This document shows, one piece after another, positions 1 through 57,145 of a stretch of DNA of 57,145 nt. The notes under the pieces were generated by a model. That model saw only the letters and a program-made list of their open reading frames with translations. It did no database searches and was not told where the DNA came from. Origin of the DNA: Dawidia soli (GTDB lineage Bacteria; Bacteroidota; Bacteroidia; Cytophagales; Cyclobacteriaceae); assembly GCF_018598185.1 (NCBI RefSeq), contig NZ_JAHESC010000049.1:1-57145 (forward strand). The letters run 5' to 3'. Made by a program: the position numbers and the translations under genes. The first letter of the stretch is position 1. Every line of letters begins with the position of its first letter.

Positions 1-2
1 TG

Positions 3-2324
3 AGTACACCGAACGGACTGGCACGCGCCACCGTGACGGGCACCGCCATACCCGACCTGCGCGTACAGGTAGCGCGGTACGACGAGTCGGACGGACTGCA
101 GGGTGCGCACTTCAACGAAAACGCCGGCGCCCGGCTACGCAGCGGCGAGCTGGTGTTCGGCGGCCTGAACGGGTTCAACATTTTTAACCCCGACAAGATC
201 ACGCCGAACGCCTATATCCCACCCGTGGTGATCAACGGCTTCGAGCTGTTCAACAAACGCATCGGCGTGGGCGAGCCGGTACACGACGGCGACCCCGTGC
301 TGCCGCAGTCGATCACCGAAACCGCCACCATCACCCTACAACACCACCACGACTTTTTTGCGTTGCAGTTCGTGGCGCTGAACTACCTGCACCCGGAGAA
401 GAATCAATATCAATACCGGCTGGAAGGATTCAACAAAGACTGGATCACGGCCGACCCGCACACGCGCAAAGCCACCTATACCAACCTCGACCCGGGCCGC
501 TATACATTCCGCGTACGCGCCTCCAACAACGATGCCGCCTGGAACGATGTGGGCGCAGCGGTGGACATTGTGGTGGAGCCACCGTTCTGGAAAAGCGAGC
601 TGGCCTTTGTGCTCTACGTCATCTTCCTGGCAGCAATCCTGCTTGCCGCGCGCAAACTCCTGCTGCTGCGCGAGCGGGCCAACGTGCGGCTGCAACAGGA
701 GCGTGCCGAAGCACAGCGCATGCACGAGCTCGACCTGATGAAGATCCGCTTCTTCACCAACGTGAGCCATGAATTCCGCACGCCGCTGGCATTGATCCTG
801 GCTCCCCTGGAGAAACTCACCCAGCAGGCGGACGACGGCCACGCGCGCCAGTTTCAGCTGATCCAGCGTAATGCACGCCGCCTGCTGAACCTGGTCAACC
901 AGCTGCTCGACTTCCGCAAACTCGAAACACAGGGAATCCCCTATTACCCCGCCGCCGGCGACCTGGTGCAGTTTGTGCGCGAAACGACCTACAGCTTTTC
1001 CGATCTGTCGGAAAAGAAAGACATCCACCTGAGTTTCTATACCGCCCTCGAGCGGCTCGACACGTTGTTCGACCAGGATAAACTCGAAAAGATCTTATTC
1101 AACCTGCTGTCCAACGCCTTTAAGTTCACACCCGAGCACGGCCGCATCAGTGTGCGCCTCGATCACGCGCCGGGTGCAGACGATGCAACACCCGGTGTAC
1201 GCATTTGTGTGGAAGACACCGGCATCGGCATTCCGGTGGAAAAGCAGGGCCGCATCTTCGAACGCTTTTTTCAGCACGACCTGCCCACAGGCATGATCAA
1301 CCAGGGCAGCGGCATCGGGCTGGCCATCACGCGGGAGTTTGTGAAAGTACACGGCGGTACCATCAGCGTGGAAAGCGAACCCGAAAAAGGCAGCCGGTTT
1401 ACCATTCTCCTGCCCCTGCAACCCATCCCCCAGGCAGGCACCGCCGCGCCGGTACCCGTTCCGTTGGCGGCCACGGCACCCGTCGCGATACCTATACCAC
1501 AGCCGCCACGCGACGGCCGCAAACCCATACTCTTATTAGTAGAAGACAATCACGACTTCCGTTTTTACCTGCAGGACAACCTGCGCGAAGAATATACCGT
1601 GCTGGAAGCGTCTACCGGCACGGAAGGCTGGCATGTGGCCCTGGAAAGTATACCCGACCTGGTCGTGAGCGACGTGATGATGCCGGGCCTGAGCGGCACC
1701 GACCTGTGCCGCCGCCTCAAAAGCGACGAACGCACATCGCACATTCCCGTAGTGCTGTTAACGGCGCGCAGCTCGGAAGAGCAAAAGCGCGAAGGATACG
1801 CCACGGGCGCGAACGACTATGTGGTCAAACCCTTCAGCGTGGAAATATTGCAGTCGCGGTTGCGCAACATGGTGCGCCAGCAGGAAGCCACCCGGAAATC
1901 GTTTCAGCACTACCTGGCGGTGAAGGGCAGCGCGGTAAACATCACGCCGCTGGACGAAAAACTTGTGAGCAAGGCCGTGGCAATTGTGGAAGCCAACCTC
2001 GAAGACGCCGATTTTTCCGTCGAGGCCCTCAGCCACGAGCTGGGCATGAGCCGCATTCATCTCTACCGCAAGATCAGCAGCCTGACCGGCAAGACGCCCG
2101 TGGAGTTTATCCGGTCCGTGCGCCTGCAGCATGCTGCGCAGCTGCTGGAAAAGAGCCAGCTCACGATCGCTGAGATTGCCTACCGCGTGGGCTTCAATAA
2201 CCCGAAGTATTTTACGCGGCAATTCAAAGACATGTACCACGTCGTGCCGTCCGAATATGCCATGCGCGGTGTTAAAAAAGACACACCCTTTTCCGGTGGC
2301 GGCTTCGCGCACGGCGTCTCCTGA
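3..2324 (+). CDS. Hybrid two-component system regulator (HTCS), 5'-truncated by window edge
   Basis: Membrane sensor fused to a DNA-binding response regulator; it should sense an oligosaccharide in the periplasm and activate the SusC/SusD genes just downstream. The reading frame is open to base 3, so the signal peptide and most sensor beta-propeller repeats lie outside the window; a GTG at 33 is an internal codon, not a convincing start. Visible in order (numbering from 33): last propeller blade, Y_Y_Y domain (about 90-185), one membrane helix (about 190-210), HisKA with phospho-acceptor His246 in HEFRTPL, HATPase with N-box (NLLSNAFKF) and GSGIGLA glycine box, a proline/alanine-rich linker, receiver with Asp547 in SDVMMPG and KPF Lys, then a C-terminal AraC-type HTH (about 650-750). 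Complete family members are about 1300-1400 residues, so about 40% is missing. The susC start is 140 bp downstream. Confidence 0.95.
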   Translation, partial: STPNGLARATVTGTAIPDLRVQVARYDESDGLQGAHFNENAGARLRSGELVFGGLNGFNIFNPDKITPNAYIPPVVINGFELFNKRIGVGEPVHDGDPVLPQSITETATITLQHHHDFFALQFVALNYLHPEKNQYQYRLEGFNKDWITADPHTRKATYTNLDPGRYTFRVRASNNDAAWNDVGAAVDIVVEPPFWKSELAFVLYVIFLAAILLAARKLLLLRERANVRLQQERAEAQRMHELDLMKIRFFTNVSHEFRTPLALILAPLEKLTQQADDGHARQFQLIQRNARRLLNLVNQLLDFRKLETQGIPYYPAAGDLVQFVRETTYSFSDLSEKKDIHLSFYTALERLDTLFDQDKLEKILFNLLSNAFKFTPEHGRISVRLDHAPGADDATPGVRICVEDTGIGIPVEKQGRIFERFFQHDLPTGMINQGSGIGLAITREFVKVHGGTISVESEPEKGSRFTILLPLQPIPQAGTAAPVPVPLAATAPVAIPIPQPPRDGRKPILLLVEDNHDFRFYLQDNLREEYTVLEASTGTEGWHVALESIPDLVVSDVMMPGLSGTDLCRRLKSDERTSHIPVVLLTARSSEEQKREGYATGANDYVVKPFSVEILQSRLRNMVRQQEATRKSFQHYLAVKGSAVNITPLDEKLVSKAVAIVEANLEDADFSVEALSHELGMSRIHLYRKISSLTGKTPVEFIRSVRLQHAAQLLEKSQLTIAEIAYRVGFNNPKYFTRQFKDMYHVVPSEYAMRGVKKDTPFSGGGFAHGVS

Positions 2325-2333
2325 AAATCTTCG

Positions 2334-2386
2334 ATGTTACACGGTGTTTCCGGGCACATGTAACGACAGATCCCCTAAGATGTAAC
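2334..2386 (+). promoter_or_regulatory. Candidate HTCS operator: three ATGTAAC-like direct repeats
   Basis: ATGTTAC at 2334-2340, ATGTAAC at 2358-2364 and ATGTAAC at 2380-2386 stand in the same orientation, with starts 24 and 22 bp apart (about two helical turns). They lie between the HTCS stop and the susC -7 element, and the last copy ends 33 bp before that element, where an AraC-type activator would be expected to bind. Binding by the HTCS protein is inferred. Confidence 0.45.
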
Positions 2387-2418
2387 AATACGGTACCCCC
2401 TCCGCGCCGTGTGTGCCC

Positions 2419-2426
2419 TAGCTTTG
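2419..2426 (+). promoter_or_regulatory. Candidate -7 promoter element of susC (PUL A)
   Basis: TAGCTTTG matches the Bacteroidota -7 consensus TAnnTTTG, 38 bp before the susC start codon. No TTTG stands about 19 bp upstream, which fits a promoter that needs an activator. Confidence 0.5.
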
Positions 2427-2464
2427 GATACTCCGCACGAAGTATCCACCTTAACCTATATCCT

Positions 2465-5400
2465 ATGAAGTATGTTTTACTAATCGTGTTCAGCATGGTG
2501 GCGGTCCTGCACGTCCGGGGCCAGTCCCAAACGGTCTCCGGCGTGGTCCGCGAAACCGAAGGCAACACGCCCCTGCCCGGCGTATCCATTCTATTAAAGG
2601 GCACCACCATCGGTACCTTTAGCGACGCAGAAGGCCGGTACGCCATCGATGTGCCGGCAAATGCCACCCTGGTTTTCTCTTTTATCGGCTACACCACGCA
2701 GGAAGTTGCGGTCGGTACACAAACGAGCCTCGACCTGTCGATGCAGCCTAACCTCGAGCTGTTATCGGAGGTGACGGTCACCGCCCTCGGCATCAAGCGC
2801 GAGAAAAAGACGCTGGGCTATGCCGTAGCCGACATCGGCAACGAAAACATCGCCGGCAACGGCGAGACGAACCCCCTGGCATCCATTGCCGGTAAAGTAG
2901 CGGGCGTCAACATCGCGCAGACAACCGCCGGCCCGACCGGCTCTACGCGTGTGGTCATCCGCGGCATCCGCGGGCTGAAGGACAACAGCCAGCCGCTGTA
3001 CGTCATCGACGGCGTACCCGCGGTAAACTCCAACATCGGCAGCGCCAGTCAGTGGGGCGGCTTCGACCTGGGCGATGGTCTTTCCGACGTCAATCCCAAC
3101 GACATCGAATCCATCAGCGTATTGAAAGGCTCTGCAGCCTCTGCCCTCTACGGCAGCCGCGCCCTCAACGGCGTGATCCTCATCACCACCAAAACAGGCA
3201 ACCGTGGCAAGGGCATCGGCGTGGAATTCAACAGCGCCTTTACCCTCGACCAGATCTCCACCCGCCTCGACGAACGCCAAAAACGCTACGGCCAGGGCAA
3301 CGACGGTGTATTTCCGACGGACCCGTTGCAGTCGCAAAACATCACGTCCAACTGGGGACCTTCGTTCGACGAAGAAACGGAGATCACCCAGATGGACGGC
3401 ACCGTACGTCCCTACCGGTATCTCGACAACAACATCCAGGACTTCTTCCGCACCGGTAAAACCTGGATGAACACCGTCGCCGTGACCGGGGGCACCGAAA
3501 ACACGAGCATGCGGTTGTCGTACTCCAGCATCACCAACGACGACATCATTCCCACCAGCGGTTTCGACAAAGACATCTTCGCGCTGCGGACCACCTCGAA
3601 GATCACCAAAAAGCTGACGGCCGATGCCAAGATCAGCTTCGCCGACGAGCGCGTAAAGAACCGGCCGGCCCTGACCGATGATGTCAACAACATCGGTAAC
3701 GGCCTGCTGGGCCTGGCGGCTAACTTCGACCAGGAATGGCTGAAGAAATATCAGACGGAAGACGGCAAGTATATCAACTACACCGGCAATATATACCGAG
3801 CCAACCCGTACTGGACGATCAACAAAACGTTTAACGAAAGTCGGAAGCAACGCGTGGGCGGGCTCATCAACCTGAACTACGAGCTCAACGACATGTTCAG
3901 CATCAGCCTGCAGGGCGGCACCGACTTCTTTACATTCAAGCATGCCAATTTCTACGACAAGAACACACCGGCGATTGCCGGCGGCGCCCTGAATACGCTC
4001 GACCAGACAACCCAGGAAACCAACTTCCAGGGCATGCTGAACTTCAAAAAAGATCTGGGCACCAGTTTCAAAATCGGTGCCATGGCGGGCGCCAACCTGA
4101 TGCAGCAGCGCAGCTATGGCGAAAACATCCAGGCGACGCAGATCATCCAACCCGGCACGGCCAACCTCATCAATTTCTCGGAGAAAAGGATTGTACCCTT
4201 TGATGCGCGCAAGGAAATTCAGTCCGTGTTCGGTTCGGTGAACCTGAGCTATAAGGAGTATCTCTTCCTGAACCTGCAGGGCCGCAACGATTGGGCCTCT
4301 ACATTGCCGCGCGACAACTGGTCGTTCTTCTACCCCGCCGCCGACGTGAGTTATGTGCTGACCGACGCCTTCGACCTGCAGTCCAACGTGTTGTCGTTCG
4401 TAAAGATCCGCACCGCCTGGGGACAGGTAGGCCGCGAGCCCGATCCCTATAAAACCGGCTTTGCCTACGACCTGACGGGCCGGTCCATCAACGGTCAGCC
4501 CATGGGCAACATTCAGGGTGACATCATTCCCAACCCCAACCTGACGGCCGAGATCAAAACCTCCTTCGAGATCGGTGCCGACGTCCGGCTCTTCGGCGAT
4601 AAGGTAGGCCTCGACTTCACGTACTACAACGAAGTGACAGACGACGTGCTGCTCGACCTCACGATTCCCCAAACCACCGGGTATAGCTTTGCCGCGCTCA
4701 ATGCCGGTAAGCTCAGAAACCGCGGCGTGGAATTACTCATCAGCACCACGCCGGTCAACTTCAGCAATGGTTTCCGGTGGGACCTGAGCTTCAACTTCGC
4801 CCGCAACGTCAATGAAGTGATGGAACTGCACCCGCTGCTGGCCACGTTTACCGTGGCCGAAGCACGCTGGGCAGGTGCCACGGTGGTAGCCGAAAAAGGT
4901 AAACCCTTCGGCACGATCCTCGGCGCAGGCTTTTTGCGCGATGAAAACGGCAACCGCGTGTTCAACAGCAGCAACGGCGAGCCGATGCCTACCGCTACCC
5001 CCATTGCATTAGGCAACATCCTGCCCGACTGGACCGGCGGGATCATCAACACCATCTCCTACAAAGGCTTCCAGCTGAAGGCGGCATTTGATATCCGCGT
5101 GGGCGGCGACATCTTCTCGATGACCAACATGACCATGCACATGAACGGCTCACACGCCAACACCGAGGCGGGTCGCGAGTCGTGGAACGAATACCAGCAG
5201 GAACGTCGCGCCGCGCAACTGGAGGCTGAAGCCAACGGTGAAGTAGCGGAAGTGGACAACCCCGACAACGCGTACTATGTACCGCGCAACAACCGCGGCT
5301 ACATCGGCGAAGGGGTGAACCAGGAAGGCACCCCGAACACCATTCCCATCAGTCCCGCCGCCTACTGGCAGAGCATCGGCAACAACATTCCCGAGCCGTT

Positions 5401-5653
5401 CATCTACGATGCCAGCTACGTCAAGCTCCGCGACCTGACCTTTACCTATACTTTACCGTCGTCCCTGCTGAAGGGTACGCCGTTCCGTTCGGTATCGCTC
5501 AGCGCCATTGGCCGTAACCTGTGGATCATCCACAAGAACACGCCCAACATCGACCCCGAGTCCACCTATAACATCAGCAACGGCCAGGGCCTGGAGTACG
5601 GCTCGCTGCCCACACGCCGCCGCTATGGTTTTAACCTGGTTGTAAAATTCTAA
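2465..5653 (+). CDS. SusC/RagA-family TonB-linked outer-membrane receptor (PUL A)
   Basis: Outer-membrane beta-barrel that imports oligosaccharide or another large nutrient together with the SusD lipoprotein encoded next. I chose ATG 2465 (1062 aa) because it opens a clean signal peptide (MKYVLLIVFSMVAVL...GQ); an in-frame codon at 2411 would only add a non-signal extension that overlaps the promoter. Residues about 23-110 form a carboxypeptidase-regulatory-like domain (TVSGVV, PGVSILLKGT, FSFIGY). The TonB plug follows (about 125-240; motifs IRGIRGL, PLYVIDGVP, ISVLKGSAASALYGSRA), then the barrel ending in a phenylalanine (VVKF). There is no STN domain, as expected for an HTCS-controlled rather than sigma/FecR-controlled receptor. 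The SusD start lies 12 bp after the stop. Substrate unknown. Confidence 0.97.
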   Translation: MKYVLLIVFSMVAVLHVRGQSQTVSGVVRETEGNTPLPGVSILLKGTTIGTFSDAEGRYAIDVPANATLVFSFIGYTTQEVAVGTQTSLDLSMQPNLELLSEVTVTALGIKREKKTLGYAVADIGNENIAGNGETNPLASIAGKVAGVNIAQTTAGPTGSTRVVIRGIRGLKDNSQPLYVIDGVPAVNSNIGSASQWGGFDLGDGLSDVNPNDIESISVLKGSAASALYGSRALNGVILITTKTGNRGKGIGVEFNSAFTLDQISTRLDERQKRYGQGNDGVFPTDPLQSQNITSNWGPSFDEETEITQMDGTVRPYRYLDNNIQDFFRTGKTWMNTVAVTGGTENTSMRLSYSSITNDDIIPTSGFDKDIFALRTTSKITKKLTADAKISFADERVKNRPALTDDVNNIGNGLLGLAANFDQEWLKKYQTEDGKYINYTGNIYRANPYWTINKTFNESRKQRVGGLINLNYELNDMFSISLQGGTDFFTFKHANFYDKNTPAIAGGALNTLDQTTQETNFQGMLNFKKDLGTSFKIGAMAGANLMQQRSYGENIQATQIIQPGTANLINFSEKRIVPFDARKEIQSVFGSVNLSYKEYLFLNLQGRNDWASTLPRDNWSFFYPAADVSYVLTDAFDLQSNVLSFVKIRTAWGQVGREPDPYKTGFAYDLTGRSINGQPMGNIQGDIIPNPNLTAEIKTSFEIGADVRLFGDKVGLDFTYYNEVTDDVLLDLTIPQTTGYSFAALNAGKLRNRGVELLISTTPVNFSNGFRWDLSFNFARNVNEVMELHPLLATFTVAEARWAGATVVAEKGKPFGTILGAGFLRDENGNRVFNSSNGEPMPTATPIALGNILPDWTGGIINTISYKGFQLKAAFDIRVGGDIFSMTNMTMHMNGSHANTEAGRESWNEYQQERRAAQLEAEANGEVAEVDNPDNAYYVPRNNRGYIGEGVNQEGTPNTIPISPAAYWQSIGNNIPEPFIYDASYVKLRDLTFTYTLPSSLLKGTPFRSVSLSAIGRNLWIIHKNTPNIDPESTYNISNGQGLEYGSLPTRRRYGFNLVVKF

Positions 5654-5665
5654 CGCACCACCGAC

Positions 5666-7276
5666 ATGAAGAAACTATTGTATATACTGTTCATCGCCGT
5701 CGTCGCCCTGCAGGGGTGTACGGACGATTTCGAAAAACTCAACACCAACCCGGCCGGGTTCCCGGAGATTTTCCCGGGCATTCAACTCGCAAAAGTGCAG
5801 ACGGACCTTTCGGGCCTGCGGGAAGACGTATGGCGCTATGACCTGGCCATCACATCGCCGCTGGTACAGCACCTGGCCGGATCGTGGTGGACGCAGCACG
5901 GCGGCCAGTACCGCGTGGTAGACAAAACACAGTGGTATACCTTGTGGGAAACCTCCTACCCGCGCGACCTGAAAAACATCCAGGACCTGGTAGACCGCAC
6001 CGCGACCGACACCGCGCTGGTGAACATGCACGCCGCCGCTCGCATCATGCGTGTCTATATTTACGCGCGGATCACAGACCTGTACGGAGACATTCCGTAT
6101 TCGGAAGCGATTAAAGGGTATACCGAAAAGATCTACCTCCCTGCCTACGACACACAGGAAAAGATCTATACCGACTTTTTTAAAGAACTCGAAGAAGCCG
6201 TGGGCGCGTTAGACGCGACGAAGGGCGCCATCGAAGGCGACCAGTTCCTGGGCGGCAACATCGACAACTGGAAACGCTTCGGCAACTCGCTGCGGATGCG
6301 CCTCGGCTTCCGCCTCACCAAGGTGGCGCCCGACGTGGCACGCACCCAGGTAGAGGCCGCCATTGCCGGCGGGGTGATGACCAGCAACAGCCACACCTGC
6401 CAGATGCGGCACGAAGCCATTGCCTACGTAGACGGCGAAAACCGTGGCAACGGCCGCTCGCAGGTATTCCAGTCGGAAGTAACGTCCGCGGGCTTCCGCC
6501 TCACCAACACCCTGGTGGATTATATGAAGGCAACCCGCGACCCGCGCCTGTATATCTACGGCGGCACCTATATGGCCAAACCCACCGAAGAAGAAGAGAT
6601 CGACAACAGCGAAAACCTCGACCTGACGAAATACCTGCAGGAAGGCCTGGCGTATGGCGCCATGTCGTGGAACCTGTGGTTGCCGGTACAGGACATTACA
6701 CAGGACGACGGCACCACGGTAGGCCTCGACGTAGGCCATCGCCGCATGCAGCCCAGCAAATACGTGGCCGCGCTGGACGCACCGTACTTTCACTTCACCT
6801 ATGCCGAAGTAGAGTTCCTGCTGGCAGAAGCCGCCCTGCGCGGCTGGGGCGGCCAGACCGGCGTGCAAGAACACTTCGAAAAAGGCATCCAGGCAGCCTG
6901 TGAGCTGACATCCACATACCCCGATGCTCCGACCATTGTCCAGGATAGCATTGACGTACTGAAAGCACAATTCCTGCCCTTCCCGGCCGACGAAGACGAG
7001 CAGATGCGCGTGATCCACGAACAAATGTGGGTGAACTTCTTCCTCAACGGCCCCGAAGCATACGCCAACTACCGCCGCACCGGCTACCCGGAACTGGTGC
7101 CCTTCACATCGGTCGAGTGGTATACCAGCGGCACCAACGGCGTCATGCCCCGTCGCTTCTTCTATCCCGAATCAGAATCCGTGCAGAACCCCGAGCACTA
7201 CCAGGATGCCGTCCGCCGCATCGGCGGCACCGACGACTGGCTGAAACGCGTATGGTGGGATTCCGAAAACGAATAG
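5666..7276 (+). CDS. SusD/RagB-family nutrient-binding lipoprotein (PUL A)
   Basis: Surface lipoprotein that forms the lid of the SusC channel and binds substrate. The 536-residue protein opens with a lipoprotein signal ending in LQGC (lipidated Cys18). The motif FEKLNTNP right after it marks the SusD-like branch that carries the LNTNP signature, distinct from the branch of the other two SusD proteins in this window. TPR-like helical segments follow (for example RIMRVYIYARITDLYGDIPYS). The C-terminal part has the usual LAEAALRGW helix and a region (YRRTGYPEL) typical of this branch. It is translated directly behind susC with a 12-bp gap and is followed by a terminator-like hairpin, so susC-susD looks like a two-gene unit. 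Confidence 0.96.
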   Translation: MKKLLYILFIAVVALQGCTDDFEKLNTNPAGFPEIFPGIQLAKVQTDLSGLREDVWRYDLAITSPLVQHLAGSWWTQHGGQYRVVDKTQWYTLWETSYPRDLKNIQDLVDRTATDTALVNMHAAARIMRVYIYARITDLYGDIPYSEAIKGYTEKIYLPAYDTQEKIYTDFFKELEEAVGALDATKGAIEGDQFLGGNIDNWKRFGNSLRMRLGFRLTKVAPDVARTQVEAAIAGGVMTSNSHTCQMRHEAIAYVDGENRGNGRSQVFQSEVTSAGFRLTNTLVDYMKATRDPRLYIYGGTYMAKPTEEEEIDNSENLDLTKYLQEGLAYGAMSWNLWLPVQDITQDDGTTVGLDVGHRRMQPSKYVAALDAPYFHFTYAEVEFLLAEAALRGWGGQTGVQEHFEKGIQAACELTSTYPDAPTIVQDSIDVLKAQFLPFPADEDEQMRVIHEQMWVNFFLNGPEAYANYRRTGYPELVPFTSVEWYTSGTNGVMPRRFFYPESESVQNPEHYQDAVRRIGGTDDWLKRVWWDSENE

Positions 7277-7298
7277 TACCAGGCCCTCTATAAAAATC

Positions 7299-7340
7299 GG
7301 GAAGCTCGTCGTTCCGCTGCGAACAGGGCTTCCCTTTTTA
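7299..7340 (+). terminator. Intrinsic terminator after susD (PUL A)
   Basis: GGGAAGC (7299-7305) pairs with GCTTCCC (7328-7334), with an inner GTTC/GAAC stem, followed by TTTTTA. It should end the susC-susD transcript before the sulfotransferase-like gene. Confidence 0.75.
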
Positions 7341-7353
7341 TCTTACTATCCCT

Positions 7354-8676
7354 ATGTATACCTTATACCGAACCTTGCCCCTCCTGCTTTTTGTGTTGCT
7401 GTTGACAGCCTGCCAGGATGACGACAACACGTCGGGTGTATCCGTCGCCCTGCACTCGGTCGCGACCGACGCAACGTCTGCCATGCAGGCGCGCGTACAC
7501 GTAACGCTGACCATGCCGGGCGACGTGACGGTACATTACTGGCCGGCCGGAAACACCGGCGGTACCCGTACGGTGCAGTCCACCGCCAGGCGCGGCCATT
7601 CCATTCCGTTGCTCGGCCTGCAGGCAAACACCGCCTACGAATTCCGGATTATACCCGGCGGCACCGAGTCCGCTGCTGAAGAAGGCACTTTCACCACGCC
7701 ATCGATTCCCCAACACGTAACCGACTTCTACAAAGAATCAGAAAACACGGTATCGCCGGCCGCCGGCGGCTGCTACCTCTTCGCCAGCATGACAAAGCCA
7801 GGCTGTCTGTACCTGGTGGACGGCAGCGGCAGGATCGTATGGTACCGCACCACACCCAACGTGATCAAAGCAGCGCGCATCGTGCAAAACAACACCATCA
7901 TTACCCTCGAAGACAACACTGACAACGCCATGGGTGATGGCAACATCATTTTGCAGACGACGTTTGCCAACGACACGCTGTTCTACCAGGTAAGCGGCCG
8001 CAACGGCTTCGACCGCATCGCCCACCACGACGTGCAAGTGGCCGCCAACGGCGACGTGGTGATGATCACGAACGAAATGAAAGACGGGTACCCCGGCGAC
8101 GGTCTGCTTGTGCTGGACTACCTGGGCAACAAAAAATGGAGCTGGTCCACCTTCGACGCCATGCCCCACATCAACCCCGAAAACTACCGGCAGCCCTGGG
8201 GCAACTCGCTCTTCATCGACACCGACGGCCACTACATCGTTTCCTTCCGCTCGCTTTGCCAGGTATGGAAGATCCACAACACCACCGGCGCCGTCCTCTG
8301 GACACTCGGCAAGAACGGCACGATCGCCTTGCCGGAAGGCGGCGAATTTTTGTACCAGCACTACGCCCACCGCAACGCCGACGGCGACATCATGCTCTTC
8401 GACAACGGCGACGCCAGCCGCCCGATGTCGCGCGTCCTCGCCTTCAGACTGAACGAGCTACAAACAGCAGCCACCCTTACACTGAACACACCACTCCCTA
8501 CCGCGTTGTATACCAACATCATGGGCAGCGCCCTGCTCTTGCCGGATAAAAATATACTGGCCGCCAGCGCCGTGAACGGTCGGTTGGTGAGTTTGTCGCA
8601 GGCGGGCGACGTACAATGGCAGCTGAAAACGGCATCGCGGGTGTATCGGGTGGAGCATGTAGCGAAGCCGTGGTGA
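7354..8676 (+). CDS. Arylsulfotransferase (ASST)-like beta-propeller lipoprotein
   Basis: A 440-residue exported protein; the signal peptide ends in the lipobox LLTAC (Cys20), so it is probably anchored in a membrane facing the periplasm or surface. After a short Ig/FnIII-like N-terminal domain (about 27-120) it has the repeats of the arylsulfotransferase family: AHHDVQVAANGD, IVSFRSLCQVWKIHNTTG, AVLWTLGKNG, FLYQHYAHR and IMLFDNGDAS. Family members move sulfate between phenolic compounds through a histidine intermediate; the His of YQH and the Arg of SFR fit active-site positions. The usual W-x-H-x-N-S element reads PWGNS here, so one expected histidine seems absent and catalysis is not certain. 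It follows susD after a terminator and probably has its own promoter; its position suggests a role in PUL A substrate processing. Confidence 0.8.
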   Translation: MYTLYRTLPLLLFVLLLTACQDDDNTSGVSVALHSVATDATSAMQARVHVTLTMPGDVTVHYWPAGNTGGTRTVQSTARRGHSIPLLGLQANTAYEFRIIPGGTESAAEEGTFTTPSIPQHVTDFYKESENTVSPAAGGCYLFASMTKPGCLYLVDGSGRIVWYRTTPNVIKAARIVQNNTIITLEDNTDNAMGDGNIILQTTFANDTLFYQVSGRNGFDRIAHHDVQVAANGDVVMITNEMKDGYPGDGLLVLDYLGNKKWSWSTFDAMPHINPENYRQPWGNSLFIDTDGHYIVSFRSLCQVWKIHNTTGAVLWTLGKNGTIALPEGGEFLYQHYAHRNADGDIMLFDNGDASRPMSRVLAFRLNELQTAATLTLNTPLPTALYTNIMGSALLLPDKNILAASAVNGRLVSLSQAGDVQWQLKTASRVYRVEHVAKPW

Positions 8677-8690
8677 CAGAAGCCCGGTAT

Positions 8691-8729
8691 AAAAAAAAGC
8701 ACACGTGATAGATCCACGTGTGCTTTTTT
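8691..8729. terminator. Bidirectional intrinsic terminator
   Basis: AGCACACGTG (8698-8707) and CACGTGTGCT (8715-8724) form a perfect 10-bp stem with a 7-nt loop, flanked by an A-run on the left and a T-run on the right. It serves both the + sulfotransferase-like gene and the convergent - permease gene. Confidence 0.88.
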
Positions 8730-8770
8730 ATGGAGCGTGACATCGAAAAGCAGAAGTTCCCGGTCTGTAA

Positions 8771-11107
8771 CTATTCTGCGCGTAGCGCCTTCACCGGGTT
8801 CGTCCATGCTGCTTTGAGCGACTGGTACGCCATCGTTATCAACGCAATGCCTACTGATGTGACCCCGGCGATCGCGAATGTTGTCCAGTGGATATCAACA
8901 TGGTACGCAAAACCCGACAACCATCGATTCATGGCATACAGGCTGACGGGTATTGTAATAATGTTTGCCATCAGGACGAGTTTAATAAAGTCTACTGAAA
9001 TCAGCGTAACAACACTGCTAACCGATGCACCGAGAACTTTACGCACGCCGATCTCCTTTGTTCGTTGTTCCGTGGCAAACATGACAAGACCGAACAGGCC
9101 GAGACATGAAACGAAAATGGCAATACACGCGAAGTAGTTGAAGAGCCTGCCGGTACGTTGTTCGGCTGTATATAAATGATCAAAATCGTCGTCGAGAAAG
9201 GAATATTCGAACGGATGATCGGGAGCAAATTTGCTGAATGTGCGTTCAATCGCGGCGATGCTTTCCTGCGCATTGGGACCGTTGAGTCTTGCGTAAATTT
9301 TCCCGTAGCCTATATCGTTGAAGATCACCAGCGGCTCAATTTTTTCGTGGACGGATTTAAAATGAAAATCCTTGATTACGCCGATAATCTTGCCCTTCTC
9401 ACCCCAGCGCTTGTTCACCGGATCTTCAATTCCCATTTGGCGGATGGCTTCTTCGTTCAGGATAACCGCAGAACCGTCGGACGCAATGTCACTGGAAAAA
9501 TCGCGACCTTCCACCATCTTGATTTGAAACGTTTCCACAAAGTCAGGATCGACCGCCAGGGTATGGAGCAACACCTTTTTGTCAGACGTTTTGCCCTCCC
9601 ACTCGAAGTCTGCTCCCGAACTCGCCACATACGTGAGGTTATTGCTGGAGATTGTCACCGCTGAAACGCCTCCTGTTGCGAGTAGCGCTTCTTTAAAGTC
9701 CTTAAATTTTTCGCGGTCAGGTAAGGGAGTGAAACCAACCACATTCTGCTTTTCAAATCCGAGCTTTTTGCTGCGGATGAAGTTGAGCTGATCGAAAACA
9801 ACGATCGTGCCCGTAATGAGGAGGATCGAAATACAAAACTGCGCGGTCACTAAGATCTTTCTGAACATGACGGCACCCCTGCCTGTTTTGCTGGTTCCCT
9901 TCAACACGCTCACCGTGTTAAACCCGGAGAGAAAAAACGCAGGGTAGCTGCCTGCGATGATGCCGGTCATCAGTGTGACGGCAGGTAAGGTCAACAACAC
10001 CACGCTGGAGGCAGGGTGGAATTCCAACTGTTTTCCTGATACCAGATTAAACGCAGGAAGAAGGGTTTCAACTAAAACAAGCGCGATACCCAACGCAATA
10101 AACGACAAGACAATGGATTCGAACAAGAACTGCCGGATCAATTGAGATCGTTGTGCGCCGATTGCTTTTCGCATTCCGACTTCTTTCGATCGCTGCGCGG
10201 ATTTTGCGGTCGAAAGATTCATAAAATTGATACACGCGATCAGCAGGATAAATATTCCGGCAAAGGAAAAAATATAGACATATTGAATGTCGCCGTGCCC
10301 ACTGACATCGGCAGTAAAGTTGGAATGCAGGTGGATGCTGGTCAGTGGTTGCAGGAAAAGGTCGACTTTGTACGTAACATTCTGTTTTTGCAACACGCCG
10401 CGTATTTTACCTGTCATCGCTTCGTGATCTGTTTCCGGGCGCAGCATCACATAGGTATAACCGTTGTTCGAATTCCAATTTTGTGGAAATGTCCATCCGA
10501 ATCTTTTGTACGCGTCATAGTGAACCAGGTAGTCAAACTTCAGGTGTGACATTTCAGGAACGTCGTGCAACACGGCCGAAACAGTGAAGTCATTGTTATG
10601 GATCCGAAATACTTTGCCTATTGGATCTTCATTTCCAAAATACTTCTTAGCGAGTGATTCTGTTATGACCAGGTCCTCCACCTTCGAAAGCGCTTTTTTG
10701 GCACTTCCTTTCGCGAATGTGTAGGAGAACATATCCAGGAAAACCGGATGAACCATCATCCCCGAATGATAGAAAGCCAGTTCATTGCTTTGAAGCATGA
10801 AGGTAATCGGCATGAGGTGCGTTGCACTGACAACGTCCGGAAACGTTTCCTTTAAATGCGGGCCGAGTGGGCCCGGTGTTACCGCCACGGGAAATACTTC
10901 ATTGTTGGCATAGTATTGATTTTCAACAACGCGGTAGAGCTGATGAGCCCGATCATTAAAGCGGTCATAGCTAAGCTCGCTCTTGACCCAGAGAAATATG
11001 AGTATGAAAGCCGTAAGGCCTATTGCCAGGCCCGCTATGTTAAGCGACGAATATACTGCATCTTTGCGAATGGCCCTGAGCCCTATAGTGATGTAATGAC
11101 TGATCAT
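8771..11107 (-). CDS. MacB/FtsX-type ABC transporter permease (first copy)
   Basis: A 778-residue inner-membrane protein with the layout of Bacteroidota lone ABC permeases. The first helix follows MISHYITIGLRAIRKD (AGLAIGLTAFILIFLWV), then a large periplasmic MacB_PCD domain (about 45-245). An FtsX helix group lies at about 285-450 (with SKEVGMRKAIGAQRSQLIRQF), then a second periplasmic domain and a second FtsX group (about 670-775, with TKEIGVRKVLGASVSSVV). MacB-type systems export or extract lipoproteins and small molecules by mechanotransmission. No ATPase gene is adjacent, so the partner must be elsewhere. It stands alone on the - strand between the shared terminator and two tiny ORFs. 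A relative lies at 21687-24041. Substrate unknown. Confidence 0.93.
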   Translation of the reverse strand: MISHYITIGLRAIRKDAVYSSLNIAGLAIGLTAFILIFLWVKSELSYDRFNDRAHQLYRVVENQYYANNEVFPVAVTPGPLGPHLKETFPDVVSATHLMPITFMLQSNELAFYHSGMMVHPVFLDMFSYTFAKGSAKKALSKVEDLVITESLAKKYFGNEDPIGKVFRIHNNDFTVSAVLHDVPEMSHLKFDYLVHYDAYKRFGWTFPQNWNSNNGYTYVMLRPETDHEAMTGKIRGVLQKQNVTYKVDLFLQPLTSIHLHSNFTADVSGHGDIQYVYIFSFAGIFILLIACINFMNLSTAKSAQRSKEVGMRKAIGAQRSQLIRQFLFESIVLSFIALGIALVLVETLLPAFNLVSGKQLEFHPASSVVLLTLPAVTLMTGIIAGSYPAFFLSGFNTVSVLKGTSKTGRGAVMFRKILVTAQFCISILLITGTIVVFDQLNFIRSKKLGFEKQNVVGFTPLPDREKFKDFKEALLATGGVSAVTISSNNLTYVASSGADFEWEGKTSDKKVLLHTLAVDPDFVETFQIKMVEGRDFSSDIASDGSAVILNEEAIRQMGIEDPVNKRWGEKGKIIGVIKDFHFKSVHEKIEPLVIFNDIGYGKIYARLNGPNAQESIAAIERTFSKFAPDHPFEYSFLDDDFDHLYTAEQRTGRLFNYFACIAIFVSCLGLFGLVMFATEQRTKEIGVRKVLGASVSSVVTLISVDFIKLVLMANIITIPVSLYAMNRWLSGFAYHVDIHWTTFAIAGVTSVGIALITMAYQSLKAAWTNPVKALRAE

Positions 11108-11117
11108 ATATCCTCGG

Positions 11118-11276
11118 TTAGTTTCCCCTGGCGATCAAATAGTCTGCCAGAAACATGTCCGGAGCGTTTAATACACCGATTGGCCCGGGATCACCGATGT
11201 AAGCGTTCGATTGCAATACACTCATCGTTCGATTATGGGATTTGTCCGGATGCCGACAATCCTGGCCATTACACAT
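11118..11276 (-). CDS. Possible 52-aa ORF upstream of the permease (frame 2 of a split gene?)
   Basis: ATG at 11276 opens a 52-codon frame (MCNGQDCRHPDK ... DYLIARGN) that stops 10 bp before the permease start, so translation could be coupled. The frame is also open without ATG further upstream, where it overlaps the small lipoprotein-like ORF at 11269-11370. The two may be parts of one short lipoprotein gene broken by a frameshift, or a leader arrangement before the permease. No family was recognised and the real coding status is unsure. Confidence 0.3.
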   Translation of the reverse strand: MCNGQDCRHPDKSHNRTMSVLQSNAYIGDPGPIGVLNAPDMFLADYLIARGN

Positions 11277-11370
11277 GCGCCTCGCCTTCCGGTTTATTCT
11301 TCATCTCGGTGCATCCTGCCCATAGAAGAACACACATCACATGTGCCAACGGAATTCGTATCATTCGCAT
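11269..11370 (-). CDS. Possible 33-aa lipoprotein-like ORF (signal peptide only)
   Basis: ATG at 11370 gives a 33-residue peptide whose start looks like a lipoprotein signal: charged N-end, short hydrophobic run and the lipobox-like VLLWAGC, then TEMKNKPEGEAHV and a stop. Its end overlaps the ORF at 11118-11276 in another frame. A signal peptide with almost no mature part suggests either a very small lipoprotein or a gene whose remainder was shifted out of frame. Confidence 0.35.
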   Translation of the reverse strand: MRMIRIPLAHVMCVLLWAGCTEMKNKPEGEAHV

Positions 11371-11498
11371 GTTATCGGGATCTACTGGTTAAAGTTGAAA
11401 ATTGTCATTTCGCAGGATAATTGCAAATGCCTGAGCAGCGTCCAAATCACCCCCTAACGTTGTCTGTATCCCCCATCTCAGGAGTCCGGTTCAGAAAA

Positions 11499-11506
11499 TA
11501 CCTTTG
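11499..11506 (+). promoter_or_regulatory. Candidate -7 element of the SRPBCC gene
   Basis: TACCTTTG fits TAnnTTTG and sits 20 bp before the ATG at 11527. No clear TTTG is seen at the expected -33 distance. Confidence 0.45.
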
Positions 11507-11526
11507 ATCAAAAAAACATCAAACCC

Positions 11527-11970
11527 ATGGCAGACATCTTACACCGGGTCGGAATCCGTGCGTCGGCAGACGCGGTTTACCGTGCCCTTACCACACAGCA
11601 AGGCCTGGCCGGCTGGTGGACCTCCCAAACAAAAGGCGACGGCGACCAGGTCGGCAAGATCATAGAGTTCCGCTTCGGCGCAGGCGGTTTTGATATGCGC
11701 GTAGTCACGCTTACACCACCCATGTTCATTCGTTGGGAAGTTGCCACCGGCCCGGAAGAGTGGCTGGGTACCACCATCGAATTTGAGTTAAAACAAGACG
11801 GAGAATATACTATCGTGCTGTTCAAACACCTGGATTGGAAAGAACCGGTGGAGTTTATGCACCACTGCAGCACGAAATGGGCGATCTTTTTGATGAGTCT
11901 GAAATCGCTTGTCGAGTCGGGTAAGGGAAATCCCGATCCGCACGACGTGAAGATCGATAACTGGAACTAA
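11527..11970 (+). CDS. SRPBCC / AHSA1-like domain protein
   Basis: A 147-residue soluble cytoplasmic protein with the START-like helix-grip fold of the AHSA1 family. It opens with HRVGIRASADAVYRALTTQQGLAGWW, the typical first strand and helix, then a tryptophan-rich core (IRWEVATGPEEWLGTTIEFEL, LFKHLDWKEP) and a long C-terminal helix (KWAIFLMSLKSLVESGKG). These proteins bind hydrophobic ligands or co-chaperone clients; the ligand here is unknown. It is a single gene with a -7 element just upstream, unrelated in function to its neighbours as far as can be seen. Length is normal for the family. Confidence 0.9.
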   Translation: MADILHRVGIRASADAVYRALTTQQGLAGWWTSQTKGDGDQVGKIIEFRFGAGGFDMRVVTLTPPMFIRWEVATGPEEWLGTTIEFELKQDGEYTIVLFKHLDWKEPVEFMHHCSTKWAIFLMSLKSLVESGKGNPDPHDVKIDNWN

Positions 11971-12626
11971 CAGTACCGGGTCGCGATGTTGTACCCGGCG
12001 CCGGCTGAGCCTCCCGTAAAACCGCTCCATTTTGTCAGGGCACGCCTGCCAGTGGTAAGATGCCGGCTGTCATTTTGCCCCGATTTCCGCCGCTATAAAA
12101 CGTGGTAAGATCCTTGAAGGCTGATCCCTGCCATGGATCTACTGACACGTCCACATGCCACGACTGCTTCCATCGCCCGCAGGTTGATCCTGCTGGTGCT
12201 GGTAGCCGGCGTGATCGATCCCAGCCCGGGTTATGGCCGCCCGGTGTTCCATCGCATAGAAGCTCTTTTCCAGGCGGCGCATCGGCATACGGCATCGTGC
12301 GCCGTCGCTATACCGTCGGCGCTCGCCGGCAATAACGTCTTTAATGACCATTCGCCATCTACTGGCGTAGAGCGGTACAGCATTCCATGCACGAAGCTAA
12401 ACACCGGCCGGATCAATACCCGGGCCTTATCTTCTCCTTGTATTACCACCACGTCGTTTAATATTCCCCATCAAAATGCAGACGACGATGAACCGTGCGT
12501 CACTACCTTGATGTAGCGCCCGTCCTTTCTTTTTCGCCGTCCTATATAAAGATCTTTGGCCGCTGCATCTGCCGTCGCACGCGCGACGCCTGAAACGGAC
12601 AATTTATACCATTCACTGTATGCAAC
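11971..12626. other. Gene-poor region before the SecA paralogue
   Basis: No convincing gene. Short frames on both strands overlap each other and lack family motifs. A GC-rich inverted repeat (CCGGGT/ACCCGG) follows the SRPBCC stop. From 12438 onward the sequence repeats at 26079-26207, ahead of the truncated secA copy, which suggests that block is secA leader or promoter DNA. Confidence 0.6.
12438..12563 (+). repeat. Duplicated secA upstream block, copy A
   Basis: Matches 26079-26207 with scattered differences; shared strings include CCCCATCAA, TGATGTAGCGC, CGTCCTTTC and GATCTTTGGCCGC. The match stops abruptly after GGCCGC (12563), where copy B jumps to sequence equivalent to about 14251. 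GATCTTTG near the end is conserved in both copies and resembles a -7 element. Confidence 0.75.
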
Positions 12627-14912
12627 ATGAAAGTGACCCAAACGATCAAAACCTTTTTCCATAAATTCAAACAGACCACCGTTACCGATGACCTCGGACC
12701 CTACGAACGCACACTGCAGCAAACGCTGGAGCATGCCGACGGAATACTCTATAAAACCGATGCCGAACTGCGACAGCTCACCGACGACATCAAAGCCAGG
12801 ATCCAGGCAGGCGAAGCGCCGGACGCGCATATGCCGCGGCTGTATGCCCTGGTAATAGAAGCCTTCAAGCGCACCCTACACATGACACCCTATCGCGTGC
12901 AGGTGATGGCGGCCATCGCCCTGCATGAACGGAATGTGGTCGAGATGCAAACCGGCGAGGGCAAAACGCTGGTAGCCGTGATGACAGCCTGCCTGAACGC
13001 ACTGGCCGGCAAAGGTGTGCACATCCTGACGTTTAACGATTACCTCGCCAAACGCGACGCACACTGGATGCGCCCGGTATATACATTCCTCGGGTTGTCC
13101 GTGGGGTATATCCAGGAGAATATGCCCGTGGCGGAGAAACGCCGCGCCTATCGCAGCGATGTAACGTATGCCACCGCCAAGGAAGTAGGCTTCGACTACC
13201 TGCGCTCCTGCATGGCGTATACACCGGACGAAGTGATCTTGCGCGATTTTCACTATGCAATCGTCGACGAAGCCGACGCGATCCTGATCGACGAAGCCCG
13301 CAACCCGCTCGTCTTTGCCGGGACGATGGCGGGGCTGCCCGTCGATCACCTGCAAATTGCGCGTTACGTGTCGGGCCTCACGCCCTACCGTGATTTTATG
13401 CTGGATGAATATGCGCGCAACGTCTTCCTGACCGACCACGGGATCGGGAAGACGGAAGCATTTTTTGCTATACCGAATCTCTACGACGACGACCATCACC
13501 ACCTGCTCATCGCCGTGAACCTCGCGCTGCAGGCCAGGACCATGCTGCGCAAAGATGTTGACTATATCCTGGAAGACGGACGAATAAAATTAGTCGATGA
13601 ATTTACCGGCCGGGTGGTAGAAGATCGAAAATGGCAGAACGGACTACAGGCGGCCGTAGAAGCGAAGGAAGGATTGGCGGTGGCGTCGGAAGGAAGTATC
13701 CTCAACGCAATCTCGCTGCAGCACCTGATGCAGTGCTACCCCAAGGTCTCGGGCATGACGGGCACCGCGCAGCACGCGGCCGAAGAGTTTGCCGGTTTCT
13801 ATGGCCTGGGGGTTAGTATCATTCCCCCGCACAAGCCCCGCCGGCGCATCGACTATCCCGACAAGATCTTTACGCACAAAGCGGCAAAGGTCAGGGCCAT
13901 CATAGACGAAGTGCAACGGGTCCATCAAACGGGCCGCCCGATCCTCATCGGTACATTGACGGTAAAAGAATCGGAAGAGCTGCAGGCGGAAATGCAGCGA
14001 CACGGCATTGCCAGCACGGTGCTCAACGCCCGGAACAACGAGTCGGAAGCAGCGATCATCGCGCAGGCCGGTCTGCCGGGCGCGGTGACGATCTCCACTA
14101 ACATGGCCGGGCGCGGCACGGACATTTTGCTGGGTGGCACGGACCAGCACGCAAAAGATACAGTCGTAGCGTTGGGCGGCTTACACATCATCGGCACCAA
14201 CCGGCACGAAAGCGTGCGCATCGACCAGCAGCTGAAGGGTCGCGCCGGGCGACAAGGCGACCCGGGTTCGTCACAATTCATCATCAGCATGGAAGATGAC
14301 CTGATGGTAAAGTACGGTCTGAAGAGCTTGTTGCCGGAGCCGCTCCGGAACCTCCGTCAGGACGGACCGATAGGCCATGCGACCATCGCCCGAAGCATCG
14401 CCCAGGCGCAGCGGATCATCGAAGGGCAGTTGTATGAGATCCGTCTCAACCTGCACCAGTATGCGCACTTTACCGAACGGCAACGCACGATATTGTTCAA
14501 CCGGCGGCAGGATATATTTGTTTCAGCCGAAAGTCCCACGCGGGAGTATAAACTGCTGCAACACGACCTGCTTTGGTCCTACTATATGAACGATATAGCA
14601 GCGCTACGCGAAGGAATTCACTGGCAGCGCATGGCAGGAAAAAATCCGCTGCACGAATTTCACAAGAGCTCGGATGCGATGTTCCGCCAGTTGATGACAG
14701 ACCTGGAAGACAAGCTCGACAACGCACACACCCTCGATGTATCGGAGCTTCAGCGCAAGCGCCCATCGTCCACGTGGACATACCTGGTCAACGACAATCC
14801 CTTTAAAAGTCCGTTCGTGCAACTACTGGGGAACATCGGGTACCAGGTCGACCTTTTAGCAGGGCCGCTATTGATGATTCTGCGGATGTTGGGATGGGGC
14901 AGGCGGAAGTAG
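12627..14912 (+). CDS. secA: SecA paralogue (preprotein translocase ATPase, short form)
   Basis: Motor ATPase of the SecA family, 761 residues. Visible motifs: Walker A TGEGKT (109-114), DEAD box in VDEADAILIDEAR (214-217), the preprotein cross-linking insert, ISTNMAGRGTDILLGG and GLHIIGTNRHESVRIDQQLKGRAGRQGDPGSS split across helicase motifs V-VI, then a shortened scaffold/wing region. The C-terminal zinc-binding tail of housekeeping SecA is missing, and Bacteroidota housekeeping SecA is normally over 1000 residues, so this is more likely an accessory, SecA2-like motor. Its 3' end overlaps the last 45 bp of the convergent GT-C gene that closes the peptide operon. A truncated second copy lies at 26249-26869. 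Export of the NVEALA-like peptide or its lipoproteins is my inference from position. Confidence 0.88.
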   Translation: MKVTQTIKTFFHKFKQTTVTDDLGPYERTLQQTLEHADGILYKTDAELRQLTDDIKARIQAGEAPDAHMPRLYALVIEAFKRTLHMTPYRVQVMAAIALHERNVVEMQTGEGKTLVAVMTACLNALAGKGVHILTFNDYLAKRDAHWMRPVYTFLGLSVGYIQENMPVAEKRRAYRSDVTYATAKEVGFDYLRSCMAYTPDEVILRDFHYAIVDEADAILIDEARNPLVFAGTMAGLPVDHLQIARYVSGLTPYRDFMLDEYARNVFLTDHGIGKTEAFFAIPNLYDDDHHHLLIAVNLALQARTMLRKDVDYILEDGRIKLVDEFTGRVVEDRKWQNGLQAAVEAKEGLAVASEGSILNAISLQHLMQCYPKVSGMTGTAQHAAEEFAGFYGLGVSIIPPHKPRRRIDYPDKIFTHKAAKVRAIIDEVQRVHQTGRPILIGTLTVKESEELQAEMQRHGIASTVLNARNNESEAAIIAQAGLPGAVTISTNMAGRGTDILLGGTDQHAKDTVVALGGLHIIGTNRHESVRIDQQLKGRAGRQGDPGSSQFIISMEDDLMVKYGLKSLLPEPLRNLRQDGPIGHATIARSIAQAQRIIEGQLYEIRLNLHQYAHFTERQRTILFNRRQDIFVSAESPTREYKLLQHDLLWSYYMNDIAALREGIHWQRMAGKNPLHEFHKSSDAMFRQLMTDLEDKLDNAHTLDVSELQRKRPSSTWTYLVNDNPFKSPFVQLLGNIGYQVDLLAGPLLMILRMLGWGRRK
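14251..14912 (+). repeat. Duplicated secA 3' segment, copy A
   Basis: Nearly identical to 26211-26869 from GACAAGGCGACCCGGG to close to the stop codon. Copy B lacks one codon (GPIGH becomes GPGH) and the last codons differ. Similarity is clearly higher than in the paired upstream blocks. Confidence 0.9.
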
Positions 14913-16430
14913 GCCGTTGCCGAGCGGGCGCATTTCAAAACCACTGCCCACCTGGAGGTAATCGTAGTTAAGCTCCATGGCATTGTGATAGTGCCGGATG
15001 GAAGGATCCGCGTGCCGATAGAACTGAAATACGTTGCCGATAAAAAAATCGTCGCGTGTTTGGATCGCGCCGATCGTGTGTCGATGGATAAAATCGAGCA
15101 CAGGAGAAAAATTCAAAAAGTGGGCAGAATTCTCTCTATACCGGTCGTTGAGCATAAAATAGCCGGCCGTTACCTGCCTGCCGGACATACCATTGACCCG
15201 CCACAAAATACCCTGGACGATGACCAGGTTTACGATCAACACGCCTGCTACACCATACCGCACGTAGGCGCGCTCGGAAACAAGGTGCAGGCTGATGTAT
15301 AAAAACAACAGGACACCGGCTATCAACAGATATCGCATGGAAGGTATTGCGGTGTAGACATTCAGCAGACCCAGGTATACAATCAACACATAGGTCGCCG
15401 GAGAATTTTTGTAGAGAATGTCTTTTACGAGCAAATAGTATAATAACCCGACGAGAAGGCAACCGGTTACCAGCAGGTACACGCCCCACGCGAGGGGAAT
15501 CTGGTACGATAAAATATGAAACAGGACGATCTTCTGACTATAGATCTTGACCAAAAGAGCGCCATGAAATTTTGAAAAACTTAAAAAGCATACCACCAAC
15601 AGCGCAATCTTAAACGCTTCGTGCACCGACGTGGCGGCTATGCGGCGCAGGAGCCTACCAAAAGCACCGGCCAGTGTATGCAGCAGAAAACACTCCGCCA
15701 CGATCAGAAGAAACGGCAGCAAAAAAAACATGCGCCCGAGCCGGTGCCAGACAAGGTCGGCGCGCAAACAAAGATAGAGCAGGCCACTATTGAGCACGGC
15801 CAGAAAGAGGGCTGCCACGGCGGCGGGCATGGTCTCTGAAGGGGACTCTTTACCAAAAAGGGTCCAGACGACGATCCCGACCCAGGCGGCGAGCGGGAGG
15901 CATGAAAAAATGATATGATTATACCCGCCCAGTAAGCAGACGGACAGAAACACAAAGCACCACGCGCGGCCGCCGGACGTGTACACCTGATATCCCGAAA
16001 CCAGAAAAAGACTGGTAAATAAAAAATTAAAAGAACACACCTCCCAACTGATCTTGCCATACAAAAGATAGAATGCGGATTGCCCGAAAAACAGCAGAAA
16101 AAAAAGAGCGGTTGACGGAGCGTACCGTTTTCGAAGAAACCAGACCACGATAGCCAGCGCAAAAATATTGAACAGAATGCCGGGCATGCGCAATGCCACT
16201 ACATCAATACTAAAAAGACGAAATGCGGCGGCATTGGCCAGCGATTGTAACAAGCCGGTATAGGTCACGATGCCATACGGCCGCGAAATACCTTGCTGAA
16301 GTATCTTGATGCCGTCCAATCCGCCCCACGCTTCGTCGCCATGCAAGCCGATGGTCTCCACGTAGGTCAACCAGTACAGCGCGATGGTGCCCAGCAGCAG
16401 CACACAGGCGGCGTCTATCCATCTTTTCAT
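14868..16430 (-). CDS. GT-C-type membrane glycosyltransferase (PMT/ArnT-like)
   Basis: A polytopic inner-membrane protein of about 520 residues with some 11-12 predicted helices. The first periplasmic loop holds TIGLHGDEAW, the acidic DE motif that marks GT-C enzymes using polyprenyl-phosphate sugars (ArnT, PMT and related PF13231 proteins). These transfer a sugar onto lipid, protein or polysaccharide outside the inner membrane. ATG at 16430 (MKRWIDAACVLL) is preferred since GGAG lies 9 nt before it; ATG 16445 would add five residues. It is the last gene of the - strand peptide operon, 34 bp after the signal peptidase stop, and its 3' end overlaps the secA paralogue by 45 bp. Acceptor unknown; modification of an exported product of this operon is inferred. 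Confidence 0.78.
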   Translation of the reverse strand: MKRWIDAACVLLLGTIALYWLTYVETIGLHGDEAWGGLDGIKILQQGISRPYGIVTYTGLLQSLANAAAFRLFSIDVVALRMPGILFNIFALAIVVWFLRKRYAPSTALFFLLFFGQSAFYLLYGKISWEVCSFNFLFTSLFLVSGYQVYTSGGRAWCFVFLSVCLLGGYNHIIFSCLPLAAWVGIVVWTLFGKESPSETMPAAVAALFLAVLNSGLLYLCLRADLVWHRLGRMFFLLPFLLIVAECFLLHTLAGAFGRLLRRIAATSVHEAFKIALLVVCFLSFSKFHGALLVKIYSQKIVLFHILSYQIPLAWGVYLLVTGCLLVGLLYYLLVKDILYKNSPATYVLIVYLGLLNVYTAIPSMRYLLIAGVLLFLYISLHLVSERAYVRYGVAGVLIVNLVIVQGILWRVNGMSGRQVTAGYFMLNDRYRENSAHFLNFSPVLDFIHRHTIGAIQTRDDFFIGNVFQFYRHADPSIRHYHNAMELNYDYLQVGSGFEMRPLGNGLLPPAPSQHPQNHQ

Positions 16431-16464
16431 TTTAACATTCTCCATGCTCTATGATGCATCACAC

Positions 16465-17409
16465 CTACTTTAACGGACAAAAAAAGCGATTCCAGCGAAT
16501 ATGGTTTGTTTGCCGATCTTTGGAGAACAACACGCGGGCAGCCTTGCCGATGACATTCTGCTCGGGAACGAACCCCCATTTTCTGGAATCTTCAGAATAA
16601 CGACGATTATCGCCCAGCAAAAAATAATAGTCGTATTTGAACGTAAACACGGAGTCGGCCACGCCGTTTATGAGAATAGTATCGTTCACGACTTCAACAG
16701 AAGCGCCCTCGTACCGGTTGATGATATTTATATAGTACGGCAGCGCACGCTTGTAACGATGCAGGTTTATGCTCAAATCCCTGCTGGGCACCTGCATGGC
16801 CTTTACATCGTTGCTTTCATTTTGCAGGTAGGGACTCAGACGCAGATGCCTTTCGCCACCACGGCGGCGCAACAACCTGGCGGTATCGGGATGCAGGCTG
16901 TAGGGATATGCCTGATCGGCTGCTGTATCACAGCCCGGATAGTAGTATCCATACTGGTACCGGATGGTTTCCGGATCCTGGGCCGGCGCGCCGTTAATAA
17001 ATAACTGGTCTGCCGATACCTCCACGATATCGCCCGGCAGGGCCCTGCAACGTTTTACGAGCACGGTCTCATCGTCCCACGGGCCCTCGAAGACCATGAT
17101 GTCGTCTCTTGAAACTGATGCGTGCGACAGTCTGTTGTACCCCCAGTGAGTATCTCTGAACCAGGGAAAAACATGTTTGTCGAGCGCAAACAAATTAAAC
17201 CAAGGAATCTCCAACGGGCTTCGCGGCATACGGGCGCCGTAGGAAAGCTTATTCACCAAAATGTAATCGCCCACGAGTATACACTGCTCCATGGATGCGG
17301 TGGGTACGTGGCGTAAATCCACGACAAAGAGTTTTATACCGACGGACAGAACAACAACCAGGAAACCCCAGAAAAGCCACCTTCTCCATTTTATAGTATA
17401 TCTGTTCAT
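16465..17409 (-). CDS. lepB: Signal peptidase I (S26 family), operon-embedded
   Basis: Inner-membrane peptidase that removes signal peptides from Sec-exported proteins. The 314-residue protein has one N-terminal membrane helix (about 11-31), then the catalytic Ser39 in VPTASMEQ (usual form PSGSM), the general-base Lys119 in VLVKRCRALPGD, and the GDNRRYSEDSRKWGFV box near the C-terminus. A long insert between the catalytic boxes is usual for Bacteroidota LepB. The start follows a short gap (14 bp) after the O-antigen-ligase gene, placing it inside the peptide operon. Housekeeping lepB is normally elsewhere, so this looks like a dedicated copy; the exported peptide in the same operon has a plausible type I cleavage site (SAKA). 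Confidence 0.92.
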   Translation of the reverse strand: MNRYTIKWRRWLFWGFLVVVLSVGIKLFVVDLRHVPTASMEQCILVGDYILVNKLSYGARMPRSPLEIPWFNLFALDKHVFPWFRDTHWGYNRLSHASVSRDDIMVFEGPWDDETVLVKRCRALPGDIVEVSADQLFINGAPAQDPETIRYQYGYYYPGCDTAADQAYPYSLHPDTARLLRRRGGERHLRLSPYLQNESNDVKAMQVPSRDLSINLHRYKRALPYYINIINRYEGASVEVVNDTILINGVADSVFTFKYDYYFLLGDNRRYSEDSRKWGFVPEQNVIGKAARVLFSKDRQTNHIRWNRFFCPLK

Positions 17410-17423
17410 TTGTTTCCCCTCTT

Positions 17424-19268
17424 TTATTGTTCGTTTATAGGTTGGTGCGCGTTCGTTTCAATGAGCCGGGCCATCTCCGCCTTGATCTCGTCGACGGCTT
17501 GGGAGGGAACTTTTACGGACATACTCATGATCTGCCGTGCGACGGTCAAGGCCCGTTGTTCCTCGCCCATTTCCAGGTATAGTTTTGCCAGCAAGTATCG
17601 CGGGTAGAACTTATGCGGTATGAGGTAGACGGCATTTTGATAGGACTGCTCGGCCTTGGCAAATTGTCCCGTCTCCTGATAACAAAGCCCCAGCGCGTTA
17701 AACAAATAAGGATCAGCGGTCAATGTTGCCGCATGCTGCAGCACGGCTATTCCCTCGGTGTAACGCCCCTGAAGCGCCAACGTCTGACCGTACTCAAACA
17801 TAAACTGACCGTTGCCGTGCAAGGCCGGCTCGAGGGCCTGCATAAATTTCAGGGCGCGGGGGTAGTCTCGATACTCTTTCAAAAACGAAGCGGTCTTCCA
17901 GTCGCGCAGGGCCCGGTACTGAATGCACAATTTCCACGTGACCGCGACGATCAACGTAGCCATTGTCATCGCGAATAACGCTCTGGCCACAGCACCCGGC
18001 GCCCACCGAAATGAAACACCGGCACGGGCGTCATCTGTACACGAGAGTATACTCATAAAAATATACAGGTTCAAAAAAACGGGCGTAACCGAAAACGGGT
18101 AGGAGAAAAAAGAAAACGCCACAAGACCGGCCACCCCGCTCAGCGCCGTGGTGCGGAGGGGCGCGGCGGGATCACCACGATCGCAGTATTTGAAATGTTC
18201 GCGTATGGCGGAAACGAGGATACCGACAAAAAGCGTCAGACCGAAAAAACCTTTTTCGGCCGCTATAAAAAGAAACTCGTTAAACGCATATTCACCCTTG
18301 CCGGCGGTCATGACCTCATCGGCAGCGGCATGTGGGTTGTCGCGAAAATAGGCCCGTTGATAGTGGCCAAAGTGGGGTGTGTACTGATCCAACCCGACGC
18401 CAAAAACGGGATTATCGCGAATTACCTGCCACGTTATTTTCCAAATGAACATTCTTCCCACCGACGAATCGCGCTTCCATTGGAACAACGCTACGGATAA
18501 AAATACAATCACAGTGACCAAAATACACACCGCCACCCGGCCGGGCCGTAGCCTGGCATAACCTGCCAGGAACACGGCAGCGGCCACCACGAGTGCAATC
18601 CACGCCGCCCGGCTGAGCGTGGCAGGAAGAACGACTAGGATAGCCAACCCGGCAGCGACGGCCAGGTAGCGAAGCGCTGTGCACCGCATTGAAATATAAT
18701 ACGTGCCCAACGCCAGCGGAAAAACAGAAACCAGGTAGGCGGCGTAGGCCGCAGGGTTAAAAAAGGTGCCTGTTACCTGGAAATATGCGTGGTAACGATC
18801 CAAAAAACCATAGAGCTGGAGCAGACCGAACAGTGCTTGAAACAACGCTGTTGCCAGCAGAAAAAACAGTACCGCGCGATACTTCTGAAAGTCGCGCAGC
18901 AGCACCTTGTTTACATAGAAAATACCGGAGGCGAAGACGAGCTCCAGGAACCGAACATTATACCACGACGCCTGCGGCGTATATAGTAACCTGACGAATG
19001 TGTAGAGAACATAGGCCGCCACCAACCCATCCGTTGCCGACAGCGCGAGCACCACGGGTGACCGCCGGACGAGGAATGCCACGCAGCATACTACCATCAT
19101 GCCCGCGGAAGTCCACAGAAAGCCGTAGCTTTTCCCTGTAATCGCCCCATCTTTGAGCACGGGCAGCACGAGCACCGAGGCGATGATCACCACACAAAAC
19201 GAAGCCACGGTGAGATACCGGACAAGAACACCCGGCGCCATGCTCTTCTTATCGGACGTGCTGACCAT
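17424..19268 (-). CDS. O-antigen ligase/polymerase-like membrane protein with C-terminal TPRs
   Basis: A 614-residue protein with about 11-12 membrane helices and a cytoplasmic or periplasmic C-terminal tail. The core shows Wzy_C (PF04932) features: TGTFFNPAAYAAYL, a SRAAWIAL segment and the large periplasmic loop containing NPVFGVGLDQYTPHFGHYQR. WaaL, Wzy and PglL-type enzymes of this family move glycans from undecaprenyl-PP onto lipid A, onto other glycans or onto proteins. From about residue 470 helical TPR units appear (YTEGIAVLQHAATL, AKAEQSYQNAVYLIP), an arrangement also seen in protein O-oligosaccharyltransferases. It lies 26 bp after the CxxC lipoprotein gene and 14 bp before signal peptidase I. 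Acting on the operon's exported products is inferred. Confidence 0.85.
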   Translation of the reverse strand: MVSTSDKKSMAPGVLVRYLTVASFCVVIIASVLVLPVLKDGAITGKSYGFLWTSAGMMVVCCVAFLVRRSPVVLALSATDGLVAAYVLYTFVRLLYTPQASWYNVRFLELVFASGIFYVNKVLLRDFQKYRAVLFFLLATALFQALFGLLQLYGFLDRYHAYFQVTGTFFNPAAYAAYLVSVFPLALGTYYISMRCTALRYLAVAAGLAILVVLPATLSRAAWIALVVAAAVFLAGYARLRPGRVAVCILVTVIVFLSVALFQWKRDSSVGRMFIWKITWQVIRDNPVFGVGLDQYTPHFGHYQRAYFRDNPHAAADEVMTAGKGEYAFNEFLFIAAEKGFFGLTLFVGILVSAIREHFKYCDRGDPAAPLRTTALSGVAGLVAFSFFSYPFSVTPVFLNLYIFMSILSCTDDARAGVSFRWAPGAVARALFAMTMATLIVAVTWKLCIQYRALRDWKTASFLKEYRDYPRALKFMQALEPALHGNGQFMFEYGQTLALQGRYTEGIAVLQHAATLTADPYLFNALGLCYQETGQFAKAEQSYQNAVYLIPHKFYPRYLLAKLYLEMGEEQRALTVARQIMSMSVKVPSQAVDEIKAEMARLIETNAHQPINEQ

Positions 19269-19294
19269 CTATTTACTTCTTGCCGTACCTGAAA

Positions 19295-19768
19295 CTACTT
19301 ATGCAGCATGCCTAACTTCAGCAACGACTGATAATTATTCATATCGATGGTAATGACACCGTCTTCGGAGGGAATAAAGATCAAGGGATAGATCGTTCGC
19401 ACGCCGGACCGGTACATCTCATTATTTTCATCGAGCAAGATCCTGTCATCCTCCATCTTTTTCGGGAACCCCATTTGCAAGCGAAAGATCTTCATGGACG
19501 AGATCTCGGTAAAGACGAACCTGGTGCGGCTATCCTTGCGCTTGATATCCTCAAAAAAGAACTTGGTAGCCTCGCTGATACATTTATCACATCCGGTGGT
19601 GGGGATGATCAGATAGATATTGTTTACATCGCCTACGTCCTCGCGCGCATTGATCTTCAGGATCGCAGCACGCAACTTTGCCGGCAGGTCATCACCCTTC
19701 TGACACGACGTGAACATACACACTAATAGCATGACGCAGAAAAAAGAAGCTTTGCGGCTATTTTTCAT
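19295..19768 (-). CDS. Lipoprotein with CxxC, thioredoxin-like candidate
   Basis: A 157-residue lipoprotein: signal peptide with lipobox FTSC (Cys22), then a small alpha/beta domain. The strand NNIYLIIPTTGC leads into C60-D-K-C63, a CxxC placed after the first strand as in thioredoxin-fold proteins, followed by helix ISEATKFFFEDIK. The end (YPLIFIPSEDGVITIDMNN) resembles the cis-Pro strand region. I infer a periplasmic or surface thiol protein; it could shape disulfides in the six-cysteine peptide of the same operon. Its ATG overlaps the TGA of the DUF4221 gene by 4 bp (ATGA), so the two are translationally coupled. Not a standard TlpA domain; the fold assignment is tentative. Confidence 0.72.
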   Translation of the reverse strand: MKNSRKASFFCVMLLVCMFTSCQKGDDLPAKLRAAILKINAREDVGDVNNIYLIIPTTGCDKCISEATKFFFEDIKRKDSRTRFVFTEISSMKIFRLQMGFPKKMEDDRILLDENNEMYRSGVRTIYPLIFIPSEDGVITIDMNNYQSLLKLGMLHK

Positions 19769-20934
19769 GGTTGCACATCCATCAGTTTAAACACGCCAAA
19801 CACCAGCTTACTATCATCTGCTTTGGAAGCCTCCCACTTGGCGAGGTGCAGTCCGTCGGGAGCGACAAAAAACATTGTTTCGGTATAGGAGAACCGGGGC
19901 AACAGCGTCTCGCCGATCTTGGTGAAATTGTGATCGAGGATGATGATGGACGCATGCTTCACGCCACTCTTATCGGGGTCGTTAGACGCCAGGTCGTCGG
20001 CGGAGATGGGCTGCAGGGCGATTCGATAATACAAATTCTGATAGGGGTCGAAAATAACGCCCTGGTACGACGGCGTGCTCAAATAATATTTCAAGCGTGC
20101 ATCGGCGTCGGTTTCGGTAGCACGCCAGGAGGGAATATCGCTAAAAAATTGACTGGCGGCATTATGCGGCGTGGGCGCCGCGCTGAAATCTGTTTCATAG
20201 AGCCGATGATCGGCCGCAAAGCTGAAAATAAACTTTTCGGTCGACGGGTTGAACGTATAATAGTATTGCGAAAGATAAGGGCCCCAGACACCGCCTTTAT
20301 AGCTTTCGGGGTAGGACAGCGCAGCGCTGATCTTTTGGGTTGTGAGGTCGACGATAGACACCAGGTTGTCGGAGGCAAAATCGGTAAGCTCCGAAAACGG
20401 ATCAATGCCCGGCACATCATGGCCGCCGGCGTAAAGCTTGTCGCGATGAATAAACAACGGCCTTGTGGTCAAGCCTTCCGAAAAAAACCTGAGGTTGTTG
20501 GAATTCATCACGTGACCGTCGCGGTTAAGCAATAGCAGGAAAAAATCCTTATCTGCCAAAACATATACCGAATCCAGGCTTTTAACCACAAATGACTGCA
20601 CTTTGCCGGCCTTGGCCAATGCCTCTTTTTCCAACGCGAGCCGATGATGTACCTTACCGTCGGCGTACCCATAAAAATAGAGCGTGTTGGTATAGGAATT
20701 CAGTAAACACAGATACTGATCGCCGTTGGCATCTTTATAGAATTGCAAACAGCCCGTGTAGTACGGGGTTATGCTATCGAGCTCGAACGATTTTATGCCT
20801 ACCTCGACAAGTGTTTTTGAAAATGCCGGACCACCGGCGCCGGCAGTACGGGATTGGTCCTTCTCCGGCTGGCAGCAGCTTAAACCGAAGACGACTGTTA
20901 AAAGAAAAGACACCTTTGTTATTGCGTTCTTCAT
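19765..20934 (-). CDS. DUF4221-like beta-propeller lipoprotein
   Basis: A 389-residue lipoprotein (signal peptide ending in GLSC-C, lipidation at Cys20 or 21). The body carries repeated beta strands of a propeller kind: YLCLLNSYTNTLYFYGYADG, LDSVYVLADKDFFLLLLNRDG and HASIIILDHNF. This matches the Bacteroidota family DUF4221, related to the 6-bladed propeller lipoproteins that often sit beside NVEALA-type peptide genes. Its biochemical role is unknown; binding the exported peptide is only an inference from gene order. The gene follows the peptide gene after a 229-bp spacer that holds a strong hairpin, and is coupled to the CxxC lipoprotein gene downstream by an ATGA overlap. Confidence 0.8.
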   Translation of the reverse strand: MKNAITKVSFLLTVVFGLSCCQPEKDQSRTAGAGGPAFSKTLVEVGIKSFELDSITPYYTGCLQFYKDANGDQYLCLLNSYTNTLYFYGYADGKVHHRLALEKEALAKAGKVQSFVVKSLDSVYVLADKDFFLLLLNRDGHVMNSNNLRFFSEGLTTRPLFIHRDKLYAGGHDVPGIDPFSELTDFASDNLVSIVDLTTQKISAALSYPESYKGGVWGPYLSQYYYTFNPSTEKFIFSFAADHRLYETDFSAAPTPHNAASQFFSDIPSWRATETDADARLKYYLSTPSYQGVIFDPYQNLYYRIALQPISADDLASNDPDKSGVKHASIIILDHNFTKIGETLLPRFSYTETMFFVAPDGLHLAKWEASKADDSKLVFGVFKLMDVQP

Positions 20935-21106
20935 AGTTATTAAAACAATAGTTTTTCAGCCTACCCGGACTGCACACTATAAACATGCAGGGGTTAGCGA
21001 TTGCAAGCGCTACGATTGGGCTACGATTGGTTTGGACAAAATCATTCCACGCACCTTAGACACGGGCGCGGTATGCCTTTCATAAAACAAGTGATTTAAC
21101 TCAAGT

Positions 21107-21141
21107 GTATTGCAATGGCACGGGAAGTACCATTACAATAC
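21107..21141 (-). promoter_or_regulatory. 15-bp stem-loop behind the peptide gene
   Basis: On the - strand GTATTGTAATGGTAC pairs with GTGCCATTGCAATAC around a 5-nt loop TTCCC. The only two non-Watson-Crick positions are G-U pairs in - strand RNA but would be C-A mismatches in + strand RNA, so the structure fits a - strand transcript. It begins 23 nt past the peptide stop. No T-run follows directly, so it looks like an mRNA stabiliser or attenuator, not a full terminator. Confidence 0.7.
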
Positions 21142-21163
21142 AACAACTCTGCAAAATGTCGCG

Positions 21164-21430
21164 TTACTTAGGACAGTCCGTATTGGACGACGACGCGGTC
21201 TTACATTCGCAGGTCTGATTTCCGTTTACCGTAATTCTCCAGCATTGCCCGCCTTTGCCGGATTCGCAGTTGCAATTTTCGCCCAGCGCCTCAGAGGAAG
21301 CGAGCAAACTGAGGGTTACACTGTTGTCTTTTGGAGTTGCTTTTGCGCTGATGTTGCCATTGAACGCGATAACCATGGCGAGGGAGAGAATGCCGAGGGC
21401 TACGAGAATTTGTTTACTAACTTTTTTCAT
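21164..21430 (-). CDS. NVEALA-like six-cysteine exported peptide
   Basis: An 88-residue precursor. Residues 1-31 are a Sec signal peptide (MKKVSKQILVALGILSLAMV...) with a type I cleavage site SAKA before Thr32. A short linker carries LLASSEALGE, close to the motif that names the Bacteroidota NVEALA peptide family. The C-terminal core (52-88) has Cys at 53, 55, 63, 74, 76 and 86, spaced CxC-x7-C-x10-CxC-x9-C, with glycine and asparagine between. NVEALA peptides are small exported products of unknown role, usually next to propeller lipoproteins, as here. This gene leads the - strand operon with a lipoprotein pair, O-antigen-ligase-like protein, signal peptidase and GT-C enzyme behind it. A toxin, signal or surface-peptide function would be guesswork. 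Confidence 0.8.
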   Translation of the reverse strand: MKKVSKQILVALGILSLAMVIAFNGNISAKATPKDNSVTLSLLASSEALGENCNCESGKGGQCWRITVNGNQTCECKTASSSNTDCPK

Positions 21431-21454
21431 AACGATTTTGGTTTTGTTATGCCT

Positions 21455-21484
21455 AAAATATAGAAAGTAAATATATGCACCAAA
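21455..21484 (-). promoter_or_regulatory. Candidate promoter of the peptide operon
   Basis: On the - strand TTTG (21484-21481) is followed after 18 nt by TATATTTT (21462-21455), close to the Bacteroidota TTTG-N19-TAnnTTTG pattern, 25 bp before the ATG of the peptide gene. It is the only AT-rich promoter-like stretch ahead of the six - strand genes. Confidence 0.5.
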
Positions 21485-21686
21485 TTATCTGTCGCGGCCA
21501 CACTTTTCCGGAGTAAATTTTTATACTCACAACGACCGGAATGCATGCTTTTTGAGCCATGTGTGCAATGTTTCCCCAAAACTACAATTTACCCGTCGTC
21601 GTATTTTTTTCAAAAACGAGCGTATAGCGGCGGAGAGGTAGTATTTTTCTATCTTTATAACCGGCTTTTTAACCCCCGTACGGACC

Positions 21687-24041
21687 ATGGATATACTCCT
21701 TCATTTGATGAGGTTGACGCTCAGAAACTTTGTTAAAAACAAATTTTATTCCATTACGATCATTGCAGGCTTTAGCATTGCCATCGCCATTTGCTACCTG
21801 ATCGTGGGGCTTCTCGTCCATGAAAACTCGATCGACGGATTTCACACCAGGAAGGACACGATCTATCGGGTACTGATGAAAGACCCGATCACCTACGGCA
21901 CCAGCTACACCACGTACCACGAGCTCTATGAGAAACTTCAGACCGATTACCCGGAGGTAAAGCTCGTGTCGCATGTGACGTACCAGGGATGGCATACTAT
22001 AAAAGCGGGAAAGAACAAATTCCAGGAAAAACGACTTCTGTACGCCGACACAAACTTTTTCAAGTTATTCGATTACGAAGTACTTCTGGGCAACCGGGCA
22101 TCGGCGCTGTCGGATCCGCATGCGGTCGTTCTCACGCAAGCGACGGCCGGCAAATACTTCGGCACCCAGGACGCGGTGGGGCAAACGATTCAGGTAGACG
22201 ACCAGCCCTATACCGTCACGGCGATCGCGGCCGATGTGGCGGGGACCTCGCATCTGCAGTTCGACATGCTGCTGCCGGCGGCCGTCCTGCCCGAAGCCGT
22301 CAACCCCCTGCAGGGAGCGGGCTTCACCTATATCGTGCTGACCAGCCCCGGTGACGCCAATGCGCTGACGGACAAACTGAACGCAAACGTGGAAAGCGTA
22401 TTGTCGTGGAAATTTGCGACGCCGCAGACATCGGTATTCCAGCTCCAATCGCTGAAAGACTGCTACTTCAGCGACGTACAGTATGGCGAATCGTCGGTAC
22501 TGCTCTCGCAGGACCGGACGTTTCTTAGCCGCTCGGGGCTGGCGATCCTGATCATCGTATTTATCACCACGTTCAACTTTGTCAACTTTTCGCAAGCCCG
22601 GGCTTTATTCCGGTCAAAAGAAATTGTCGTGCTGAGCATCTTTGGAACCGGCAGGGGTATTGTAATGCTGCAATTTGTGATCGAGGCCGCGCTGTTGTGT
22701 GCGATAGCCTTTGTCATAAGCCTGATCCTCATACTTTCGACGCTGTCGTTCTTCAACGACATTACGGGAATTGCCCTCGACCTCCAGTTCCTGTTCAGCC
22801 CGGCCCTGCTGGGGATGATCGGGGGAATGGTTCTGCTGATGAGCGTTGTATTAGGGTTTATCACCTACTTTCTCTTTGCACAGGTTCATGACGACAAGCT
22901 GCTGAAAAGTACGGTTACGCTGAAGCCGGCTTATCTCAAAGTCCTGAACGGGCTCATCATGATCCAGATTTGCACGTCTATAACGCTGATGCTGCTGAAT
23001 ACGGCGATCTGGAAACAAATGAACTTTATCAGCAAACAAACCGTAGGCTCCGTTACCGAAAGCATCCTCGAGATCAATTTGCTGGACCTTCCGCCAGGGG
23101 TAAATCCTACCGTCATTAAAACAGATCTTCAAAAAAATCCGGAGGTCATAGGCGCCTCTGTTTGCATGGGCATTCCGTTAGAGGGACGGGCGACGCATGG
23201 CATGGAGGCCGACGGAAAAAAAATGGACCTCAACCTGATCATCGGCGACCTGGACTATGTAAAAACGATGGGTTATGAGATCGCCAAAGGAAGGGATTTT
23301 ATGACGCTGGCCGACACGAGCTATATGTTGTTAAACGAAACAGCGATGAAGATCTATGGCATGAACGACAACTTCGAGTCGGAAGACCAGTATGCCCCTA
23401 AGAATGTCATCGGCGTGGTGAAAGATTTTCATTTCGAATCACTGCGCGAGCAAATCGAGCCGGTGAATATTACCCTTGTGAACCCGCGGGAAGTATCGGC
23501 CTGGGGAGCATCCAAACTGCTTGTGCGGACGTATGGAGATTCGGACGACATACTCCGGAAGCTGCGAACGCAGTGGGCCGCGCTTTTTCCCGACGTGGCC
23601 TTCGACTATTCCATATTGAAGGAAAAATACCACGCCATTTACGCAAAAGACCAGGGGCATGCCACCTTGCTGATGGTGGGTAGTATAGCCAGTACGATCA
23701 TTACGCTGGTGGGCCTGATCGGGGTATCGCTGTACACGACGCACCGGCGGTCGAAGGAGATTGCGATCCGCAAAGTGTATGGAGCCTCCAGCAACACGAT
23801 CCTGCTATCGTTTATCAGACAAATAACGACCTGGACGCTTATCAGCGCCGTGGCGGCGGTGCCGGTGGCGATGTATTTCATCGAAGAATGGATGAGCGGT
23901 TTCGTGTACCGAACGACAGTAGCCTGGCAAGACTATCTGAAAGTGATCGCCGGTGCCGTGCTGTTGATAACCCTTGCCATACTGTATCAGGTCACGCTAT
24001 CGTCTTACAAAAACCCGGCAAAAGTTTTGCGCAATGACTAA
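21687..24041 (+). CDS. MacB/FtsX-type ABC transporter permease (second copy)
   Basis: A 784-residue inner-membrane permease with the same plan as the gene at 8771-11107 but clearly diverged. First helix at about 22-44 (ITIIAGFSIAIAICYLIVGL), MacB_PCD periplasmic domain (about 45-260), first FtsX helix group (about 285-400) and second (about 660-780, with SKEIAIRKVYGASSNTILLSF and PAKVLRND at the end). The normally strong RK-x-x-GA motif of the first FtsX unit reads EIVVLSIFGTGRG, so this half is degenerate. TATCTTTA at 21650-21657 may be a -7 element. No ATPase gene is nearby. The transglutaminase-like lipoprotein gene starts 39 bp downstream and is probably co-transcribed. It is transcribed divergently from the peptide gene, 256 bp away. 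Confidence 0.92.
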   Translation: MDILLHLMRLTLRNFVKNKFYSITIIAGFSIAIAICYLIVGLLVHENSIDGFHTRKDTIYRVLMKDPITYGTSYTTYHELYEKLQTDYPEVKLVSHVTYQGWHTIKAGKNKFQEKRLLYADTNFFKLFDYEVLLGNRASALSDPHAVVLTQATAGKYFGTQDAVGQTIQVDDQPYTVTAIAADVAGTSHLQFDMLLPAAVLPEAVNPLQGAGFTYIVLTSPGDANALTDKLNANVESVLSWKFATPQTSVFQLQSLKDCYFSDVQYGESSVLLSQDRTFLSRSGLAILIIVFITTFNFVNFSQARALFRSKEIVVLSIFGTGRGIVMLQFVIEAALLCAIAFVISLILILSTLSFFNDITGIALDLQFLFSPALLGMIGGMVLLMSVVLGFITYFLFAQVHDDKLLKSTVTLKPAYLKVLNGLIMIQICTSITLMLLNTAIWKQMNFISKQTVGSVTESILEINLLDLPPGVNPTVIKTDLQKNPEVIGASVCMGIPLEGRATHGMEADGKKMDLNLIIGDLDYVKTMGYEIAKGRDFMTLADTSYMLLNETAMKIYGMNDNFESEDQYAPKNVIGVVKDFHFESLREQIEPVNITLVNPREVSAWGASKLLVRTYGDSDDILRKLRTQWAALFPDVAFDYSILKEKYHAIYAKDQGHATLLMVGSIASTIITLVGLIGVSLYTTHRRSKEIAIRKVYGASSNTILLSFIRQITTWTLISAVAAVPVAMYFIEEWMSGFVYRTTVAWQDYLKVIAGAVLLITLAILYQVTLSSYKNPAKVLRND

Positions 24042-24080
24042 CGATCGTTGCTGCTATCGTTACATTCAATCAACCATTAT

Positions 24081-26045
24081 ATGACCGTTACCAAGCACAT
24101 TCAATCGGCGCTGACCATTTTGAGCCTGACATCGCTGCTATCGTGCAACGACACCCCCGAAAACGTACAGCTGGCATTGGCGCAAGCCGGCGAACACCGT
24201 ACGGAGCTGGAACGGGTGATCGAACATTACAGCCACGATGCGGCCGACAGCCTGAAGTTGAAAGCCGCCTACTTCCTGATCGGGAACATGGAAGGGTATC
24301 ATTATTACCAGGGCGAGACGCTGGACCGGTATCACGATTTTTTTGATACGGCCATAGCGTTGCACACAAAATGGCCCGGCATGGATATCAATCCCCTGGG
24401 CGATTCGCTTCGCGATGTCTATGGCCCGGCGACGACGGGCAACGTAAAAATCCTGCCGGACCTGCAAACGATACGCGGTGAATATCTGATCAATAACATT
24501 GACCATGCCTATAAGGCGTGGCAGGAGCAGCCCTGGTGTAAGCATGTAACATTCGACCAGTTCTGCGAATTTATATTACCGTACCGCATCGAGAACGAAG
24601 ATCCTTATGCGTTTGATCGTAACACGATCTATGATCAATTTGATACATTGCTGAACCCGGTTCGCCGGAACGGGGGCGGCGCGATGGCCGCCTGCCTGAC
24701 GATCAACCAGGAGCTGAAGAAGGGCATGTGGGTGTTTACGAATGCACTGGAAAGCCTGCCCCATTTTGGTGCGAAAACGATCCTGGAAAAACGGGTGGGC
24801 GTATGCCGTGAATATGCCGACCTGGCCTTATACACCATGCGGGCCACAGGCATACCGGTGGCGATCGACTTTACGCCGCAGTGGCCCTTTCGGAGCCTGG
24901 GACACAGCTGGAATGTGCTGTTGGCTGAAAATGGTAAAAAGATCATGTTCCTGGGCATCGAGTCTGACCCCGGGCAGCCGCACAAGGCCGATCACAAAAA
25001 AGCAAAAGTATATCGCAATACGTTCGCTATACAACCTCAAAGCCTGGCGAAAACAGCGGGTGATACCGACATACCACCGCTGTTCCGGAATGCGCGATTC
25101 ATCGATGTATCGGATGAATATTTCGAGGGCAAGGATGTAGAGATCGAACTCGACAACGTGGAAGAACAGGACACCTATGCCTATATATGTGTGTTCGACA
25201 ACCGGAACTGGGTGCCGATCCATTGGGGAAAAATCACGGATGGCAAGGTAGTCTTCACAAAAATGGGACGGGATATCGTCTACCTTCCGGCATATTACAG
25301 GAAAGGGAAGATCGTACCGGCCGCGTCTCCATTCCTACTCACGAACGAAGGAGAGGTGAAGACGCTGGACGTTTCACCCGGTGAACGACAACAGATGACG
25401 TTGTTGCGGAAATTTCCGATACTGACGATACGCGAACGCATGGTACGCGTGGCGGGGGGAAAATTCCAGGGCGCCAATCGCCCCGACTTTAAGGATTCGA
25501 CAACGCTGTTTACCATATCACGGCCCGACATCTTCTACCAGACTGTCGACATTTCAACGGAAAAGAAATTCCGGTACCTGCGGTATCTCGCGCCGCGCAA
25601 GAGCAACGGCAATATTGCCGAAATAGAGTTCTACAGTGCAACCGACAGCCTGCATCCGTTAAAAGGAGAGATCATAGGAGATGCAGAAGTCTGTGGTCCT
25701 GCCAACGGGCGGGAGACCGCAATGGATGGAGATGTGCTGACGTTCTACGACGCGCGTAAGATAGACAACGCCTGGGTGGGAATCGATATAGGGGCTGCGC
25801 GAAGAATAAACAAGATCCGTTATCTCGCCACCAATGATGGGAACAACATCGTACCCGGCGACGACTACGAGCTGTTTTATTTTAAAGACAAAGGCTGGCG
25901 TTCAGCCGGCCGGCAAGTGGCAACCGACTACGCATTGATTTTCGATCGCGTGCCGTCGGGAGGGCTGTACCTTCTGCGCAACTATACGGAAGGCAAAGAG
26001 GAAAGAATCTTCACGTATAAAAACGGGCAGCAGGTTTGGTGGTAG
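24081..26045 (+). CDS. Transglutaminase-like lipoprotein with C-terminal discoidin-like domain
   Basis: A 654-residue lipoprotein. ATG 24081 is chosen because it starts the signal peptide (MTVTKHIQSALTILSL...LLSC, Cys22); an in-frame ATG at 24048 would add a non-signal tail. The middle is a transglutaminase-like papain-fold domain with the full triad: Cys242 in GVCREYADLAL, His275 in LGHSWNVLL and Asp296 in IESDPGQP. A region of beta strands follows. The last 150 residues resemble an F5/8 type C (discoidin) sugar-binding domain (FRYLRYLAPRKSNGNIAEIEFY, AWVGIDIGAARRINKIRYLA). The family is common in Bacteroidota PULs and may cleave or cross-link proteins or peptidoglycan stems; the substrate is unknown. 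It lies 39 bp behind a permease gene. Confidence 0.85.
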   Translation: MTVTKHIQSALTILSLTSLLSCNDTPENVQLALAQAGEHRTELERVIEHYSHDAADSLKLKAAYFLIGNMEGYHYYQGETLDRYHDFFDTAIALHTKWPGMDINPLGDSLRDVYGPATTGNVKILPDLQTIRGEYLINNIDHAYKAWQEQPWCKHVTFDQFCEFILPYRIENEDPYAFDRNTIYDQFDTLLNPVRRNGGGAMAACLTINQELKKGMWVFTNALESLPHFGAKTILEKRVGVCREYADLALYTMRATGIPVAIDFTPQWPFRSLGHSWNVLLAENGKKIMFLGIESDPGQPHKADHKKAKVYRNTFAIQPQSLAKTAGDTDIPPLFRNARFIDVSDEYFEGKDVEIELDNVEEQDTYAYICVFDNRNWVPIHWGKITDGKVVFTKMGRDIVYLPAYYRKGKIVPAASPFLLTNEGEVKTLDVSPGERQQMTLLRKFPILTIRERMVRVAGGKFQGANRPDFKDSTTLFTISRPDIFYQTVDISTEKKFRYLRYLAPRKSNGNIAEIEFYSATDSLHPLKGEIIGDAEVCGPANGRETAMDGDVLTFYDARKIDNAWVGIDIGAARRINKIRYLATNDGNNIVPGDDYELFYFKDKGWRSAGRQVATDYALIFDRVPSGGLYLLRNYTEGKEERIFTYKNGQQVWW

Positions 26046-26049
26046 GATC

Positions 26050-26083
26050 GTGAATTAAACATGGTGATTCTGGCAGATTTGTA
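26050..26083 (+). repeat. Copy 1 of a 34-bp motif shared with the sigma-factor leader
   Basis: GTGAATTAAACATG (26050-26063) recurs exactly at 27298-27311, and the following 20 bp stay similar, ending in ATTTGT in both. The second copy lies upstream of the ECF sigma gene. It may be a shared promoter or operator element. Confidence 0.5.
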
Positions 26084-26207
26084 TCGCCACCGCATTTAAC
26101 ATTCCCCATCAACATGCGGACGAGGATGAGCCGTTCGTTATTATGCTGATGTAGCGCACGTCCTTTCATTTTTCTTCGTCCCACCCTGTATAATGATCTT
26201 TGGCCGC
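26079..26207 (+). repeat. Duplicated secA upstream block, copy B
   Basis: Counterpart of 12438-12563. After GATCTTTGGCCGC the sequence jumps to ATCGACAAGGCGACCC, equivalent to about 14251 in copy A. Relative to copy A, about 1.69 kb of coding sequence (12564-14250) is missing. Confidence 0.75.
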
Positions 26208-26210
26208 ATC

Positions 26211-26869
26211 GACAAGGCGACCCGGGGTCATCACAATTCATCATCAGCATGGAAGATGACCTGATGGTAAAGTACGGTCTGAAGAGCTTATTGCCGGAGC
26301 CGCTCCGGAACCTCCGTCAGGACGGACCGGGCCATGCGACCATCGCCCGAAGCATCGCCCAGGCGCAGCGGATCATCGAGGGGCAACTATATGAGATCCG
26401 CCTCAACCTGCACCAGTATGCGCACTTTGCCGAACGGCAACGCACGATATTGTTCAACCGGCGGCAGGATATATTTGTTTCAGCCGAAAGTCCCACGTGG
26501 GAGTATAAACTGCTGCAACACGACCTGCTTTGGTCCTACTATATGAACGATATAGCAGCGCTACGCGAAGGAATTCACTGGCAGCGCATGGCAGGAAAAA
26601 ATCCGCTGCACGAATTTCACAAGAGCTCGGATGCGATGTTCCGCCAGTTGATGACAGACCTGGAAGACAAGCTCGACAACGCGCACACCCTCGATGTATC
26701 GGAGCTTCAGCGCAAGCGCCCATCGTCCACGTGGACATACCTGGTCAATGACAATCCCTTTAAAAGTCCGTTCGTGCAGCTGCTGGGCAACATCGGGTAC
26801 CAGGTCGACCTGTTCGCCGGTCCGCTGCTGCTGCTGATGCGGATCTTTGGATGGCGAAAGCGGAGATAA
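26211..26869 (+). pseudogene. Truncated second copy of the SecA paralogue
   Basis: Homologous to the last 220 codons of the SecA paralogue at 12627-14912. Both nucleotide-binding motifs (GEGKT, DEAD), the preprotein-binding region and most of NBD2 are gone; what remains starts inside the helicase motif VI region and runs through the scaffold/wing part to the C-terminus. An open frame from ATG 26249 (MEDDLMVKYGLKSLL) codes for 206 residues ending in FGWRKRR, but cannot be an ATPase. The copy keeps a diverged version of the secA leader, so it may be transcribed. I call it a deletion derivative; a regulatory or dimer-interfering fragment cannot be excluded because the frame stays open and intact. 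Confidence 0.85.
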
Positions 26870-26923
26870 CAGTGGTGGGTATGGCCCGAACTTTTAACCG
26901 ATGCCGAGGTAATAAGCAACCAT

Positions 26924-27085
26924 ATGAAAACACTGAGCATCCTTAGCATCGCACTTCTCGTAGTATTGATGACGAGCTGCGAGATCGTAGGCGATATCTT
27001 CTCGGCGGGGTTTTATATCGGGGGTTTTGTCGTCGTTCTTGTCGTCGGCACGATCCTCGTCCTTGTTCTGCGCGCCCGGAAGTAA
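26924..27085 (+). CDS. Small lipoprotein with one membrane helix (53 aa)
   Basis: ATG 26924 opens a 53-codon frame: signal MKTLSILSIALLVVLMTSC (lipidated Cys19), then EIVGDIFSAGFYIGG, a hydrophobic helix (FVVVLVVGTILVLVLR) and a basic end ARK. This is the pattern of a widespread tiny Bacteroidota lipoprotein whose database entries are often mislabelled phosphatidate cytidylyltransferase; it is far too short to be that enzyme. Lipid anchor plus a membrane helix suggests a role at the envelope, but the function is unknown. It lies between the truncated secA copy and the ECF sigma gene and has no evident operon partner. Confidence 0.8.
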   Translation: MKTLSILSIALLVVLMTSCEIVGDIFSAGFYIGGFVVVLVVGTILVLVLRARK

Positions 27086-27386
27086 CACATCATTTTTTCA
27101 ATGGATGTGCAATAACCGCCCCATTTTACAGACGCCACAAGCATAATACCCCGCATCATCCACTTAGGACACAGGCCCTAGCCGTAGTCCGCCTCCTGAT
27201 GGCTGTCGCGAATGTGCGTTCACAACGGTACCGGTGCTGGCAGAAAAAAACCACGGCCGCACGGCGCGCAACGATCGTTCGACAGGGTGCTGCAAATGTG
27301 AATTAAACATGATCATTACGATAAATTTGTCAATTAAAATCGTTTAATTAGTAAACGTTTGCACAAAGCAATTACGGCCTAAACCC
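27086..27386. other. Intergenic region before the ECF sigma gene
   Basis: No gene seen. The left part is GC-rich and featureless. The last 90 bp are AT-rich, hold copy 2 of the GTGAATTAAACATG motif (27298-27331), and contain TTTG (27326-27329) with TA 19 bp later (27349), a weak candidate promoter for the sigma gene. Confidence 0.5.
27298..27331 (+). repeat. Copy 2 of the 34-bp motif, in the sigma-factor leader
   Basis: Same 14-bp string as 26050-26063 with a similar tail; 56 bp before the ECF sigma start. Confidence 0.5.
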
Positions 27387-28010
27387 ATGAACCTCGTACC
27401 GCTTAAAGAAGACGGCATACCCGCTGAGAGCTTCCTGTTCAAGCATGGGACTACTGTAAGCGAGGGCGAGCAAGTTGTGTGGAATGCCTTGCGCGAAGGG
27501 AACCGTAAAGCGCTGGATTATATCTTTGAAAAGTATGTCAAGCTGCTGTACGCCTACGGCGGCAAGATCACCAAGGACCAGGGCATTGTGGAAGACGCCA
27601 TCCAGGATCTGTTCGTCGAGCTCTGGCAAAAGCACGCCGTGCTGGGCGCCACCGACAACATCAAATTCTACCTGCTGAAATCACTGCGGCGAAGGATCAC
27701 CCGGAGAATTGCGGTCGACCAACGCAAACTCGGCGACCATGCCTTACAAGAAGACTATTTCCGCGAAGTAGAATCTTCGAGGGAATCTACCATCATTCAG
27801 CAGCAGACGACCGTGGCCCAGCAGGAACAGCTGACCCGGGGCATTGCCGAGCTCAGCGACCGCCAGCGCGAAGCCATCTACCTGAAGTTCTACGAAAAAA
27901 TGAGCTACGAGCAGCTGGCCGAAGTGCTCGACATCAGCCTCACCTCTACCTACAAACTTATCGGCAAAGCCGTAGACGCATTGCGCAAGTCTGTACGCAT
28001 CATTTCATAA
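27387..28010 (+). CDS. ECF (FecI-like) RNA polymerase sigma factor
   Basis: A 207-residue sigma-70 family protein of the Bacteroidota FecI/RpoE type. Region 2 is seen at about 35-100 (LDYIFEKYVKLLYAYG, then VEDAIQDLFVELWQ), region 4 at about 150-205 (ELSDRQREAIYLKFYEKMSY, then EQLAEVLDISLTSTYKLIG). An N-terminal extension of about 30 residues precedes region 2. It should direct transcription of a SusC-type receptor operon when released by a FecR anti-sigma. The only FecR gene in the window heads the convergent operon whose far end faces this gene 86 bp away, so the pair is split by about 10 kb, an unusual arrangement. Partnership is inferred. Confidence 0.93.
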   Translation: MNLVPLKEDGIPAESFLFKHGTTVSEGEQVVWNALREGNRKALDYIFEKYVKLLYAYGGKITKDQGIVEDAIQDLFVELWQKHAVLGATDNIKFYLLKSLRRRITRRIAVDQRKLGDHALQEDYFREVESSRESTIIQQQTTVAQQEQLTRGIAELSDRQREAIYLKFYEKMSYEQLAEVLDISLTSTYKLIGKAVDALRKSVRIIS

Positions 28011-28023
28011 AAGCGTTGCGGCC

Positions 28024-28065
28024 ATCCACCAAACACCAACCATCGCTGATCAGCGTTTGGTGGAT
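28024..28065. terminator. Hairpin between convergent sigma gene and PUL B
   Basis: ATCCACCAAAC (28024-28034) pairs with GTTTGGTGGAT (28055-28065), 11 bp, with the palindrome CGCTGATCAGCG in the loop. It stands between two stop codons that face each other, but lacks a T-run on either side, so termination is likely but not certain. Confidence 0.5.
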
Positions 28066-28095
28066 CAGACCGCTAGGGTAGCTCTCGACAACGTG

Positions 28096-31065
28096 TTATT
28101 GTTTGATAAATCTGAACGCGTGATATGCCCCGCGCCAGAAGAACCGGATGCTATAGACGCCGGCGGGAAGCCGTTCGGTGTCGATCGATCGCGCATACGA
28201 TGTCATGACCTTTTGCCCCACGGCGTTGTGAACCTGTATCGCCACCGGGCGGTCGATGCCGGCTATATGCAGCGCGCCGCGGGTGGGATTGGGATATACC
28301 CGGAGCGAAGACTTCTCTTCACCGCCCACGCCCGTGATCACCTCTTCTTCCAGGGGAAAAAGCTGTGACCGCGGCACGATCTGCCGGATCTGCGAGGGAC
28401 TCGACCACTCGAAGTGACAATCCGCTCCGCCGCCATTTTCGAAATATTCGATCCGGATGTTATATTGCTCTCCCGCCACCAGGTCTATTTCGCCCGAGTA
28501 GGTAACGCCCCAATCGTCGAGCCACTGGTCGATCACCGGCTGATCGTTGATCCACAACCGGCGGCCGTTGTCGCTCGTGATGTAGAACGTATACCGCTCG
28601 GTGTACTGCGGCTGAATATACCCGCTCCAGCGAATGGAATACAGATCGTTGGAAACACCCGGCATGGGTGAGCCTTCACCCCAATAGAAGCTCACGATCG
28701 GATCAACCCGGGTGCCGACCGGCGTATTAAAATTCACGCCGTTGAAATATTCTCCGGTCAGTCCGGTACCGTTTCCCGCCACAACCGGGTTCAACCACGA
28801 GTAAAGTTGTGACGTCGGTACGATCTCCCGGGGTTGTAAGGCACTCGACCATTCGAGCTTGCAGTTGGCGCCGCCGTTCTCCTCAAAATATTCGATCTCG
28901 ACACTATACTTCTCGCCGGCCTCCAGCGCGATCTCACCGGTATAGGTAATATCCCAGTCGTTGAGCCATTTGTCGATCACCAGCTGATCGTTGATCCACA
29001 GCCGGCGGCCGTTGTCGCTCGTGATATAAAATGTATAGTTACCGCTTACGCGGGGTTGGATATAGCCCGTCCAGCGAATGGAGTTCTGATCTTTATTCAC
29101 ACCCGGCATCGGCGATGCATCCCCCCAGTTGAAGTTGATGATCGGATCGATGCGCGTTCCGACCGGAGTTTCGAAATTCGTGCCGTTAAAATAATTCCCG
29201 ACGAGGCCGTCGCCTTGCCCGGCGATGCCCCGCAGCTTTACCGACGAGATCCGGTTGTCCCAACCGGCGGGAACAAGACAATTTGTATCGGACTGTACGA
29301 CGATCGCGCTGCCCGTAAAATTATCGCCGTCAAACAGCTCGGCTTCATACAGAGGGGAGAGCTGCAGCGCCGACACTGTATTGTCGGCAATCCCCCTCTC
29401 CTGCAGTTGCGCCGCGGTATAGTTCCCCACCGGCAACGCCGCTTCACTGCCTGCATAGGCGCAGTCGGTATACACCGTTGCCACCGCATCGCCCTGCGGA
29501 TCTACCGTGAGCCCTTGTGATTCGCGCAGGAGCTGGAAGAGATGATCGGGCCGCACGACGATGTAATTGGAATTGAGGGAATTCATGACATTCTTAAAAT
29601 TCGACGGCTTCACATCCGTCCACGGTTGTGCCTGGATGATCACAAACCGGGGTTCCGCGCCGTTCCAGCCGATGGACGCCGACACGATGTGATCTTTCAT
29701 GGCTTGCTCGCCGGTACAGTAGTTACACGAGAGCGGTTTGCCGGGCAGGCTGTCGCGATAGATGCTCAGCGGACCGCCGGTGTTTTGCGCGGTCACGCCC
29801 AGCAGCGACGGTGCAAACCGGGCATAGGTCTCTCCTACCGACGGGTCGATGCCTCCATTGATGCCATTCCAAACGGTGATGACACGAAAACCAGCTTGCT
29901 GATTATACTCTTCGGTCTTCGCCACAAACTGGTTCAGCAGGTTTTGATCAGACCAGTCGTTGGGATAGGTATACCCGAACCCGGAAGGGCCTGAAATAAG
30001 GTTATCATTCGGCGTAGACGATTGATAGTAGAAATTCAATGCGCCGGGCATGGCATCCACCATGGCGGGCGACAACGTCCACCCGATGGGAACGGCGCCG
30101 CGATCCGGGTTATTCCACAGCTTCCGCATCAAATGTTCCACATACTGCAGGTTGTCGCCATCGCTGAGAATGAACGCCACATAAATTTTATTCTGAAGCC
30201 GGGGTTTCGGCGGGATGGGTTTTACCTGGATGGTGCGGGGCATGCCACTGTGCACCGTCAGGTTGGTGGAGAAATCGCTCGCTACCGTTGAAATGCCGTA
30301 GAGCGATGCCCGCGCTACGCCCGGACCCTCTTCGGGCCACCAGCCCATATAGCACGCGCCCGGGTCCATGGAAGAAAGAAAGCTGTTGAGCAGCACGCTC
30401 TCTTCAGCCACATCGGGGTTGAGCCATATCACTGCCGCCCCCAGCGCCGCTGCATACTCGCGCAGCGAACCTTGGTGTACTTCCGGATTTAATCCGATCA
30501 ACACCCGGTGGTCGAGCGAGGGCCAGTAGTCGTCGAGCAGGGTTTGATATACATCTACCTTGCTTGTAAACAGACCGCGCAGGTCCTGCAGCACCGGCAG
30601 GTTGTACGGCGCCGAAGTCAACCGGTCCAGCAACGACGGCGAGGCGATGAGCGCTTTCTGATCCCGGGCCAGCATGGTGGCCAGGTTTACCGTATGGATC
30701 TGCGCCGGATCATATACGATCAGACCGGAGATCTCCGTGCGATACTTCGTGATCAGCTCCCACGGGTCCGCATATTCCACCCAATTCAATCCCAACGATT
30801 GCAACCACGTATGCGGCCCCTCGGCAAAGGCATCGCCGTCATAGGCAAAGATCCTCGGCTGCGTGAGGTTTACGATGCCTTTTAAGGAAGTGAAGAGGTA
30901 ACGCTCCTCCGCGGGGTTGGTTTGCAGAAAGATCAGATCCTGCGTCGGCGCCGTGGCGGGAAAAGACGGTAACAACTGCCCGGCCGGCCACGTGAGCTGT
31001 GCCTGGACGCGACCGCCCAGGCACAGAGACAAAAGTAAACACAATACTAACGTTGGCTTCATCAT
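28096..31065 (-). CDS. GxGYxYP glycosidase-like protein with crystallin-like, two PA14 and T9SS domains
   Basis: A 989-residue secreted protein, last gene of PUL B. After a signal peptide (ends VQAQ) come the GxGYxYP N- and C-domains (about 40-500); the naming motif is GFGYTYP, preceded by AFILSDGDNLQY. This family is thought to be a PUL-linked hydrolase without proven chemistry. Next is a beta/gamma-crystallin-like domain (about 520-625: VYTDCAYAGSEAALPVGNY, AELFDGDNFTG), then two PA14 carbohydrate-binding domains (about 630-760 and 770-900) that closely repeat each other (YTFYITSDNGRRLWIND in both). The end is a type IX secretion type A sorting domain (VYPNPTRGALHI ... GVYSIRF). It should be exported through T9SS to the surface or medium. 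Confidence 0.9.
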   Translation of the reverse strand: MMKPTLVLCLLLSLCLGGRVQAQLTWPAGQLLPSFPATAPTQDLIFLQTNPAEERYLFTSLKGIVNLTQPRIFAYDGDAFAEGPHTWLQSLGLNWVEYADPWELITKYRTEISGLIVYDPAQIHTVNLATMLARDQKALIASPSLLDRLTSAPYNLPVLQDLRGLFTSKVDVYQTLLDDYWPSLDHRVLIGLNPEVHQGSLREYAAALGAAVIWLNPDVAEESVLLNSFLSSMDPGACYMGWWPEEGPGVARASLYGISTVASDFSTNLTVHSGMPRTIQVKPIPPKPRLQNKIYVAFILSDGDNLQYVEHLMRKLWNNPDRGAVPIGWTLSPAMVDAMPGALNFYYQSSTPNDNLISGPSGFGYTYPNDWSDQNLLNQFVAKTEEYNQQAGFRVITVWNGINGGIDPSVGETYARFAPSLLGVTAQNTGGPLSIYRDSLPGKPLSCNYCTGEQAMKDHIVSASIGWNGAEPRFVIIQAQPWTDVKPSNFKNVMNSLNSNYIVVRPDHLFQLLRESQGLTVDPQGDAVATVYTDCAYAGSEAALPVGNYTAAQLQERGIADNTVSALQLSPLYEAELFDGDNFTGSAIVVQSDTNCLVPAGWDNRISSVKLRGIAGQGDGLVGNYFNGTNFETPVGTRIDPIINFNWGDASPMPGVNKDQNSIRWTGYIQPRVSGNYTFYITSDNGRRLWINDQLVIDKWLNDWDITYTGEIALEAGEKYSVEIEYFEENGGANCKLEWSSALQPREIVPTSQLYSWLNPVVAGNGTGLTGEYFNGVNFNTPVGTRVDPIVSFYWGEGSPMPGVSNDLYSIRWSGYIQPQYTERYTFYITSDNGRRLWINDQPVIDQWLDDWGVTYSGEIDLVAGEQYNIRIEYFENGGGADCHFEWSSPSQIRQIVPRSQLFPLEEEVITGVGGEEKSSLRVYPNPTRGALHIAGIDRPVAIQVHNAVGQKVMTSYARSIDTERLPAGVYSIRFFWRGAYHAFRFIKQ

Positions 31066-31067
31066 AA

Positions 31068-31769
31068 TTAAAAATCTATTTTTTGGATCGGTGAATAGAT
31101 CAAATAATCCACGCCGGCCAGCTTAACGCCCACGCGCGCGTATACGTACGGCTGGGCCGGCGTCATCTCCGGAATTTGTGTCGTTAACGAGATCGCATTG
31201 GGATCGGCTATATCGCCGCCGTTGAGCGACGCTTCGCCGATCTTGGTATCGGCGCTTACCAGATTAACCTTGTTGATATACAGCGTAACCCGTTCAACAT
31301 CCTTTTGATTGGCGTCGGTAATGATCTTTTCGATCCCAAACGTAGCATCGACCGTCTTGCCCGAATTGGTGATGGAGGCATTCCTGATCAGGTAATACGG
31401 CGTCACGTCGATATCCATTTTTTTATTACCACGCACCTCCACCAGGATCGTATCGGAGTTGGTCTGCTCATTGTGCGGGGCCATGAACGGAACGGAGTTC
31501 CGGCGAATGAACAGTTTGTAATTACCATTAAAAAGCACCGCCGAGAATCGGCCGTTCTGATCGACGTGGATATCGATCTTACTCTTCTTCGCCCAGCCGG
31601 GTTCCCACAATTCCATATACACGTTGCGGGGGTCCAGGTTCAGGGGGGTGCCCTGGTACACCAGGTTCCCCTCAAGTTTCGACTCCGGGGCGTCGTAGTT
31701 ATCGTACGAGCACGCGCCGAGCATCCCCACTGTTGTTGCCAGTAAAATATATCTTCTTATCGTTTTCAT
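31068..31769 (-). CDS. DUF3823 lipoprotein (PUL B)
   Basis: A 233-residue lipoprotein with signal ending in MLGAC (Cys20). It has the DUF3823 pattern: a first Ig-like domain (LEGNLVYQGTPLNL, ELWEPGW, GRFSAVLFNGNYKLFI) and a second beta domain to the end (VYARVGVKLAGVDYLIYSPIQKIDF). The family is found almost only right after susD in PULs, where it is thought to be a surface glycan-binding or spacer protein. It sits 5 bp after the SusD stop and 2 bp before the start of the GxGYxYP gene, so the three are certainly one operon. Confidence 0.92.
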   Translation of the reverse strand: MKTIRRYILLATTVGMLGACSYDNYDAPESKLEGNLVYQGTPLNLDPRNVYMELWEPGWAKKSKIDIHVDQNGRFSAVLFNGNYKLFIRRNSVPFMAPHNEQTNSDTILVEVRGNKKMDIDVTPYYLIRNASITNSGKTVDATFGIEKIITDANQKDVERVTLYINKVNLVSADTKIGEASLNGGDIADPNAISLTTQIPEMTPAQPYVYARVGVKLAGVDYLIYSPIQKIDF

Positions 31770-31774
31770 CGTGA

Positions 31775-33646
31775 CTACGGGTTTTGAACAAGTTTAGGAT
31801 TACGACTTAAAATGTCACTGTTGATCTCGGAGTAATAGTTCCGCAACCGGAACCTGTCCACACCGGTAGCCTTGCCCGGCACTACCACTTTAAAGATCCA
31901 CTTGCCGTCGTTGGCATTGCCCGGGTCATATACTTTATACGGCCACAAGCCATACGGCTTCGTGCTGGATGCATCGGCCTTGCCCGGGGTGGTCGTCAGC
32001 CCTACGTTCTGACCATCCCAAACTCTATGCGCCAGGCGCCAGCGTTTCATATCCCACAGCTGATGACCTTCAAAGGCCAGCTCTACTTTGCGTTCGTGTA
32101 CGATCCGGTCGAACGTTATATCGCCCGGCGTTAAGTCGATCGTAAATCCGGCGCGGCGTCTGACTTCGTTCATATACCCGGCGGCCACGTCGGGCTGCCC
32201 CAGCTCGAACGCTGCTTCGGCGGCGTTCAGCAACACTTCCGCATAGCGATAACGGACCCACCACACGGCGCTGCCGATGCCGCGTTGACCCGACCCGATG
32301 GCCGGATCCAGGAACTTGCGGATATAGTACCCGGTTTGCGCGCTCTTCTCCACCTGGTCGATCGGTCCGTTCTTACCGACAACCTGTTCCGGAGCGCTTC
32401 GCCCGGGCAACGTAGCCTGGCCTCCCAGCGCGCCGGAGGTGATGATGGAGTTATCTTCCAGGATATAGCCGGCCCAGATGTCCACCACCCGTCCCTTAAA
32501 CTGTGTGCCCGGAAGCATGACCGTACCCCACAGGCGGGCATCGCGGTCTTCATAGAGATCGGTTATATTGTCGTAGTAGACGTAATTGCCCGGCGTGCCG
32601 ATCTCCAGCGGCGCGAAAGTGTTGTCCAGCTTTTCAAAAGATTGTACGAGGTTAAGCGTGGGGTTTAACCAACCGGAGTCGCCCGGCTCTTCCGTCTGGT
32701 CGATCGGTTGATTGTTGGTGGTAAAGCCATGCGCCTTATCTTTCAATTTAAAATCCTCGACAAAGATCACCTCCGGGTTGTTCGACTTGTCCAGAAAAAG
32801 GTCCGCAAAATTCTGACGCAGATCGCTGTTCTTTTGGTAGAGCGAATACCAGCCCTTGCCGATCAGCTCCTGCGCGGCGGCCAGTGCCGTTTCATAATAC
32901 CCCTGTGCCATGCCGGCCGGAATGCCCACTTCGCCGCCCGCCGTTATGACGGAAGGCGTCGTGGCGTTGTAGCGCGCGATAGACGCGGCATATAACGCGG
33001 CCCGGGCTTTCATGGCCAATACAAGACCCTTGGTGGCGCGGGAGTATATCCGGCCACCACCCACATTCGGATCTACCAGCTTATCCTGCACATCGGTCAG
33101 CTCGCGGATGACAAAGTCATATACATCGGATTCTTTCGCCCGGGGAAATTGCAGGTAGGTCGGGTCGCCGGAATAATCATAGGTAAGCGGCTCGAGGATC
33201 AACGGCACGCCGCCCATGCGCTTGACCTCTTCAAAATATACCGCCGCACGCAGCACACGCGCCTCTGCCAAAAACGCCTGCCGGTCTTCTTCCAGCAGCG
33301 TGGTGGCTTCGCCGCAGCGTTTGATAAAACTGTTGAGCGCGCGGATATAGCTGTAATCCCAATACCCCCAATCGCCAAAACCCCAGTCGTTATTTTGATG
33401 CCGGCCGTAATCGCGGCTGGCAAAGGCTTCGTCAAAATTGGCAAACTCGCGCCACTCCTCGACCGTTTGATAGTCGGGGAAACGATTGTAGAGATCGCCG
33501 AGTGCCAGGATCACCAGGTCGCGGTTCTTCCACACCTGCTCGTCGTTCAACAGATCGTTGGGCTGCTTGCTCAGAAAAGCCTCATCGTCACACGACACAC
33601 TCACCATCAATGACAGGATGAACGTTATTATCAATATCTTTTTCAT
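31775..33646 (-). CDS. SusD/RagB-family nutrient-binding lipoprotein (PUL B)
   Basis: Surface glycan-binding lipoprotein, partner of the SusC encoded upstream. ATG 33646 (623 aa) is chosen because it opens a lipoprotein signal (MKKILIITFILSLMVSVSC, Cys19); an in-frame start at 33682 would overlap the susC stop and hide the signal. Classical SusD features: FLSKQPNDLLNDEQVW after the signal, TPR helices with RVLRAAVYFEEVKRMGGVPLI, and a C-terminal SusD_RagB part (AEVLLNAAEAAFELGQ, EVRRRAGF, RKVELAFEGHQLWDMKRWRL). The gap to susC is 13 bp. It belongs to the RagB branch, unlike the LNTNP-type SusD of PUL A. Confidence 0.96.
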   Translation of the reverse strand: MKKILIITFILSLMVSVSCDDEAFLSKQPNDLLNDEQVWKNRDLVILALGDLYNRFPDYQTVEEWREFANFDEAFASRDYGRHQNNDWGFGDWGYWDYSYIRALNSFIKRCGEATTLLEEDRQAFLAEARVLRAAVYFEEVKRMGGVPLILEPLTYDYSGDPTYLQFPRAKESDVYDFVIRELTDVQDKLVDPNVGGGRIYSRATKGLVLAMKARAALYAASIARYNATTPSVITAGGEVGIPAGMAQGYYETALAAAQELIGKGWYSLYQKNSDLRQNFADLFLDKSNNPEVIFVEDFKLKDKAHGFTTNNQPIDQTEEPGDSGWLNPTLNLVQSFEKLDNTFAPLEIGTPGNYVYYDNITDLYEDRDARLWGTVMLPGTQFKGRVVDIWAGYILEDNSIITSGALGGQATLPGRSAPEQVVGKNGPIDQVEKSAQTGYYIRKFLDPAIGSGQRGIGSAVWWVRYRYAEVLLNAAEAAFELGQPDVAAGYMNEVRRRAGFTIDLTPGDITFDRIVHERKVELAFEGHQLWDMKRWRLAHRVWDGQNVGLTTTPGKADASSTKPYGLWPYKVYDPGNANDGKWIFKVVVPGKATGVDRFRLRNYYSEINSDILSRNPKLVQNP

Positions 33647-33659
33647 ACGTCCGATGCAA

Positions 33660-36600
33660 TTAGAATGAAATGTTAACACCAATATTCACCAGCCGGTGCT
33701 GCGGGTACTGCAGGCCGTTCTCGTCGGCCACCTCGGGCTCCATGCCGTATTTTTTTACGTTGTCGATGGAGAACAGATTGAACGTATTGACATATACGCG
33801 CGCTTTCTTCAGTTTTACCTTGTCCAGCAGACTGGTCGGGATGGAATACCCCACCTCCATGGTCCGCAGACGCAGATACCGCACGTTGGTCACCCAGAAA
33901 TCAGAGACGCGGTAATTACTGTGGTCGCTGTTGGCATATCGCATTGTGGGATATTTACCGGGGATCCAGGCGCTGTTCGGATCATACGGATCGGCGCGGT
34001 GCCAGTGGTCGTCATATAGCTCGCGCAACAGGTTGCCACCGTTCTGGAAAGGCACGGCCATTTCCCAACGCCGGACATTGGAGTACATAGCGCCACCGGA
34101 GAAGTCCGCCCGGAAATCAAAATTCTTCCAGCCCATCGTGATGAACAGCCCGTAGTTCACGGTAGGGTTATTGGTACGCGAATAGCCGATGGGGCGCTCG
34201 TCATACCCGTTGATCACGGCATCGCCGTTTATATCCTCGTAGATCAGGTCACCCGGCAACAAGGTTTTATTACCCTGCCCGTCGATATCGACCGGATATG
34301 CCGCGATCTGTTCCTGGGATTGAAACTGACCGACCGCATGAAGGCCCCACAGCGGATCGGCCCAGCGGTTGGTCGAGGCGCCGTTATTCCGGTAATGATC
34401 CCAGGAGTTACCCCAGCTTAGCTCTGGCTTGTAGCGGGTTAATTGTTTTAAGCGCGAGTAGGCTATATTGCCACCCACGGAAAAGGTCACGCCGCGGAAA
34501 AAACCGGAATACGCCAGCGATGCTTCGCCGCCGACGTAGGCGTCGCTCCGTAAGTTCTCTGGCGCCAGGTTATAGCCGAGCTCGCTCGGCATTAATACGT
34601 CTTCCTTCGTTTGGAACAAGCCGGTACGTTTTCGGTAGAAGTAATCCAACGTACCCGTCAGCTTGCCACTCAGAATACCATAGTCGATACCGATATCCGT
34701 CATCCGGCTTTCCAACCACGAAATGTTGGTGATCGGCCTGCCGTCGCCCTGCACGTCGTAAGCGGTTTTTATCGTCGTGTTGTTGATGACCTGACCACCG
34801 GTGCGGATCATGTCCAGGATGGCGGTGGATGCGGGATACCGATATCCGGTGAGGTAATCGAACGGACCGATGGCGATGTTGTCATCCCCCAGCAGGCCGT
34901 ACGACGCCCGGATCTTTACATCGGTCAGTGTATTGGACAGTGCCGTGAAGTTTCGATAGAACGGCTCTTCGCTGACGCGCCACCCCGCGGAGACGGAAGG
35001 GAATACGCCCCAGCGCTTGCCGGGCGCAAACTTCCACGAAGCATCGCGCCGGCCGGCAACTTCAAAAAGATACTTGCCCTGGTAATCATACGACAGGCGG
35101 CCGACGTAACCGATGCGCGCTTCTTCATAGTCGGTGTCGTTGTAAGTATCGGTATCGTTAAACAATATGATCGGCAGCTCGTTCGTCTTGGGCACGGCGT
35201 GCACCCATACTTCTAAATTGCGTCGGTTGATGCGCTCCGCCACAAACGTGGCGGACAGGTTATGACGGCCGTTGAAGGTATGGCTATAATCCAATTGACC
35301 CTGCACTACCGTTTCGATGACTTTGCGCGTGCCCCGCTCGCGCCAGGGGTTCGTACTCCCGCCGGTCCGCACATAGGTGTCGGTGGGTTCGTCGTACGTA
35401 TAGGTATCATAGGTATATTCGTGGCCGTTCATGAGTCGATCGGCCAGGTAGTAAGAATAGATCCCGCGTGCCTTTAACCCTTTGATGGGCGTGTCGTACT
35501 CGCCGGTGAAGTTGAGCTGCAATACACGCCAGTCTTCCGTCCAGTACCCGGCGTCTTTTTTATTCAGCCAGGCAAAGTTCGTTTCGTCGTTCTGAATGTG
35601 GTTGGGATAGTTGGGGTTATCGTTGGCAAAGGGACGTTCGAACGGCCGGTTCCGGAACAAGGCAAAACGCGGCAGCCAATAATCGTCGCCACCGGGTATA
35701 CCCGGCTGATCGCGAGTCTCGATCCGCCCGTTGATCTGTGTGCTGATCTTAAACCGGTTCGTTACCTGGGCGCCGATATTGGTTTGAATGTTGGTACGCT
35801 CGAATGTATACTCCCGGCCCAGTACGGAAGATTGTTGTACGCGACCGAGTGAAAAGTAATAATTGATCTTCTCCGAGCCACCCGTGGCGCTGAGGGTAAC
35901 CGAAGACTGCGGGGCATCGCCCTTGATAATAAATTTATACCAGTCGAAGCTGCGGTAGCCTTTCTCCGTGCCGGCCTGCCACTTGGCCAATTCCTCGATG
36001 GGCATGATGTCGCTGGCGGGCTTCCCGTCGTTTACGTCGGCTTCCACTTTGGCCGTATACCACTCGCCCGCGTTGACCGTCTTGGGAAAGCGCGTCCAGT
36101 TCTGCCAGCCGGTGTACGCATCGAGGCTGAACGTATTGCCGGTGCCCGTTTTTCCTTTCTTGGTGGTAACGATCACCACACCGTTGGCGGCACGCGACCC
36201 GTATACCGACGCGGAGGCATCTTTCAGGATCGAAATGCTCTCGATATCGTTGGGCGAAATATTATTGAATTGTCCTTCATCTTTTTGAATGCCGTCGATG
36301 ACAAACAACGGACTGCCCATGTTGCGGATCTGAATGGAAGCGCTCGATCCGGGACGACCGTCGGCTTGCCGGAACGACAACCCGGGAAGTTTACCCGCCA
36401 GCATAGAGCTGGTCGTGACCGAGTGTACGCTCTCCAGGTCTTTACTGGTAACAGCCGACACCGAGCCGGTCACAGTCTCCCGCTTCTGCGTACCGTAACC
36501 GATTACCAGGATCTCTTCCAGCGACGAAACATCCGGCGTCATGGTCAGGTCGATCACCGTTTGATTGTTCACCGTCACCTCCTGGCGCGCATACCCGATA

Positions 36601-37241
36601 AAGGTAAAGACCAGAACTCCGTTGGATGCAAATTCTTCAGGGATCCGCAACGTGTAGCGGCCATCCTGGTCCGTTACCGTGCCCACGGTGGTGCCCTTTA
36701 CCAGGACACTGACACCGGGAAGCGGGTCGCTATTCTCGGCTACCACTTTGCCCGACACGGTCAATTCATACTTCACAAAATCATCCGTCGCCTCGTCGCT
36801 CGCAGACGCCACGGCTTCTCCCGCTGCCACAAGCGCGAGGCTGGCAGTCGATGTATGCAATGTCAGCTCCGCTCGCTTTTTCTTGAGAATGATCTGATCT
36901 CCTTTGATCTTAAAATCTACTTCAACACCCTTCAGTAACGCAGAGACCGCGGTCCGGATGGGAACATTTACAAGCCTGGCGGTAACTTTTTTTGAATCGT
37001 CGATCAACCGGTGGTTGTAGAAAAAACGATAAGGTGTTTTATCCTCGAGCAATGTGATAGCATCTTTTAGCGTAGTCTGTTCAAAGGATACCGTAATACG
37101 TTCGCTTTTATGCACAGTATCGGCCTGTAGCTGGAAAACGCTGAGATACGCCATGAGAAACGCCACCATACCTGTAATTACTTGAGTGCCTGGGTATTGC
37201 CAATAGGGATCGGGACTTTCGTTCCGTAAAGTTTTTTTCAT
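33660..37241 (-). CDS. SusC/RagA-family receptor with N-terminal STN signalling domain (PUL B)
   Basis: A 1193-residue TonB-linked outer-membrane receptor. After the signal region there is a secretin/TonB short N-terminal (STN) domain at about 45-125 (ITVSFEQTTLKDAITLLEDK). In Bacteroidota this domain contacts FecR in the periplasm and passes substrate binding to an ECF sigma factor. A carboxypeptidase-regulatory-like domain (about 150-245), the plug (SLEEILVIGYGTQKRETVTG, PLFVIDGI, ISILKDASASVYGSRAANG) and the barrel follow, ending in NISF. The fecR gene lies upstream with a 174-bp gap that contains two hairpins, one at 37286-37308; susD follows after 13 bp. The presence of STN fits sigma/FecR control and contrasts with the two HTCS-linked SusC proteins here. 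Confidence 0.97.
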   Translation of the reverse strand: MKKTLRNESPDPYWQYPGTQVITGMVAFLMAYLSVFQLQADTVHKSERITVSFEQTTLKDAITLLEDKTPYRFFYNHRLIDDSKKVTARLVNVPIRTAVSALLKGVEVDFKIKGDQIILKKKRAELTLHTSTASLALVAAGEAVASASDEATDDFVKYELTVSGKVVAENSDPLPGVSVLVKGTTVGTVTDQDGRYTLRIPEEFASNGVLVFTFIGYARQEVTVNNQTVIDLTMTPDVSSLEEILVIGYGTQKRETVTGSVSAVTSKDLESVHSVTTSSMLAGKLPGLSFRQADGRPGSSASIQIRNMGSPLFVIDGIQKDEGQFNNISPNDIESISILKDASASVYGSRAANGVVIVTTKKGKTGTGNTFSLDAYTGWQNWTRFPKTVNAGEWYTAKVEADVNDGKPASDIMPIEELAKWQAGTEKGYRSFDWYKFIIKGDAPQSSVTLSATGGSEKINYYFSLGRVQQSSVLGREYTFERTNIQTNIGAQVTNRFKISTQINGRIETRDQPGIPGGDDYWLPRFALFRNRPFERPFANDNPNYPNHIQNDETNFAWLNKKDAGYWTEDWRVLQLNFTGEYDTPIKGLKARGIYSYYLADRLMNGHEYTYDTYTYDEPTDTYVRTGGSTNPWRERGTRKVIETVVQGQLDYSHTFNGRHNLSATFVAERINRRNLEVWVHAVPKTNELPIILFNDTDTYNDTDYEEARIGYVGRLSYDYQGKYLFEVAGRRDASWKFAPGKRWGVFPSVSAGWRVSEEPFYRNFTALSNTLTDVKIRASYGLLGDDNIAIGPFDYLTGYRYPASTAILDMIRTGGQVINNTTIKTAYDVQGDGRPITNISWLESRMTDIGIDYGILSGKLTGTLDYFYRKRTGLFQTKEDVLMPSELGYNLAPENLRSDAYVGGEASLAYSGFFRGVTFSVGGNIAYSRLKQLTRYKPELSWGNSWDHYRNNGASTNRWADPLWGLHAVGQFQSQEQIAAYPVDIDGQGNKTLLPGDLIYEDINGDAVINGYDERPIGYSRTNNPTVNYGLFITMGWKNFDFRADFSGGAMYSNVRRWEMAVPFQNGGNLLRELYDDHWHRADPYDPNSAWIPGKYPTMRYANSDHSNYRVSDFWVTNVRYLRLRTMEVGYSIPTSLLDKVKLKKARVYVNTFNLFSIDNVKKYGMEPEVADENGLQYPQHRLVNIGVNISF

Positions 37242-37285
37242 AACTTCGAAAGTTGATTAGTAAGAGTCCATTTTATTAATCTGGC

Positions 37286-37308
37286 GAGGCACCACCTGGT
37301 GGCGCCTC
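37286..37308 (-). promoter_or_regulatory. Hairpin between fecR and susC (PUL B)
   Basis: GAGGCGCCACC and GGTGGTGCCTC (- strand) face each other with one G-U pair. A second stem lies at 37318-37341 (CGGAGGGTG/CACCTTCCG on +), followed by a T-rich run on the + strand. They may lower readthrough from fecR or stabilise susC mRNA; no direct proof. Confidence 0.4.
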
Positions 37309-37415
37309 ACGTAAGGTCGGAGGGTGCTCGAACACCTTCCGATTCTTTTTTTATAGGTATATCATTCTATGTCGTTATCGCATCCTATAGGGGTTTGGGG
37401 TTAGTATTTTTCGTA

Positions 37416-38471
37416 TCAGTCACAGAGTTTTCCGAGTATAAGAACCTTCGCGCCGTCGATCCTGTAATCGATGCCCTCCGCGTCCTTAAACAGCTCCAGC
37501 ACTTCTTCCAACGTCTTGTTGTCTACCTTGGCAGAAAAGTGACAGTGTAACGATGCGCGATCTTCCACCTCGATGGTGACATTGAACCACCGCTCCAACT
37601 CGTTCACGATGTCGGACAACGGTCGGTCGTCGAACAATAGCTGACCGTCCCGCCACGATGTGAAACCGACCGCCTCGTCCTTATCTTCCAGGAAGATCTT
37701 TTTAGTCTCTTTTTCAAATACCGCTTGCTGGTTCGGCAGCAGGGTAAGCTTAGTGGAATCGAGGGAAGATTCTATCGTTACCTTACCCTCGATGAGCGTG
37801 GTCTCGATCGTCCTGTCTTTTCCATACGACCTGACGTTGAACGATGTGCCCAGCACCTTGATGCGGATGTCGGAGGTGTGAACGATAAAAGGCTTTTGTT
37901 TATTCTCGGTAACGTCGAAATAGGCTTCGCCTTCCAGCTCGATCTCGCGTGTCGCTTTGCCTTTGAAGCTCCGGGGATAGGTTAACCGGCTCTCGGCATT
38001 CAGCCATACTTTTGTTTCGTCTTCCAGGATAATGAACGTGCGATCGCCCCGGGCCGTGACCTGGTTGACCGTCGGATTAAAAAAGTAGAGTGCCGTCGTG
38101 AGCAGCACCAGCGCCACCGCCGCGGCCGCATACCAATACATCCGCGATCCGCGCTTACGCGCGTCATCCGAGGGTGGAAGATCCAAGCTTCCCGCAAGGG
38201 GCGGATCCTGTACGGGATGCCCCTCCGTTTGGTCGATCTCGGCATCGATCCTCTTCTTCAGGCTGGAGATGCGCGATTGAAAAACATCGCTTTCGCGAAA
38301 ATGAAACAACAGCAAGAACTGCCGTGCTTCCTGCACCTCGGCTTGCTTGTAAGGATACTGCCGCATGAAATCCTCCCAAAATCTACCAGTGGACTCATCC
38401 GGCGAAAACACCCATTGCTGGAAATATTCATCCTTTATAAAGTCGTCAGAAGAAAAATCGGAGTAGTTCAT
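37416..38471 (-). CDS. FecR-family anti-sigma factor (PUL B)
   Basis: A 351-residue single-span inner-membrane protein. The cytoplasmic N-part (about 1-110) is the sigma-binding region; one helix lies at about 112-131 (WYAAAAVALVLLTTALYFF). The FecR domain is at about 135-235 (DRTFIILEDETKVWLNAESRL, IELEGEAYFDVTEN, IKVLGTSFNVRSY) and the C-terminal DUF4974 domain at about 270-345 (LLFDDRPLSDIVNELERWF). It should hold the ECF sigma in check until the STN domain of SusC signals. It is the first gene of the operon; its sigma partner is not next to it, and the only candidate in the window is the ECF gene at 27387, facing the other end of the operon. Confidence 0.95.
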   Translation of the reverse strand: MNYSDFSSDDFIKDEYFQQWVFSPDESTGRFWEDFMRQYPYKQAEVQEARQFLLLFHFRESDVFQSRISSLKKRIDAEIDQTEGHPVQDPPLAGSLDLPPSDDARKRGSRMYWYAAAAVALVLLTTALYFFNPTVNQVTARGDRTFIILEDETKVWLNAESRLTYPRSFKGKATREIELEGEAYFDVTENKQKPFIVHTSDIRIKVLGTSFNVRSYGKDRTIETTLIEGKVTIESSLDSTKLTLLPNQQAVFEKETKKIFLEDKDEAVGFTSWRDGQLLFDDRPLSDIVNELERWFNVTIEVEDRASLHCHFSAKVDNKTLEEVLELFKDAEGIDYRIDGAKVLILGKLCD

Positions 38472-38580
38472 GTTAGCTAGCGTTCAATCGTTGTAACACC
38501 AGCAAAAGCGCGGTTTTCAATTATTACCCCTCCCTTTCGTAAAATTTATTTCAAAAGGCATCTGCCGCGAGATCTTAAAT

Positions 38581-38611
38581 AAAAAAAGGCACTGATAATC
38601 AGTGCCTTTTT
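38581..38611. terminator. Bidirectional terminator after the bestrophin gene
   Basis: GGCACTG (38588-38594) pairs with CAGTGCC (38600-38606), flanked by seven A on the left and five T on the right. Oriented for the - strand bestrophin gene; also shields the fecR promoter. Confidence 0.85.
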
Positions 38612-38635
38612 AGTGTAACGGTGCTGCTCAAAACG

Positions 38636-39643
38636 CTACAGCACAATATTATGCACCGGTGCCACGGGCGCCGGCAGCTGTGCATCGTCGAGCATTTCCT
38701 TCAGGTCTGTTTCGATCATCTTACTGATCTGGGTGATCGGCACATCGTTGGGGCTGCCTTCAAACGGATTGATGGAGCTATCGCCGACAGCATCCAGCGT
38801 CACGAACGCCCACCCCACGATCGTAGTGAAGGGAATGATAAAATGGATGGTATAGCCCTCCAGCAACGTGCCGTCGCCCAGGTGCGTGAACTCCTTCAGC
38901 AACCCGAACGGCAGCAGGATCACAAACAGATGCAGCAGGTAGGTAGTGATGGACGAGAAGTTGCGCGGGTAGGGAAAGTTCTTGATCCGCTCGGCATTGC
39001 CCTGCTGTTCGTATAACGCCGTGATGCTGGCTTGCAATTGCAGCTGCTGAAAATCATTGAGCACGCCCTGTTGATGCAGGGCGGCGATCGTCTCCGACTG
39101 CAACGCGAGCGTCTGCGACGCGCGGTTCTTCTTGCCCAGCAAATACCGCAGCTCTTCCGGACTCAAAAATTCTTGCACCGCCGCCTCCAACGGCTCGTTG
39201 CGTTCCGGAATAGCATACGCCCCGGCCATGTATTCTTTATAACGCACTTCGTCCATGATCTCCCACGGCCGCGGGTCGCGCAGCTGGTAGCGCAAGAACG
39301 TAAGCCAGGCAAAGTGGCGGTTGAACAGCAGCCGCACGGTAGCATTGTTTTTTCCGCCGGCAAAGTCGCGGGCCTTTACCGCAAACGCGCGGCTGTCGTT
39401 GATGATCGCGCCATAGATCTGTCGCGCCTCCCACAGCCGGTTATAGCTGGCGTTGTTCTTAAAGCCGACGATAAAAGCGACAGCCGTACCCAGCATGGCC
39501 ACGGGCATCCAGGAAATGCCGATAAAGGTCCAGCCATAACAATAAAAAACCGTGGGGATGATCGCGATGATGAGGCATTTGTAGATATCGCGTCGACTCC
39601 ACAGAACAAACTCTTTCAGACTATAGCGCTTGCCGATATGCAT
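38636..39643 (-). CDS. Bestrophin-family ion channel
   Basis: A 335-residue inner-membrane protein of the bestrophin/YneE family (PF01062), pentameric channels for chloride or other ions. ATG 39643 (MHIGKRYSLKEF) is taken as start; in-frame ATG 39688 would add 15 residues that lie in the divergent promoter region. Seen: helices at about 25-65 (YKCLIIAIIPTVFYCYGW, MPVAMLGTAVAFIVGFKNN), the signature NNASYNRLWEARQIYGAIIN, a cytoplasmic helical region and a second helix pair near 225-265 (ITTYLLHLFVILLPFGL, FIIPFTTIVGWAFVTLD). The Ile/Phe-rich neck is not clear enough to predict ion choice. Transcribed divergently from the M50 gene. Confidence 0.9.
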   Translation of the reverse strand: MHIGKRYSLKEFVLWSRRDIYKCLIIAIIPTVFYCYGWTFIGISWMPVAMLGTAVAFIVGFKNNASYNRLWEARQIYGAIINDSRAFAVKARDFAGGKNNATVRLLFNRHFAWLTFLRYQLRDPRPWEIMDEVRYKEYMAGAYAIPERNEPLEAAVQEFLSPEELRYLLGKKNRASQTLALQSETIAALHQQGVLNDFQQLQLQASITALYEQQGNAERIKNFPYPRNFSSITTYLLHLFVILLPFGLLKEFTHLGDGTLLEGYTIHFIIPFTTIVGWAFVTLDAVGDSSINPFEGSPNDVPITQISKMIETDLKEMLDDAQLPAPVAPVHNIVL

Positions 39644-39759
39644 GGTGAATAAGGGGGTTAGTGCTCCAAAAATATGCAAAACACGCAAAAGCGACTACAA
39701 TCTTACTTCCCGGCCGGGAACACCCCCAATTGCCGTACCTTTACCATAACCCTACCTGC

Positions 39760-40989
39760 ATGAGCGCGCGATTATTCTTTACGCTCCTTCCTCCATACGC
39801 CCTGGCGTGTGTGGCCCTGGGATTGGCCACAGGCCCGCTCGTTCCCGACAATCCCGTCATACCGAATGCACTCGTATATTTCGGCCTGTACGTGCTGGCG
39901 CTCAAGCTCGCCGTCATCATACACGAAGCCGGCCACCTGGTGTTTGCGCGCCTCGCCGGCGGGAAGCCCATCCGCATGGTGCTGGGCATGGGAGTGCACG
40001 AATTATACCGCCGCCACGTGCGCGGCGTAGACATCATTATACACAAGAACTTCCGCGGCGGTTATGCGCAGGCATCGTTCACCACCGGCAGCCACCTCAA
40101 GCTGCGCTACGCCTGCTACATGGCCGGCGGCGCGCTGGGCAACCTGGTCGTGGCCGCTGTATTCCTGGCCCTGGGCGGCCCACCGCGCTGGCCGCACGAA
40201 ACATCGTTCTATGTAGACCTCTCTTCCATTATCATCACCAGCAACGTACTGCTGGCCGTCGGGAGCCTGGTACCGTTCATGACCAACGTACAGGGACGCC
40301 GTGTTCCCACCGACGGCCTGTATCTGTTAAAGCTGCCCTTCATCGCCCGCAAGGATGTAAAGTTCAACGCCGATGCCGACGCCCTCTACGACATTCACCG
40401 ACGCATAGAAGCCCGGGAATATACCGAGGCGCTTCCCTTGCTGCAGGCCTACCTCGAAAAGCATCCCACCGAGCACATCCAGCAGCTCACGCGCGCACTC
40501 CTCCTCCTCAAGACCGGGCAGTTCGACGCAAGCCTGAGCCTGACACTCCAGCTGCGCGAGCACCTGCACGAGAAAGCCTTTAAGCCGTTTACCGGCCTGT
40601 TCTACAACCTGCTCGCGTGGACCTACCTCGTACACGACAACATCGAACAAGCCGACATCCACTCTGCATTAGCCATACAAGCCGTACCCGGCGACATAAA
40701 CTTTCGCAGCACCCGCGGCGCGGTGTTGATCGAAAAAGGCAAGATCGGCGAAGGCGTTCCCAGCCTGCTCCAGTCGATGGACTTTGAATACGTAAACAAC
40801 GCCACGCTCTCCGCCGCCATCCACCTGCTGCTGGCGTGCCACCGCAAAGGCGACCTCATCACACGCGACAAATACCACGCATTCCTCGAAGCCAACTATA
40901 CCCGCCTGGATGTGGACGAAAAACACCTGCTCGACCGCATCCTGTCGCGTACCGGGCTGACGCTGCGCGCTGCGACACACACTGTATAA
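39760..40989 (+). CDS. M50 (site-2 protease-like) membrane peptidase with TPR region
   Basis: A 409-residue membrane protein. ATG 39760 (MSARLFFTLLPP) is preferred; an in-frame ATG at 39661 would add 33 residues spanning a likely -7 element (TACCTTTA at 39736-39743). The zinc motif HEAGH (55-59) lies in the second helix and a T-D185-G near LVPF gives the third metal ligand, both hallmarks of site-2 proteases that cut within membranes. From about residue 205 the protein changes to soluble helical repeats (ALYDIHRRIEAREYTEALPL, LLAWTYLVHDNIEQADIHSA), TPR-like. No PDZ domain was seen. The protein cut by this enzyme is unknown; anti-sigma factors are typical family substrates but no link to the FecR gene here can be shown. 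Confidence 0.82.
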   Translation: MSARLFFTLLPPYALACVALGLATGPLVPDNPVIPNALVYFGLYVLALKLAVIIHEAGHLVFARLAGGKPIRMVLGMGVHELYRRHVRGVDIIIHKNFRGGYAQASFTTGSHLKLRYACYMAGGALGNLVVAAVFLALGGPPRWPHETSFYVDLSSIIITSNVLLAVGSLVPFMTNVQGRRVPTDGLYLLKLPFIARKDVKFNADADALYDIHRRIEAREYTEALPLLQAYLEKHPTEHIQQLTRALLLLKTGQFDASLSLTLQLREHLHEKAFKPFTGLFYNLLAWTYLVHDNIEQADIHSALAIQAVPGDINFRSTRGAVLIEKGKIGEGVPSLLQSMDFEYVNNATLSAAIHLLLACHRKGDLITRDKYHAFLEANYTRLDVDEKHLLDRILSRTGLTLRAATHTV

Positions 40990-41019
40990 AAAAAGGTGGA
41001 CGTTCGTCACATCCACCTT
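40988..41019 (-). terminator. Terminator of the sulfatase gene
   Basis: AAGGTGGA (40993-41000) pairs with TCCACCTT (41012-41019). In - orientation the stem is followed by a T-run (A-run at 40988-40994 on +). It lies between the convergent M50 and sulfatase genes. Confidence 0.75.
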
Positions 41020-41045
41020 CCCCTTACCTATCAAGTCTCTGCTAC

Positions 41046-42746
41046 CTACTTAGGCTTTGGATATACTTGATGTGTTCGCGCCCACTGTTGCCACTGGGCA
41101 GCAAGTTCCTGCACCTTGGCCGGCTGTTGCGCCGCCAGGTCGTGCAACTCCGTCTGATCTTCCTTGATCTTATACAAATGCCAGGTCGTGTCACGCGCCG
41201 TCGACACCAGCTTCCATTCACCGCTGCGCACGTAACGCGCGTTGAAGTGCTCGTTATACAACGTGCGGTCGGTCTTCTCGGTACCCTGCGTCAGCGCAGC
41301 CAGTAAGCTGGTGCCTTGCATCGGCGTGATCGTACGGTTGTCGTACTGCGCCGGGTACTCCGCTTTTGCCAGCTGTAAAAATGTCGGCATAAAGTCCGTG
41401 AGGTGCGCCACCGTCTTGTTGAATTTACCTTTTTGCGTCGCGGCAATCCCCTTCGGCCAGAACGCGATCATCGGCGTGCGGATCCCCCCTTCGTAGGACT
41501 CGGCCTTGGCATATTGATACGGCGTATTCGCCACGTTGGCCCATACCGGACCGATCGAAGCAAAGGTCGTCTCCGGCCCCGGCAATACTTCCTTCTGCAG
41601 CGGATAGACAATGGTCTCGCCCGCACGCGTCTGTCCCGGGCGGTCAAACCCCGGACCATACCGCTCGCAGATCTCCGGGCTCGCCCCGTTGTCACTCAGG
41701 AACATAATGATGGTATTATCCAACTGGTTCGTTTCGCGCAGCGCCGTGAGGATGCGGCCGATGCCCTGGTCCATGCGATCCACCATCGCCGCGTGCACGG
41801 CCATGGCATGCGCGTCCCATTTCTTATGGGGGTTCGTTTCCCACGACTGTTTATCCTTACTCATGCGCGGCGACAGCGGCGCCGTCTTCGGATCGATCAG
41901 GCCCAGGTCCACCATGCGTTTATACCGCGCCTCGCGGATCGCATCCCACCCTGCCGTATAAGTATTCTCGTACTTGCGAATGTCTTCGGGCAGCGCGTGC
42001 AACGGCCAGTGCGGGGCCGTATGCGCCAGGTAGATAAAGAACGGATCTTTACCGTTGGCATACGACCGGATATAGCTCGCCACGGTGTCATTGAGCGCAT
42101 CGGTGTGATAATAGTTCTTCGGTACGGACTCCACCGGCGTGGTACCATGCACCAGGCTGAACGGATCGAAGAAATCCACCACGCCAAAGATGTTTCCATA
42201 ATATTTCTCAAAGCCGCGGTTCGTGGGGTACTGCCCGATCGGCGAGAACAGCGGGTGCTGCTCCTGGTGGTTCAGCCAGCGGTTCTGCGCTTCCTTGGTA
42301 GGCTGCTCGATCGTGTTCGACACATGCCACTTGCCCGACATCGCGGTACGATACCCACCGCGCTTCAGCGCCTCTGCCAGTGTAATGGTATTCTCGGTGA
42401 TATACCCGCGGTAGCCGGCTTCATGCCGGTCCGTCGTCATTTCGCCGATGCCCGCCTGGTGATTGGAAATGCCGGTGAGCAACGCCGCCCGCGAGGGGCA
42501 GCAACGCGAGGTGTTATAGAACGAGGTAAAGCGCACGCCGTTCTGCGCGAGGTAATCGAGGTTGGGCGTTTGGATCTCGCCGCCATAACAGCCCAGATCC
42601 GAATACCCCAGGTCATCCGCGAGAATGAGAATGATGTTGGGACGGTCGTCGGGTTTGTTGGCGGCGGTGTTGGTAGTCTGTACGTTGGAGCAGCTGCTGA
42701 AGAGGGCGGCTGATAACAGCAGGCTGGTGAGTTTTTTATGCTTCAT
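41046..42746 (-). CDS. Arylsulfatase (S1 family, formylglycine type), lipoprotein (PUL C)
   Basis: A 566-residue sulfatase that should remove sulfate esters from a glycan. Lipobox FSSC (Cys19) anchors it in a membrane. Catalytic features: [10 protein letters not shown] with metal Asp pair (44-45), and the maturation motif C82[10 protein letters not shown], where Cys82 would be turned into formylglycine by an anaerobic or FGE-type maturase encoded elsewhere. GKWHVS (a catalytic Lys/His pair), HTAPHWPLH and [10 protein letters not shown] follow in the usual order. The tail ([20 protein letters not shown]) is the C-terminal subdomain of arylsulfatase-A-like enzymes. Last gene of PUL C, 210 bp after the glycosidase gene; the spacer holds a dispersed repeat. 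Confidence 0.95.
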
Positions 42747-42786
42747 TCTTGGCTTATACTATGGTTGGTAAGAGAGGTGTGGGGTG

Positions 42787-42885
42787 TGGGAGGCGGTCGG
42801 AAGACTCGCGCCAGATGCCAGTTGCTGGCGCCGGTGTGTCACCGGTGCCCAGTATGGCAGCGGTCTCCTGACCGCCTTCCGGTCT
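42787..42885. repeat. Dispersed intergenic repeat, copy 1
   Basis: Contains CGGTCGGAAGACT, a GCCAG-TTG-CTGGC hairpin, a CCGGTG-TGT-CACCGG hairpin and GCGGTCTCCTGACCG. The outer strings recur in the same order, inverted, at 56993-57090. Non-coding; probably a genome-wide repeat family. Confidence 0.6.
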
Positions 42886-42956
42886 TAAAAGACAAAAAGG
42901 TAAAAGCCCAGGGAACAGCCAGCACAGCAAACTCCCCAAGGGCATCTTAACCAAAC

Positions 42957-44027
42957 CTATTTCTTCTTCCCCTTCCCATTCACGGCCTTAATCACCTGGA
43001 TCTCCGACGGGCTATACGGCGTGCCGTCCTTCCGCAGAATATCATGGAACCACAGCTCCGGTTCAGCCCCGGAAGGGATCGGTGTATCCCACGCAAAGAT
43101 CGTATTGGTCTTGCCCGAGATAAAACCCCAGTTGATCGCGCCGACATTCTTTTCTTTGAGCATCGGCATGATGACCTGGAACAAGCTGCCGTTGCGGCGT
43201 GCCATGTACTCCGTGCAGATCAGCGGCCGGCCGTGCTTCTTCAGGTCATCGATCAGAGCGGCATGTTTTTCGATATAGCCGTACTGGTGATAGGTGATCA
43301 CGTCTGAGTTCTGTAGTTGAAACTCGTTCAGCTCTTTGAACTTCGGTCCCCAGTTCCACACGCCGGCCGACAGCGGCTGCGACGGGTTCACCTCGCGCGC
43401 CCATGCAAACACGCTCTTGAGCAACGGCAGGCTTTTCTCATGCTGCTGGTTGTTGCCGGGCTCGTTGTAAAGATCCCACAGCAATACACGGTTGTCTTTG
43501 GCGAACGTGGTCAGAATGTCTTTTACATATTTCTCCAGCACCACCAGCGTGTCGGGGTGGGTATAGATCATCGTGCCGGGGTCGCGTACCCAGCCGGAGT
43601 TGTGAACACCCGGCTTCGGGTCGGGTTGTTTGCCGGGCGCGTAGGTATCGTTCCAGCAGTCGTCGAAGAATACGAACATGGTTTTGATACCATGCTTGGA
43701 CGAGATCGCCAGGTATTCGTTCAAACGGCTCTTGAAACCCTCTTTGTCGGTGGTCCACAGAATGTGATGCAGGAACACGCGCATGGTCGTGAAACCCAGC
43801 TCGGAGGCCCACTTCAGCTCGCGGTCGATGGCGGCTTTGTCGAAAGTTTCCTGCTGGAACATCTCAAGCTGGTTGATGGCCGAGTTCGGCTGGTAATTAC
43901 AGCCGCTGATCCAGCCTTGCTTGGCGTACCAGTCGTTGGCTTTTTGCGCGGACCATTTTTTATCCTGGGCCATGGCGGCGACCACGGTGAACACCAGGGC
44001 TAGAACGAGAATTGTTTGTCTTTTCAT
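42957..44027 (-). CDS. Glycoside hydrolase, clan GH-A (GH5-like) (PUL C)
   Basis: A 356-residue secreted (beta/alpha)8-barrel hydrolase. Signal peptide ends VAAMAQ. It has the clan GH-A pair of glutamates: acid/base Glu189 in LLWDLYNEPGN at the end of strand 4 and nucleophile Glu273 in PLICTEYMARRNG at the end of strand 7. MRVFLHH in strand 2/3 and the late INWGFISGKTNT also fit. Relatives are often annotated as 1,4-beta-xylanase or cellulase; the exact bond is not predictable. No carbohydrate-binding module. It lies 74 bp after susD in the PUL C operon, followed by the sulfatase. Confidence 0.85.
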   Translation of the reverse strand: MKRQTILVLALVFTVVAAMAQDKKWSAQKANDWYAKQGWISGCNYQPNSAINQLEMFQQETFDKAAIDRELKWASELGFTTMRVFLHHILWTTDKEGFKSRLNEYLAISSKHGIKTMFVFFDDCWNDTYAPGKQPDPKPGVHNSGWVRDPGTMIYTHPDTLVVLEKYVKDILTTFAKDNRVLLWDLYNEPGNNQQHEKSLPLLKSVFAWAREVNPSQPLSAGVWNWGPKFKELNEFQLQNSDVITYHQYGYIEKHAALIDDLKKHGRPLICTEYMARRNGSLFQVIMPMLKEKNVGAINWGFISGKTNTIFAWDTPIPSGAEPELWFHDILRKDGTPYSPSEIQVIKAVNGKGKKK

Positions 44028-44101
44028 GATGCTAAGGGTTGTTTAAAAAGAAACCGGTACCACCAATATAAAAATTATTCGTAGTACCGGCATCCAAAGG
44101 G

Positions 44102-45586
44102 TTATTGTATTGTTTCGTAGTCCGGGTTCTGACCGCTGATCTTGTTGGTATCGCGTTCGCGTTGTGGAAACGGGAACAGCTTATGCTTGTCGGCCGCGAT
44201 TGCAATGCCGAGCGACTGGGCCGTTGAAATGAACCGGTCATGACGCAGCAGATCTTCCCGACGTTTACCTTCAGCGGCAAACTCCCAGGCGCGTTCCTGC
44301 AGGATCAGGTTGCGCAGCGTTTCCTTATCGGGAGCATCGGCAAGCGTGAGCTCGGCAATCCCGGCCCGCCCACGTACTTCGTTGATAAGGTCCAATGCCT
44401 CCTGCGTAGGACCATCTGCTTCGTTGAGCGCTTCAGCACGCGTCAGCAGGATGTCGGCATAGCGGATCACCGGCACATCATTACCACTGTGATTACCCGA
44501 TGTTTCGTTGTCATAATACTTCATCGAGCGGGCGTTGTTGGCCTGGGTCATCAGATCTACCGTTACGCCCTTTTCGTTGACATATTCGGTCATGATCAGC
44601 TTCGCACGAACATCGGTGGCGCCATACGAATTAACGAACGCCGACCGCATGCGATAGTTGGTCGCAAAGCGCGACATACCGGCCTTGTATTGGAAATCCG
44701 GAAACTGTGCCGAAGAGGCAAAGTCCGGCGGCAGCGCGCCGGCCTGATACCAGTTGCCATACGGATCCTGGTTCAGACACGGGATCACCAGGATCATCTC
44801 CTTGTTGTCTTTGTTTTTATCACCTTCGTTTTTCACCAGGAACATCTCTTCGAAGTTATCGAACAGCCCATAGTAGCCAAGGTCGATCACATCCTGAGCA
44901 GCGTCGGCGGCCTTCTGCCACTGACGCGTGTTCAGGTAATACTTGGCCAGCACGGCCAGGGCTTGTCCTTTGTTGGCACGACCATACGCCGCTTCGGCGC
45001 CGGGATCCGGCAACGCGGGAACAACGGCCGTTAGCTCACTTTCGATAAAGCTTCTCATCTCGTCGTCGGAGGCACGGGCCAACTGTGCCGGCGACTCACT
45101 CGTCGTACGCAGCGGCACGCTGCCAAACAAATTATAGAGCATCGCATACGCATACCCACGCAACATGCGAGCCTCCGCTGTATACAGCGCACGGTTCTCT
45201 TCGCTCAGGGTAGCTTTCGGAGCAAGCTCCAGGATGATATTGGCATCGCGGATGGCGCGATACCAGGGCGCCCAGTGGTCGTCGTTAAATGTGCCCAGGG
45301 TGGCATCCCACGTGAAGTTGATAAGCTGCGTCATTTGCAGGTTTTCCTGACCACCGGTGTTGTAGCCGATATCCGTCGTGACTTCCGCCACGTTGATCTG
45401 CCAACGCGAAGGTGTCGATTGCTGCATATTGCGATAACATGAATTGAGCAGCGCCCGAATGCCATTGTCCGTCAGCATGGCGTCATCGCTCAGTTCGCTG
45501 TAAGGCTTTACTTCCAACATGTCCTCACATCCCCACTGGAGCAACGAACACGCGATCAACGCAAACAGTATAGTATATTTTTTCAT
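44102..45586 (-). CDS. SusD/RagB-family nutrient-binding lipoprotein (PUL C)
   Basis: A 494-residue surface lipoprotein with signal ending in LQWGC (Cys20). Typical features: MLEVKPYSELSDDAMLT after the signal, TPR helices with AEARMLRGYAYAMLYNLFGSVPL, and the SusD C-terminal block (ILLTRAEALNEADG, INEVRGRAGI, QERAWEFAAEGKRREDLLRHD). Belongs to the RagB branch. It works with the SusC encoded 12 bp upstream; the GH gene follows 74 bp downstream. Ligand unknown, but the neighbouring sulfatase hints at a sulfated polysaccharide. Confidence 0.96.
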   Translation of the reverse strand: MKKYTILFALIACSLLQWGCEDMLEVKPYSELSDDAMLTDNGIRALLNSCYRNMQQSTPSRWQINVAEVTTDIGYNTGGQENLQMTQLINFTWDATLGTFNDDHWAPWYRAIRDANIILELAPKATLSEENRALYTAEARMLRGYAYAMLYNLFGSVPLRTTSESPAQLARASDDEMRSFIESELTAVVPALPDPGAEAAYGRANKGQALAVLAKYYLNTRQWQKAADAAQDVIDLGYYGLFDNFEEMFLVKNEGDKNKDNKEMILVIPCLNQDPYGNWYQAGALPPDFASSAQFPDFQYKAGMSRFATNYRMRSAFVNSYGATDVRAKLIMTEYVNEKGVTVDLMTQANNARSMKYYDNETSGNHSGNDVPVIRYADILLTRAEALNEADGPTQEALDLINEVRGRAGIAELTLADAPDKETLRNLILQERAWEFAAEGKRREDLLRHDRFISTAQSLGIAIAADKHKLFPFPQRERDTNKISGQNPDYETIQ

Positions 45587-45598
45587 GGTTCGTGATGA

Positions 45599-48500
45599 TT
45601 AGAATTGAATGTTCATACCGAGCAAATACGTGCGGGTCATGGGGTACGAAGCATAGTCTACGCGTACAACATCCTCACCCAACGCGTTGGCGGCCGGGTC
45701 CATACCAGTATAATCGGTGATTGTAAAGAGGTTCTGACCGACCGCATAAAACTGAACATTTTTGATGGGACCTTTGGCGAGCGGCAGATTATACGACAGA
45801 CGCACTGACTGCAGGCGCAGGTAAGAACCGTCTTCCAGCGTGCGTGAGTTGATCTGTTGCTGACCTTGTGACGCCGGGTTCACGAACGAAGGATATTCGT
45901 TTGTCGGATTTTCAGGTGTCCAACGGTTTAGGTATGGCTCCGCAAGCTTGTTGCGGCGGAACGCCACCGGGAAATAGCTATCAACCGCGGTGGCATTCAG
46001 GATCTTTCCGCCGTGTGCCCCTTCAAAGAACGCTGCCAACGAAATGTTCTTATACGTCCAGGTGCTGGTAAAGCCATAGGTATACTGGGGCAGCGACGAG
46101 CCCAGGAGCACGCGGTCGTCGGACGTGATCAATTTGTCGGAAGTCCGATCGTAAAATTTCAGATCGCCCGGCTTGATATTTGGCGACCAGCCTTCGTAAT
46201 TGTCGTTCACCTGCCACACCCCGACTACGCCGTAGCCGTAATACGCGCCGATAGACTCGCCCTCGCGAACAATGGCCGGAGCCGGAAGATTTCCTGCTCC
46301 ACCCCGCACAATCTCTACGACCGACCCGAGGTCGAGCACTTTATTTCGCACCGTAGAAATATTACCGCCCACATTCCAGGTGAATGATTCCTGCCGGATC
46401 ACGTCACCCGACAGGCCGATATCAACACCCGTGTTGCGCATGCTGCCCACATTTTCGAACTTCGAGCCAAAACCTGTACTAGGTGGTTGCGGCACATCCA
46501 ACAATAGGTCGGAAGTTTTCCGGTTGTAATATTCGATGGAACCTGACAAGCGACGGTCAAAGAACGAGAAGTCAACACCGATGTCTGCCTGCGTAGCCGA
46601 TTCCCACTTGAGATCAGGATTGGCGATACGCGACGGATAGAACTGTGTCACAATGCTGTTGTTGAAAATCGGGCCGCGGCCGTCGGCAACATATGTCTTC
46701 AGGAACATATAGTTGGGAATGCCCTGGTTACCGATCGTACCGTAGCTACCACGCAACTTCAGTTCGTCGATAAAGTTTAGGCCCGACAGAAAAGACTCCT
46801 CTTGAATCTTCCAGGCGGCGGCTAACGAGGGAAAATAGCCGAAACGGTTGTTCGGTCCAAAGCGTGAGGAACCGTCGGCCCGGAACGATGCCGTCAACAG
46901 GTACCGGTTTTTGAAAGAATAATTCACACGGCCCAAGTACGATGCCAGAATAGCCGACTGCCGGCCACTGCCCACCTGATTCAGCTGCGCACTACCGGTG
47001 CCGATAGCATTGAAGGTCAGGTCGGGCGTAAAATACCCGCGACCGCTGCCACTGAACGAGTTTGAACCGAAGTGCTCGTACGTTACGCCCAATACGGCAT
47101 TGAGCGAGTGGTCGTCGGTAAGCTGCTTGTTATAGTTCAGCGTACCTTCGGTCATGTAGTAGTTGGTTTCGCCCGTATTCACGGCCGCGATACCATTGTA
47201 TTGAATACCCACCAGCGTGCTCGGGTCTACCCACATATTGCGACGCGAAGTATTGACATCACCCGATATTTTGACTTTCGCCGAAAGCTCCGGCAGAATA
47301 TAGTATTCACCGTAGATCGTACCAAAGAAGCGGTACGAATCCGCCGCCGCATACTGGCCATTGGTCATCGTGATCGGGTGATCGATGTTCGTCAGGAACT
47401 GCGACTTAGTAGGAAGACCGTTTGCATCGTATACAGCCTGTGTCGGATCATAATAGATCGCCGAGTACAATGCACTCGCATTTTCATTGATACCCAACCC
47501 GATCGAGTTGAAATTGTCGTGGATATACGATCCGTTCAGGGTCATACCAAAGGCATACTTTTTATCAACGGAGTTCTCCAGGTTGATCTTAGCGGTGTAT
47601 CGCTCAGTACCCGAGTTTTTGATCACGCCTTGCTGGTTGAAATAACCGATGGAGGCATAGAACTTTGTATTATCCTTGCCGCCTGAAAAACTCAGGTCAT
47701 GGCTCTGGATCGGCGCACTGCGAAATAGGGCATCTTGCCAATCTGTGTCGGCGATATCACCCGTTACACGTTCGCTGGCTACGCCGCCACCCGCATCGAT
47801 AATCGAGTTGAGCACGTCACGGTACTCCGGGCCACTGAGCATATCAAGCTTGTTGGCCACGCGCTGTGTACCCGCCTGAACATTGTAGTTGATCTTCAGC
47901 GCACCCGCCGAACCACGCTTGGTCGTGATCAGCACCACACCGTTCGCACCGCGCGAGCCATAGATGGCCGTAGCGGAGGCGTCTTTCAGGATTTCAATCG
48001 ACTCGATATCGGCAGGGTTGATGCCATTCAACGGGCTCCGCGCGTTTTGGTTAGCCGCCGTACCCACAATGGAAGGGGAGCCAACCGGCTGCACCGTATT
48101 GACCGGCATGCCGTCGATAACATACAGCGGATCGTTACCCGCATTGATAGAGCTGATACCACGAATTTTCACGCTGATGGCGCTACCGGGCTCACCGCTC
48201 TTTTGGTACACTTGCACCCCGGGCGCGCGACCCTGCAGTACCTGGCCTACCGACATGTTGGCACCCGGCGTGAGATCGTCGCTTTTTAACGATACAACAG
48301 ACCCGGTGAGGTCACTACGCTTTACCGTACCATACCCCACGACCACCATTTCTTGTAACGTAGTGATGTCAGGGCTCATCGGTACATTGATTTCCGTCTG
48401 GCTGCCGACCACGATCTCCTCTGGGAAATACCCCACGAACGAGAACACCAGCGTTGCATCCGACGGTACGGACAATACATACTCACCGTTCATGTCGGTA

Positions 48501-48703
48501 GTGGTACCGGTCGACGTTCCCTTGATCAACACGTTCACACCGGGCAGGCCGGTGCCGTCTACCAGCTCCGTCACTTTGCCTTTAATCGTTACTTCCTGCT
48601 GTGCCACGGCCGGTGTGACCAGCACAGCGAGCAGGATCAGGAGCAGAAGGCCGCCCGCGTTCCTGCGAATTTCATAAGAATAGACACGTAGTGTTTTCTC
48701 CAT
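45599..48703 (-). CDS. SusC/RagA-family TonB-linked outer-membrane receptor (PUL C)
   Basis: A 1034-residue receptor. Signal peptide after a charged start (GGLLLLILLAVLVTPAVAQ), then a carboxypeptidase-regulatory-like domain (VTIKGKVTELVDGTGLPGVN, LVFSFVGYF), the plug (MVVVGYGTVKRSDLTG, NDPLYVIDGMPV, IEILKDASATAIYGSRGANG) and the beta-barrel ending in NIQF. No STN domain, as in the other HTCS-controlled SusC. First gene of the - strand PUL C operon. Its -7 element is at 48750-48757 and the HTCS gene is divergent. Confidence 0.97.
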   Translation of the reverse strand: MEKTLRVYSYEIRRNAGGLLLLILLAVLVTPAVAQQEVTIKGKVTELVDGTGLPGVNVLIKGTSTGTTTDMNGEYVLSVPSDATLVFSFVGYFPEEIVVGSQTEINVPMSPDITTLQEMVVVGYGTVKRSDLTGSVVSLKSDDLTPGANMSVGQVLQGRAPGVQVYQKSGEPGSAISVKIRGISSINAGNDPLYVIDGMPVNTVQPVGSPSIVGTAANQNARSPLNGINPADIESIEILKDASATAIYGSRGANGVVLITTKRGSAGALKINYNVQAGTQRVANKLDMLSGPEYRDVLNSIIDAGGGVASERVTGDIADTDWQDALFRSAPIQSHDLSFSGGKDNTKFYASIGYFNQQGVIKNSGTERYTAKINLENSVDKKYAFGMTLNGSYIHDNFNSIGLGINENASALYSAIYYDPTQAVYDANGLPTKSQFLTNIDHPITMTNGQYAAADSYRFFGTIYGEYYILPELSAKVKISGDVNTSRRNMWVDPSTLVGIQYNGIAAVNTGETNYYMTEGTLNYNKQLTDDHSLNAVLGVTYEHFGSNSFSGSGRGYFTPDLTFNAIGTGSAQLNQVGSGRQSAILASYLGRVNYSFKNRYLLTASFRADGSSRFGPNNRFGYFPSLAAAWKIQEESFLSGLNFIDELKLRGSYGTIGNQGIPNYMFLKTYVADGRGPIFNNSIVTQFYPSRIANPDLKWESATQADIGVDFSFFDRRLSGSIEYYNRKTSDLLLDVPQPPSTGFGSKFENVGSMRNTGVDIGLSGDVIRQESFTWNVGGNISTVRNKVLDLGSVVEIVRGGAGNLPAPAIVREGESIGAYYGYGVVGVWQVNDNYEGWSPNIKPGDLKFYDRTSDKLITSDDRVLLGSSLPQYTYGFTSTWTYKNISLAAFFEGAHGGKILNATAVDSYFPVAFRRNKLAEPYLNRWTPENPTNEYPSFVNPASQGQQQINSRTLEDGSYLRLQSVRLSYNLPLAKGPIKNVQFYAVGQNLFTITDYTGMDPAANALGEDVVRVDYASYPMTRTYLLGMNIQF

Positions 48704-48749
48704 AGCTTTGCTTTTAGTTCAACATTTCAGGGTTGGTTAGCTGAGGCGT

Positions 48750-48757
48750 CAAAGCTA
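48750..48757 (-). promoter_or_regulatory. Candidate -7 element of susC (PUL C)
   Basis: TAGCTTTG on the - strand, preceded by CCCCC, 46 bp before the susC ATG. It is identical to the PUL A susC element, which is also preceded by CCC, and again lacks a TTTG at -33. Confidence 0.5.
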
Positions 48758-48872
48758 GGGGGCGCCAACGTTTGCGTCTGTATCGCCGTGGCTCAATAAA
48801 ATATCAGTTTGTAACACAACCTTCAAATTGATCGAATTTGGCGGTTCCGTAAACGCAATCGTTAACAGCCCC

Positions 48873-48903
48873 GTTGCGGGGCAATTTTCTACTTGTATTT
48901 TTG
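48873..48903 (+). promoter_or_regulatory. Candidate promoter of the HTCS gene (PUL C)
   Basis: GTTG (48873-48876), 19-bp spacer, TATTTTTG (48896-48903), a full Bacteroidota -33/-7 pair. The ATG at 48915 follows so closely that the mRNA leader would be only a few bases. Confidence 0.45.
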
Positions 48904-48914
48904 ACCTGCAGCAG

Positions 48915-51900
48915 ATGAAGAAGTTCCTCCTATATGCCCTTTTTCTGACAGCGTTTACGCAAACGAACGCGCAATACTATTATTTCCGCCGCTATCAGGT
49001 CGAACAGGGCCTGTCCAATAATACCGTCTACGCCTGTCTGCAAGACAGCAAAGGCTTTATGTGGTTTGGCACCGTCGACGGCCTGAACCGCTTCGACGGT
49101 TATACCTTCAAGACCTTTCACCACGACGAGCGCGATCCGCACAGCCTCGGCGGCAACGCCGTGCGCTGCCTGCACGAAGACACCCACGGCAACCTCTGGG
49201 CCGGCACCGGCAGAGGACTCTACCGCTACGATGCCATGCTCGAACGCTTCTATCCCTTTCCTGCATGCCTCGGCGGCGACGTGCTGACCATCAACAGCGA
49301 TGCCGAAGGCAACCTGTGGTATATCTGCACCCAGAACCTGTACCGCGTGTCGCAGCACGACGGGTCCGTCAGCTGCTTCGAACAGTTCCGCGCCACGTCC
49401 ATCGCCATCACCACCGGCGGCGACGTGTGGGTATCAGACGCCACCAACATCCTCCGGAAATATATACCCGCCACCGACAGCTTCGAGGTCCATCCCCTCG
49501 GCGCGTTTCCCGGCCGCGCCGGCCAGGACGTGATGATCGAAAAGATCATGCCCCTCAACGACCACGAGTTTATGATCGGCAGCGCCAACCAGGGCCTGCT
49601 GCTTTTTAATACCCGCACACACCAGACCACCTCGTTGCAGCCGCTGCTGGGCAACGTGGTATTTGTACGCGACATCCTGCGCGTGTCCGAACGCGAGTAT
49701 TGGGTGGCCACCGAAAACGGCATCTATATATACGACCACGCCTTACAGCACGTCACACACCTGCAGAAAGAATACAACGACCCCTACTCTCTTTCCGACA
49801 ACGCCGTATACTCACTTTTTAAAGACCGCGAGAACGGCATCTGGGCCGGTACCTTCTTTGGCGGCGTCAGCTACGTGCCGGCGACCAGCGCGCGCTTCCG
49901 GAAATATTATACCCGTCCCGGCTCCAACGCCATCCAGGGCGACGCCATTCGCGAGCTGTGCCCCGATGGGCAAGGTCACCTGTGGATCGGCACCGAAGAC
50001 GCCGGTCTCAACATGCTCGACACCGCCACCGGCGCGTTTACGCACTATGCTCCTACCCCCGGCGACACCACCACCATCGGCTATCACAACATCCACGGCC
50101 TGGCGCTGGAAGGCAACCACCTGTGGATCGGCACGTTCAAACACGGCCTCGATGTATTCGACCTCACCACACGCAAAGTAGTGCGGCGGTATTTTACGAC
50201 CGCCGGTCCGGGCCGCGCCAACAGCGACTTTATATACTCCATGCTGCGCACGCGCAACGGCACCATCTACGCCGGCACCGGCTCGGGTCTTTACGTATTG
50301 CACCCGCCCTACACCGGAGACTTTACACCCACCGAGTGGTTTCCCTACGCCACGCTTATCAGCAACCTGTATGAAGACCGTGACGGCACCGTGTGGGTCA
50401 GCACCTTTCACCGCGGCGTGACGGGCTATGGCCCCACCGGCGATATACGCGTCATTCGCCATACCAATGCCGCCACCTCCCTTCCCACCAATCATAGTAA
50501 CTGCGTCTTCGAAGACAGCGACGGCCGCTTCTGGATTGCCACCGACGCCGGCCTGGTACAGTACGACCGCACCGACGACCGCGTCGTGACCCGCTACGAT
50601 GAACACGGCGGCATGCCGGGCAACATGGTCTTCCGCGTGCTGGAAGACAACAACGGCCGCCTGTGGGCCAGTACCTCCAAAGGCCTGGCGTGTGTCGCCC
50701 CGGTTACCGGCAAGGTCCAGGTTTTTACCCAGGCGGACGGTCTGCTCAGCAACCAGTTCAACCACAACTCCGCTTACCGCGATGATCGGGGCGTGCTCTA
50801 CTTCGGCTCGGTACGCGGCCTGATCAGCTTCCGCCCCGAAGATTTTGTACAGAACACCTACGTGCCCCCGGTATACATCACTGGCATCCAGGTGAACAAC
50901 ACCGAGCTGCCGATCTGGAAAGCACGGTCGCCGCTCAAAAAGTCGATCACCTATACCGACGAGATCGTACTGAACCACACACAGTCGACCTTTAGCGTGG
51001 ACTTCTCGGCCCTGTCGTACGAAGCGCCGCAGATGACGCGGTATGCCTATAAAATGGAAGGCCTCGACAGAGACTGGGTACACCTTACCAACAACCGCAA
51101 AGTATACTTTACCGACCTCTCGCCCGGCGAATATACCTTTCGCGTGCGGGCGCTCACCGACGGCATCCCGCCCGACAACGCCGCGGGCACCGCACTGCAC
51201 ATCGTCATCCAGCCGCCCGTGTGGGCCTCGCAAAGCGCCTATGTAGCGTATGTATTGCTCGGCGCCTCGGCGCTGGTCTTTCTCATCATCCGCTACCAGA
51301 AACGAACGGAGGAAAAGAACAAGGCCCGCCTGGACTTTTTCCAGAATGAAAAGGAAAAGGAATTATACAATGCCAAGATCGAGTTCTTCACCAACATTGC
51401 CCACGAGATCAAAACACCGTTAACGCTGATCAGCCTGCCGCTGGAGAAGATCCTCCAGCAACCCGGCCTCGACCACGAGACAAAAGCCAACCTGAAAATT
51501 ATGGAAAAAAATACCAACCGTTTGATCAACCTCTCGAACCAGCTGTTCGACTTCAGGAAGACCGAAGGAAATGTATTCAGCCTTTCCTTTGTGAAGACCG
51601 ATATCTGCGGGCTCCTCTCCGAGCTGCTGCAACAGTTCCGCCCCGCCGCCGAAGAGCGCAGGATGATCATGGACACGCAGCTGCCCAACATTCACTTTCA
51701 GGCCTACGTGGACCCGGAGGCGCTCAAAAAGATCCTCAGCAATCTGTTCAGCAACGCCATCAAATACGGCCGCGAAAAGATCGGCGTCAGCATATTGCCC
51801 TTCAGCAGCTACGACGAACATTTTACCATACAGGTGACCAACGACGGCCCGCTCATACCCGCGTCGCACAAGGAAAAGATCTTCGAGCCCTTCTTCCGCC

Positions 51901-52895
51901 TGCCCGGCACACAGGCCGAAGGTACAGGCATAGGCCTGGCGTTGGCGCAGTCGCTTACTCGCCTGCACAAAGGCCACCTGGAGGTAACCCTCGACAACGG
52001 CGTGAACGCCTTCCTGCTGCAACTGCCCATCCGCCAGGAAAAAGAGTTCCAGCTGTTCGACGAAGCGTTTGAAGAGGTCAGCCCCGCCGCCATCGAAAAA
52101 CCCGCCGCCGCCGAAAAGAGCGGCCTGAGCACCATCATGCTGGTCGAGGACAACGTAGAGATCCGCGACTTCCTCGTAAAAGAGCTGAGCCCCGAGTACA
52201 ACCTCGTCACCGCCGGCAACGGCGTGGAAGCCCTCGCCAGGCTCAACGACACAACGGTACAGCTGATTATCAGCGATGTGATGATGCCCGTGATGGACGG
52301 CTTTGAGTTGTGCCGCCAGATCAAGTCCAGCCTCGACCACTGCCACATTCCCATCGTCTTGCTCACCGCCAAAAACACGCTGCAATCCAAGATCGAAGGA
52401 TTGGAAATGGGCGCCGACGCCTATATCGAAAAACCCTTCTCGCAGCAGCACCTGAACGCCCAGATCGTCAGCCTCCTCAAGAACCGCGACCACGTTAAAT
52501 CATACTTCTCCGCATCGCCGCTGGTGAACATCAAAACCGTGGCCTACTCGCGCGCCGATGAAAACTTCCTGCTCCGCCTGACCGACATCATTACCCGCAA
52601 CATGGGCGAAGCCGACATTAACGTAGAGGTGATCGCCGCCGAGGTGAACATGAGCCGGCAAACCCTCTACCGCAAAGTACGCGGCCTCACCAACCTCACC
52701 CCCCACGAGCTGATCATGGTAACAAAGCTCAAAAAAGCCGCCGAGCTCCTGGTCACCGGCGACTACAAGATCTACGAAGTAGCCGAGAAAGTGGGCTATA
52801 GTGTCGCCGCTAACTTCAGCCGGGACTTTACCAAACAGTTCGGCATCAGCCCTTCGGAGTATATAAACTCACGGCAAGCAGTGAAAGGAGTATAA
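48915..52895 (+). CDS. Hybrid two-component system regulator (HTCS), complete (PUL C)
   Basis: A 1326-residue sensor-regulator fusion. ATG 48915 opens the signal peptide (MKKFLLYALFLTAFTQTNAQ); ATG 48828 in frame would place 29 extra residues before it. Order: periplasmic beta-propeller of two_comp repeats (about 30-660; GFMWFGTVDGLNRFDG, LWIGTEDAGLNML), Y_Y_Y domain (about 690-780), one membrane helix (about 785-805), HisKA with His830 in AHEIKTPLTLI, HATPase (NLFSNAIKYG, GTGIGLALAQSL), receiver with Asp1121 in ISDVMMPVMDG and Lys in EKPF, and a C-terminal AraC HTH (about 1215-1315). The ATPase G1 box reads NDGPLIP instead of DxGxGI. It should bind a PUL C breakdown product and switch on the divergent susC operon. 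Confidence 0.96.
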   Translation: MKKFLLYALFLTAFTQTNAQYYYFRRYQVEQGLSNNTVYACLQDSKGFMWFGTVDGLNRFDGYTFKTFHHDERDPHSLGGNAVRCLHEDTHGNLWAGTGRGLYRYDAMLERFYPFPACLGGDVLTINSDAEGNLWYICTQNLYRVSQHDGSVSCFEQFRATSIAITTGGDVWVSDATNILRKYIPATDSFEVHPLGAFPGRAGQDVMIEKIMPLNDHEFMIGSANQGLLLFNTRTHQTTSLQPLLGNVVFVRDILRVSEREYWVATENGIYIYDHALQHVTHLQKEYNDPYSLSDNAVYSLFKDRENGIWAGTFFGGVSYVPATSARFRKYYTRPGSNAIQGDAIRELCPDGQGHLWIGTEDAGLNMLDTATGAFTHYAPTPGDTTTIGYHNIHGLALEGNHLWIGTFKHGLDVFDLTTRKVVRRYFTTAGPGRANSDFIYSMLRTRNGTIYAGTGSGLYVLHPPYTGDFTPTEWFPYATLISNLYEDRDGTVWVSTFHRGVTGYGPTGDIRVIRHTNAATSLPTNHSNCVFEDSDGRFWIATDAGLVQYDRTDDRVVTRYDEHGGMPGNMVFRVLEDNNGRLWASTSKGLACVAPVTGKVQVFTQADGLLSNQFNHNSAYRDDRGVLYFGSVRGLISFRPEDFVQNTYVPPVYITGIQVNNTELPIWKARSPLKKSITYTDEIVLNHTQSTFSVDFSALSYEAPQMTRYAYKMEGLDRDWVHLTNNRKVYFTDLSPGEYTFRVRALTDGIPPDNAAGTALHIVIQPPVWASQSAYVAYVLLGASALVFLIIRYQKRTEEKNKARLDFFQNEKEKELYNAKIEFFTNIAHEIKTPLTLISLPLEKILQQPGLDHETKANLKIMEKNTNRLINLSNQLFDFRKTEGNVFSLSFVKTDICGLLSELLQQFRPAAEERRMIMDTQLPNIHFQAYVDPEALKKILSNLFSNAIKYGREKIGVSILPFSSYDEHFTIQVTNDGPLIPASHKEKIFEPFFRLPGTQAEGTGIGLALAQSLTRLHKGHLEVTLDNGVNAFLLQLPIRQEKEFQLFDEAFEEVSPAAIEKPAAAEKSGLSTIMLVEDNVEIRDFLVKELSPEYNLVTAGNGVEALARLNDTTVQLIISDVMMPVMDGFELCRQIKSSLDHCHIPIVLLTAKNTLQSKIEGLEMGADAYIEKPFSQQHLNAQIVSLLKNRDHVKSYFSASPLVNIKTVAYSRADENFLLRLTDIITRNMGEADINVEVIAAEVNMSRQTLYRKVRGLTNLTPHELIMVTKLKKAAELLVTGDYKIYEVAEKVGYSVAANFSRDFTKQFGISPSEYINSRQAVKGV

Positions 52896-52990
52896 AAAAG
52901 GCTGCGCATTGCCCGCCACCCACCTCAAATGCTTAATCAAAATGCCTCAGAACCCCAGTAGAATACAGCCAGAAATATTCACCCAACGGG

Positions 52991-53017
52991 ATTACGCCAG
53001 TCAGCGACTGGCGTAAT
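52991..53017. repeat. Perfect 12-bp inverted repeat after the HTCS gene
   Basis: ATTACGCCAGTC and GACTGGCGTAAT around AGC. It has no T-run, so a terminator is unlikely. The GCCAG/CTGGC core recalls the hairpin in the dispersed repeat at 42787-42885. The rest of 52896-53112 shows no gene. Confidence 0.6.
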
Positions 53018-53112
53018 AACGACGATAACCAACAACAACAACGATCATTACAGTCAACAGCGATAACTCCCAACAAATCGAAGCTCCGACAACCACTACG
53101 TAGCAGGAGCCC

Positions 53113-53463
53113 TTAATTCTGTATCAAAACGCGTTCGATCTTCTCATTGATCTCCTGTATAAACGGCTCATCCCGCACAACGACGTAATCACTCTGCCGT
53201 ACCTCCTCATAGATCATCGGCAGATCTGCCAGATTCACTTTTTTATCTTTTATGCCCTCCAGCGTCTCGCGGATCCAGAACACCTGGTTCGTCGTCGGGA
53301 TGCGGTGAAAGGTCCATTCCACGTAATTCTCCAATGCAGCATATACCTGCAACACGAGTTTGTTCCGGTGCTCTGTCAGGATCGCTTCTGCGATCGCCGG
53401 CATCGCATCGCCCGCATGCGCAGGAATGCTCCGCAACCCCTGGTTTGTTACGAATCTTTTCAT
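53113..53463 (-). CDS. Hypothetical protein (116 aa)
   Basis: Soluble 116-residue protein without signal peptide or membrane helix. Mixed-charge, mostly helical sequence: AMPAIAEAILTEHRNKLVLQ, then VYAALENYVEWTFHRIP, and a C-terminal helix (IQEINEKIERVLIQN). No recognised family or catalytic motif. Codon pattern resembles the neighbours, which supports a real gene. The start at 53463 (MKRFVTNQGL) has the AT-rich stretch 53470-53530 behind it, shared with the divergent gene at 53574, a natural place for promoters. Confidence 0.6.
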   Translation of the reverse strand: MKRFVTNQGLRSIPAHAGDAMPAIAEAILTEHRNKLVLQVYAALENYVEWTFHRIPTTNQVFWIRETLEGIKDKKVNLADLPMIYEEVRQSDYVVVRDEPFIQEINEKIERVLIQN

Positions 53464-53573
53464 ACATTACTCTTGTAAAGACTCCTCAATACTAATAAAA
53501 TTAGTTTTAATAAACTAACATTATTAGAACATCCTTCTTTAGAAAGTTGTTAAAACCACTTAAACAGTCGAAA

Positions 53574-53852
53574 ATGAGGGTTTTGCATGTTGACGATTTG
53601 CTCGAATTTAACGGGGAGGTGTACGCCAACTGGCGGCTGTCCGGTGCCATCGGGATCCAATACCTGAACTGTAACGGTATTATGATCATCCGACCCATGC
53701 TGCCGCAGGACGAAGAAGCAGACGACGACGTGCCCACGGCCGAAACCGCCGATGCCTGGATTATCTCCATCAACCCCGACGACGCCCTGAAGCTGACCGC
53801 CGCCAGCCAAGACATGGCCTTCTACGTCGAGAAGGACCGCATCGTGCTATAA
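53574..53852 (+). CDS. Hypothetical protein (92 aa)
   Basis: Small cytoplasmic protein, mainly beta strands: MRVLHVDDLLEFNGEVYANW, NCNGIMIIRPML, an acidic loop (DEEADDDVPTAE) and a last strand pair. ATG 53574 is chosen; an in-frame ATG at 53547 would add nine residues. No family recognised. Its stop lies 4 bp from the end of the convergent membrane-protein gene. Function unknown. Confidence 0.6.
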   Translation: MRVLHVDDLLEFNGEVYANWRLSGAIGIQYLNCNGIMIIRPMLPQDEEADDDVPTAETADAWIISINPDDALKLTAASQDMAFYVEKDRIVL

Positions 53853-53856
53853 CCTG

Positions 53857-54489
53857 TTAATGCAGAAAGAAAGACGCCACGCCCGTAAGCACCAGGGTGA
53901 TGCCCGTAATGATGCCCGCGTTGTGCTCGAGGGTGTGCCAGTTCATTTTGACCAGTCCCTGGTACGTAAGCCGTACCCACAACACCATGCCGCTGACCGT
54001 CACAACCGTATACAACACCGCCAGCACCGCCACCAACCACCAGCCCGTGGCGCCGGCCATGAGAAAATACGCTTCTATTTCCAGACAAGGCGAAAAGAAC
54101 ATGGCGATGACCAGGCTGATCACCACCTGGCGCGGCGAAATGACCGGCTTGCTGTGCAGGTGAAAATGTTTGTGGCGATGGTGCTGATAGATATAAAAGA
54201 GGCCCAGTGCGATCAGCACGGCCGGCGCAAAGAAATGGGTGAACGGTTCGACGCTGTCGCTCAGGGCACGGCCCGCCAGGGCAATGATGCCGCCCAGCAA
54301 CACCGTGCTCAGGGCGTGGGCCAGGCCCGCCGCCAGCGTCACCGACGTCGTCTGGCGCAGCGACCATTGTTCACGACGGCCGATGGCCAGCACGGGAAGC
54401 CAGTGGTTGGGAATGAGCGCGTGCAGTACGCTTAAGACAAGGCTTCCGGCAATCAGTGCAATCATGTGAAGATGTAGGGCTTTCCGCAT
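53857..54489 (-). CDS. Six-helix membrane protein, NicO/UreH-like
   Basis: A 210-residue integral membrane protein with about six helices. The first helix carries LHALIPNHWLPVLAIGRRE and the second AAGLAHALSTVLLGG; a His in each of these places is the pattern of NicO/RcnA/UreH-type metal transporters (LysE superfamily). A His-rich loop (HHRHKHFHLHS) lies between helices 3 and 4, suiting metal binding. A start at 54465 (MIALIAGSLVL) is also possible. TAGCTTTG on the - strand at 54518-54525 could be its -7 element. Ni, Co or another metal as cargo is inferred and unproven. Confidence 0.65.
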   Translation of the reverse strand: MRKALHLHMIALIAGSLVLSVLHALIPNHWLPVLAIGRREQWSLRQTTSVTLAAGLAHALSTVLLGGIIALAGRALSDSVEPFTHFFAPAVLIALGLFYIYQHHRHKHFHLHSKPVISPRQVVISLVIAMFFSPCLEIEAYFLMAGATGWWLVAVLAVLYTVVTVSGMVLWVRLTYQGLVKMNWHTLEHNAGIITGITLVLTGVASFFLH

Positions 54490-54517
54490 GCAGCGTGCCC
54501 GGTTGTAAAAACCGGTG

Positions 54518-54525
54518 CAAAGCTA
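54518..54525 (-). promoter_or_regulatory. Candidate -7 element of the NicO/UreH-like gene
   Basis: TAGCTTTG on the - strand, 28 bp before ATG 54489 (52 bp before ATG 54465); no -33 partner seen. Confidence 0.4.
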
Positions 54526-54685
54526 ATCGACTTTGGCAATACTGCAGCGTGGCCCTGAGAACACAAAACAGACGGCCGGTGTTCCACGGTCTCCAAAAAT
54601 CTGTCACAACGATCTGCGCCGCGCTGCGTTAAACAGTCCTGATGCAAAATTGCTACCTTTAATCTTTCACCCTTAACCACGAACT

Positions 54686-55798
54686 ATGTCTATCTGGGAC
54701 AAACTCAAGGCGGAATTTGTTGACATCATCGAATGGACCGATGACAGCCGGAACACCATGATCTGGCGCTTTCCGCGCTATCAGCATGAGATCAAGTATG
54801 GCGCGCAGCTCACCGTGCGGGAGAGTCAGGTGGCGGTCTTTGTAAACGAAGGCCAGATCGCCGATGTATTCCAGCCCGGAAGGTATACGCTGGAGACGCA
54901 GAACATGCCCATCCTCACCACGCTGAAAGGATGGAAATATGGATTCGACAGCCCGTTCAAGGCAGAGGTATACTTTGTCAACACCCGGAACTTTGTCGAC
55001 CAGAAGTGGGGCACGAAAAATCCCATCATGCTCCGCGACCAGGAGTTCGGCCCCATCCGCCTGCGCGCCTTTGGCACCTTCGCGCTGAAAGTCGACGACG
55101 CCGGCAAGTTCATCAAAGAGATCGCCGGCACCGACGGCCACTTCACCACGGAAGAGGTAGCCGAACAGCTCCGCAACCTCATCCTTACACGCTTTACCGA
55201 CGCCATAGGCGAAAGCAAGCTGCCCGCGCTGGACCTCGCCGCGAACTACGACGAGCTCTCCCGCATCATCACCGACAAGATCGGTACCGAGTTCTCCGAC
55301 TATGGCCTGGAGCTGACGAAGTTCCTGGTAGAAAATATATCGCTGCCGCCGGAAGTCGAGCAGGCACTGGACAAACGCAGCAGCATGGGCATCCTCGGCA
55401 ACCTCCATGCCTATACCCAGTTCCAGGCAGCCAACGCCATGGAAAACGCCGCGAACAATCCCGGCGGTGCGGGCAGCGACATGATGGGCCTCGGCGTGGG
55501 ACTTTCCATGGCGCAGCAAATGGCACAGACGCTGAACAACGCGCAACAGGCGCAGGCACCCAACCTCAACCAGGCGCCGCCGCCGATCCCCAACGCCAAC
55601 GTTCAGTACTTTGTGGCCGTCAATGGCCAGCAGCAAGGCCCTTTCAACCTGCAAGCCATCGACCAGATGGTAAAGCAAGGCACATTGACACGCGACATGC
55701 TCGTGTGGAAACAGGGCATGCCCAACTGGACAAAAGCCGGCGATGTAGGCGACCTGACAGGCATCTTTGGCGCCACACCTCCGCCCTTGCCGCAATAA
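54686..55798 (+). CDS. SPFH-domain protein with C-terminal GYF_2 domain
   Basis: A 370-residue cytoplasmic, membrane-associating protein. Residues about 25-230 form an SPFH/virion-core-like domain (VAVFVNEGQIADVFQPGRYT, EVYFVNTRNFVDQKWGTKNP, ALKVDDAGKFIKEIAGTDG), as in Bacillus YdjI. A glycine/alanine/glutamine-rich linker (about 265-310) leads to a GYF_2 domain (YFVAVNGQQQGPFNLQAIDQ, LVWKQGMPNWTKAGDV) that binds proline-rich peptides, then a PPPLP tail. TACCTTTA at 54654-54661 may be its -7 element. The zinc-ribbon gene starts 50 bp downstream; in Bacillus, related genes ydjG and ydjI stand in one operon with a PspA homologue and act in envelope stress. Role here inferred from that. Confidence 0.88.
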   Translation: MSIWDKLKAEFVDIIEWTDDSRNTMIWRFPRYQHEIKYGAQLTVRESQVAVFVNEGQIADVFQPGRYTLETQNMPILTTLKGWKYGFDSPFKAEVYFVNTRNFVDQKWGTKNPIMLRDQEFGPIRLRAFGTFALKVDDAGKFIKEIAGTDGHFTTEEVAEQLRNLILTRFTDAIGESKLPALDLAANYDELSRIITDKIGTEFSDYGLELTKFLVENISLPPEVEQALDKRSSMGILGNLHAYTQFQAANAMENAANNPGGAGSDMMGLGVGLSMAQQMAQTLNNAQQAQAPNLNQAPPPIPNANVQYFVAVNGQQQGPFNLQAIDQMVKQGTLTRDMLVWKQGMPNWTKAGDVGDLTGIFGATPPPLPQ

Positions 55799-55848
55799 TT
55801 GCAGCAAACATTACTGTATCGAACCATTCTTACAACGAAGCCTGCTTC

Positions 55849-56946
55849 ATGAGCAACTTTCATGAACCTACCAAAAAGGTCAGCCAGGACCTTTCCTGCG
55901 AAAACTGCGGCGCCGGTTTGAGCTACGCCCCCGGCACCACGCACGTGGCGTGCGCCTATTGCGGTACAACGGTCAAGATCAACGCCGCCACGAGCGTCGT
56001 CGAAACAGACCTGGAAGAATACCTCGCCCGGGCCTGGGAAGACGATGAGACCATGACCGTGACCATCGTGAGCTGCAAGACCTGCGGCGGGTCGTCAACG
56101 CTGGCCCCCAACGTTGTATCAGACGCGTGTCCGTTCTGTGCCTCTCCCCTGGTAGTGACCGGCGGCACCACATCCTCCATACACAAGCCGCAGTATGTAC
56201 TGCCGTTCTCGTTTGGAGCCCCGTCGGCCCAGGAGCGATTCCGCGGCTGGCTCAAAGGCCTGTGGTTTGCGCCTGGTGACCTGAAAAAGTATGCCGACCT
56301 CCAGGGCAAGCTCTCCGGCATGTACCTGCCCTACTGGACCTTCGACTGCACCACAGACTCCGTCTATTCGGGCGAACGCGGCGATTATTATTATACCTCG
56401 GAAGTATATACACATCACGAAAACGGCAAGTCCGAGCTGCGCACCCGCCAGGTACGGCATACGCGGTGGTCGTCGGCGAGCGGCCGGGTACACGGTACCT
56501 TTGACGACCTGCTGATCGAAGGCAGCCGCTCATTACCCAAAAACAAGCTGCGTCAGCTCGAGCCGTGGGACACCCAAAAGCTCGTGCCGTACGACGACCA
56601 GTACCTGGCAGGCTTCCGCGCAGAGGTCAACGTCGTAAACATCAAAAACGCCTACGCCGAAGCCAAAGGCCGGATGCAACCCCGCATCGAGGCGATGGTC
56701 CGCAACGATATCGGCGGCTCGGAGCAACGCATCCACTCCCTCGACACCCGGTACCTCGACCCGAGCTTCAAACACGTACTATTACCCGTGTGGATCAGCG
56801 CCTACCGCTATAAGAACAAAGTATACCAGTTCATCATCAACGCCCGCACCGGCGAAGTACAAGGCGAGCGCCCCTACAGCGTAGTCAAGATCGTATTACT
56901 CGTCCTGGGCATAATAGCCGTTATCTTGTTCCTGGCATCGCTATAG
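55849..56946 (+). CDS. Zinc-ribbon membrane protein (YdjG-like)
   Basis: A 365-residue protein with two zinc ribbons at the N-terminus: CENCG-x12-CAYCG-type (about 16-40) and CKTCG-x13-CPFC-type (about 73-95), TFIIB-like. The middle region is a beta-rich domain (YLPYWTFDCTTDSVYSGERG, YLAGFRAEVNVVNIKNAYAE) and one C-terminal membrane helix ends the protein (VKIVLLVLGIIAVILFLASL). ATG 55849 is chosen; the same frame stays open through the whole preceding SPFH gene, but that stretch is low-quality antisense-like sequence, so the extension is spurious. It forms a pair with the SPFH gene. Relatives recruit stress proteins to the membrane; partner here unknown. Confidence 0.85.
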   Translation: MSNFHEPTKKVSQDLSCENCGAGLSYAPGTTHVACAYCGTTVKINAATSVVETDLEEYLARAWEDDETMTVTIVSCKTCGGSSTLAPNVVSDACPFCASPLVVTGGTTSSIHKPQYVLPFSFGAPSAQERFRGWLKGLWFAPGDLKKYADLQGKLSGMYLPYWTFDCTTDSVYSGERGDYYYTSEVYTHHENGKSELRTRQVRHTRWSSASGRVHGTFDDLLIEGSRSLPKNKLRQLEPWDTQKLVPYDDQYLAGFRAEVNVVNIKNAYAEAKGRMQPRIEAMVRNDIGGSEQRIHSLDTRYLDPSFKHVLLPVWISAYRYKNKVYQFIINARTGEVQGERPYSVVKIVLLVLGIIAVILFLASL

Positions 56947-56992
56947 AAAAAAGAGTAAGTGAGAGAGCGGGGGTGGGCATAGGATGTGAAAG

Positions 56993-57090
56993 ACGGTCAG
57001 GAGACCGCCACCATCCGCCAGCAGCGGACGCGGCGCGCGCAGCGCGCAAAAAAAACAACGACTGGTTCAAGTCTTCCGACCGAAGGGAGG
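56993..57090. repeat. Dispersed intergenic repeat, copy 2 (inverted)
   Basis: CGGTCAGGAGACCGC is the reverse complement of GCGGTCTCCTGACCG in copy 1, and AGTCTTCCGACCG the reverse complement of CGGTCGGAAGACT; the order of the two strings is kept. A CGCGCGC-type palindrome lies between. Confidence 0.6.
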
Positions 57091-57111
57091 GCGACTTGGA
57101 CCCAGCATGGC

Positions 57112-57142
57112 GGGGGGGGGGGGCCCCCCCCCCCCCCCCCCC
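57112..57142. other. G12/C19 homopolymer, probable assembly artefact
   Basis: Twelve G followed directly by nineteen C at the window end. Such a run is not biological in context and probably marks a contig end. Confidence 0.8.
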
Positions 57143-57145
57143 ACC

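What the first reader, a model, noticed from the sequence alone, without database searches (positions are those of the whole stretch)
14868..21430. Operon for a six-cysteine exported peptide with its own signal peptidase, CxxC lipoprotein and glycan-transfer enzymes
Six tightly packed - strand genes: NVEALA-like peptide (Cys 53,55,63,74,76,86), DUF4221 lipoprotein, CxxC lipoprotein, O-antigen-ligase/TPR protein, signal peptidase I and GT-C enzyme. Gaps are 34 bp or less except behind the peptide gene, and one pair overlaps by ATGA. Seen: gene order, motifs, cleavage site SAKA. Known: NVEALA peptides often lie beside propeller lipoproteins, and Wzy_C and GT-C enzymes use polyprenyl-linked sugars. 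Inferred: a dedicated path to export, cut, oxidise and perhaps glycosylate a small surface or secreted peptide. I know no described function for this combination.
Basis: partly seen in the sequence, partly recalled or inferred. Interest (0 to 1): 0.88.

Follow-up and report, generated by a model that had tools for sequence, protein, structure and literature searches.

The report
Bacterial peptide-export gene set, undescribed
These six genes belong to a gene neighbourhood found across the Bacteroidota that appears to export, cut and disulfide-bond small cysteine-rich peptides with a signal peptidase of its own, a set-up for which I found no published description.

Summary
In detail: six minus-strand genes at 14868-21430. 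They are one copy of a neighbourhood recurring across Bacteroidota. Among 41 long loci (>=17 kb, window excluded) around WzyC-TPR relatives: propeller lipoprotein 31, small exported peptide 27, transglutaminase-like lipoprotein 24, RND pump 22, S26 peptidase 19, CxxC lipoprotein 18, GT-C-like 0.

New points. (1) The locus S26 peptidases form a lineage apart from housekeeping LepB. (3) An RNA hairpin follows 58 of 78 peptide genes, versus 6 of 105 and 6 of 72 controls. (4) The CxxC lipoprotein resembles thioredoxin, moderately. (5) The window copy is a ~11-kb insert at the 3' end of a secA2-like gene.

Not supported: glycosylation. WzyC-TPR lacks the catalytic histidine of WaaL/PglS; the GT-C-like gene was found in 1 of 148 family genomes, this one. 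The partner missed is the transglutaminase-like lipoprotein at 24048.

The peptide's biological role is unknown; bacteriocin-like or signalling roles are inference.

The parts
21164..21430 (-). Precursor of a six-Cys exported peptide: membrane leader, spacer, displaced site EALG (aa 47-50), predicted mature part aa 51-88 (38 aa)
   Evidence: profile of 68 other peptides ranks it first of 488 ORFs, E 6.9e-6; leader comparison
21455..21484 (-). Sigma-ABfr-like promoter match (TTTG-N18-TAnnTTTG, 1 mismatch) just 5' of the peptide gene
   Evidence: 2 matches in the window, 3.16 expected by chance, so only the position is notable; with spacers 17-20, <=1 mismatch upstream of 8 of 78 peptide genes, 18 of 336 partner genes, 1 of 78 shuffled upstreams. 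Weak evidence
21106..21142 (-). Strong RNA hairpin (16-bp stem, 5-nt loop) between the peptide gene and the rest of the operon
   Evidence: z -3.77, 0 of 200 shuffles as good; feature common in relatives
19765..20934 (-). DUF4221 propeller lipoprotein, the usual gene after the peptide
   Evidence: PF13970 E 1.1e-24; neighbourhoods
19295..19768 (-). Thioredoxin-like CxxC lipoprotein (C22 lipobox, C60/C63, Y127-P128 invariant in 14 of 14 aligned)
17424..19268 (-). Wzy_C (O-antigen-ligase-like) membrane protein with TPR tail; R220, R272, N330 in 90 of 90, WaaL His-x-His replaced by Y-A-F
16465..17409 (-). Dedicated type I signal peptidase paralogue (Ser39/Lys119)
14868..16445 (-). Polytopic membrane protein, possibly GT-C; seen only in this genome among those searched; its last codons run antisense over the secA2 3' end
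24048..26045 (+). Transglutaminase-like lipoprotein with F5/8C-like part (C253, H286), a frequent partner of this system; true start may be the ATG 33 bp in
   Evidence: (Transglut_core 5.1e-5, 23.9 bits, cut-off 23; F5_F8_type_C 3.6e-5 but under its cut-off)
21687..24041 (+). MacB/FtsX-type permease inside the inserted segment; membership doubtful (in 2 of 90 other loci)
26210..26869 (+). Second, partial copy of the secA2 3' end: right edge of the insert
12627..14912 (+). SecA2-like gene whose 3' end received the insert; host site, not a conserved part

Best explanation
The locus is one copy of a Bacteroidota-wide system that makes small disulfide-rich exported peptides. Shown by sequence: a precursor with a short positively charged start, one membrane segment, a ~25-residue spacer and an AxA-type site, then a variable Cys-rich part of ~40 residues (38 here, six Cys); next to it a propeller lipoprotein, a thioredoxin-like lipoprotein, a separate lineage of signal peptidase I, a WaaL-like TPR membrane protein and a transglutaminase-like lipoprotein. 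Inferred: (1) the precursor enters through Sec and stays anchored by its leader; (2) the dedicated S26 cuts at the displaced AxA (EALG here), which lies farther from the membrane segment than an ordinary signal-peptide site; (3) the CxxC lipoprotein forms or shuffles the disulfides; (4) the propeller binds the mature peptide as carrier, receptor or immunity protein; (5) the WzyC-TPR protein and the Cys-protease-like lipoprotein carry out a further step on the peptide; (6) many relatives export it through an RND pump. The hairpin behind the peptide gene probably allows far more peptide message than enzyme message. In this genome the set arrived as an insert in secA2.
For: Recurrent neighbourhood. 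S26 lineage: label changes 2 against a mean of 18.0 in 500 shuffles (none as low), 44 locus and 21 other S26; catalytic Ser and Lys invariant in 20 of 20. Displaced AxA in 63 of 78 peptides versus shuffle mean 12.1 and maximum 23; AxA in the ordinary position in 3 of 78. Within genomes the leader is shared (mean identity 0.49) and the mature part is not (0.25; between genomes 0.22; 34 comparisons in 12 genomes). Even Cys counts (2, 4, 6, 8) in 58 of 70 mature parts (no chance control run). Thioredoxin-like model. Hairpin behind 58 of 78 peptide genes versus 6 of 105 and 6 of 72. Own genome: two significant peptide hits, both beside a WzyC-TPR gene; congeners G074, G127, G149 have no significant hit and no WzyC-TPR.
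Against: No neighbourhood part is universal: of 41 long loci (window excluded) only 10 hold S26+CxxC+propeller+peptide, 6 with the transglutaminase-like gene too. Of 14 WzyC-TPR genomes searched for S26, five (G043, G138, G143, G493, G482) showed no locus-type S26 (not every hit was placed in the tree), so housekeeping LepB may do the cut there. G138 has WzyC-TPR but no peptide match at E<=1. The window peptide has ALG, not AxA, at the displaced site, and is one of only 3 of 78 with an AxA at 0-9 residues past the membrane segment. Propeller and mature-peptide divergence do not correlate (rho 0.09; 115 of 300 permutations as high). No RND gene was found among the window's ORFs. The thioredoxin match is moderate: no Foldseek hit at E<=1e-3 and no sequence-profile hit above chance. 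No expression, cleavage or activity data.
Confidence: 0.66

Rival explanations
1. The products are bacteriocins: each peptide is a disulfide-bonded antibacterial peptide and its propeller lipoprotein is the cognate immunity protein; the other genes mature and export it.
For: Conserved leader with variable core and tandem peptide-propeller pairs. Bacteroidetocins, known Bacteroidota peptide toxins, have four Cys and a thiol oxidoreductase gene in their regions (PMC6671954, passages seen).
Against: No toxin activity known. Propeller and peptide divergence do not correlate. Bacteroidetocins have a GG leader and an ABC-like transporter with a double-glycine peptidase domain, and no immunity protein was found for them, unlike the layout here.
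Confidence: 0.3
2. The peptides are signals or surface-displayed building blocks: the propeller is a receptor or anchor, and WzyC-TPR plus the transglutaminase-like protein attach the peptide to the cell surface.
For: Lipoproteins and a WaaL-like protein suggest surface attachment; Cys253 and His286 of the transglutaminase-like protein conserved in 43 and 39 of 44; R220 and R272 of WzyC-TPR in 90 of 90.
Against: The His base of WaaL/PglS is missing, so attachment by the known ligase chemistry is doubtful; no direct evidence.
Confidence: 0.3
3. One reading: WzyC-TPR is an O-glycan ligase for the peptide and the GT-C enzyme makes or adds the sugar.
For: WzyC-TPR matches Wzy_C, weakly the putative O-glycosylation ligase model TIGR03097 (9e-10, under its cut-off), and WaaL 7tpg (E 1.2e-6).
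Against: Catalytic His replaced; H324A of PglS is used as the inactive control. The GT-C-like protein is found in 1 of 148 family genomes (the window's own) and in 0 of 41 other long loci. His160, conserved in 78 of 90, could serve another reaction, so catalysis as such is not excluded.
Confidence: 0.12
4. The genes are ordinary neighbours without joint function, brought together by horizontal transfer.
For: The window copy is an insert; contents vary between genomes.
Against: S26 lies near WzyC-TPR in 19 of 41 other long loci although the 21 genomes searched gave only 1-6 S26 matches each; the locus S26 lineage is distinct.
Confidence: 0.06

Closest known systems
NVEALA peptide family (Pfam PF14055)
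   Same: 4 of 7 relatives tested from these neighbourhoods pass the PF14055 cut-off (L082, L107, L076, L091); same leader plan ending in an AxA-type site
   Different: The window peptide does not hit the model, nor do L060, L055 and L108; many peptides use ANA, AMA and the like. 0 papers for the word NVEALA in the library searched
Bacteroidetocins (PMC6671954, passages seen)
   Same: Bacteroidota, small Cys-rich peptide, thiol oxidoreductase in the gene region
   Different: GG leader of 15 aa and ABC-like transporter with double-glycine peptidase domain there; here a membrane leader with AxA-type site and an S26 peptidase, plus propeller, WzyC-TPR and transglutaminase-like proteins
Protein O-glycan ligase PglS and O-antigen ligase WaaL (7tpg; PMC12800693, passages seen)
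   Same: Wzy_C by profile, two conserved arginines
   Different: No His at the WaaL HAHN position (YAFN here); TPR tail
Signal peptidase I (LepB, TIGR02227)
   Same: Ser39/Lys119 dyad; TIGR02227 115 bits, cut-off 47
   Different: Separate lineage located in these loci; predicted substrate site ~25 residues past the membrane segment

Membership tests
NVEALA (PF14055) | Score over the Pfam cut-off of 27 bits | tested here: not met
   no family for the window peptide at E<=1
NVEALA (PF14055) | Membrane leader followed by an EALA-type motif and a Cys-containing tail, in the same kind of neighbourhood | tested here: met
   motif variant SSEALG, also EALG in L188 15544
Signal peptidase I (S26) | Over TIGR02227 cut-off, Ser/Lys dyad, N-terminal hydrophobic segment | tested here: met
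Signal peptidase I (S26) | Cleaves the peptide of its own locus | not testable with these tools
   needs an experiment
O-antigen / protein O-glycan ligase (WaaL, PglL, PglS) | Wzy_C domain with conserved arginines | tested here: met
O-antigen / protein O-glycan ligase (WaaL, PglL, PglS) | Catalytic histidine | tested here: not met
   role of the His from PMC12800693 passages
Thioredoxin-like oxidoreductase | Thioredoxin fold with CxxC at the start of the first core helix and a Pro before a later strand | tested here: met
   model pLDDT 77, best Foldseek E 3e-3 and TM about 0.42, no hit at E<=1e-3: moderate
Bacteroidetocin | Double-glycine leader | tested here: not met
   no GG before the first Cys (53); the only GG (60-61) lies inside the Cys-rich part
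Bacteroidetocin | ABC transporter with double-glycine peptidase domain nearby | not tested
   not searched by model in the whole window; none among the nine proteins scanned
GT-C glycosyltransferase | Match to a GT-C family or fold | tested here: inconclusive
   no family hit; AF2 model unusable; an acidic DE after the first membrane segment is only suggestive (recalled motif)

The most novel reading that the evidence does not exclude
A separate class of bacterial peptide-export system: a Sec-inserted leader cut at a displaced AxA by a signal peptidase evolved for it, with the cut peptide handed between a thioredoxin lipoprotein, a matching propeller lipoprotein and a WaaL-like protein that has lost the glycan-transfer histidine and has been turned to moving or attaching the peptide instead of a sugar.
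Probability: 0.3. Interest if true: 0.88.

Novelty: new variant of a known kind. Interest (0 to 1): 0.74.

Why it matters
It would give a function to several families for which I found none described (NVEALA, DUF4221 and TolB-like propellers, the WzyC-TPR proteins) in Bacteroidota from many habitats, and would add a new way to mature disulfide peptides in Gram-negatives. It also yields sharp tests: one cut site, one protease, one oxidase. The peptides, with a shared leader and a variable core, are a likely source of unstudied antimicrobial or signalling molecules.

Tried and rejected
SecA2 as part of the system: attractive (a SecA2-like gene over the TIGR04221 cut-off lies next door) but rejected: the SecA2-like gene is in 2 of 7 genus genomes (the other matches look like the ordinary, longer SecA), one of which (G149) has no WzyC-TPR gene, and in 0 of 41 other long loci.

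GT-C as part of the system: rejected. Its structure was tried with a two-row alignment and failed (pLDDT 35).

KRC motif as a signature of the locus S26: rejected, present in 44 of 44 locus but also 15 of 21 other S26.

Peptide-propeller co-divergence: no signal. Leader-only profile: not significant for the window peptide. Sigma-70 and terminator scans: no more than chance. Rfam at gathering threshold: nothing. CxxC profile against PDB sequences: no thioredoxin match above chance (glutaredoxin 1ego at E 0.14; the top rows are kinases).

Literature searches (open-licence PMC library only): NVEALA 0 papers, DUF4221 0; combinations of neighbourhood terms gave nothing on this system, judged from the titles and abstract starts listed; the five papers for PF14055 and related accessions look by title and abstract start like Plasmodium or method papers. 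Passages of PMC10920833, PMC12800693, PMC6671954 and PMC7366714 were seen; the others only in listings.

Limits of the counts. L019 and L020 (same genome as L053, L044), L202 (same contig as L037, by length and content) and L025 (same as L111) were dropped before some counts: one search kept L019, L020 and L025; one search dropped L019, L020, L202; searches dropped L019, L020, L025, and the window as well. Loci are not independent (several genomes gave more than one, some overlap) and many are cut by contig ends. L062 showed no WzyC ORF in my gene calls. My gene caller is a simple longest-ORF method; it overlooked the window's own peptide in favour of an overlapping ORF and credited a false one, so the peptide count there is rough; one search looked at all ORFs. 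Some CxxC-family hits lack CxxC; one search counts only those that have it. In one search a few rows (for example L096, L108 8072, L053 8447, L188 4145) look like false ORFs and were left in the 78; the AxA search was not part of the selection. Controls were random draws of 110 and 80 genes, 105 and 72 usable. The output was cut in the middle.
Full report
What is in the window. Gaps are 229 bp behind the peptide gene, then -4, 26, 14 and 19 bp. Pfam confirms DUF4221, Wzy_C with TPR, and Peptidase_S26. The CxxC lipoprotein, the putative GT-C protein and the peptide have no Pfam match above chance. The segment also holds a MacB/FtsX-type permease (21687-24041) and a transglutaminase-like lipoprotein (24048-26045) on the other strand.

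An insertion scar. To the left lies a 761-aa SecA2-like gene, 12627-14912 (TIGR04221 733 bits, cut-off 725). Its 3' part, 14250 to about 14850, occurs again at 26210-26869, 98% identical in the two main blocks, and the two copies differ more in their last ~60 bp. In a congener, G149, the gene (84% protein identity) has one 3' end, and none of the inserted genes lie in the 33 kb read around it. WzyC-TPR occurs in 1 of 7 genus genomes, the window's own. So an ~11-kb segment with operon, permease and transglutaminase-like gene was inserted there; single-crossover integration of DNA carrying a secA2 3' piece would give this picture (inference). The last codons of the GT-C-like gene run antisense over secA2, and its C-terminus differs from its paralogue's.

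The neighbourhood recurs. WzyC-TPR relatives (E<=1e-15) were found in 11 of 148 genomes of the same family, its own included. A scan of genome contigs confirmed 305 stretches, of which the best 80 were kept; by record title 77 of the 80 are Bacteroidota (the others are titled Campbellbacteria, Tissierellia and Balneolaceae; the first two may be binning errors, which is my guess). In 94 loci (window and duplicates included, 93 with a WzyC ORF, many truncated) the maps show small Cys-rich peptide 59 (rough), propeller 64, transglutaminase-like 48, S26 41, CxxC-family 37, MacB 3, GT-C 2, SecA2 1. Without duplicates L019, L020, L025 and the window, 90 loci remain; the 41 of at least 17 kb give propeller 31, peptide directly 5' of a propeller 27, transglutaminase-like 24, RND 22, MFP 20, S26 19, CxxC lipoprotein with the motif present 18, TolC 18, MG2-domain protein 11, MacB 1, GT-C 0, SecA2 0; S26+CxxC+propeller+peptide together 10, with the transglutaminase-like gene 6. 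So the association is strong in parts but no locus need hold every part.

An independent test from the peptide side. In a phylum-wide draw PF14055 passes its cut-off in 1 of 296 genomes, so the Pfam model sees little of this family. In one draw of 198 Bacteroidales genomes PF14055 peptides (E<=1e-4) occur in 6 and WzyC-TPR (E<=1e-30) in 20; five genomes have both, 0.6 expected. The regions fetched show peptide-propeller pairs, often in tandem, with S26, CxxC-family, transglutaminase-like and WzyC-TPR genes near by in several (output partly cut). G560 has peptide-propeller pairs without WzyC-TPR. With a peptide profile the window's genome has two significant hits, C66 (this locus) and C110, each next to a WzyC-TPR gene; G074, G127 and G149 have none (G074's E 0.5 is chance-level); G007 and G072 have theirs beside WzyC-TPR; G138 has WzyC-TPR but no peptide match. 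The profile included both own peptides; one built without them still ranks them first and second of 488 ORFs, E 6.9e-6 and 0.0018.

The S26 is a paralogue of its own. The tree of 44 locus and 21 other S26 needs 2 label changes against a mean of 18.0 in shuffles. Two 'other' rows fall with the locus rows: G545x, whose surroundings I did not check, and G469b. The window S26 is a long branch inside a supported locus subclade of 15. The set is not universal: of 14 WzyC-TPR genomes searched, nine have an S26 in such a locus or lineage (G535's by position only), and none was recognised in G043, G138, G143, G493 and G482.

The leader. Of 150 propeller genes 79 have an exported small ORF just upstream; 78 are distinct. 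In 63 of 78 an AxA lies 12-30 residues past the membrane segment, most often 23-27, against a shuffle mean of 12.1 (maximum 23 of 500 shuffles). In the usual signal-peptidase position (0-9) it is in 3 of 78, against 9.5 in shuffles. The NVEALA motif is thus one form of a general displaced AxA site. In the window the equivalent is EALG, residues 47-50 (G at -1, as in L188 15544), leaving a 38-residue peptide with all six Cys; SAKA (28-31) is near the ordinary position and is atypical of the family. Either could be used. Within genomes leaders share 0.49 identity, mature parts 0.25, hardly more than between genomes (0.22). Mature parts have a median of 39 residues and even Cys counts in 58 of 70.

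Hairpin. After the peptide stop codon the window has a 16-bp stem (z -3.77, 0 of 200 shuffles). The same holds after 58 of 78 peptide genes (z<-2, median -3.39) against 6 of 105 stops of WzyC, CxxC-family, S26 and transglutaminase-like genes and 6 of 72 propeller stops. This suggests a leaky terminator or a stabilising 3' end that gives much peptide and little of the rest (inference). A sigma-ABfr-like match lies 5' of the peptide gene (consensus in a PMC7366714 passage); across peptide genes the signal is weak.

Enzymes. The CxxC lipoprotein model has pLDDT 77 and pTM 0.66; its best structural neighbours are thioredoxin-like and peroxiredoxin proteins (2l5o, DipZ, ResA, CcmG among them), with best E 3e-3 and TM about 0.42, and none at E<=1e-3: a moderate match. 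WzyC-TPR keeps R220, R272 and N330 in 90 of 90 and E338 in 89 of 90, but where 7tpg WaaL has EHAHND this family has eYAFNE. PglS is held to depend on that His: H324A serves as the inactive control (PMC12800693 passages). His160 is conserved in 78 of 90 and could serve another reaction. The transglutaminase-like protein keeps Cys253 in 43 of 44 and His286 in 39 of 44.

Reading. The path export, cut, oxidise is well supported as a design; glycosylation is not. What the peptide does is open. Literature: no paper on NVEALA, DUF4221 or this combination was found in the searches named, which cover only open-licence PMC papers.

Noticed in passing
window 12627-14912 and 26210-26869: SecA2-like gene (over the mycobacterial SecA2 model cut-off) with a duplicated 3' end that brackets an ~11-kb insert; in the genus 2 of 7 genomes carry this SecA.
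   Followed up: partly
L030 (own genome, contig C110, 1-11434): A second, diverged copy of the system in the same genome: MacB-type permease, GT-C-like (55%), transglutaminase-like (68%), propeller-type lipoprotein, a Cys-rich peptide with TVLA at the displaced site, and a WzyC-TPR (28%); no S26 matched on the contig.
   Followed up: partly
relatives, e.g. L071 11809-17514, L054 11584-17378, L094 15010-20524: MFP-RND-TolC type export genes sit beside WzyC-TPR in many relatives (RND 37, MFP 36, TolC 30 loci by phmmer); none matched in the window.
   Followed up: partly
relatives, e.g. L094 12620-14953, L060 13866-16154: A ~750-800 aa protein with an MG2-like domain (Pfam E 4e-6 for L094, under cut-off), related ORFs in 11 loci, role unknown.
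   Followed up: no
L020 6662-6895, L022 10954-11163, L027 6546-6779: Small proteins of 69-77 aa beside peptide-propeller arrays or WzyC-TPR; the one scanned (L020) is HTH_11, the others look alike by their first residues; possible regulators.
   Followed up: no
window 26050-26082 and 27298-27330: Two 33-bp copies of a GTGAATTAAACATG... repeat (79%), one near the right end of the insert.
   Followed up: no
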